A program made the position numbers and the translations under genes. Positions 1 to 33,255 of a stretch of 33,255 nt of DNA are shown here, piece after piece. The notes below the pieces were generated by a model that saw nothing but the letters and a program-made list of their open reading frames with translations, was not told where the DNA came from and searched no databases. This DNA comes from Thermoplasmata archaeon (lineage in GTDB: Archaea; Thermoplasmatota; Thermoplasmata; Thermoplasmatales; Thermoplasmataceae). Position 1 is the stretch's first letter, and each line of letters starts with the position of its first letter. The DNA lies in contig JAKAWY010000010.1 in the NCBI GenBank assembly GCA_021816745.1, forward strand, positions 1-33,255, given 5' to 3'.

Positions 1-23
1 AAATCGATGTTTCTTTTGTTCAA

Positions 24-488
24 CTATTTTTGGTTGGGATACTTTCTTATTTTGTTGCAGACCCAGTCTTCCGGCCGCGTCAAGTCCTTAATCATATCAT
101 CTTCAACAAGGGGATAGATCAGGATTTCCTCCCTTCTGTTGTGTTCCAGCAGTATCAGGCGAATCTCCTCAAAATGCTTGGGAATCCTGGAATAATCTTT
201 CTTGGCCATCTGGTTCCTGATGAGCATGAAGAGCCTCCAGAGGGCTGCATGTTCTGTTTCCATTCCGGAAATTTCCAGGTGAAGATTTGAATTTTTGAGA
301 ATTTTTGGAAATATTGAAATTTCTTCAATATAGATGTGGTTTTTCAGCGAACCCTCAACCTCGTCCAGGAGATCAAGATCCAGTTTCCCATCCTTAAGAT
401 CTTCAATAATATCCCCGAGCTTCATATTTACTACTTCGTGCTCGTTTTTAAGTGCTTTTTGAGGAGGGTTCATGATGTGAAATTCCAT
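24..488 (-). CDS. Hemerythrin-like HHE-domain protein
   Basis: Small helical protein with the hemerythrin/HHE di-iron pattern. In the longest frame (GTG at 509, 161 aa) the likely ligands are H24, H58 with E62 (HIYIEE), H87 (TEHAALW) and H123 with E127 (EHNRREE). Length and spacing fit archaeal HHE cation-binding proteins, which bind O2, NO or iron or sense them in the cytoplasm; the ligand here is unknown. I prefer the ATG at 488 (residue 8 of the longest frame) because a TATA-like box at 511-520 lies about 27 nt upstream, fitting a leaderless mRNA. ATG 473 is a further option. It lies just downstream of the TusA-like gene on the same strand but with its own promoter. Family fairly sure, role unknown. 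Confidence 0.8.
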   Translation of the reverse strand: MEFHIMNPPQKALKNEHEVVNMKLGDIIEDLKDGKLDLDLLDEVEGSLKNHIYIEEISIFPKILKNSNLHLEISGMETEHAALWRLFMLIRNQMAKKDYSRIPKHFEEIRLILLEHNRREEILIYPLVEDDMIKDLTRPEDWVCNKIRKYPNQK

Positions 489-510
489 TATAGAATAAAA
501 ATAAGGCACC

Positions 511-520
511 TTAAAATTTA
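511..520 (-). promoter_or_regulatory. TATA box of the hemerythrin-like gene
   Basis: On the minus strand this reads TAAATTTTAA, centred about 27 nt before the ATG at 488. That is the expected distance for a leaderless archaeal transcript, and it decides the start choice for that gene. Confidence 0.45.
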
Positions 521-544
521 CAAAAATTAAATCCGCTGTTCTTC

Positions 545-793
545 TTAATCCTGCATTCTCAAAAAATATAGGGACAACTCCTCTCCTTCTACCTTCATAT
601 CCCTGAGATCCATGCTGTTCTGCCTTGACAGTGATTCAAAAATTTCCTTTGAATATGGGAATTTGTCACTCATGACAATAATTTTTCCCTCCTGGCCTGG
701 ATCCAGTTGCAACTTCATTGCCTTAATGGCACTTTTAATGAACGTAAATGGGTCTCCACCGCAACTGACATACCTGTAATCTTCCTCAATCAC
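545..793 (-). CDS. Small TusA/SirA-fold-like protein
   Basis: 82-aa protein whose order of elements resembles the TusA/SirA sulfur-carrier fold: a Cys near the end of strand 1 (C11), a helix rich in Lys and Ile (FIKSAIKAMKL), a strand (GKIIVMSD), a second helix (SKEIFESLSRQ) and a final strand (ELSLYFLR). TusA proteins carry a Cys-Pro-x-Pro motif; here it reads CGGDPF, keeping the Cys and one Pro but losing the first Pro. TusA relatives move persulfide sulfur in tRNA thiolation or sulfur oxidation; which applies cannot be told. It precedes the hemerythrin-like gene on the same strand. The fold is a resemblance by eye only. Confidence 0.55.
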   Translation of the reverse strand: MIEEDYRYVSCGGDPFTFIKSAIKAMKLQLDPGQEGKIIVMSDKFPYSKEIFESLSRQNSMDLRDMKVEGEELSLYFLRMQD

Positions 794-859
794 GAGACTG
801 AATCACATATAGGTTATTCAGGTTTTTTATAAAAAAAGGTTTGTTATGGTATAAAATAA

Positions 860-1747
860 TTAGAGAAACCCGGCCTTTTGAAGTACCATAAGATCCTCTG
901 TGGTAAGCTGTTCGCCTTTCTTGAACTTCTCGAAAAGGTCATTGGCTTTTGTCTGAAGCTCACCTTCTTTCTCCTTCTTCCTGGTGGCTCTGGTCTTGGC
1001 CCTCTTTTCTCCGAGCATCTTCTCGATGTCCCTGAGTTCGATTTTAGCCTTTACAAATTCCTCATGTTCCTTCTCAGAATCCTTGCTGAACTTTATGAAC
1101 ATTTCATGGAAACCATCGGCCTTTTTCCTTGTCTCATCCAGTTCCTTAAGCCCGGTATTGATTTCATCGCCTATCTTGTTGATTTGATTGGAAAGTTCGT
1201 CTATTTCTTTTTTCATCTGCTCAAAAACTTTCTTTTTCTCGTTGGTTTCATCTGAAAGTTTCTTGATGCTGTCATTTCCCTTAATTTCAGATTCCATTCT
1301 CTCTTTTGACTTCATGATTTCATTGTTGAGTTTTCTAATCTGAAGAACGACCTTCTTTTCATCATTCTTATCCATAGGCTGGGTCTGCTGAACCTTAATA
1401 AGTTTGTCAAGTTCCCTTTCCTTTTTCTTGAGTTCCATTGGATCTACGCCGGTAGATTTGAAATTCTCACGGTTTTTTCTTAGCTCTTTCCTTATTTCAG
1501 CGTATTCCTTATAGAATTCCTCTTTTTCGTCTCTCATTTTTTGGATTGTGGCAATCAGGCTGCCTTTTTCATCAATCTTTTTCATTACGCTTTCTCTAAG
1601 AGATTTTGACTTTTGGTTCAATTTGTCTCTTTCCTCAGCATAATAGCGGCTCTCCTGTGAGAGCTCATCTCGCTTGTTGATGTGCTCGTCGGCCAAATTT
1701 CTCAAAATTTCTCTTTTCTTTTCAAAGTCAGGAAGAATCTCACTCAT
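860..1747 (-). CDS. Archaeal coiled-coil protein (COG1340-type)
   Basis: 295-aa, Lys/Glu-rich protein predicted to be almost entirely coiled coil from about residue 5 to 260. It ends in a short conserved-looking tail (LFEKFKKGEQLTTEDLMVLQ, then a few residues) typical of the archaeal COG1340 family. No catalytic motif is visible; homologues are sometimes misannotated as phosphoserine phosphatase. Function in archaea is unknown, with SMC-like scaffolding or ribosome-linked roles suggested only by analogy. It has a TATA-like element near 1783-1793 and a leader of roughly 15 nt. The ten bases ending in its ATG are identical to those at the start of the ESCRT-like operon (5423-5432). Family confident, function not. 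Confidence 0.75.
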   Translation of the reverse strand: MSEILPDFEKKREILRNLADEHINKRDELSQESRYYAEERDKLNQKSKSLRESVMKKIDEKGSLIATIQKMRDEKEEFYKEYAEIRKELRKNRENFKSTGVDPMELKKKERELDKLIKVQQTQPMDKNDEKKVVLQIRKLNNEIMKSKERMESEIKGNDSIKKLSDETNEKKKVFEQMKKEIDELSNQINKIGDEINTGLKELDETRKKADGFHEMFIKFSKDSEKEHEEFVKAKIELRDIEKMLGEKRAKTRATRKKEKEGELQTKANDLFEKFKKGEQLTTEDLMVLQKAGFL

Positions 1748-1850
1748 ATTGATCAGTCATCGCAGAGATGTAACCTTAATTTTACCTTATAATAAATAAC
1801 TTTCGTAGGTTAAAGTAAACGATAATTTATTAAGGCACTAAGTATAAATA

Positions 1851-2474
1851 TTATTGAATTTCTGAATTGATTTTCTTTATTTCAGAGACTGGATCGGCTG
1901 AGTCGTAAATGGCCCTTCCAACGATAATGTAATCAGATCCATTTTTAATGCTCTCAGCGGCACTTCCGCCCTGGGCACCAACTCCCGGGCTGAATACCTT
2001 CAGATGTTCTTTCTGTGAAGAAATTTCTTTTAAAAGAGTATAATTGTTTCCAGCAGCAATAATTCCATATGCTCCAGCACCCTTCACATCAGAAAGCAGT
2101 TCTTTCCAATGTTTGTTCAGGTGTTCTGAGGCCCCGTCATTGCTCATGGCAACCACTCCGATAGTTCTTATTCCTGTTGAAACAAGTTCTTTCAGGGAAT
2201 CACTCCCAACAAACGGGTGGCATATTATTGCATAAGGATCCTGATCGGCAATCTGTTTTGCGATTAGCTTGATAGTATTAGGTATGTCTGCCAGTTTAAA
2301 ATCGCAAATAACCTTGGAGTATGATGAAAGTTCACCAATAATGGATTTTCCAGCAGAAAGAATGGTGGGCCAGTTAATCTTGATGGCAAAAACCTGTTTA
2401 CCGATAGTTTCAGAAAGTGCAAGTAGCTTTTCTTTGTCTGTCAAATCCAGGGATGCCACTATACGACTTTCCAT
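1851..2474 (-). CDS. pyrF: Orotidine 5'-phosphate decarboxylase
   Basis: Decarboxylates OMP to UMP, the last step of de novo pyrimidine synthesis, in the cytosol. The 207-aa TIM-barrel protein shows the family hallmarks: D10 in the first strand (ASLDL), K32 (FAIKIN), the catalytic D58-x-K60-x-x-D63 motif (CDFKLADIP), H86 (IICHP), and a C-terminal phosphate-binding region with FSPGVGAQGG (161-170) and IVGRAIY (R187). Length is typical of archaeal PyrF (about 210 aa). It starts 42 nt after the ftsZ stop, with an A/T-rich TATA-like element at 2501-2510, so it may be cotranscribed with ftsZ or have its own promoter. Confidence 0.95.
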   Translation of the reverse strand: MESRIVASLDLTDKEKLLALSETIGKQVFAIKINWPTILSAGKSIIGELSSYSKVICDFKLADIPNTIKLIAKQIADQDPYAIICHPFVGSDSLKELVSTGIRTIGVVAMSNDGASEHLNKHWKELLSDVKGAGAYGIIAAGNNYTLLKEISSQKEHLKVFSPGVGAQGGSAAESIKNGSDYIIVGRAIYDSADPVSEIKKINSEIQ

Positions 2475-2516
2475 GAAACTTTAATTCCTGTTGGTATTTG
2501 AATATTTTTATTTCCA

Positions 2517-3569
2517 TCAGACGAAGGAATCTGCATCATAGTTTGAAAACAGATCCTTTCCAATACTGTCACCATTTCCGATGATGAAGTCTGACTTTAC
2601 ACCGGTGAATACCATGAACACATAGATTCCATCTGTGATGTCAGGCCTGATTTCAATTCCACCAATTATTTCGCAATCTACTCCGGAAATTTCAGTGATT
2701 TTCTTCATGGCATAGTTGTATTCTCCGAGCTCTATGTCACTTCCTATTAACCTGAGCAAACAACCGTTGGCCTTCGAAATATCCACATTAATGAAAGGAT
2801 TCTTCAATGCCTGATTAATTGAGAAATCTATTCTTCCCTCCCCTCCGGCAGACTTTCCCACCGCCATGAATGTGGATCTTGATCTTGAGAGAACCTTCTT
2901 CAAATCCTGAAAATCAATATTTATTCTTCCAGGATCATTAATGGTTCTTACCAGTCCGGTGATCTGATCCATTATGAATTTGGCAGTCATGGTGAAGTTG
3001 TCCTCGTAATTCTTCGTTTTGTCCATGCTGTCCTCCAGCCTCTGGTTAGGTATCACTATGATAACATCAGAATATTCGCTCAAGGCAGGGAGCCAGTCTT
3101 TAGCGTTGGCCATTTTTTCCTTTCCTTCGCTTTCAAAGGGAAGTGTAACCATGGAAAAAACCAGTGCCTTGTTTTCCTTGGCAAGTTTAGCTAAAACCGG
3201 GGCACTTCCTGTACCCGTTCCTCCTCCAAGAGTCGCAATTATAAAAACGATATCAGTCCCATATACCGCTTTTTTTAATGAGTCCTGGGATTCCAGGGCT
3301 GCAAGTTTTCCTACTTCCGGGTTGTTTCCTGCACCCAAACCTTTTGCTATGCTTTTACCTATGAGAATCTTTCCGTCTGCATTTACCTTTTTAAGAAGAT
3401 GTGATGCATCAGTGTTAATTGCAATTGTTCTGGCATCCCCATGATCCTGTGCCTGTATCTCAGAAAGTATGTTGGTACCGCCTCCACCACACCCAATAAT
3501 CCTGATTTTGATTTTGGCCTGGTTAGCAATTCTCTCGAGTTCTTCTGTGTTTTCCTTCATGGTAAGCAT
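2517..3569 (-). CDS. ftsZ: Cell division GTPase FtsZ (divergent)
   Basis: Tubulin-superfamily GTPase that polymerises at the division site. The 350-aa sequence has an N-terminal G-loop GCGGGGTN (27-34), NTDA (52-55), GLGAGNNPEVG (78-88), the tubulin signature GGGTGTGSAP (115-124), PFESEG (144-149) and the T7 synergy loop NIDFQD (217-222) with both catalytic aspartates. It is divergent: IATLGGG replaces the usual AGMGGG, and the segment after T7 (SRSRSTFMAVGKSAGGEG) is unusual. The C-terminal tail is short, ending NYDADSFV. ATG 3569 is favoured by a TATA-like TTAATATA about 27 nt upstream (leaderless); ATG 3560 is the alternative. It lies about 1.9 kb from the divergently oriented ESCRT-like operon. 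Confidence 0.93.
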   Translation of the reverse strand: MLTMKENTEELERIANQAKIKIRIIGCGGGGTNILSEIQAQDHGDARTIAINTDASHLLKKVNADGKILIGKSIAKGLGAGNNPEVGKLAALESQDSLKKAVYGTDIVFIIATLGGGTGTGSAPVLAKLAKENKALVFSMVTLPFESEGKEKMANAKDWLPALSEYSDVIIVIPNQRLEDSMDKTKNYEDNFTMTAKFIMDQITGLVRTINDPGRINIDFQDLKKVLSRSRSTFMAVGKSAGGEGRIDFSINQALKNPFINVDISKANGCLLRLIGSDIELGEYNYAMKKITEISGVDCEIIGGIEIRPDITDGIYVFMVFTGVKSDFIIGNGDSIGKDLFSNYDADSFV

Positions 3570-3809
3570 GACATACTATTGTCAGACGTGTATATTAACT
3601 TTTCTTTTATTTTTACATCGTATTTTCCAATTGTCAAGCATAATTACGGGACAAAGCTTATTCATTGAGATGATATGTTTAATAGGTTTTTTAGTTTGTC
3701 TTTAACCACAAATAACTTTTCAACCTTCAGATAAAAATATGACTAAACATTCTATTTAAAGAAATTTAAAGTTTAATAATTCTTAAATCAAACTCAATAA
3801 TGCATTACA
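3570..3809. other. Divergent intergenic region ftsZ / RibD-like gene
   Basis: 240 nt of A/T-rich sequence between the divergent starts. It holds the ftsZ TATA element on the minus strand and A/T-rich promoter-like elements (for example 3780-3789) for the plus-strand gene. No ORF with support and no RNA gene seen. Confidence 0.5.
3591..3600 (-). promoter_or_regulatory. TATA box of ftsZ
   Basis: The minus strand reads AGTTAATATA, centred about 27 nt before ATG 3569, which places transcription start at or next to the start codon. Confidence 0.5.
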
Positions 3810-4391
3810 GTGACTAGAAAGATAACTGTCAATTTGTACATGACTCTTGACGGATATGGTGCTTTCCCTGATTATCCGGGCTCTGACATTGAAGATCCTG
3901 AGCCAAACGATTTCTGGAAAGAGATGTGGATAAATATGTACACCAAGGCGGATACGATTATTTTTGGAAGGAGATCATATGAAGGACATGCTCAGGTACA
4001 TTCCGTAGCTAACCGGAAATCCACTGATCCTGAATACCTGTATGATTATTCACGTTTTCTTGAAAAATGCAAACTCATTGTTCTAAGCAATACCTTGAAA
4101 AAAGCGGAATGGGGGAATACTGAAATAATGACTGGAGACCTGGGTGAAATTCTGAAGAAAATAAGATCAGTACCGGGAAAGGAAATAATAATAGAGGGTG
4201 GCCCCGCACTTGTTCACGATGTTATAAAAACGGGTTTTGCGGACGAATATAGAATTTATGTCATGCCTGTGATCTACGGCAGAGGGCCCCATTACTGGGG
4301 TGCTATGGCAAAACAGGAGACGCTGAAGCTGGTCAGTGTAAAAACTCTCCCCTTTGGAGAATTGATTCTTCACTACAAATGCGTTAGATAA
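3810..4391 (+). CDS. RibD/DHFR-fold reductase family protein
   Basis: 193-aa protein of the RibD C-terminal / dihydrofolate-reductase-like family. It begins with a strand and the MTLDGYGAF segment (11-19) where the substrate binds, then TIIFGRRSYEG (49-59), LIVLSNTLKK, and the NADPH-binding IIIEGGPALVHD (124-135) typical of RibD_C, ending in YVMPVIYGRG. Such proteins reduce a pterin- or pyrimidine-like substrate with NAD(P)H; the true substrate is unknown. The start is GTG 3810, since the ATG at 3800 is in another frame and closes at once. Monocistronic, followed by hsp20 with its own promoter. Family confident, substrate not. Confidence 0.82.
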   Translation: MTRKITVNLYMTLDGYGAFPDYPGSDIEDPEPNDFWKEMWINMYTKADTIIFGRRSYEGHAQVHSVANRKSTDPEYLYDYSRFLEKCKLIVLSNTLKKAEWGNTEIMTGDLGEILKKIRSVPGKEIIIEGGPALVHDVIKTGFADEYRIYVMPVIYGRGPHYWGAMAKQETLKLVSVKTLPFGELILHYKCVR

Positions 4392-4487
4392 GTGTCCAGA
4401 GTGATTTAATCAATTTTTCATTTGCGTACACAAATAATGCGTATTTTGAAAACAAGAGAAAGATGTCCCATTCTAAACTAAACAATC

Positions 4488-4497
4488 TTTAAATAAA
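4488..4497 (+). promoter_or_regulatory. TATA box of hsp20
   Basis: TTTAAATAAA, centred about 25 nt upstream of ATG 4517, fits a leaderless transcript. No clear heat-shock repressor palindrome was found beside it. Confidence 0.55.
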
Positions 4498-4516
4498 GAG
4501 TAATTATATTGCAATC

Positions 4517-4906
4517 ATGACAACTATTTACGGTCCATTAAAATTCATGGCAGATGAATTCATGAAGAATGTTGATGAGAGATCAAAGGAAGTAATGACC
4601 TTGCTTTATCCTCCAATATCAATGTATGAATCTGAAAATCACCTGGTAATTGAAGCCGATATCCCTGGTTTTGACAAGAAACATATCAATGTCAGGGTTA
4701 ACAAAAGAACCGTGGAAATTAGCGCAACTAGGAAATCACTGGAAAAAGACAATGTCTATATCGACCAGAGACCGGATAAGATTTTCAAGACAGTCAGGCT
4801 TCCCATGGAAGCAGATGAAGATTCCCCATTCACTGCAAAATACGAGAATGGCGTCCTTACCATAAATATTCCCATTAAAGGATTTAAGTCCGTCAAAATT
4901 GAGTAA
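4517..4906 (+). CDS. hsp20: Small heat shock protein (Hsp20 / alpha-crystallin)
   Basis: ATP-independent holdase chaperone that binds unfolding proteins in large oligomers. The 129-aa protein has a short N-terminal arm (1-33) and an alpha-crystallin domain from about residue 36 (ISMYESENHLVIEADIPGF) to 120, including the diagnostic ENGVLTINIP near 109-118. The C-terminus has a V-K-I triplet that fits the IxI/V oligomerisation motif. Length is at the short end for archaeal sHsps. Leaderless promoter just upstream; T/A-rich sequence follows the stop. Confidence 0.92.
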   Translation: MTTIYGPLKFMADEFMKNVDERSKEVMTLLYPPISMYESENHLVIEADIPGFDKKHINVRVNKRTVEISATRKSLEKDNVYIDQRPDKIFKTVRLPMEADEDSPFTAKYENGVLTINIPIKGFKSVKIE

Positions 4907-4926
4907 AAAAAATAATAACACAAACA

Positions 4927-4935
4927 TATTTATAT
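4927..4935 (+). promoter_or_regulatory. TATA box of the small membrane protein gene
   Basis: TATTTATAT centred about 24 nt upstream of ATG 4955; the gene would be leaderless. Confidence 0.5.
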
Positions 4936-4954
4936 CATTAAAAGATAATACCTC

Positions 4955-5275
4955 ATGGATTTTTCCACGATACTTACAAACCCTCTGGTCATTCTGGCCT
5001 TAATCTTTGTTGATGGGCTCCTGTTTGGTCTCGGGATTAAGAAAGGTGTGTGGTCAGTAATGCTCATAGTTCTTGCTGTACTCCTGTCGGAATATATCAA
5101 TTATTCCGTGATACCCAGTGCCTCATTATCTTCCTTTGAAACAAACATCCAGAATCACATCACTTACATTGTCCAAAACTTACAAACTCTAATTCCTGGT
5201 GGAAGCACAACCTCAATCAGTGCATCTCTTATGCTTTTTGCAGTGGGATTCATCATAGGATACCTTAAAGGATAA
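4955..5275 (+). CDS. Small three-helix membrane protein, unrecognised
   Basis: 106-aa hydrophobic protein that I do not recognise. Three membrane segments can be read: residues about 9-27, 31-50 and 88-104. A polar loop of some 35 residues (SASLSSFETNIQNHITYIVQ...) lies between the second and third and is probably on the outside. The first loop holds two lysines (GIKKG), suggesting a cytoplasmic side. It has its own leaderless promoter and ends 154 nt before the ESCRT-like operon, on the same strand. A role as membrane partner of that operon is only a guess from position. Confidence 0.7.
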   Translation: MDFSTILTNPLVILALIFVDGLLFGLGIKKGVWSVMLIVLAVLLSEYINYSVIPSASLSSFETNIQNHITYIVQNLQTLIPGGSTTSISASLMLFAVGFIIGYLKG

Positions 5276-5394
5276 TTTTTAAATCTCCCTTTCTATTTTT
5301 TTAAAATCATTGTAAACTTTTAAACTGTCTGGCTGAATTTGTTTTATTGCAAAGTGGGATTGGACAGTATTTTTACACATACCACATGAAAAGC

Positions 5395-5415
5395 ATTATA
5401 TCTTGATTTATATTG
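5395..5415 (+). promoter_or_regulatory. Promoter of the ESCRT-like operon
   Basis: Two overlapping TATA-like stretches occur: ATTATATC near 5396-5403 and TTTATATTG near 5407-5415. The first lies about 30 nt before ATG 5430, so transcription would start close to the start codon. The preceding 100 nt contain no ORF. Confidence 0.45.
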
Positions 5416-5431
5416 ATTAAAAGATCAATAT
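5410..5431. promoter_or_regulatory. Perfect inverted repeat over the operon start
   Basis: ATATTGAT (5410-5417) and ATCAATAT (5424-5431) form a perfect 8-bp inverted repeat with a 6-nt spacer (TAAAAG). It overlaps the likely transcription start and the first two bases of the ATG. A further TTGAT lies at 5403-5407. This is a good place for a repressor operator; function is inferred from position and symmetry only. Confidence 0.45.
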
Positions 5432-6020
5432 GGCCCTTTTCAAGAGGAAAAAGGAAGGCGACTTGACCTCTGCTTCCCCGGAAGAATTAGACAAGATGAT
5501 TTTAGGTGCTGAAACTGACGTTTCAGTGATGGAAAAAGAAAGAGACAGAAATAAGAAAAAATTTGATGAACTATTCAAGGAAGGATCCCTGGCCACCGGT
5601 GCAAGAAGGGAAAGCATCGCACAGGAACTGGAGTTTCTTGAAAAAGATATTTCTGATGTAGACAGGAGGATGAGGAAGTACAGGAAAGCCCTGAACATCA
5701 TGAAGGAAACCAGGAGAGCGAAATCCACCAATATCGATACTGTGGACAAGATCACGGAACAGACCAGCGGTTCTGAACTGAAACAGGTTCTTGCCAGTGG
5801 AAGGGTAAAGGAGAAGTTCCAGGAAAATAAGATGAACCAGTTGCTGGATTCAATTTCTGATGTGGACTCACTGGATGAGGAGGAGGAATCTTCAAGCAAG
5901 TACCTGAAGATGTTCGAGGACATGGACAGGAACAGGGAAAAACTAGTTCCAGGAGAAGCCACAGAGGAAAAAAACAAATCAACCAATGTGGACGAAAATT
6001 CTGGAGAAAACCCGGAGTGA
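5430..6020 (+). CDS. Helical ESCRT-III-like candidate, operon gene 1
   Basis: 196-aa, highly charged helical protein opening the five-gene operon. A basic N-terminus (MALFKRKKEG), like the membrane-binding start of many ESCRT-III subunits, is followed by a long helical hairpin (about 18-50 and 58-98). A shorter helix pair (104-147), an acidic linker (148-156), a short helix (SSKYLKMFEDMDRNREK, 154-170) and a disordered acidic tail follow. This order resembles ESCRT-III/CdvB (alpha1-alpha2 hairpin, alpha3-alpha4, linker, C-terminal helix), and it sits 6 nt before a Vps4-like ATPase gene. Sequence similarity is too low to be sure by eye; an unrelated coiled-coil adaptor is the alternative. Confidence 0.75.
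   Translation: MALFKRKKEGDLTSASPEELDKMILGAETDVSVMEKERDRNKKKFDELFKEGSLATGARRESIAQELEFLEKDISDVDRRMRKYRKALNIMKETRRAKSTNIDTVDKITEQTSGSELKQVLASGRVKEKFQENKMNQLLDSISDVDSLDEEEESSSKYLKMFEDMDRNREKLVPGEATEEKNKSTNVDENSGENPE
6014..6020 (+). promoter_or_regulatory. SD site fixing the TTG start of AAA copy 1
   Basis: GGAGTGA, 6 nt before TTG 6027, overlaps the TGA stop of the preceding gene. No ATG or GTG lies at a suitable distance, so the SD decides for TTG and implies translational coupling. Confidence 0.65.
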
Positions 6021-6026
6021 TTTACT

Positions 6027-7238
6027 TTGGGTTCTGATTATCTCGCCATAGACAATATCAAGCAGGTCATTTCAGAGGATATTAGAACTGAAAAAAAGGC
6101 AGAAGATGGTGGAGATCTTGAACGGGCCATTTCACTGTGCAAGTCAATAATAGGCAATCTCAAGATAGTCAGCGAAATGGATAGCAAGTACAGTAAAAAA
6201 TACAATGATGTCATTGAAATCTGGGAAAAACGCGTCAGGGAGATGGAAAGTGGAAAAACACCACGCTCCAGGCCCAGGGGGCATCCTGCCACAGGTTCAT
6301 CAGGAAATGGTAAAGCTGCTGCAAATGATGGCCTTATTGGAAAAATGGAAGGAGAATTCAGGGCAAGAATTGAGTCGCTGATCTCAAAATCCAATATTAA
6401 ATGGTCAGAAATCGGTGGACTTGAAGAGGAAAAAGGGTCCATAATGGAGGCAGTATTCTTTGCAATCGCTTCCCCTGACGTAAATATCAACGTACCCAAG
6501 TTAAGGAATATTCTTCTGTTTGGGCCGCCAGGGACAGGAAAAACCACCATTGCAAAAGCTATAAGCTCTAATATTGACGCCACTTTTTTCAATGTGACTA
6601 TATCAGAATTATTGTCCAGATACGTGGGGGATTCAGAAAGGCTTGTCTCCAAATTATACGACACAGCCAGGGATATGTCCCCCTCTGTGGTGTTTATTGA
6701 TGAAATCGAATCCCTGGTGAGAAAAAGGGATGAAAATAAGAGTACTACATCTGTTCTTCAGCAGTTTTTGGGACAACTGGACGGATTCAGTACAGGAGAA
6801 CAGTTTGTACTTACAGTTGCAGCAACTAACATCCCATGGGAACTGGATCAGGCCATTCTATCCAGATTCGAAAAGAAAATTTACATTGGCCTGCCAGATC
6901 CGGGCACCCGTAAGAGGATACTGGAAATAAATACGAAAGATAAGGGGTATACGGTAAATGCCAATCTTTCCGGAATTGCTTCCAGAACAGAAAATTTTTC
7001 CGGGAGGGATCTGAACTTCCTTTGCTCAGACGCCATAAGAACCATGCTCAGGAGGGCAAATTCTGATCTGATTGGAAAACTTGACAGTGGTGTTTCCAAT
7101 GGATCAAAAATGAATTACAGGGTAAAGCCGCTGGAGGAAAGCGATTTCATGCAGGCCATGGAACGGACAAAACCGGCCAGTGACAGGGAAACGCTGAACC
7201 AGTATATGAAATGGAAAAGCAGGTTTGCTTCAAATTGA
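6027..7238 (+). CDS. Vps4/CdvC-like AAA ATPase with MIT-like domain (copy 1)
   Basis: 403-aa ATPase expected to form a hexamer that pulls ESCRT-III-like polymers through its pore. Residues 1-73 form a three-helix MIT-like bundle, then a Gly/Pro/Arg linker (75-100) and one AAA domain: Walker A GPPGTGKT (166-173), pore loop RYVGDS (198-203) with Tyr where most Vps4 proteins have Trp, Walker B VVFIDE (221-226), sensor 1 ATN (266-268), and NIPWELD...SRFEKKIYIGLPDP, a strongly Vps4-like stretch with arginine finger R280. The end (TKPASDRETLNQYMKWKSRF) matches the Vps4 C-terminal helix. The start is TTG 6027, supported by an SD GGAGTGA at 6014-6020, 6 nt upstream, which contains the stop of gene 1. 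Confidence 0.92.
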   Translation: MGSDYLAIDNIKQVISEDIRTEKKAEDGGDLERAISLCKSIIGNLKIVSEMDSKYSKKYNDVIEIWEKRVREMESGKTPRSRPRGHPATGSSGNGKAAANDGLIGKMEGEFRARIESLISKSNIKWSEIGGLEEEKGSIMEAVFFAIASPDVNINVPKLRNILLFGPPGTGKTTIAKAISSNIDATFFNVTISELLSRYVGDSERLVSKLYDTARDMSPSVVFIDEIESLVRKRDENKSTTSVLQQFLGQLDGFSTGEQFVLTVAATNIPWELDQAILSRFEKKIYIGLPDPGTRKRILEINTKDKGYTVNANLSGIASRTENFSGRDLNFLCSDAIRTMLRRANSDLIGKLDSGVSNGSKMNYRVKPLEESDFMQAMERTKPASDRETLNQYMKWKSRFASN

Positions 7239-7246
7239 GGTGAAAT

Positions 7247-7852
7247 ATGTCAAAAAATAACACCTTGGATGAATTAATGGATTTATATTCCAATGCAGGT
7301 CTTCAGCCCCGGTGGGGCATGGGATTTTCAGCCTCATGGGTAAAATTTGGCTCAAAAAGATACACCGGAAAGAAGGGAATTCAGAATATAACCCATGATT
7401 TACAGGACATGTATGTGGTGCTGGAAAAAACATCTGAAAAGATTGAGCTCCTTAAGAATACTGAGAAAAATCTGGTTCAATCCAAACCCACCATGTGGGA
7501 TGTCAAGGTAGACACTATCAGAAAGCAGCTGGATGCGGAATCGATCAATTTTGGACAGCTTGAACTCAGATACAGGTTCCTCACCCTCCTGAGATCCATG
7601 TATTCTGTTATTTCCACACAGGAACTCCTGAACAACGTGGACAAATTCCTGAACAACCGTAAGAATACAGATTCCATCAAGGAATCTCTTCGCGACATGA
7701 TGATGAATGAAAAAGAGATGAAAAGCAGCATGGAATCCATGAGTGATTATATGGATGCCGTCAGGGGAACCAGGCCATCCCAGCAAATGAAAGAAAATTC
7801 CAGGGTTGTAAATCCACCTGAGGAAAGCAATGACGACGTGGAGGTGCTATGA
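7247..7852 (+). CDS. Unrecognised helical protein, operon gene 3
   Basis: 201-aa protein, not recognised. Residues 1-45 are unusual: a short helix (TLDELMDLYSNAG), then an aromatic and basic stretch with PRWGMGFSASWVKFGSKRY (21-39) that could lie on a membrane. Residues 46-170 are helical, with a possible long hairpin (46-75, 82-120) and two shorter helices, which would fit an ESCRT-III-type core. The C-terminal 30 residues are polar, with PPEESNDD. SD GAGGTGA (7237-7243) precedes ATG 7247, 8 nt after the Vps4-like gene. It is either a second ESCRT-III-like subunit or an adaptor or nucleator in place of CdvA, which is absent here. Inference rests on the operon. Confidence 0.8.
   Translation: MSKNNTLDELMDLYSNAGLQPRWGMGFSASWVKFGSKRYTGKKGIQNITHDLQDMYVVLEKTSEKIELLKNTEKNLVQSKPTMWDVKVDTIRKQLDAESINFGQLELRYRFLTLLRSMYSVISTQELLNNVDKFLNNRKNTDSIKESLRDMMMNEKEMKSSMESMSDYMDAVRGTRPSQQMKENSRVVNPPEESNDDVEVL
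7840..7846 (+). promoter_or_regulatory. SD site of the ESCRT-III-like gene
   Basis: GGAGGTG within the end of the preceding gene. Spacing is 2 nt to ATG 7849 and 5 nt to ATG 7852, favouring the second ATG. Confidence 0.6.
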
Positions 7853-8466
7853 TGGGTATCCTGAATAAAAAATCCAAGGAAGAGCTTGACATTGAGACTC
7901 AGATGAACATCAAGATGCTAAAAAAGAGGGCAGAGGAACATGCAGCTAAATGTGCTTCCATGTCGGAAACCTATGCAGGAAAGGCCCAGGAAGCAAAAGA
8001 CATTGGCAACCAGGCCCTTTTTGAGGATTTTTCCAGGAAGTCAAAAGACCTTAAGGAACAGGCTGCAAAGATCAAATCCTTCATACTTATAGTCCAGGAC
8101 ATGGAGATGATGAGGAACCAGTCTTCAGTCATGAATGCCTTTGCAGAGACCATGAAAAGTTTTATCAAGTCCATGAACCAGGGAAAAGTCAATGTGTCAT
8201 GGATGTCCGGGGTACAGTCCAACCTGGACAAGGCCATCATGGAAAATGAGAAAATGGGGGATTTCTTCGGGGAAATGCTTCAGGATCTCGGCCAGAACAG
8301 TGCAGCCCTTAACACCATGTCCGGGAAAGAAAAAACTCCTGTAAGGAAATCCACAGACAAAGAGAATGAATCCGGCGGAGAAAGTAATAAGGGAACACAG
8401 GAAAGTGAAACTGACGTTGACAGGGAAATACAGGAAAATCTCAAAAAACTTAATGAAAGGAAGTAG
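7852..8466 (+). CDS. ESCRT-III/CdvB-like protein with MIM1-like tail
   Basis: 204-aa helical protein, the best ESCRT-III candidate of the operon. Helices at about 9-50 and 51-85 form a hairpin rich in Ala, Lys and Glu; shorter Met-rich helices follow (86-110, 113-148) up to DFFGEMLQDLG. A disordered linker (157-186) leads to DREIQENLKKLNERK at the very end. That tail resembles MIM1, consensus (D/E)xxLxxRLxxL(K/R): D190, I193, L197 and L200 fit, with Asn at the Arg position. Snf7-family proteins are recruited to Vps4 MIT domains by such tails. ATG 7852 is chosen over 7849 because SD GGAGGTG (7840-7846) is then 5 nt away. It overlaps the previous stop. Confidence 0.83.
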   Translation: MGILNKKSKEELDIETQMNIKMLKKRAEEHAAKCASMSETYAGKAQEAKDIGNQALFEDFSRKSKDLKEQAAKIKSFILIVQDMEMMRNQSSVMNAFAETMKSFIKSMNQGKVNVSWMSGVQSNLDKAIMENEKMGDFFGEMLQDLGQNSAALNTMSGKEKTPVRKSTDKENESGGESNKGTQESETDVDREIQENLKKLNERK

Positions 8467-8476
8467 GTGAGCCATT

Positions 8477-9667
8477 TTGCCATCACTGGAATGGTACTTG
8501 AGCAGTTCCCTAAACTGGCAGAAAAAAGGGATGGAGTTTGAGTCCAGAGGAGATTTTGACAATGCAGCTGAATGTTATTTTAAATCTGCCGAAGATATGC
8601 TCAAGGCCGCTAGCCTTTCCTTGAGTGGAGTGAAAAAAACAAGGCTTGAAACTTCAAAAAAACTTATTGAAAAAGGGCAGTCGCTGAAATCCATGGCTGG
8701 AAATCCCATCCTGGATGTGAATAATCAAACTCCAAGGGAAAAGACACCAGTTTCCCACAGGAGGAAAGATGATCATGATGATGAAACATCTGATGAATTT
8801 CTTTCAAGAATTGGAGTCCTGAATATAGAAGTCCCCAATGTAACCTTCGATGATGTTGCAGGCCTGGATGCCCTGAAAAATGACATTAGATCAAACATAA
8901 TCCTTCCATTTCTTGATCCCGAAGCTGCCAGAATTGCCAGGGAATTTGATCACAGGCCGGGAGGCGGGAAGCTTCTATACGGGCCCCCTGGCACCGGTAA
9001 AACATTTATTGTAAAAGCTATCGCCAACGAAGTAAACGCATTTTTTATAAGAATTAATCCATCTGATCTCTTAAGCCAGTGGTTTGGAGAACTGGAAAAA
9101 AATATCTCAAAATTGTTCAGGGTTGCAAGGGAACATGCCCCATGCGTACTGTTTTTTGATGAAATAGACGCACTGGCCCCAAAAAGGGGAAGCACCAGTT
9201 CTACAGTGATGAAGAGGGCCGTGCCTGCGCTTTTGAGTGAAATGGATGGTATTTCCGATGGTGAAGACAAGGCTCTGCTGATTATTGGGGCCACCAACGA
9301 ACCATGGTCCATAGACGAGGCTCTTCTGAGGCCCGGAAGGCTGGGTGAAAAAATTTACATTCCACCACCAGATCTTCTGGCAAGAAGTAAAATCTTTGAA
9401 CTGTATCTTAAAAAAGCCAGGACTGCAGATATCAATTTTGAAGAACTGGCCTCCAGAACAGATGGTTTCTCCGCTGCAGACATTAAGTTCATATGCACAA
9501 AAACAAAATCCACCGTCTACGATGAGGTGATAAAGACCAGAGCTGAAAGCTCCATTATAACAGAGGATCTCATCAGGACAATTGGTGAAACGAAACCATC
9601 TATAAGCACGGAAAGAATAAAAGAGTATGAAAACTTTGCAAAATATAATGTGAAAGATCTTGATTAA
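8477..9667 (+). CDS. Vps4/CdvC-like AAA ATPase with MIT domain (copy 2)
   Basis: 396-aa second ATPase of the operon. The N-terminal MIT-like bundle (about 5-73) includes GDFDNAAECYFKSAEDMLKA, close to the MIT helix 2 pattern. After a polar linker (78-108) comes the AAA domain: Walker A GPPGTGKT (169-176), pore loop QWFGE (201-205) with the canonical aromatic W202, Walker B VLFFDE (224-229), sensor 1 ATN (272-274) and LRPGR (284-288), a CDC48-type arginine pair that copy 1 lacks. It ends KPSISTERIKEYENFAKY, a Vps4-type C-terminal helix. TTG 8477 is set by SD AGGTGA (8465-8470), 6 nt upstream. Both active sites look intact, so the two copies may form a mixed hexamer or serve different substrates. 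Confidence 0.92.
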   Translation: MPSLEWYLSSSLNWQKKGMEFESRGDFDNAAECYFKSAEDMLKAASLSLSGVKKTRLETSKKLIEKGQSLKSMAGNPILDVNNQTPREKTPVSHRRKDDHDDETSDEFLSRIGVLNIEVPNVTFDDVAGLDALKNDIRSNIILPFLDPEAARIAREFDHRPGGGKLLYGPPGTGKTFIVKAIANEVNAFFIRINPSDLLSQWFGELEKNISKLFRVAREHAPCVLFFDEIDALAPKRGSTSSTVMKRAVPALLSEMDGISDGEDKALLIIGATNEPWSIDEALLRPGRLGEKIYIPPPDLLARSKIFELYLKKARTADINFEELASRTDGFSAADIKFICTKTKSTVYDEVIKTRAESSIITEDLIRTIGETKPSISTERIKEYENFAKYNVKDLD

Positions 9668-9703
9668 ATCGCGTATTACTGTTGAATCTGATTTTCATAG
9701 CCC

Positions 9704-9718
9704 TTAATTTTTCCTTTT
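9704..9718 (+). terminator. T-rich putative terminator of the ESCRT-like operon
   Basis: TTAATTTTTCCTTTT about 40 nt after the last stop. Archaeal termination often uses U-tracts without a hairpin; no stem is visible here. Confidence 0.3.
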
Positions 9719-9784
9719 CATGGAACTGGTTCTTTCATCAGCATAAAATTTATCCGATGCCTCTGGTGAAACTACCAAAAAGAT

Positions 9785-9794
9785 TATTTTAAAT
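9785..9794 (+). promoter_or_regulatory. TATA box of the glycosyltransferase gene
   Basis: TATTTTAAAT centred about 27 nt upstream of ATG 9817; leaderless start expected. Confidence 0.5.
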
Positions 9795-9816
9795 TTTCGT
9801 CTCCGGGAAATATAAT

Positions 9817-11322
9817 ATGCCGCTATGGATGTGGATCACCCTAATTTCAATTGCTTTTTCGCTCCCTGTGATAGTCACATCATATTATCAGCTGTTACTG
9901 TTCATTTCTGCTTTTTTTTACCCTCATGATTTGGAAAAAGAAACTCCGGACTTAAATGAATTTCCTTCTGTTTCAATTCTTATCGCATGCTATAACGAGA
10001 AAAATGTCATAGCAGAATCACTGGAAGCCATGAGCCACCTTGATTATCCACTTTCAAAATTGCAGGTGATTATTGCTGATGATTCCAATGACGAAACAGC
10101 CACCATAGTTGATCAGGCTGCGCTAAACCTTAAAAATCTGGGCATCGATACAATCGTATCCAGAAGAGATGTAAGAAGGAATTTCAAAAGCGGTGCAATG
10201 AATAAGGCGCTTCTTCGGGTAACCGGAGAATTTACACTGCTTCTTGATGCTGATTCCCGGGTTAAGCCTGAAACATTAAAAAAAGGAGTGCATGCAATCA
10301 CAACTCATGACAACACTTCATTTGTTTCATACAGAGTAGGACACTATAATCGATATTTCAACAGGATTACTGAGCTTTTTGCCCTTTCGCAGGACATGGG
10401 AGATACCCTGTCTAAGATGGGGTCGTACAAGTTGAATCTCCCTTTTTCTCTTCAGGGTGGTTTCACTCTTGTAAGGACTTCCACATTGAGGGAAATCGGC
10501 GGATGGTCTGAGAAAACCATCACAGAGGATGCTGATCTTTCCTGGGTACTCTATCTTCGCGGCACAAGGGGGATATATCTCAGCAACTCCAGGATAATGA
10601 GTGAAGACCCCTCAACCCTGGAAACATGGAAAAAACAGGTGGCCAGAGTTCAGCAGGGTTGGACCAAAATGGAAATCGACAGATTCTGGAGCACTTTGAA
10701 AAATAAGGAAGCATCCATCAAGAGCAAATTCATTCTTTTCCTTATCTTTTTTGCCCCCTTTTCCAATGTAAGCTGGATTGTCACCACTTTTATTTCTGCC
10801 TTAGCCGTAATTTTCCACATAGAAGGCCCCTCCAGCTCCATATTCAGCAGCCCAATCTATGTTGGTATCCTTACTGTTCCCACCGCAGTTTTCTATCTTT
10901 CCGGGTTATACGCCCTGAAAGTGCAGAATATCATGACCCTGAGAAATGTCGTTATGATACCACTGTTGTCCTATACCGCTGCCTGTATGATCACACGTGC
11001 CGCCATAGGGTTTACAAATGGAATCATGGGCAAAAGAGGGCACTTTTTCAGGACTCCTAAAAGAGGTTTGAACAAATCCACTGAGATGAACTATTACATG
11101 GATCTTAGAATGGATAGAAATGACTACATCGAGGCAATTTTTTCCTCCATAGGGCTTGTCCTGGGTTTGATAATCCTTTATTATGGTGTGTGGATCCTCT
11201 CATTATCTCTCCTGGCATACTCCATATTAACATTGAAATCACTTAATTTCAGAAGAACTACCCCAAGTGAAACTGACCTTAAGGTAGAAGAGATTCATGA
11301 TGAAAATATCCAAAACGCATGA
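9817..11322 (+). CDS. Membrane GT2 glycosyltransferase
   Basis: 501-aa processive-type family 2 glycosyltransferase. An N-terminal membrane helix (about 6-33) precedes a cytoplasmic GT-A domain: SILIACYNE (53-61), IIADDSND (85-92), DAD (144-146) for metal and nucleotide sugar, ITEDADLSW (235-243) with the catalytic-base-type ED, and QQGW (279-282) at the position of the QxxRW acceptor motif. Four or so membrane helices follow (about 303-330, 340-370, 375-400, 435-470), as in cellulose or glucomannan synthase-like enzymes. It probably adds sugars to a lipid or polysaccharide of the envelope; donor and acceptor are unknown. Single gene with its own promoter, 149 nt after the ESCRT-like operon. 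Confidence 0.9.
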   Translation: MPLWMWITLISIAFSLPVIVTSYYQLLLFISAFFYPHDLEKETPDLNEFPSVSILIACYNEKNVIAESLEAMSHLDYPLSKLQVIIADDSNDETATIVDQAALNLKNLGIDTIVSRRDVRRNFKSGAMNKALLRVTGEFTLLLDADSRVKPETLKKGVHAITTHDNTSFVSYRVGHYNRYFNRITELFALSQDMGDTLSKMGSYKLNLPFSLQGGFTLVRTSTLREIGGWSEKTITEDADLSWVLYLRGTRGIYLSNSRIMSEDPSTLETWKKQVARVQQGWTKMEIDRFWSTLKNKEASIKSKFILFLIFFAPFSNVSWIVTTFISALAVIFHIEGPSSSIFSSPIYVGILTVPTAVFYLSGLYALKVQNIMTLRNVVMIPLLSYTAACMITRAAIGFTNGIMGKRGHFFRTPKRGLNKSTEMNYYMDLRMDRNDYIEAIFSSIGLVLGLIILYYGVWILSLSLLAYSILTLKSLNFRRTTPSETDLKVEEIHDENIQNA

Positions 11323-11450
11323 TCGGGATAAAAAGGTACGAAAATAAACTGAATCCGCTAAAAATTTTGATTTCAGTAGTAGAATGAAACACAAAAAACA
11401 ATGTTGTGGTTTTCATGAAACCCATATATTCGAAGAATGCATTCACCACT

Positions 11451-11651
11451 ATGAATGATTGGAAATTAATTAGATTCATGCTTATTGGACTGATTATTGG
11501 GGTTTTAGCCAGCATTCCTGAACTTTTTTACATTCAGCAAAGCAACTTCAGGATTATGTTTGTGCTTTCCCTGCCTGAATTTGGCCTTATCACAGGCCTT
11601 CTGTATGGTGCAATCCAGGTTGACAGGGAAACACAGGGATCCCCGAAATAG
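11451..11651 (+). CDS. Small two-helix membrane protein, unrecognised
   Basis: 66-aa protein with two likely membrane segments (about 8-27 and 32-52) and a charged C-terminus (QVDRETQGSPK). The frame is open from GTG 11406 and has ATGs at 11415 and 11451. I choose ATG 11451 because CATATATTC at 11423-11431 forms a TATA-like box 24 nt upstream, matching the leaderless pattern of neighbouring genes; the longer form would add 15 residues. No function recognised. It lies between the glycosyltransferase and a transporter on the same strand. Confidence 0.5.
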   Translation: MNDWKLIRFMLIGLIIGVLASIPELFYIQQSNFRIMFVLSLPEFGLITGLLYGAIQVDRETQGSPK

Positions 11652-11747
11652 AATTATTTTATTCTCTGAAAAAAATTTAATGAATTGTGTTTTGTTGCCT
11701 GGCTGTGTAATTGATTTATTATGAAATTTTCTTCAGGTCAGGAAAGA

Positions 11748-11756
11748 TTTTTATAA
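11748..11756 (+). promoter_or_regulatory. TATA box of the DASS-type transporter gene
   Basis: TTTTTATAA centred about 23 nt before GTG 11775, supporting that start. Confidence 0.5.
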
Positions 11757-11774
11757 GATCAGTAATGACATGAG

Positions 11775-13463
11775 GTGTTAAGTAGCACTCAACTGGAAGT
11801 CCTGGTTGTTTTTATTGTTTCTACCCTGATACTTCTCAGCAACAGGGTAAGATATGATCTTGTGGGTATTGCTGCCGCACTGATTCTTATCCTCATTGGA
11901 GTTGTGTCTCCTGCTTCCGCCATAACTGATTTTGCCTCCCTTCCGGTGATCCTTCTGGCAGTGGTGATGATCATAAGCAAGTCTATTTCTGATTCAGGGC
12001 TTCTGGAAAAATTTGGAGATTATCTGACAACTAAATTTGGGAATGGAAATGGGATTCTGTTAGTTCTGTTCCTGGCCACTGGGATCTTATCAGGATTCAT
12101 GAGTGATGTTTCCTTAACGCTCATGATGATACCACTGGCATATACACTGGCCCAGAAATTCAAGAAATCCCAGTCCAAATATCTTCTCCCGTTTGCCTAC
12201 GTGGCAGTCATTGGTGGAAGATACACAGTGGCAAGCACATCATCAAACCTTGTACTTTACAGCCTTTGGAATTTACAATATGGCACATTCCTGCCTTATT
12301 TCACATTTTCCATGCCGGGTTTTGTCATCCTTCTTCTCTCTATCCCGTTGATATTGTTTATTTCCATGAAGATACCTGACTTAAAAAAGCCTACCACGGA
12401 TATTGAAAATTTCAGAACGGGAGAATATCTCACCGAGGCAAAAGTTGGAACGGACAGTGAAGCAGTGGGAAAAACCATTGCAGAGTTTGAAAAACAGTAT
12501 GGAGTCCGAATAGTAGGCATTTATCCCGGGAGAATTGGAAGGAAAGGAAGAATAATTGATCCCGGGGACGTGATGATTATCAGATTAAAGCCGGAAAACA
12601 TGACTGCGATGTCAGGGATAAGGGGAATCACCATTGCTCCAACTGAAGCACTCCAGGAAAGCATCTCCCTGAACGAAATATTCATAATGCCTAACTCCAG
12701 GCTGGTGGGAAGATCCATTACAGATCTGAAATATGCCTCAAGATATAACATTGCAGTACTTGGGATATCTGCATACGGGAAGATCATTTCAGGAAGGCTC
12801 AGGACCATTATACTCAAGGCAGGAGATGTTCTTCTGGTTTCAGGCAGTGACAAGGACATTGGAGAATTTATTGTTGAAAATGGGCTTGCGCCACTGATGA
12901 AGAGAGACATCAAGATAATTAAGTGGAAGAGCGGGATTATTGCCCTAGTTGCTCTTGCCATGGCAGTGGCATTGTCTACTTTGGGAGTCAATATACTGGC
13001 AGCTTACACTCTTGCCTTTGTAATAATCCTCGCCACAAAATCCATGAATTTCAAGGATATGTATTCAAAGGTGGAGTGGCCCATTGTTATTTTCGTGGGT
13101 ACTTTCCTGGTGATGGGAAACGCAATTCTATCCACAGGTATATCCGGATATGTGGTTGCTTTAATAGGCGGATCCTTAATCTTGCTATTCCTCATAACAT
13201 TCGCCCTTGCCAACCTTGTGGGAAATGTTGCATCTGCCATTATAATCGGGCCTATTGCCTTTGATTTCAGCAACCCCATTGTGGCGCTGACTGTGGTGGC
13301 CATGGCGGCATCCTGCACATTCCTGACTTCGTACAGCAACCAGTCAAACCTTCTGGTTCAATCTCCGGGAGGATACAGAACAAAGGACTATATGATGTAT
13401 GGTTCGCTTATGTCATTACTGGTATTTGCAGTCACAATGATTTATGCATATGTCCCTCTTTGA
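11775..13463 (+). CDS. DASS/SLC13-type anion transporter with TrkA-C domains
   Basis: 562-aa polytopic transporter of the ArsB/CitT/SLC13 superfamily. The first half has about five or six membrane helices (9-195), including GILSGFMSDVSLTLMMIP and a TVASTSSNLVLYS stretch like the substrate/Na+ site hairpin of DASS carriers. Two cytoplasmic TrkA-C (RCK-C) regulatory domains follow (about 206-285 and 290-372; LVGRSITDLKYASRYNIAVLG is typical). The second membrane half (385-560) ends with SCTFLTSYSNQSNLLVQSPG, the second pseudo-symmetric motif. Such proteins carry sulfate, dicarboxylates or other anions with Na+ or H+; the substrate is not determined. Convergent with the next gene, 2 nt apart. 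Confidence 0.88.
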   Translation: MLSSTQLEVLVVFIVSTLILLSNRVRYDLVGIAAALILILIGVVSPASAITDFASLPVILLAVVMIISKSISDSGLLEKFGDYLTTKFGNGNGILLVLFLATGILSGFMSDVSLTLMMIPLAYTLAQKFKKSQSKYLLPFAYVAVIGGRYTVASTSSNLVLYSLWNLQYGTFLPYFTFSMPGFVILLLSIPLILFISMKIPDLKKPTTDIENFRTGEYLTEAKVGTDSEAVGKTIAEFEKQYGVRIVGIYPGRIGRKGRIIDPGDVMIIRLKPENMTAMSGIRGITIAPTEALQESISLNEIFIMPNSRLVGRSITDLKYASRYNIAVLGISAYGKIISGRLRTIILKAGDVLLVSGSDKDIGEFIVENGLAPLMKRDIKIIKWKSGIIALVALAMAVALSTLGVNILAAYTLAFVIILATKSMNFKDMYSKVEWPIVIFVGTFLVMGNAILSTGISGYVVALIGGSLILLFLITFALANLVGNVASAIIIGPIAFDFSNPIVALTVVAMAASCTFLTSYSNQSNLLVQSPGGYRTKDYMMYGSLMSLLVFAVTMIYAYVPL

Positions 13464-13465
13464 AC

Positions 13466-14245
13466 CTAAAACAACTTTACTTTCCCTTCTTTGTACATTT
13501 GCACAGCATCCAGCAGCATGTCAAGATGTACTTTGGAGGTAGCCTTTGGGATTGGGTATGTTCCCAGTGACAGCGTATAAACAAGACTGTATTGGGCAGG
13601 AGTCAGTCCGGAGTTCTGGACATTTTTCTTCATCCTTTCTGATGAAGGCATATGATTCCTGTTTAATGGTGTGTACGCTATGATCATAATACCTTTCTCT
13701 TTGCAGAAATCCCTGATACTGTTGAACTCCTTTACCTTGTCAACGTTTACTTCGATCTGGTTTGCATAAATCTGGCCCCCCGAAAAATCCCATGCCTCCT
13801 TCAGAAGATCAAGATCATAATTGCTCACACCGATGTGTTTTGTATATCCTTTCTCCTTCAGGCTGAGCATATCTTTTATCAGGGTCTCGTGATTGTATTT
13901 CTCATCAGGCCAGTGTATTAGATATAGATCCACAAAATCCATGGCAAGTCTCTCCAGGGAGTTTCTTATTGCCGTTTCAAGATTCCGGAAACTGGACGGC
14001 CATGCCTTGGTTGTCACAAAGAAATTATCCCTTTTATTTCCCTTGAGTGCGTTGCCCAGTATCTCCTCTGCATGCCCCATGCCATACATCTCTGCGGTAT
14101 CAAAGAAGTTAATTCCCCTTGACATTGCATATCTAATGGACTCAATATGTTCTTTATCATTGGAGGTGTCCGGGCTGCCTGTACCCCCGATCTTCCAAGT
14201 TCCCAGACCAATTTCGGAAAAATTCTTCCTTTCCAATTCATGCAC
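13466..14245 (-). CDS. Aldo/keto reductase
   Basis: 259-aa TIM-barrel oxidoreductase using NAD(P)H. The catalytic tetrad is complete: D49 and Y54 (FFDTAEMYG), K80 (VTTKAW) and H111 (LIHWP); GVSNYD (about 139-144) and the C-terminal IPKATS cofactor segment are also present. At 259 aa it is shorter than the usual 280-320, consistent with a compact archaeal AKR. The start is GTG 14245, overlapping the end of the upstream 345-aa gene by 8 nt, so the two are cotranscribed. Physiological substrate unknown. Confidence 0.9.
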   Translation of the reverse strand: MHELERKNFSEIGLGTWKIGGTGSPDTSNDKEHIESIRYAMSRGINFFDTAEMYGMGHAEEILGNALKGNKRDNFFVTTKAWPSSFRNLETAIRNSLERLAMDFVDLYLIHWPDEKYNHETLIKDMLSLKEKGYTKHIGVSNYDLDLLKEAWDFSGGQIYANQIEVNVDKVKEFNSIRDFCKEKGIMIIAYTPLNRNHMPSSERMKKNVQNSGLTPAQYSLVYTLSLGTYPIPKATSKVHLDMLLDAVQMYKEGKVKLF

Positions 14246-15275
14246 CTATTATTTTCCTTAACTTATCTGCGGAATCTCCACATTTTGAAATCATGGATTC
14301 AATTTCAATCCTGCTGTATGATCCACCGGTGTTTCGCATAGAGTTCAATGCTTCCCTGATTTCTGCTGATTTTAACTCAAACAGCTTGAGGATAAAGGAT
14401 GAAAAATTCTTGCTTTCGATTATGTCCTGGCCCCCCATTTTTAGTCCTGTGATCTCAACCCTGTCACATTCCAGCTCCATCATGGTGCCATAGATCCTGT
14501 CAAGAGGTTCCTGGATCCTCTCAATATCCATTTTTTTCGAGAGTCCATCTGACCCGGTAATATCTATCGTGTTTTTACCATCAAAAAATTCAATTGAGAC
14601 ATAATCCGGCATATCGCCTCTGGGCATGCTGAAAGTAACTCCGGAGTTCCCTTCAGGATTGTTGAATATTGCAAGGAATCTTCCACCTGCGATAGTTGCC
14701 TTTGTGAGAATATACCTGTCTATCTTTTCAAATCCCCCATCTGTCCCTTTTTCAATATCATGAACAGTTTCATGTATGGGTATCCTTACTCCCTTCTCCA
14801 GTGAACTGAATCTCAGGGGCCTCTCAAAGAGCTGTTGCTTGCTGGGATCAATTTTAAATGAATATTCGATTCCACTCTCAACATAATAGATTGCCTTAGC
14901 TTCATAAGAATCTCCGGATAATTCCAGTATTATGTTGGAGTCGTTTTCTTTAAGGAGTCGAAGTGATAAGAATTCCATAATTCCTTTCATACAGTTATTT
15001 TTCTCAGATTCCATTTTCCTTCCGAGTTCAAGGAGATTTGCTTCAGATTCAGTCCTTAGTTTTTCATTAACCTTATTAATGGTGTGTTTAGCATGCTCCA
15101 TTACTTCCTTTTGAACATCTGCAAAATGTGCTGGAGAAAACTTTTCCTTGTGTCTGGAAATTGTTCTTGACAAATCAATTTCCAATTCACTGCATTCATG
15201 GATGTGTGATAATCCTGTGCTGGAAACCCTTTCTGACTCCAATTTTAAGGATTTATAATTTGTAATGTGTATCAT
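14238..15275 (-). CDS. Unrecognised 345-aa protein upstream of AKR
   Basis: I do not recognise this protein. Residues about 35-110 are a long charged helix or coiled coil (SRHKEKFSPAHFADVQKEVMEH...); residues 115-270 look like a beta-rich domain (IILELSGDSYEAKAIYYVESG, FLAIFNNPEGNSGVTFSMPRG, YVSIEFFDGKNTIDI); residues 300-345 return to helices. There is no signal peptide, membrane span or catalytic motif. ATG 15275 has no strong TATA element at -25, so the mRNA may have a longer leader reaching into the region with the inverted repeat at 15332-15372. Its overlap with the aldo/keto reductase gene suggests joint expression. Confidence 0.75.
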   Translation of the reverse strand: MIHITNYKSLKLESERVSSTGLSHIHECSELEIDLSRTISRHKEKFSPAHFADVQKEVMEHAKHTINKVNEKLRTESEANLLELGRKMESEKNNCMKGIMEFLSLRLLKENDSNIILELSGDSYEAKAIYYVESGIEYSFKIDPSKQQLFERPLRFSSLEKGVRIPIHETVHDIEKGTDGGFEKIDRYILTKATIAGGRFLAIFNNPEGNSGVTFSMPRGDMPDYVSIEFFDGKNTIDITGSDGLSKKMDIERIQEPLDRIYGTMMELECDRVEITGLKMGGQDIIESKNFSSFILKLFELKSAEIREALNSMRNTGGSYSRIEIESMISKCGDSADKLRKIIGA

Positions 15276-15632
15276 TGAGTTAATCAGGCAATTGAGAAAC
15301 CCTTTCAGAATCTTTTCATGGGAAACTCTGTTGTTAACCTCTATACATATCGCCCATGGTCAATGGTTAACAGATTTTTAACTTTTTTGACTTTTCTTCT
15401 TTAATGAATTTAAAGCCGCTTTTTGGCACATCTCCAGAGATTATACATATTACGCAGCATTAATTCGTATTAATATTCTTTCAATCCTTAAAATTTAAAT
15501 GTATTGATTCACCAGCGGTAACATTAAATTCTTTCATTTTTAAAAACTGTCGAAAGATTTTAGGATATTGTTTTGAGTATCATATGTTATAAAATACATG
15601 AAAGTGGAATGAATTGCTCCTCTAAACTGTGC
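15276..15632. other. Intergenic region of 357 nt with an inverted repeat
   Basis: A/T-rich stretch between the thiE stop and the start of the 345-aa gene. It contains an 8-bp inverted repeat at 15332-15372 and several oligo-T/oligo-A tracts (for example 15373-15403). No ORF with coding character and no tRNA or other structured RNA recognised. Confidence 0.5.
15332..15372. repeat. Inverted repeat TGTTAACC...GGTTAACA
   Basis: Perfect 8-bp arms at 15332-15339 and 15365-15372, separated by 25 nt, lying 57-97 nt upstream of the 345-aa gene. Each core (GTTAAC) is itself palindromic, as if two dimer sites sat about three helical turns apart. A possible regulator site; no direct evidence. Confidence 0.35.
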
Positions 15633-16232
15633 TTATGATATCTGCTCTCGAATTTTTCTTACCTCTTCTTCAGGATCTTCACTGTGGAAGATGGAAGAAC
15701 TAACAGCGATTCCACTATACCCCAGATCCCTGAATATGGAGGCGTTTAACCTGCTTATGCCACCAATGGCGAGTACAGGAATTGATAACTGCTTCCTGCA
15801 GAGATTCAGAATTTCAGGATAGCATTTCTCATAATCCTTCTTTGTTTCTGTATGGAACATTGACCCGAAAGCTACATAGTCACATCCTTCCTTCTGCAGT
15901 TCCAGAGCTAATTGTGGATTGCAGTAAGCGGAACCTCCAATATGAAGTCCCGGGAAGTTTTCCCTGATCTCTTTTACCCTCATGTCATCCTTTCCAACGT
16001 GAACCCCATATGCACCAATGTCTGAGGCAAGTTTCACCCTGTCATCCACGTACAGCATAGTTCCATGCTCATTGCATATAGATTGGAGTTTTCTTGCAAC
16101 AGTTTCTGCCTGCGTATTCTGAGAAAGTTTGTCACGGTACTGAAGAATATCCACTCCACCTGAGAGTGCCTTCTCAACTTTCCTGAAGTAACTCTCCCCA
16201 TGAAATTCAGGCGTGATTGCACAGAGAATCAT
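15633..16232 (-). CDS. thiE: Thiamine-phosphate synthase
   Basis: Joins HMP-pyrophosphate and HET-phosphate to thiamine monophosphate. The 199-aa TIM barrel has the family motifs QYRDK (31-35) binding pyrophosphate, YVDDRVKLA (61-69) with metal-binding aspartates, GVHVGKDD (76-83), GGSAYC (99-104) in place of the more common GxSxH, YVAFGSMFHTETKK (119-132) and the phosphate-binding AIGGI (155-159). Length is typical. It overlaps the upstream PurM-like gene by 4 nt (ATGA), so both probably belong to the riboswitch-headed transcript starting near 18530. Confidence 0.92.
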   Translation of the reverse strand: MILCAITPEFHGESYFRKVEKALSGGVDILQYRDKLSQNTQAETVARKLQSICNEHGTMLYVDDRVKLASDIGAYGVHVGKDDMRVKEIRENFPGLHIGGSAYCNPQLALELQKEGCDYVAFGSMFHTETKKDYEKCYPEILNLCRKQLSIPVLAIGGISRLNASIFRDLGYSGIAVSSSIFHSEDPEEEVRKIREQIS

Positions 16233-17233
16233 TTCAGGATAGCCCCCCAGTAAGGATCTGATCCAGGTTCGCCAAGAACTTTGTTATCGATAAAGGCATG
16301 ATTGCCTCCTTTGCCACCCACATGTCCAGCAATTGAGCATGGATATCCAAGTTTAATTATGAAATTCATTATATCCTCCGAAACATCCTTTTCTGTTATA
16401 AGGACAATGCAACCTTCACTGGTCACTGAGAAAGGATCAAGTTCCAGGGAAGAAAGATATTGGTTTATTATCTTATGGGATGGGATTTTATTTTTTTCAA
16501 CGCGAATTTCCCTTGAGGATGCCCTGGCAATTTCAAATAGGGAAGAATTCAGGCCACCTTCGGTTACGTCATGCATTACCCTGATGTGCGGGGCAAAGTT
16601 ATCTATCAGGGATTTCATGGGTTGTGTTATGATTAGATTCTCTTTCATTTCTTTCAGGTTACCCATTAGCTCCATATCCCTTCCTTTTCCATAAAAGGAA
16701 AGAATGACGGAAGCCTGGATTCCAGGAAAACCCATGATAAGGATGCTGTCACCCTCTGAAACCTTATTGTAATTCATCGGTTCTTTTACAGCCCTTCCTA
16801 CCATGGTGCATGATCCAATCAGTGGAAAGGATGCGGAAGGATACCTTCCTGTGTGGCCTGTGACCAGATCAATCTCCCACTTCTTTGCTTCACGGGTAAA
16901 GGATTCCCAGTATTTTTCAAGTTCTTCATCAGTCATGGTTGCTGGAAGCTGCAAACTTACAGACATAAACTCAGGCGTATTGCCAGAAGCAAGGAAATCG
17001 GTAAGAATTATACTGAATCCAAATTTCGCTGCAAATTCCATTCCCAGGGGCCTGTGGCATGAAAGGGGGTCCGTGGTCATTATCAGACCACTGTCTGTGA
17101 GCCCGAAATCCGTTCCAACAGATGGCCCTATGGCACTTTTGTTATTTCCAATCCTGTCCAGTATTATCTTCTGTAATTTGAAAGGTTGAAGTTTCCCAGT
17201 TTCAAAGAATGGCTTCCGTTCCAGTTTCGACAC
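16229..17233 (-). CDS. PurM/HypE-superfamily protein, possible TMP kinase
   Basis: ATP-binding protein of the AIR synthase-related (PurM/SelD/ThiL/HypE) fold. In the longest frame (TTG 17269, 346 aa) it shows GKLQP (25-29), GTDFGL (52-57), TTDP (65-68), TDFLASGNTP (90-99), VTGHTG (136-141) and HDVTEGGL (233-240). These are closer to HypE-type proteins than to textbook ThiL. Position between a TPP-riboswitch-controlled transporter and thiE suggests it phosphorylates thiamine or TMP; this is inferred from context. I favour GTG 17233, which shortens the overlap with the upstream gene to 32 nt and puts the GKL motif near residue 13; TTG 17269 cannot be excluded. Confidence 0.83.
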   Translation of the reverse strand: MSKLERKPFFETGKLQPFKLQKIILDRIGNNKSAIGPSVGTDFGLTDSGLIMTTDPLSCHRPLGMEFAAKFGFSIILTDFLASGNTPEFMSVSLQLPATMTDEELEKYWESFTREAKKWEIDLVTGHTGRYPSASFPLIGSCTMVGRAVKEPMNYNKVSEGDSILIMGFPGIQASVILSFYGKGRDMELMGNLKEMKENLIITQPMKSLIDNFAPHIRVMHDVTEGGLNSSLFEIARASSREIRVEKNKIPSHKIINQYLSSLELDPFSVTSEGCIVLITEKDVSEDIMNFIIKLGYPCSIAGHVGGKGGNHAFIDNKVLGEPGSDPYWGAILK

Positions 17234-18449
17234 CCCATATATACCACGAAATAGCCCCTGCAGCGCCAAATAGCTCTACAATGGCCAGAAGCACAAAATA
17301 AAATTCCATGCTCTTGTTTATGAAGGTTGTAAGCAGATAAATGATAATAAATATTCCATATGCAAAGGATCGGACCAGCCCTATTCTGGTTCCTCTCCTC
17401 ATGGTGTGATTCAATTCAACCTGCAGAACCTCCCTGGAACCCCATCCAATTTCTGATAGAAAAGCCCGGACTACAAGTATTATGAGTATAATACTGGCAG
17501 GTACCAGGACATAGCTGGAATAAGCAGCAAGGAAAATAAGAAGAGCTGCCATTAATGGAAAGGAAAAAAGGGGAAGCATGCGATGTGGAACCCGGTTTAC
17601 CCAAAAGGCAAGTAAAATTCCTGAAGTTGCTCCAGCCATTGTGGTAAAAACCACAAAATAACTCTGGATCGACCCTGCATATATTGTGCCAAAGTACAGA
17701 TTGAGCATGAAAAATCCGGTAACAATGGTGGTGGCCGTTGAAATCTGCTCGAATATGCTCAGTGCCATTGTATGTTTTCCTACCCCTTTCCACAGCTTTA
17801 ATGCATCATCTTCCTGAAATTTTGCACCAGAAGAGGATAACTTTGTCCACATGGGACTTTCCATAGATTTCCACCTGGTGACAATAACCACAGCTAAAGT
17901 TATGGTAACAATGGTAAAGATAAATTCCTTCGAAAGAGTAATATCAAGATGTACAAAATATTCCACTACAGCTGTGAAAAATACCCCAATATTAGCCATA
18001 TTTGTAATCAGAACAATGTACTGGCTCCTCATATGATGTGAAATGCTTTCTCCAATGTATGCAAGGATTACGGTTTCATCTCCACCCAGTGAAAAATTGG
18101 CAATAAATATGGAGATGAACATCTCTATATAATTCCTGGATAAAATGGCCCCATAAAGACCGACAACAGCCATGAACATTGTGAAGATAAAGATCCTTCT
18201 TCTTCCAAACATGTCCGATAAGAACCCCATTACAAGATTTCCAGACATAAGGCCTATGGCAGCCACTGCAATATACAGGTCACCGTAAGAACCACTTGGA
18301 ACCCAGGTATATACAGCATTGGCAAGATAAAGAATAATTCCCCATAAAAACAATGACGAGGATGCAGCAGCCACTGCAGTCAATGTCAACCCTTTCTTGC
18401 GTGATTCGAGTCCATTAGTTATTTCTAAATATTCATCAGCTTTCTGCAT
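17202..18449 (-). CDS. MFS transporter under TPP riboswitch, likely thiamine uptake
   Basis: 415-aa major facilitator with about 12 membrane helices. The cytoplasmic loop 2-3 signature GFLSDMFGRRR lies near residues 75-85, a second-helix segment is GLMSGNLVMG, and the central loop is around 190-215. It sits directly behind a TPP riboswitch whose 3' conserved strand forms its SD, and ahead of the PurM-like gene and thiE. Riboswitch-controlled MFS carriers of Thermoplasma relatives have been proposed as thiamine transporters; substrate here is inferred from that regulation. The start ATG 18449 is fixed by GGAGGG 6 nt upstream. Confidence 0.9.
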   Translation of the reverse strand: MQKADEYLEITNGLESRKKGLTLTAVAAASSSLFLWGIILYLANAVYTWVPSGSYGDLYIAVAAIGLMSGNLVMGFLSDMFGRRRIFIFTMFMAVVGLYGAILSRNYIEMFISIFIANFSLGGDETVILAYIGESISHHMRSQYIVLITNMANIGVFFTAVVEYFVHLDITLSKEFIFTIVTITLAVVIVTRWKSMESPMWTKLSSSGAKFQEDDALKLWKGVGKHTMALSIFEQISTATTIVTGFFMLNLYFGTIYAGSIQSYFVVFTTMAGATSGILLAFWVNRVPHRMLPLFSFPLMAALLIFLAAYSSYVLVPASIILIILVVRAFLSEIGWGSREVLQVELNHTMRRGTRIGLVRSFAYGIFIIIYLLTTFINKSMEFYFVLLAIVELFGAAGAISWYIWGVETGTEAIL

Positions 18450-18453
18450 TCTG

Positions 18454-18530
18454 TTCCCTCCGCCGGCATTATCCGGATCAGGTTCAAAGGGTCGATCTGA
18501 GGATCCTCTCAGCCATTACAGCTCCCCTTC
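18454..18530 (-). ncRNA. TPP riboswitch (THI element)
   Basis: The minus strand carries the conserved THI-box order: AAGGGGAGC (18529-18521), GGCTGAGAGG (18514-18505), GACCCTTTGAACCTGATC (18492-18475), CCGGATAATGCCGGCG (P5 hairpin, 18476-18461) and GGAGGGA (18461-18455). P2 can form from AAGGG with CCCTT; P4 from CCT with AGG; P5 is CCGG/CCGG. I find no good extended P1. The 3' strand GGAGGG is also the SD for ATG 18449, so TPP binding should hide the ribosome site and shut off translation of the MFS carrier. Confidence 0.93.
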
Positions 18531-18550
18531 CCTGAGATATCAGGTGGCGC

Positions 18551-18558
18551 TATTTATA
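18551..18558 (-). promoter_or_regulatory. TATA box of the thiamine locus
   Basis: The minus strand reads TATAAATA. It places transcription start near 18528-18530, so the aptamer would be the very 5' end of the mRNA, which would explain the lack of a visible P1 helix. Confidence 0.6.
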
Positions 18559-18582
18559 CATAGATCATTTATTTTATAATAA

Positions 18583-19275
18583 TCAGGAAGGAACTAAAGT
18601 GTAAAAGAGAGAAGCGGGGAATGGCGGGGTATAGATCCCCAGTAATGCCAGGGAAAGCATTAGTGCGACGGATGGATAAATGCTGTCAGTGATCACATAA
18701 AGCCCTATGTAAACCAGGCCAATGGCAAAAACATCCAGCATGAAGTAGTAGTCGTATGGGAAAGGGTATCCTGGAATTTGGTTGACTAAATATGTGGCAT
18801 AAAAAATGGCAAAAAGCAAGGCAGATACCAATATGGCAGTTCCTTTTTTCATAAAAAGCCGCCCGACTCCAACCCCAATGGCAGCAAAATTGAATGTTTC
18901 TACGAATGCTGGAAAATAAAGTATCTGGAACATATACATTAAATCAGCGAACGGAAGAAAAATCTCGAAAGGATCCCTGTACATGAAAAAAATGAAAGAC
19001 CAGATTATCAGAACACTGAGGAGGATGGTTATCCAGAAAGGAGAAATAATAGATTTAAGAGGAGCTGAGATTCCCCTGTATAGTATTATAAAAACAAAAA
19101 TCTCAAGGATTGGAATTAAGTATTCCACTAACTGGACTGAATTTGCCATTGAAGTGAATCTGTTCATTATATATCCAGAAACAATAAATGACAATTGGAA
19201 TGCGAAATACAGAATAATTACTGATTTTTTCGGTTTTCCCTCTGTATTTTTTGCATCGATCCTTTGAAAATACAT
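18583..19275 (-). CDS. Polytopic membrane protein, end of oxidase operon
   Basis: 230-aa protein with about six or seven membrane segments (roughly 19-37, 50-68, 80-98, 105-125, 145-162, 180-197, 200-222). It starts 8 nt after the ctaB stop, so it is the last gene of the oxidase operon. The second half (ETFNFAAIG ... LLFAIFYATYL ... FAIGLVYIGLYVITDSIYPSVALMLS) recalls CPBP/CAAX-protease-like membrane proteins. However, the EExxxR and FxxxH catalytic motifs are missing, so if related it is a degenerate, non-proteolytic member. A role in oxidase assembly is a guess from the operon. Confidence 0.75.
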   Translation of the reverse strand: MYFQRIDAKNTEGKPKKSVIILYFAFQLSFIVSGYIMNRFTSMANSVQLVEYLIPILEIFVFIILYRGISAPLKSIISPFWITILLSVLIIWSFIFFMYRDPFEIFLPFADLMYMFQILYFPAFVETFNFAAIGVGVGRLFMKKGTAILVSALLFAIFYATYLVNQIPGYPFPYDYYFMLDVFAIGLVYIGLYVITDSIYPSVALMLSLALLGIYTPPFPASLFYTLVPS

Positions 19276-19283
19276 TTATACCA

Positions 19284-20153
19284 CTAGAAGGTGGAGGCCA
19301 CCACGAGAATTAAGGCAATAGTCAGGAATGAGTTTGAATATGAAAATAATTTCCTGTACTCTTTTTCTGTGCTTTCCTTCAAATAGTATACCATTGAGGG
19401 AATAAAGAGAAGCAGGCCCAGAGGAATTGCGAAAATCCTGAAGAGTAACCCGTTTTCCATCCATATGAAATACACAGGAAGTGCCATAAACACAATTAAA
19501 ATGAGTGAATTCACGAAAATAGCCTTACGGGCAGCTGGCAATCCACTGGTGGCAGGCAGCATTGGAATCCCTGCATCCATGTAATCTTCCCTGTACTTAA
19601 TTGCCAATGCCCAGAAATGGGTTGGAGTCCAGAGAAAGACCATGACCGCAACAAAAATGGAAGCTATCGATGGAAATCCATAAACAGCGGAAGAACCTGC
19701 CAGAGCAGGGAATGATCCTGCAATACCGCCTATTACAATATTCCATTCAGTTCTCCTTTTCAGGATCATTGTGTATAAGAATGCATAACTTGCAAATCCA
19801 GCCAGTATGAAAACCATTGAAACGACGTTAAGGAAAAGTATGGATACTACGATTGAAATCAAAAGCAGAAGTACCATTAATGCTGCATATCTTTTTTTGT
19901 GATCACTGATTTCAGTTCTCCTGGTGGAAACCCTTCTCATCTTGAGATCAATATCCATATCGTACAGATTGTTGAAAACGCTGGAAGACATGGATGCAGT
20001 AGTTCCTGCAATCAGCAGCGGTATCAGAATTATAAGATGGCTGAATGGATCACTCATTGTGAAGAAACCTGCCACTGCCACCAGATCTATCAGAAAGGTA
20101 ATTTCAATTTTAAAAATATTATTAAGTTTAGAAAAGGTGGAATGGTTTTCCAA
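19284..20153 (-). CDS. ctaB: Heme o synthase (protoheme IX farnesyltransferase)
   Basis: Membrane UbiA-family prenyltransferase that farnesylates heme b to heme o for the terminal oxidase. The 289-aa protein has about eight or nine membrane helices and the motifs NNLYDMDIDLKM (61-72, first Asp-rich site), RRTEWNIVIGGIAGSFP (132-148) and the diagnostic WTPTHFWALA (174-183) followed by DYMDAGIPMLP. The start is TTG 20153, since the next Met (residue 33) would remove the first membrane helix; it lies 1 nt after the cupredoxin stop with a weak GGTG ribosome site. Confidence 0.93.
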   Translation of the reverse strand: MENHSTFSKLNNIFKIEITFLIDLVAVAGFFTMSDPFSHLIILIPLLIAGTTASMSSSVFNNLYDMDIDLKMRRVSTRRTEISDHKKRYAALMVLLLLISIVVSILFLNVVSMVFILAGFASYAFLYTMILKRRTEWNIVIGGIAGSFPALAGSSAVYGFPSIASIFVAVMVFLWTPTHFWALAIKYREDYMDAGIPMLPATSGLPAARKAIFVNSLILIVFMALPVYFIWMENGLLFRIFAIPLGLLLFIPSMVYYLKESTEKEYRKLFSYSNSFLTIALILVVASTF

Positions 20154-20154
20154 C

Positions 20155-20757
20155 TCAATGCACCATTACGGCGGCTGTCTTCATGGTTTTCATGATCATC
20201 ATGGATACAGGTTCAACGAAGTTGGAATAGGGCTGGAATGAATGGAATGGAACTGCAGAATTTACAGCACTTGAATTTGCTGTGGTTCCATTGCTGGCAG
20301 TGGCATTTACCTGTATCTGGGCGACCATGGTTGCAGGATGGAATGTGCACCAGTATGTATACACTCCAGTCGTGAAAAATTCATAGGTTGCCTTTGCCAC
20401 ATGACCAGGAACCTGTGTCAACTGACCTGAAGAGACCAGTGTCAGACTGGCACCAGAATTTTCTTTGGCCCCTTTATTTATGGTCAGTGTGTGAGGCAGA
20501 TTATCCTCCTCTATGACTGTAAACGTTACTATGTAATCCAATGGTATGTAAAGAGTGGGGTTAATCGGCCCATGAGAATAATTCCATCCACCACTATCAG
20601 CGTAGATGGTAATGTTCATTGTTCCTTTAACTGGAAGGTTCGATGGATCCGTTAACCCTCCGGCGGTCTGCGTGGGTGCATTGAACACATATAGCAATGA
20701 AAACCCTGATAACAACAATATTGTGACTACTAATACAATTCCTGCTTTTCCTGCCAT
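20155..20757 (-). CDS. Membrane-anchored cupredoxin (blue copper protein)
   Basis: 200-aa small copper protein likely passing electrons to the CuA site of subunit II. An N-terminal membrane anchor (about 5-25) is followed by an outside cupredoxin domain: first copper His H89 in NLPHT, then YWCTFHPATM with C137, H140 and candidate axial M144. The C-x2-H spacing is plastocyanin-like, but His to Met has three intervening residues rather than four. The C-terminal 50 residues hold N-glycosylation sequons and a Met-rich end (SMMIMKTMKTAAVMVH). It lies 2 nt after subunit I and just before ctaB. Comparable to the sulfocyanins of acidophilic archaeal oxidases, though shorter in the ligand loop. Confidence 0.87.
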   Translation of the reverse strand: MAGKAGIVLVVTILLLSGFSLLYVFNAPTQTAGGLTDPSNLPVKGTMNITIYADSGGWNYSHGPINPTLYIPLDYIVTFTVIEEDNLPHTLTINKGAKENSGASLTLVSSGQLTQVPGHVAKATYEFFTTGVYTYWCTFHPATMVAQIQVNATASNGTTANSSAVNSAVPFHSFQPYSNFVEPVSMMIMKTMKTAAVMVH

Positions 20758-20759
20758 TT

Positions 20760-22433
20760 TTATTCACCTCCAGCCATGCTGAGATTCTTGTAAGCGTCTT
20801 CAAGAGCATTTGAAGTTTCAGTCTGCGGAGCCGCGCTCATGGATAACAGCAGATTTGCAAGGAAGAACAGTTGGCCAATCCCGATGATAACTCCACCTAT
20901 AATTGCCACATCCTGGTATATCTGATATCTTGCAAAATATCCGGAAACGTATCTTGGCATGCCAAGGAAACCACCTACAGTCCATCCCATGGACATTATC
21001 ATGGATCCTACTGCAGTAAGGGCAAAATGCCAACCTGCAAGCCTCCTGTTGTACACCCTTCCACCTGTAAGGGATGGCCAGAGCATATATATGGATGCAA
21101 AGGCGATGCCTACGGTTATACCCATGAAGACAAAATGGAAATGCCCTGTGACCCAGTATGTCCCATGCGTCTGCTCATTAAGTGGCAAAACAGCAGTAAT
21201 CACGCCCGTTATTCCACCAATTACAAAATCCATGATCCCGTTTATTACAAACAACATGGGAATGGTAATCCTAATCTTGGTTGCCGTCCACATAGTGCCA
21301 ATATAATTGAAAACAGTTATGGCAGACGGAATGACCACAAACAAAGAAGCCGTGGAGAAGAATAGGCCCCATTCTATGCCAAATCCTGATTCCATGAGAT
21401 GATGACCCCATACCAGTTCTGAAAGCGGAAGTAACAACCCCAGGGCTATCACACCTGAAGTGTAACTGTATACCTTGTTTCCAGTGAACTTTGGAAGTAT
21501 TTCATAGATGAGACCAAACTGCGGCAGTATGGCAATATAAACTATTGGATGCCCCCATGTCCAGAACAGTTCAGCAAAGAATAAGGGAGAGGAACTTGAA
21601 CCAGTGAAAAATACAGGGTTGACAAAATCATAGAATAGCATTATCATGGCAGTCATGAGGAATGGAGCAGATGCAAGGAACATTATCAGTGTAAATAGAA
21701 CAGACCACGCAAAAAGAGGCATCTTTGAAAGAGGGATGGAATCGCTTCTTTCATAAATTATATTTCTAACCAGCACGATGGCAGATATGGTAACTCCAAT
21801 CATGATCATCTCAATTCCGATGACTGCAAGCCAGTTCATGGATCCTGCACCGTACGGTGTAAGTTCCAGCGCCAGTGGCGGATAGTAATACCATCTTGTA
21901 GAGGTTCTGGAAAGAAGTATAAAAATACCACCAAGGAGCCATATCCAGTACGACCATGATGAAAAGTTTCCGAATTTGTCGGATTTGAGCTTCAGGAATC
22001 TGGGGAGCAGATAATATGCAAGCCCCAGGGCACTTCCAATGGCCCACATATAGATCATAAGAATTGCATGTTCAGTGGTCAGTATATCGTACAGTACCTC
22101 TTTGCCTGCAAATAGCGTAGGATGTGGGTAAAAAAGACTCACCCTCATTATGACACCAAATGTGCCTGCGATGAAGAAGAAGACGATGCTGGTAATTAGG
22201 AACCTGATTCCAATGCTCTTGCTGTCGTTCATTATGAAAGAGTTCAGGGAGATGGCACTGGAAGTCTTCTTCTTGTCTATCAGGTAAGATGAATAATCAT
22301 AATAATTTTCATTGTTGGCTGCGACATCCACCTCAGTCTTGACTGATAAATACTTGTAATAAAGCAGGAACAGAAAAATGAAGAAGAAAGACAGCACTAT
22401 TGAAGCAGTGATCAATAATCCGGTTGAAGACAT
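20760..22433 (-). CDS. Heme-copper terminal oxidase subunit I
   Basis: Catalytic subunit that reduces O2 to water at a heme-CuB centre. The 557-aa protein has an extra N-terminal helix and a cytoplasmic stretch before the 12-helix core. Ligands seen: H122 (TEHAIL, low-spin heme), H295 and Y299 (WGHPIVYI, CuB and cross-linked Tyr), H344/H345 (WGHHL, CuB), H431 and H433 (TGHFHFV, the two hemes). The Glu of the A1-type GHPEVY motif is replaced by I297, so the usual D-channel end point is missing. It overlaps the subunit II stop by 1 nt (position 22433). Confidence 0.95.
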   Translation of the reverse strand: MSSTGLLITASIVLSFFFIFLFLLYYKYLSVKTEVDVAANNENYYDYSSYLIDKKKTSSAISLNSFIMNDSKSIGIRFLITSIVFFFIAGTFGVIMRVSLFYPHPTLFAGKEVLYDILTTEHAILMIYMWAIGSALGLAYYLLPRFLKLKSDKFGNFSSWSYWIWLLGGIFILLSRTSTRWYYYPPLALELTPYGAGSMNWLAVIGIEMIMIGVTISAIVLVRNIIYERSDSIPLSKMPLFAWSVLFTLIMFLASAPFLMTAMIMLFYDFVNPVFFTGSSSSPLFFAELFWTWGHPIVYIAILPQFGLIYEILPKFTGNKVYSYTSGVIALGLLLPLSELVWGHHLMESGFGIEWGLFFSTASLFVVIPSAITVFNYIGTMWTATKIRITIPMLFVINGIMDFVIGGITGVITAVLPLNEQTHGTYWVTGHFHFVFMGITVGIAFASIYMLWPSLTGGRVYNRRLAGWHFALTAVGSMIMSMGWTVGGFLGMPRYVSGYFARYQIYQDVAIIGGVIIGIGQLFFLANLLLSMSAAPQTETSNALEDAYKNLSMAGGE

Positions 22434-22927
22434 TAGGCAACCACCGTAAGATATCCCCTCATGAGGTAATGTTCATAGCCGCAGTACTCAACGCATTCAA
22501 TAACAAAAGTTCCAGTCTTGTCAGGGGTGAAGGTGATAGTATTGTTCTGCCCGGGAACCGCATAAATCTGTATACCCATCTGCGGGATGTATAGATCGTG
22601 AATAACCGCAAATTGCTGTGCACCCGCAATGGAAGTGACCACCAGAGTGTAGGATTGGTTGACCGTGATATTCAGATTGTCCACGAAGGTCTGTTTTCCC
22701 GTTGAATTATAATAGGTATATGACCAGGCCCACTGGTATCCTGTGACAACAATTGGAATACTGCCATTTGGTATGGAGTTGGATCCTGTCATCTTTGTTG
22801 CTATGCTGAAATCTTTCTGACTCGTTATATAGAAATTTAGCCCAGCTGTAAAGGCTAAAACCACGAGAAAGCCTGCAATCCATAAAGCTTCTGCTTTCAT
22901 CTTTTTCTTGTGATTATCATCGCTCAT
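22433..22927 (-). CDS. Terminal oxidase subunit II with CuA site
   Basis: 164-aa electron-entry subunit. One N-terminal membrane helix (about 14-34) is followed by an outside cupredoxin domain with GYQWAWSY (63-70), the aromatic electron-entry patch. The CuA ligand set is complete: H110 (VIHDLYIP), then C145-V-E147-Y-C149-G-Y-E-H153-Y-L-M156. It is much shorter than mitochondrial-type subunit II, as in ba3-like and archaeal oxidases, with a single membrane helix. The start overlaps the upstream 85-aa gene by 4 nt (ATGA). Confidence 0.95.
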   Translation of the reverse strand: MSDDNHKKKMKAEALWIAGFLVVLAFTAGLNFYITSQKDFSIATKMTGSNSIPNGSIPIVVTGYQWAWSYTYYNSTGKQTFVDNLNITVNQSYTLVVTSIAGAQQFAVIHDLYIPQMGIQIYAVPGQNNTITFTPDKTGTFVIECVEYCGYEHYLMRGYLTVVA

Positions 22928-23181
22928 CTGAAATCCTCCCCCGTATAATCTCTCTCTCCTTTCTTAACCACGGGATAATATAGCAGCAATATTGTAAACA
23001 TCCCAGATGCCACTGCCGCAGCCAATATGGGAGACTCGTATATTGCCTCGGTCTGACCAATGGTGCTTGCATAAAAATTACTCAGTGCGTATGTAAAAAT
23101 AAAGTTGCTTATTACTCCAACTATGATTGATGTTATCAGGAAGATAGACACTACCTTAGAATTAGCATCCATGGGTTCCAT
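22924..23181 (-). CDS. Small membrane protein opening the oxidase operon
   Basis: 85-aa protein with two membrane helices (about 10-31 and 50-70) and a charged cytoplasmic-like tail (KKGERDYTGEDFR). I do not recognise its family. It is the first gene of the oxidase operon and overlaps subunit II by 4 nt, so it is probably a small accessory subunit, comparable in size to subunit IV/IIa-type peptides of archaeal oxidases. A TATA-like A/T tract lies at about 23192-23208. The ATG at 23172 would be an internal alternative start. Confidence 0.75.
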   Translation of the reverse strand: MEPMDANSKVVSIFLITSIIVGVISNFIFTYALSNFYASTIGQTEAIYESPILAAAVASGMFTILLLYYPVVKKGERDYTGEDFR

Positions 23182-23752
23182 ATAATGATATTTTATTAAT
23201 AGTTTATCAAAAGATGAAATTGAGAATTAACGGGAAATAGTGCAAAAAAAATAATGGTATTTTTATGAATAACCTTGTCTATTTTCTTATCCATCAGGAA
23301 AACATTTGCTAGTTAATCACACTGTGTGTGCACATTGCATATTGTAATATCCATCAACATCTGAGCCAGTACTGGAAAATCCGGATTGTTTGTATTCATT
23401 CCTTTTCCCTCTGTTCCAATGCCTGCATACTCCATGCATGCTATACCCGGATCAGGTTTCATTAATGCGTTTCCATTTGATGGTGTAATCACCATATTCG
23501 GGTACGAGGGTTACCCCCATTATAGAATCTACAGATCAAGGAAGAGCTTCTTCCTTTGACAGGATCATTAACACACGTTATTCCAATGGTTATTCATGAT
23601 AAGAAAGGAGGATAAGGGAAGGGTTGTCTCTTACCTGAAAATGAAATGTGAGTTTCTGGTTTTGCAGAAAATTATTCCCAGAAGGGAAAAAAGAAAGTTC
23701 ATGAAACTACATACCACTTAAATATTTGTTCAACACAGCACTCATTTCTGAA
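23182..23752. other. Gene-poor region of 571 nt
   Basis: No gene with good support. It contains an open frame on the minus strand (23313-23495, 60 codons) and one on the plus strand (23596-23721, 41 codons, very basic), neither recognised. An imperfect hairpin lies at 23536-23559 (TCAAGGAAGA with TCTTCCTTTGA, one bulge). An 11-nt match to the TPP aptamer core (23447-23457, minus strand) lacks the rest of the aptamer. It may hold decayed genes or an unseen RNA. Confidence 0.4.
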
Positions 23753-24283
23753 TTACGCATACTCTATCCTATTAATTGAAAGTGTTGGTCCGGAAATCAC
23801 GCCTGTTCCAATATCTATGGAGAATGATATAGAACCGGTTTGATCATATTTTACAAGATTTGAATTGGTGTAATTATATATGTTACCGAAAGTGAAATAA
23901 AAGCAATCAAGGTTCAACCCAAGTGGATCTGATTTATTGAAACTGGAAGAATTAAAAGAGAAGACAGCTCCAATACTACATTTACTTGGATATTTTGAAT
24001 GAAAACTTATAAAACTAGTGTTGTTTTCCAGGACGTAAAACCGATTCATCACACTATTGGATATGTTCGTTAAATTGACACTTACGTTGTTATAGTATCC
24101 TGAGTAAAAATTCATACCTAACATATAGTTAATTGTAGATCTGACCCCCTGGTTAAATGTTTGTGGTGGTGCAACATTTGAACTCTGGCCCGATCCAGAT
24201 ATACTGCTATATTCATGAATTCCAACAAAGGTTGTTGCCACAATGACGACCGTTAAAGAGAAGATAGTCAAAATATGATTCAT
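23753..24283 (-). CDS. Secreted or membrane-anchored sequon-rich protein
   Basis: 176-aa protein, not recognised. The hydrophobic N-terminus (about 3-22) is an anchor or signal peptide. The rest is polar, beta-like and rich in Asn, Ser, Tyr and Phe, with about eight N-glycosylation sequons (NVS, NLT, NIS, NNT, NSS, NKS, NYT and others) and two cysteines (KCS, LDCF) that could form a disulfide. This fits an outside surface protein in an archaeon that N-glycosylates. Base composition is more A/T-rich than the neighbours, and it stands alone between two gene-poor stretches. Start ATG 24283 has AGAGGTTG about 6 nt upstream and a TATA-like tract near 24300. Confidence 0.7.
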   Translation of the reverse strand: MNHILTIFSLTVVIVATTFVGIHEYSSISGSGQSSNVAPPQTFNQGVRSTINYMLGMNFYSGYYNNVSVNLTNISNSVMNRFYVLENNTSFISFHSKYPSKCSIGAVFSFNSSSFNKSDPLGLNLDCFYFTFGNIYNYTNSNLVKYDQTGSISFSIDIGTGVISGPTLSINRIEYA

Positions 24284-24643
24284 TTATAACAACCTCTAAT
24301 AAATAAGTCAATAATCATATATAAATATCATGTATTTCACTTTCTGTGGGAGATTCCTGGATTCCTGGTGATGGTTTATGCTCCCAAACTTGAAGGAACC
24401 CTGCATTTTTTGCAATGATTTTAGTGAAATCCTGAAAATATAAATTGAAAGTTTATTGCAATTTGAAAAAGGAAAACAGTGAGAAAACGATGGATTTCGG
24501 GCTTGAAGATTATGAAGTCCATGAAGAGTTGTGAATGTGATGGATAGTATAGGGTTAATCCCGTGAAGTTTAAGCATTCCACAGTCTGTGGGATAATAAC
24601 TTCCATCGGTTAATCTTGATAGGGTGGCCAGAAATCATATCCT
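24284..24643. other. Gene-poor region of 360 nt
   Basis: A/T-rich spacer between the surface-protein gene and MBF1. Minus-strand frames of 61 and 89 codons exist but are rich in rare combinations and overlap each other; I do not support them. A small hairpin (CCACA-GTC-TGTGG) is near 24580-24592. No tRNA or recognised RNA. Confidence 0.4.
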
Positions 24644-25096
24644 TCAGACTTTTTCTATTAAACTGATACTCAGCAAATTTTCAATTTTTCTTGCAGTTTT
24701 TATGTCGGGTTTAATGCTTCCCCTCTCAATTGCCGCTATGAGCGTCCTCTTCTCCTTGAGTTTGTCCGCCATTTCCTCCTGTGAAATTCCTATTTTGGCT
24801 CTGGCTGACTTAATCATTTCAGGATATTCAGGTACAATCTCCATATTCTCTATGTCAGAATCTTTTTTCGACTTGAAATTTTTTGGTCTTGTCCCCGGCA
24901 CATGCCTAACAGGAGGCCGGGGAGCGGGAATAAAAACCTGCTGGGGAGAACTTTGAGGTGGGGAATGGCTCTGTACCCTCATATTTTCTAAGGGTGTTCC
25001 GAATTTTTCGCATTTTGGGCAAACCGACATTATGGCGCTGTCAATCTTTACTTTGCGAAGCCTTTCACTCTTTTGCCCACACATTTCGCATTCCAT
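24644..25096 (-). CDS. Archaeal MBF1 (zinc ribbon plus HTH)
   Basis: Multiprotein bridging factor 1 homologue, linked in archaea to transcription and to the ribosome. The N-terminus is a zinc ribbon with CEMCG and CPKC (two CxxC pairs about 20 residues apart). A Pro-rich linker follows (SPPQSSPQQ...PAPRPP), then a Cro/C1-type helix-turn-helix in the last 65 residues (ARAKIGISQEEMADKLKEKR ... IERGSIKPD ... ARKIENLL). The frame is open from TTG 25123, but ATG 25096 puts the zinc ribbon right at the N-terminus as in homologues and has an AATTAAGT element about 30 nt upstream. Typical total length about 150 aa. Confidence 0.92.
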   Translation of the reverse strand: MECEMCGQKSERLRKVKIDSAIMSVCPKCEKFGTPLENMRVQSHSPPQSSPQQVFIPAPRPPVRHVPGTRPKNFKSKKDSDIENMEIVPEYPEMIKSARAKIGISQEEMADKLKEKRTLIAAIERGSIKPDIKTARKIENLLSISLIEKV

Positions 25097-25141
25097 AATT
25101 ATCCAGACGATATAGCAGTGCAACTTAATTATGATTTTCGA

Positions 25142-25753
25142 TCAAAAGAAGCCTTTATCGATCACTATGAGCAGTACTATTGAAATTACAAACATCAGGG
25201 CGTAGAATGATGTGTCCCATTTAAGGACATTGTAACCGTCCAGTGGTGGTATGGGAAGTAAATTGAAGAATGCAATGGCAATATTAACTGAGCCTGCAAT
25301 AAGGAACACCTGTGATATCCATCCCAGATTGAAGGACCCGAATATGAAAAGGAACATTCCGAGAAAGATGTTTGTCAGGGGGCCCGAAATGGATATGAGT
25401 CCATACAGTTTCCTGTTGTTCACATTGTATACCTCTGTGGCCCCGGGGGCAGCAAAAATGAATCCAAGAAATGAGGAGGCCAGTGAGATGAACAGTCCTG
25501 GCAACCACATCCTGAATCTTGCCTTGTACCCATACCTGATGGCCACCTGCCTGTGAGCCAGTTCATGCAGTGCGAATGCGCTGAACCCGGAAAACATTCC
25601 TGCGGGAAGGTAGAAATCAGCAAATCTTGGTGAGTAAAGGCTTGATGAGAACTGTGCAAAGGCTATGGAAAATGAAAGCCCTATTACAAAACCCGAAAGG
25701 AGGAATTCCTCCATTTCAGTGGTTTTCCTCTTGAATGAAATCAGATTGTCCAT
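25142..25753 (-). CDS. M50-family (site-2-protease-like) membrane metalloprotease
   Basis: 203-aa intramembrane zinc protease. It has the HELAH zinc motif (63-67) in a membrane helix and NLLPIPPLDG (164-173), with D172 as third zinc ligand, in a later helix; about six membrane segments in all. It lacks PDZ and CBS domains, as in the short archaeal M50 group. Such proteases cut membrane-bound substrates, for example anti-regulators; the target is unknown. The start overlaps the end of the 1220-aa gene by 13 nt, so the two are one transcript. Confidence 0.9.
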   Translation of the reverse strand: MDNLISFKRKTTEMEEFLLSGFVIGLSFSIAFAQFSSSLYSPRFADFYLPAGMFSGFSAFALHELAHRQVAIRYGYKARFRMWLPGLFISLASSFLGFIFAAPGATEVYNVNNRKLYGLISISGPLTNIFLGMFLFIFGSFNLGWISQVFLIAGSVNIAIAFFNLLPIPPLDGYNVLKWDTSFYALMFVISIVLLIVIDKGFF

Positions 25754-28700
25754 CTTCCACCACTGTTTAATTGCTTTATTGCCCTGACCTGGTAATAAAT
25801 ACGGTATGCCATCTGTATCCCCACATTCAACAGGCAGCTGTACGCCATAGGGTTGTCCGGAAGGTTGTCACTGATGCATTTAATGGCAAGCTTCTTCACT
25901 TCAGGTGTATCCGCATTTACATTATAGGATGATATTTTGGCTAATCCTCTCAAATAATAAAAAAGTTCCACTGAAAAACGTACATCCTTGAAGTTGTTGG
26001 CATAATAAATCTGTGGCATATCAACCCTTTCGATGTTGATAATGCCTAATTTCCTGTTTATAATCCGAAGGATTTCAGAGGATCTATCCTCCAGGTAAGA
26101 CTGGCCAAATAAATTGTTGTCCGGAGGTGTGGAAAGGAAATCGATTACATCGTCCGCCATTATGGGATCTGCACCGGTGAAACTTATGATTTCACCTTTG
26201 TCCAGCCTCCTTCCCTCTGAAAAGCTTCTCTTCAGCACTGCCCCGGAAAATTGCAGCATCTTGTCAAAATATATGCTTTTTCTCAGAAGATCATTGAGCT
26301 TTTCATATTGATCATTAGCGATAAGATTCCCCTGGGCCTTTGCCAGTACTGTTTCTGCCTGTGAGAAGTAATTCCCCTGAATTAGGGAAAATATGATTAT
26401 TCCGGCAGAATTGGTATCCATAAGGCTCGGATGTGCCATGAAATATTTCAGGATAGTATCGTATTTTCTTGATTTTTCCAGCTCCATGCTTGCTTCATGA
26501 AAAATTTTACGTTTATCATGGACAGGCTTCCTGGAGTTGAAAAATTTTGTAAGGTACTCGTTCAGTTCGTCAAGTTTACCCATATCTGGCAGTGTTCTAA
26601 TCAACAGGGATATGACTTCAGGACTCTCATGGGTTTCCTTGGCCAGTTTCCTGAGTATGGTTAATGCTACATCGGCCCTTCTGTCTGCAAGCAGTTTTTC
26701 CACAATAAAGGTTCCCGGATTTAGTACAGGTTGAGCCATTATTTTTTCAATGGTTGCCTCACGCAGGAATTTATTTGACCAGAACCTTTCCACAATCACA
26801 GACAGGGCCCCCTGATCTTCCTGGTTTTTCAGGTTAAGTTTCTTGAGAATTTTTGAAATTTCCTGGATATTATCAGTGGCAGCGTAAAGGATAACCTGAA
26901 ATGGTGTCTTATTGCTCATATGGGATATCAGTTCTTCTGCATCATGAAATCTTGAATCGCCAATCAGGGATTCTATGTATCCCGGTATCTCCAGCTTATT
27001 TTTACCCTGCTCTATGGCCTTGCCGTAATAGTACAGTGCCGATGAAAAATCCCTTTTTGAAAGATAATAATCACCAAAGATGATGCATGTGTCAACATCA
27101 ATTCCGGAATCTGCAGTACTAATTATGAGATCCTCAAGTTCCGGAAGCCTGTTCGCTTCTTTCAGATCACGGGCATAATTCAGAATGTCATGGTGAGTTC
27201 TGTTCCTGAAAGCAACTATGATTTTATCCTCCTGAATCACTCCTTCAGAGTCTTTATCTTCCTTTTTTATGGACCTGGAAAGCCTGTGGGAGAAAATGCT
27301 GTCTGCACCATAATATTCCAGTAAATCAATGAGATTCGCAGTTAACCCTTTTTCTTTATTCCCCAAAAATACTTTTTCCAGTGCTGAAAAATCAAATTCC
27401 TTCAATCCCCCAAGCCTGGCAATTTCTTCTACCAGCACCAAAGCTTGTTCTGGCGATATTTCTTTGTTGACTTCCGGGTAAGCAACCAGGAATGGCAATG
27501 CCCTTAATTTTTCCATGGCTTTTTCCAGACTGTATCTGGCATTTTGAAGGTTCCCCTGGGATTTTTCCAGGATATGCCTGTAATAAAGAAGGTAGGGGTC
27601 GTTTTCGAGTTTAAGAGATTCCATAAGTTTTGATGCAGAACTTAATTCCCCAAGTTCAATCTTCTTTTTAATGACAGGGAAATTGTATTCTATCCAATCC
27701 CTGGCGGGATTCTTATTTCTGTATTGCTCGGAAATCTCCCTCACTGTGGCACTATTCTCCAATGAGGTGTATTTTTCAGTATATTCCTTATTTCCAAACA
27801 GGTAAAGTAACGCAAAACCTTCCTGATCCATGAGGTGTTTCTCTACGATCTCCTCATTCCTGTAAACCAGCCCGTTACTGTATAATATGTTTCTGAGAAT
27901 TGTAAGGTAGATGTCCTTTTCCTTTCCCTTGATGGAGGAGGAAAATGCAGTGAATGACTTGTTGTCCCTGACATTCCTAAGGACAGTCGTTAAAAATCTG
28001 CCATCAATTGTTTCGTTGGGGAGGTTTGCAAAAAGCTGGCCCGCTTTCTCAAAAATGTTCTCATTAAGCATTGCATCAATGATTAGCCGGACTGCATTTG
28101 GACTCAGCTTAAGCTCACGGTCTGCATTGTTCTGGTATACGGCCAGAATTTTTCCGTACAATCCTTTCTGGTGAAGCTCAACGATATATGATTCCAGAAA
28201 CATTGTGTCTCCTGGATTTGCTACCATATATTTCTCGGATTTTTCAAGGAATAAATCCATGTTCCCCTTTCCCTTTTCCACCAGAAGGGAAAGTTTCAGC
28301 ATTTCAGACTCAGGTGGGTTATACTGCCTTAAAAGCTGGAACATTTCTGTAGCTTCCTTGATTTTACCCCCTTTTACCATGATTCCCACCGAAGGGATCA
28401 TGAGTTCCTGGTGCTTTTTTATGAATTCCAGGTTATTTTCAATGACGGAGGATGACACTGCGTAATTTTTCATGTTTTCTGATGCCCTGAGAAAACTGAA
28501 CATTGCCCCGGGGTTGTTTTCAAGGATTCCATGTCTTTCCAGAAACAGATCAATTAATTCTTCATCCCTTCCCAGTTCGTACAATATGTTTAATTTCAGT
28601 TCAACACATGATTCAAATCCTGGTTTTTCCGCCAGTATTGAATCTACTATCCTGAGAGATTCCTCATTCATTCCGACCTTTTCCATCAGGGATGCAACCT

Positions 28701-29403
28701 TGAACATGTCATCGGTTGTTTTAAGACTGGAAAGATCGAGGGACATCAATAAGCTTTTAAGTGCAGGAATTTCCTGGTTTTCGGCCAGTGATTCCATGTA
28801 TGCAAGAAGGTACTCCTGGGAATTGTCTACTGCAGACATCACTTTCAGGAATTCCATGATTTCCTTTTTGGCTGATTGCTTTCTTAAATTTTCTACTATA
28901 ATGTCTGTGATAAGCTTGGACGGATTTTGGGAATAATGAAGATAGGAAGTTTCATCGTATATCCCATTCAGGGAAAGGAACATCGCAATATAATCCCACT
29001 GGCCCACTTTTCCGCCCATGGTGAGAATGTTCTGGATTACCTGCGGAATGTTGGCAATAAAGGACTTCCCCTTGAAGAAAGCCATAATTTCTGCTTCACT
29101 TCCATTGCTGGCCAGCGATTTGGTATAATAAATCTGGATAACCCTGTTCCTCATGTTGCAGTTATAGAAAAGCCCGAGAATATTAGGATCAACGATACCC
29201 TGTTTTTCCCAGAGATCCCTGACAATTGTTTCAAACTGGGAATCTATTTCACTACCCACTTCAAAACCAGTTTGTAGATCTTTCAACAGGGAAACCATAT
29301 CATCAAGAATTTTCAACCTGCTATCTTTTCCCCTGGCTGAAATATAACGATCCATCAGGCTTTTCAGGAGCTTCCTGATATCTTCATCCCTCTGGGAGCC
29401 CAT
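25741..29403 (-). CDS. Giant helical-repeat (TPR-like) protein, 1220 aa
   Basis: Very long cytoplasmic-looking protein made of repeated helix pairs from end to end, without signal peptide, membrane span or catalytic motif. Clear TPR-like units are present, for example around residues 779-800 (SKRDFSSALYYYGKAIEQGK), and SEL1/TPR-like pairs recur (ALPFLVAYPEVNK, ALTILRKLAKE). It is probably an alpha-solenoid scaffold for protein complexes. I do not know a named family. ATG 29403 has TATA-like GTTAAATATT about 25 nt upstream (leaderless). It is cotranscribed with the M50 protease, which it might help to recruit or regulate; that link is only positional. Confidence 0.85.
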   Translation of the reverse strand: MGSQRDEDIRKLLKSLMDRYISARGKDSRLKILDDMVSLLKDLQTGFEVGSEIDSQFETIVRDLWEKQGIVDPNILGLFYNCNMRNRVIQIYYTKSLASNGSEAEIMAFFKGKSFIANIPQVIQNILTMGGKVGQWDYIAMFLSLNGIYDETSYLHYSQNPSKLITDIIVENLRKQSAKKEIMEFLKVMSAVDNSQEYLLAYMESLAENQEIPALKSLLMSLDLSSLKTTDDMFKVASLMEKVGMNEESLRIVDSILAEKPGFESCVELKLNILYELGRDEELIDLFLERHGILENNPGAMFSFLRASENMKNYAVSSSVIENNLEFIKKHQELMIPSVGIMVKGGKIKEATEMFQLLRQYNPPESEMLKLSLLVEKGKGNMDLFLEKSEKYMVANPGDTMFLESYIVELHQKGLYGKILAVYQNNADRELKLSPNAVRLIIDAMLNENIFEKAGQLFANLPNETIDGRFLTTVLRNVRDNKSFTAFSSSIKGKEKDIYLTILRNILYSNGLVYRNEEIVEKHLMDQEGFALLYLFGNKEYTEKYTSLENSATVREISEQYRNKNPARDWIEYNFPVIKKKIELGELSSASKLMESLKLENDPYLLYYRHILEKSQGNLQNARYSLEKAMEKLRALPFLVAYPEVNKEISPEQALVLVEEIARLGGLKEFDFSALEKVFLGNKEKGLTANLIDLLEYYGADSIFSHRLSRSIKKEDKDSEGVIQEDKIIVAFRNRTHHDILNYARDLKEANRLPELEDLIISTADSGIDVDTCIIFGDYYLSKRDFSSALYYYGKAIEQGKNKLEIPGYIESLIGDSRFHDAEELISHMSNKTPFQVILYAATDNIQEISKILKKLNLKNQEDQGALSVIVERFWSNKFLREATIEKIMAQPVLNPGTFIVEKLLADRRADVALTILRKLAKETHESPEVISLLIRTLPDMGKLDELNEYLTKFFNSRKPVHDKRKIFHEASMELEKSRKYDTILKYFMAHPSLMDTNSAGIIIFSLIQGNYFSQAETVLAKAQGNLIANDQYEKLNDLLRKSIYFDKMLQFSGAVLKRSFSEGRRLDKGEIISFTGADPIMADDVIDFLSTPPDNNLFGQSYLEDRSSEILRIINRKLGIINIERVDMPQIYYANNFKDVRFSVELFYYLRGLAKISSYNVNADTPEVKKLAIKCISDNLPDNPMAYSCLLNVGIQMAYRIYYQVRAIKQLNSGGRWTI

Positions 29404-29422
29404 GATTTAGGATTGCTAAGGG

Positions 29423-29432
29423 AATATTTAAC
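29423..29432 (-). promoter_or_regulatory. TATA box of the 1220-aa protein gene
   Basis: GTTAAATATT on the minus strand, centred about 25 nt before ATG 29403; leaderless start. Confidence 0.5.
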
Positions 29433-29482
29433 CTTAAGATATGGAAGTTTAAATTTTCAGTGATATTTTTCTGCCGGGTAAG

Positions 29483-29490
29483 TTTAAAAA
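29483..29490 (+). promoter_or_regulatory. TATA box of the gamma-carbonic-anhydrase-like gene
   Basis: TTTAAAAA centred about 26 nt before ATG 29512, in a 108-nt divergent intergenic region shared with the 1220-aa gene. Confidence 0.5.
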
Positions 29491-29511
29491 ACACTTTTTC
29501 CATATACCCAT

Positions 29512-29991
29512 ATGAGTTTAACAACCGGAATAAAGTGTTATATTTCGCCGCTGTCATCCATCAGGGGCAACGTTCAACTGGGAGAAGAGTGTTCCATATT
29601 CGATTTTGCAAGCATAAGGGCGGAATTTGACGAAATCTTCATTGATTCCTACAGCAATATACAGGATAATGTTTCATTGCACGTTGATGAGGGTTTCCCT
29701 ATAAAGATCGGAAAATATGTCTCTGTGGGACACAATGCAGTAGTGCATGGAGCTACAATTCAGGATGACTGCATCATAGGGATGGGGGCCATCCTGATGA
29801 ATGGGAGCAGGATCGGGGAAGGGAGCATAATAGCTGCTGGTGCAGTGGTTCTTCAAAATGCAGAAATACCAGCTTATAGCATGGTTTCAGGTGTACCCGG
29901 GAAAGTCAGGAAAACTGATCCTTTATACAAGCAAATGGGGCATGCAAATGCACTTGAATACCTGAAAATAAAGGAAATATACAGGAAGTAA
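29512..29991 (+). CDS. Gamma-carbonic-anhydrase-like hexapeptide-repeat protein
   Basis: 159-aa left-handed beta-helix protein of the gamma-class carbonic anhydrase / YrdA family, which forms trimers with metal between subunits. Repeated hexapeptide turns run from about residue 10 to 125 (VQLGEECSIFDFASIRAE, IGKYVSVGHNAVVHGATIQDDCIIGMGAILM). The three metal His are visible in NVSLHVDEG and VGHNAVVHG, in the family's spacing, and RAEF and QDN are conserved nearby. Whether it is an active CO2 hydratase is unknown, as many members of this group are not. Single gene with its own promoter. Confidence 0.87.
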   Translation: MSLTTGIKCYISPLSSIRGNVQLGEECSIFDFASIRAEFDEIFIDSYSNIQDNVSLHVDEGFPIKIGKYVSVGHNAVVHGATIQDDCIIGMGAILMNGSRIGEGSIIAAGAVVLQNAEIPAYSMVSGVPGKVRKTDPLYKQMGHANALEYLKIKEIYRK

Positions 29992-30083
29992 CAAGATTTA
30001 GAGTCCTTTTTGATTATACAATCTTGAAACTGCCCTATGGAAATATCTTTAATTAAGCTGTAAGGACATTGACAAACTCAATG

Positions 30084-30094
30084 TTAATAAATAA
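30084..30094 (+). promoter_or_regulatory. Promoter of rps15
   Basis: TTAATAAATAA about 39 nt upstream of ATG 30127, implying a short leader of about 10-15 nt without a clear SD. Confidence 0.4.
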
Positions 30095-30126
30095 GCTATT
30101 CATATGGATCAAAAACGTGGTTTCCA

Positions 30127-30564
30127 ATGGCGAAAATGCATACTAGGAAAAAAGGAAGATCAGGTTCAAGAAATACTTTCTATGGAATGAAACACAACTG
30201 GATCCAGATGAGCCAAATCGAGTTAGAGGAGGCCGTGGTCCAGATGAGAAAGGAAGGACTCACTGCATCCATGATTGGTATCAGGCTAAGGGATTTATAC
30301 GGAGTGCCGAAGCTCAAATATGTGAACAAGAAGAAGATTGGAGATGTTTTGGCTGAAAATAAGATAGCTCCTGAAGTGCCTGAAGATCTAATGGGACTAA
30401 TCTCAAAATACAAAAAAGTTTCCAAACACATCAACTTGAACAGAAATGACTTGAACAACGACAGGAGAAAGAGTCTGATCATGGCAAAAATGCTCAGGCT
30501 TGTAAGATATTATAAAAGAACAGGGAGACTTTCCAAAGGCTGGGAATTGAATAAAGTATTGTGA
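30127..30564 (+). CDS. rps15: 30S ribosomal protein S15 (archaeal type)
   Basis: Small-subunit protein binding the central domain of 16S rRNA. The 145-aa archaeal/eukaryotic form has an N-terminal extension (MAKMHTRKKGRSGS) before the bacterial-like core, with the conserved GLTASMIGIRLRDLYGVP and the C-terminal LMAKMLRLVRYYKRTGRL-like helix. Length is typical of archaeal S15. It overlaps the DHH-family gene by 4 nt (GTGA), the pairing found in many archaeal genomes. Confidence 0.97.
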   Translation: MAKMHTRKKGRSGSRNTFYGMKHNWIQMSQIELEEAVVQMRKEGLTASMIGIRLRDLYGVPKLKYVNKKKIGDVLAENKIAPEVPEDLMGLISKYKKVSKHINLNRNDLNNDRRKSLIMAKMLRLVRYYKRTGRLSKGWELNKVL

Positions 30565-31907
30565 GCACTAAGATGCTTGATAAAATACTGAATACTGAAT
30601 TCTTGGCTTCCCTTGAAAAAGCAAGGGAATTTTTTAACAAATTTAACTATTTCAGGATTCTTGCACATTATGATGGAGATGGGACAAGTTCCGCCATCAT
30701 TCTCACAAATACATGCCTGCGTGCCGGAAAAAAGTTTCACCTCGGTTTCGTAAAGGACCTCTCCAATGAGGGGATGGCAAAAAGGTTTGATGAGGAGTCT
30801 GCAATTCCAACAATTTTCGTAGATTGTGGATCGGGCCAGGTAAAATCCCTCACAGCCGTCGAAAAAAATGTGCTTATATTAGATCATCATTTTTATTCAG
30901 ATATTCCTGATGGAATTTTAAATGTCAATGCACGTGACTACGGCATTGATGGAACCAGGGATGCTTGTGGAGCAACCATGGCGTTTATTTTTTCTGTCTT
31001 TCTGGATAGTAAAAATTCAGATCTAATACCATTCATGATAACAGGAGCAATTGCTGATAAACAGGATATGGGAGGATTCACAGGAATAAACAGGCAACTG
31101 ATTGAGGCCTATGGAAAAGATATTGATAGTAAACATATCCTGAATATCTCAGGAGAAAATCTTGTGGATGCCATCGTTTATTCCATTGATCCCTTCATTG
31201 ATGGACTGACCGGTTCAAGGGAAGGGGTGGAAAAACTACTTAAGGAAATGAACCTGGACGGTGGCAGGAAACCAGAAAGCCTGACAGATTTAGAGAAAAT
31301 GGCTCTTGGAAAATTCCTCTCCTACAAGCTGATGCTGCAGGGATGCCAGAGTGAAGCAATGTCCTACCTCGAAAGAGAAGAACTATTCTTTAAAAATGGA
31401 TTTACGGCGTCTGACTTATCAAAAATAATTGATGCAAATGCAAAAAACGGTGATAACTCCATTCCTGTGGAATATTTCATGGGAAATGATTCACTCAGGG
31501 AAACGATGATTCAGAACAAGAGAATATACGAAACCAAACTCATAGACTATATCACCAGATCATTCAAATCCCTGGAAAGAGGAAAAAATATTCAATATTT
31601 CTATGCGCCAGGCTCAGAGATGGCTGGTGCAATATCAGGTGCACTCATGCTTTATCTTGCAGATCAGTCAAAGCCACTCATCGGCTTTAATGCAGGGGAC
31701 AAATCCACCCTGGTATCTGGCAGAGGAACCAGGAAAATGGTTGAGTCCGGACTGAATCTCTCCAACGTCATGAAAGACTGCTCTGCGAAGGTAGAGGGAA
31801 GTGGCGGAGGACATGATATTGCTGCGGGGGCCAGTATTCCAAGGGGCAGGGAGAAACAATTCGTTGAATTGGTTGATGAAATGGTCGGTCTTCAACTTAA
31901 AAAATGA
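30561..31907 (+). CDS. DHH-family RecJ-like nuclease
   Basis: 448-aa archaeal RecJ/GAN-type phosphoesterase, in several archaea an exonuclease bound to the GINS-MCM replication machinery. DHH domain motifs: I AHYDGDG (34-41) for the metal aspartates, II IFVDCGSG (85-92), III LDHH (107-110), IV AIADKQD (163-169). The DHHA1 C-terminus ends with GSGGGHDIAAG (413-423). The four acidic/His motifs are intact, so activity is likely, unlike Cdc45-type inactive copies. GTG start overlapping the rps15 stop shows translational coupling. Confidence 0.92.
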   Translation: MSTKMLDKILNTEFLASLEKAREFFNKFNYFRILAHYDGDGTSSAIILTNTCLRAGKKFHLGFVKDLSNEGMAKRFDEESAIPTIFVDCGSGQVKSLTAVEKNVLILDHHFYSDIPDGILNVNARDYGIDGTRDACGATMAFIFSVFLDSKNSDLIPFMITGAIADKQDMGGFTGINRQLIEAYGKDIDSKHILNISGENLVDAIVYSIDPFIDGLTGSREGVEKLLKEMNLDGGRKPESLTDLEKMALGKFLSYKLMLQGCQSEAMSYLEREELFFKNGFTASDLSKIIDANAKNGDNSIPVEYFMGNDSLRETMIQNKRIYETKLIDYITRSFKSLERGKNIQYFYAPGSEMAGAISGALMLYLADQSKPLIGFNAGDKSTLVSGRGTRKMVESGLNLSNVMKDCSAKVEGSGGGHDIAAGASIPRGREKQFVELVDEMVGLQLKK

Positions 31908-31912
31908 AAAGA

Positions 31913-31922
31913 TATTAAATAG
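31913..31922 (+). promoter_or_regulatory. TATA box of the RuvC-like gene
   Basis: TATTAAATAG centred about 27 nt before ATG 31944, so the gene is probably leaderless and transcribed apart from the DHH gene. Confidence 0.5.
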
Positions 31923-31943
31923 ATAATTCTATTATTCATATAG

Positions 31944-32585
31944 ATGGGTAAACTTGGAATATATACATCTAACCCAAGGTTTTACTATGGAGTAATACGC
32001 ACCCTGAAGGATTTCGGAATTAACTACAAATCCATTGAAAGTATAGAGGATGACGTAAAAATTGTTGATGGTATATTGAGTTACACTTGTGATCAAAGAA
32101 TTTCAACCAGGCAGATATTTTCTGAAAATCCAGTTCAGGCCGTAAGAAGAGGATTGGCTTTCTTCCTGAATTTAGAAAAATTTGGAATGATCAGTATAGG
32201 GATAGATCCTGGACCGAAGCCGGGCATAGCAGTAACTACTGATAATATAGTCCTTGAAGCCTTTGAATTATATGATATCCAGCAAATCAGGGAAACTGTG
32301 GAAACAATCCTTGAGGATTATGTAGGTGATGGTTATTCCATCAGGATCGGAGACGGAGATGCCCCGAACAGGCAATATATACTAAGGCAGTTAAGATCCC
32401 TGGGAGTTAATATAGAAATTATAAATGAATCCGGTACAAGTTTTCCTCATAAGACACACGATAATGCACTATCAGCAGCGAGAATAGCCAACATTGAATT
32501 ATTCTTGAGGAAGGGGCCTGCAATGAGTGTTAAAAAGAGAAAAGAACTCATAAGTGAGGAATTCCAGACAGTTTACAGCATGTAA
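31944..32585 (+). CDS. RuvC/RNase H-fold-like predicted nuclease
   Basis: 213-aa protein whose second half looks like the RuvC/YqgF branch of the RNase H fold. Strand 1 is SIGIDPGPKPGIAV (84-97) with candidate catalytic D88, as in RuvC GIDPG. A middle strand IEIINESGTS has E162, and the C-terminal helix is HDNALSAARIA (172-182) with D173. An additional D-rich stretch GDGDAPN (136-142) is present. The N-terminal 80 residues form a separate small domain (YTSNPRFYYGVIRTLKDFG...). It could cut branched DNA or process nucleic acid; the neighbouring DHH nuclease supports a repair/replication setting. The assignment rests on motifs seen by eye. Confidence 0.75.
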   Translation: MGKLGIYTSNPRFYYGVIRTLKDFGINYKSIESIEDDVKIVDGILSYTCDQRISTRQIFSENPVQAVRRGLAFFLNLEKFGMISIGIDPGPKPGIAVTTDNIVLEAFELYDIQQIRETVETILEDYVGDGYSIRIGDGDAPNRQYILRQLRSLGVNIEIINESGTSFPHKTHDNALSAARIANIELFLRKGPAMSVKKRKELISEEFQTVYSM

Positions 32586-32703
32586 ACCATTATTTTATTT
32601 AGGCCTGTTTTTCAATAAAATTTTGTTCAAAAAATGTTAAAATTTAAGGTAAATTTTTTGTGGATTGCGTTGCATACAACATACGCAGCACCACTGTTTA
32701 ATT

Positions 32704-33255
32704 TTAGATTTTTTGCTGCTTCTTTTTTCTGGAATATCTCCATTTAGGCTGACCAGGAGTAATTTTTCTTTTTCCAGAAACAAGAACAAGGAATCCCATG
32801 AATACTACAACAACTGCTGCAATATAGTATATCCAGTTATAATTAGGGGGTGTTCCATAGTAAAAAGTGCTCTGATAAGTTGTCTTAACACCAGTAAAAA
32901 GTGAGCCGTTGAGTATTTTTACCTGGAGTGTGTTTATACCGTTATTCATGAGATTTGCTGGTTCAACTACAGAAACTTCTTTTGACTGGCCAGAAGCCAG
33001 CGAAATTACTTTTGTGGACACAAGGGCACCATTCAGAAGGAACTCAACTGAAATATTGTTGTAATTTGTGGCCTCATTGTTGGAGATAAATGCGCTTAAC
33101 GTAATGGGTTCGTACACAGGTATTGTAAAGTTTAGTTCTTTAGAAACAACCGCAGATCCGAAATTCGCATAGGTTTGGATCGTCACGAAAATGGATTGTC
33201 CAGCTGCATTTGGAGCAGTGATGTTGTATTCAAAATATCCATGTTTTGAAAGCTG
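32704..33255 (-). CDS. Membrane-anchored surface protein, C-terminal part
   Basis: Incomplete gene: the minus-strand frame stays open to the last base of the window, so the true start lies beyond it and the GTG at 33186 is not the start. The visible 183 residues contain a beta-rich CARDB/Ig-like domain (TLSAFISNNEATNYNNISVEFLLNG and LASGQSKEVSVV, typical of cell-adhesion-related domains in archaeal envelope proteins). A short linker follows, then a C-terminal membrane helix (NWIYYIAAVVVVFMGFLVLV) and a basic cytoplasmic tail (KRKITPGQ...RKKKQQKI). Several N-glycosylation sequons are present. Probably part of a large outside protein such as an S-layer-like or binding protein. Confidence 0.75.
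   Translation of the reverse strand, partial: QLSKHGYFEYNITAPNAAGQSIFVTIQTYANFGSAVVSKELNFTIPVYEPITLSAFISNNEATNYNNISVEFLLNGALVSTKVISLASGQSKEVSVVEPANLMNNGINTLQVKILNGSLFTGVKTTYQSTFYYGTPPNYNWIYYIAAVVVVFMGFLVLVSGKRKITPGQPKWRYSRKKKQQKI

Follow-up and report, generated by a model that had tools for sequence, protein, structure and literature searches.

The ESCRT system of Thermoplasmata, which has been regarded as reduced, is described as one that consists of a Vps4 ATPase, an ESCRT-III protein and a β-barrel protein of the arCOG07400 family (PMC10936438). Those sections of Makarova et al. (2024; PMC10936438) that are considered here call it minimal, and mention for this group neither a Vps4 protein of the euryarchaeal "Main" type nor a GTPase module. 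The combination of ESCRT proteins with GTPases is usually considered in the context of Asgard archaea and eukaryotes. Here we describe a Thermoplasmata lineage in which two archaeal ESCRT lineages are joined, and in which gene order and co-occurrence tie both of them to a GTPase module; these findings suggest a membrane-trafficking system far more elaborate than that reported for Thermoplasmata. No published description of the operon at its centre was found in the main texts of the open-licence literature searched.

The operon resides in the window, by which we mean the whole analysed stretch of 33,255 nt, and which originates from a single MAG (79% complete). It comprises five genes on the forward strand: P1 (5430-6020; 196 aa), A1 (6027-7238; 403 aa, TTG start), P2 (7247-7852; 201 aa), P3 (7849-8466; 205 aa) and A2 (8477-9667; 396 aa, TTG start). 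The ORF coordinates bear out the intergenic gaps of 6 nt (P1/A1), 8 nt (A1/P2) and 10 nt (P3/A2) given in a preliminary description of this DNA, while the 1-nt overlap of P2 and P3 reported there holds when the second ATG of P3 (7852) is used; with the start at 7849, the overlap is 4 nt (ATGA). The Shine-Dalgarno signals that had been claimed for each of the four internal genes are present as SD-like motifs (GGAG, GAGGTG, GGAGGTG and GGTGAG). A BRE/TATA-like promoter element (5388-5401, forward strand; GAAAAGCATTATAT, reading GAAAAGC..TTATAT) is positioned 28-42 nt 5' of the P1 ATG, and its TATA-like part is found at a similar position in relatives. Further upstream on the same strand, an hsp20-like gene (4517-4906), a syntenic neighbour whose membership in the system is uncertain, is followed by a gene (4955-5275) for a hydrophobic protein of about 106 aa, termed TM here, which may serve the system as a receptor or anchor in the membrane. 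Elsewhere in the window, the minus strand encodes a 345-aa protein (14238-15275) and a 1220-aa protein rich in repeats (25741-29403).

The order hsp20-TM-P1-A1-P2-P3(-A2) is common to most genomes of the genus (the Cuniculiplasma group), and P3 homologues are present in 10 of its 12 genomes. The P1-P3 set also occurs in four further genera of the same family (g3, g14, g16 and g17), and one additional genus (g8) contributes a single weak P3 match. The gene-order comparison proposed in the preliminary description therefore finds the cluster conserved across related genomes, and since this order is kept in about a dozen of them, the five-gene operon is real and not a product of chance. Its surroundings and its motors vary. 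The hsp20 gene stands 5' of TM-P1-A1-P2-P3 in the same-genus genomes, and was not found in the clusters of G298, G024 and G026. TM adjoins P1 in the same-genus loci and in G298/G299, adjoins A2 in G026, G304 and G024, and is located near a minimal Vps4/ESCRT-III pair in G034. A2 is absent from the close relatives G003, G007 and G008, as well as from G194, though the rest of the operon is present, and the loci of G026 and G304 yielded no A1. Hence, the core consists of P1-P2-P3 combined with a varying set of motors, and neither A1 nor A2 is indispensable. In G026, a PPP-type phosphatase-like gene (L024:2-832) adjoins A2 and recalls the phosphatases of Main-clade ESCRT loci.

Scans of the three small proteins against Pfam and NCBIfam yielded no credible match, and a search of the window's own genome with the Snf7 model was empty, so that the canonical ESCRT-III protein of this genome was located by homology instead. 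Profile comparisons were more informative (the hhalign E-values are single-pair values). P1 aligns over 165 collinear columns with the ESCRT-III protein encoded beside the Main-clade Vps4 (94.2%, E 1.2e-7), and a search with its profile retrieves, at E-values from 2e-7 to 4e-6, a single gene from each of four other archaeal genomes. In the loci of Methanothermococcus, Thermococci and Archaeoglobus, the matching gene stands after an arCOG09748-like gene and upstream of the Main-type Vps4 gene within the same stretch. P3 matches the canonical Thermoplasmata ESCRT-III protein end to end in a collinear hhalign alignment of 194 columns (97.7%, E 1.7e-12), and the Thermoplasmata ESCRT-III reference profile in turn matches human CHMP3 in the PDB (E 1.9e-5). 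P1 and P2, which served as negative controls for P3, each stayed below 1% against the Thermoplasmata ESCRT-III profile. Judged by these comparisons, P1 is an ESCRT-III homologue of the euryarchaeal Main type, and P3 is a Thermoplasmata-type ESCRT-III paralogue. The prospect raised in the preliminary description, that all three small proteins might prove unrelated to ESCRT-III, does not apply to P1 and P3; its view of them as poorly described holds, at the level of sequence, for P2 alone, and its view of all three as highly charged suits P1 (43% D, E, K and R) but not P2 (29%) and P3 (33%), whose charge is moderate.

The C-terminus of P3 carries a MIM1-like motif, DREIQENLKKL (8419-8451, forward strand), whose relaxed form occurs in 1% of shuffled tails and which does not meet the strict consensus. 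A MIM1-like tail is also present in several P3 relatives, and the C-terminal amphipathic block is conserved where the tail is retained. In three congeners lacking A2 (L014:798-1337, L015:3266-3805 and L016:9172-9711), P3 ends without a MIM-like tail. We considered the joint loss of A2 and of the P3 tail as proof that the two proteins are partners and rejected it: G194, which lacks A2, keeps the tail, and the co-loss in the three congeners is probably one shared event, which leaves an A2-P3 pairing suggestive.

The predicted single-chain structure of P1 (AF2) contains the long hairpin of ESCRT-III proteins (residues 17-54/57-99), with a pLDDT of about 90 in this region and 68 overall. Its top list of Foldseek matches consists mostly of CHMP2A/3, Snf7, Vipp1, PspA and CHMP1B, none of them significant (E at least 0.18). 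The presence of PspA and Vipp1 among these matches raises the alternative that the system serves as a PspA/Vipp1-like membrane-stress or repair response, dealing with membrane damage in a wall-less acidophile. The genus has no cell wall that would buffer the membrane, and the hsp20 neighbour might also be read in this way, as might the occurrence of DO-GTPases in some psp operons (PMC11237479). However, three motors and an adaptor-like set of proteins (see below) seem more than repair needs, and the hsp20 neighbour is not conserved beyond the genus; we consider this alternative unlikely. For P2, the single-chain AF2 model (pLDDT 82, pTM 0.73) predicts a hairpin (residues 44-79/84-121) followed by short helices, a layout compatible with ESCRT-III, with its family unproven. 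Its Foldseek search returned no significant match (E at least 0.18), profile comparisons with Main ESCRT-III, the second Main paralogue, P1, P3 and the PDB gave no support, and no P2 homologue was present in the 13 Main-type or other archaeal genomes searched.

The AAA domains of A1 (E 1.6e-37) and A2 (E 3.9e-42) are intact. A tree of 33 AAA sequences was built with Cdc48 as the outgroup. In this small sampling, which includes three Main-type sequences and one TACK sequence (Desulfurococcales), A1 is sister to the Main-clade Vps4 proteins (support 100/99), while A2 falls into a Thermoplasmata Vps4 clade together with the Vps4 of the minimal system (100/99; a placement at the level of the clade). 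A third Vps4 of the same genome (contig C29, L135) belongs to this Thermoplasmata clade as well (100/99). Neither A1 nor A2 groups with the single Desulfurococcales Vps4, and the label "Cdv-like" of the preliminary description therefore names the wrong lineage; an ESCRT-type system with paired Vps4 ATPases, as it had proposed, is upheld by the tree and by the profile matches of P1 and P3. A1 is 56-76% identical to the A1 proteins of relatives and scores 182 bits over residues 23-401 against the CdvC model, below the model cut-off of 650. The two ATPases had also been described as MIT-AAA proteins with Vps4-type C-terminal helices. As a family trait, an MIT-like N-terminus is recognisable for A2, with Pfam MIT matches in 6 of 14 A2-type N-termini (best 6.5e-5; 0.008 and under the cut-off for the window's A2). 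It is weak for A1: a single-sequence search detected none, and a profile including Main-clade relatives has the MIT domains of CdvC and katanin among its best, weak PDB matches (E 0.2-0.4). The Vps4_C-like tail of A2 is weak too (16.7 bits versus a cut-off of 21.3). As far as such comparisons of sequences reach, A1/P1 and A2/P3 derive from two deeply separate archaeal ESCRT lineages and not from a simple duplication.

These placements bear on the notion that the AAA proteins are soluble Cdc48-like quality-control unfoldases and the helical proteins their non-membrane adaptors. The AAA domains do closely resemble those of Cdc48 in general, and the hsp20 neighbour would suit such a role, but the tree puts A1 and A2 inside Vps4 clades, apart from Cdc48, and P1 and P3 match ESCRT-III; this makes the notion very improbable. 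A long branch unites the A2 proteins of several congeners (L017:8893-10056, L018:9204-10370, L019:9111-10280 and L021:9207-10337). In these proteins, the pore-loop aromatic residue of the window's A2 (SQWFG) is replaced by R or K (DSRFG, DNKFG), and the motors may thus be altered. Contig C91 of the same genome (L136:1673-5217) encodes a diverged AAA ATPase (405 aa) whose gene overlaps one for a subtilisin-like protease, a pair that resembles a defence-type module.

The coordinates of the five genes in the preliminary description are correct, but they cover only part of a larger system, the remainder of which is found on other contigs. Contig C81 (L068:164-4918) carries an operon that encodes a DO-GTPase whose N-terminal part includes hydrophobic segments, a GAP1-N2 protein and a HEAT-like protein, and that faces the canonical ESCRT-III gene. 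The DO-GTPase matches PF19993 (DO-GTPase2; 1.3e-10, 41.8 bits, cut-off 27), the adjoining GAP1-N2 protein matches PF20013 (4e-6, 27.3 bits, cut-off 24), and the third gene has a weak HEAT_2 match. While the GTPase module, the third Vps4 and the further ESCRT-III lie on contigs other than that of the operon in the window's own genome, P1-A1-P2-P3, the DO-GTPase, GAP1, the HEAT-like protein, an arCOG09748-like protein, a third Vps4 and the canonical ESCRT-III are all encoded within about 18 kb in G298, G024, G006 and G010. The arCOG names are assigned from descriptions in the sections of PMC10936438 considered here and from gene order, not from arCOG models. Within the wider cluster, the coiled-coil/wH protein corresponds to the arCOG09748-like protein of the Main system (99%, E 3e-20); in the window's own genome it is found only as a C-terminal fragment at a contig end, outside the window. 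G026 and G304 add an arCOG08177-like protein, for which the window has no gene; the 171-aa protein of G304 matches its Main-system counterpart with an E-value of 6e-14.

In a survey of 117 genomes from the order, P1 (16/16), P2 (15/15) and P3 (16/16) were confined to genomes that also encode GAP1, which is present in 19 genomes overall; these counts refer to strong matches within the family and leave out one weak P2 match outside it. Fisher tests of the association give p values of about 1e-15 to 5e-17, ignoring relatedness. Within g3, g16 and g17, the distribution is patchy but largely concordant, with some members possessing the set and others lacking all of it, a pattern that speaks for joint gain or loss. 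Such patchiness, together with the DO-GTPase/GAP1 pair, would also fit a biological-conflict system in which the ESCRT part seals or sheds membrane upon attack by viruses or small parasitic archaea. Modules of this kind have been proposed to act as NTP-dependent conflict systems, and the same study lists C. divulgatum as one of a small number of archaea with conflict-type NTPase systems (PMC7159879). We regard a defence role as quite improbable, with no variable effector genes recognised in the clusters examined and with the core retained by almost every congener, which is not typical of a defence island.

FtsZ is encoded in the window itself (2517-3569, minus strand), 2 kb upstream of the operon, and SepF on contig C80; for C. 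divulgatum, a proteome study reports that FtsZ is expressed (PMC7285479). Two genes from FtsZ, the minus strand encodes a 295-aa coiled-coil protein (860-1747). Since both FtsZ and SepF are present, a sole role of the operon in cell division is unlikely. An accessory part in cytokinesis alongside FtsZ-SepF, for example in final membrane severing, is another reading: ESCRT divides cells in TACK archaea, the sections of PMC10936438 considered here favour a role of ESCRT in division for those Thermoplasmata that have no FtsZ, and FtsZ is a near neighbour in the window. Nevertheless, the presence of both division proteins counts against it, FtsZ was not found in the fetched stretches around the operon in relatives, and most relatives lack the system although they, too, have to divide, so that we view such a part as rather doubtful.

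We suggest instead that the products of the operon are probably the filament subunits and the motors of an expanded ESCRT machine with which this archaeon remodels membranes. By analogy with known ESCRT families, P1 and P3, which differ in ancestry, perhaps together with P2, would polymerise together on the cytoplasmic side of the plasma membrane and be held there by the short basic N-termini of the subunits and perhaps by the TM protein encoded upstream. Hexameric A1 and A2, of matching ancestry, would grip MIM-like C-terminal tails through putative MIT domains and extract subunits, and the staged remodelling of the filament by the two motors would lead to closure of a membrane neck. The membrane-bound DO-GTPase, GAP1, the HEAT-like and arCOG09748-like coiled-coil/wH proteins, the further ESCRT-III and the third Vps4 could take care of recruitment and act as a switch that depends on GTP. 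Such a machine would most likely serve to bud off or sort membrane and protein, or to repair the membrane, more than to divide the cell on its own. A more specific version can be put forward with much less confidence: a coat-like budding machine of the ESCRT type, gated by a GTPase, in a non-Asgard euryarchaeon, in which two separately evolved ESCRT-III/Vps4 pairs act in one filament, up to three Vps4 motors disassemble it in stages, the membrane DO-GTPase and GAP1 serve as a switch, and the HEAT-repeat protein serves as an adaptor. If these proteins cooperate, this wall-less and cultivable group would offer a natural test of how Vps4 paralogues share the work on a filament of mixed ESCRT-III subunits, and of whether the control of ESCRT by a GTPase arose more than once.

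Among the systems described to date, PspA/Vipp1 resembles P1 in fold at the level of the superfamily, but there is no PspA-type sequence match here, and dedicated Vps4 motors are present. The Cdv system of Sulfolobales (CdvA-CdvB-CdvC) combines an MIT-AAA motor with ESCRT-III partners, an arrangement that the operon probably shares; A1 and A2, however, belong to other Vps4 clades, and their host possesses FtsZ and SepF. With the DO-GTPase/GAP1-N2 systems of Kaur et al. (2020; PMC7159879), whose text makes no mention of ESCRT, the wider cluster shares a GTPase and a GAP1 protein that match PF19993 and PF20013 above their cut-offs, yet here their partners are ESCRT proteins. No arCOG07400 β-barrel gene was recognised at the operon when the ORFs of positions 4000-11000 were inspected. 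The minimal Thermoplasmata ESCRT (e.g., L066 and L067) nevertheless has its Vps4 in the clade that holds A2 and the third Vps4, an ESCRT-III protein paralogous to P3, and, in L066, a neighbouring TM protein; in comparison with it, which has a single ATPase, the genome studied here possesses three, along with additional ESCRT-III subunits and a GTPase module. As judged from the sections of PMC10936438 considered here, the Main-clade ESCRT (e.g., the Methanothermococcus locus L141) contributes a Vps4 that is sister to A1 and an ESCRT-III protein that matches P1, and its arCOG09748-like and arCOG08177-like proteins match cluster proteins in relatives. Unlike in that system, no kinase was recognised beside the operon in the clusters examined, and the Main-type components are found here in Thermoplasmata, joined to P2, P3, A2 and the DO-GTPase/GAP1 module.
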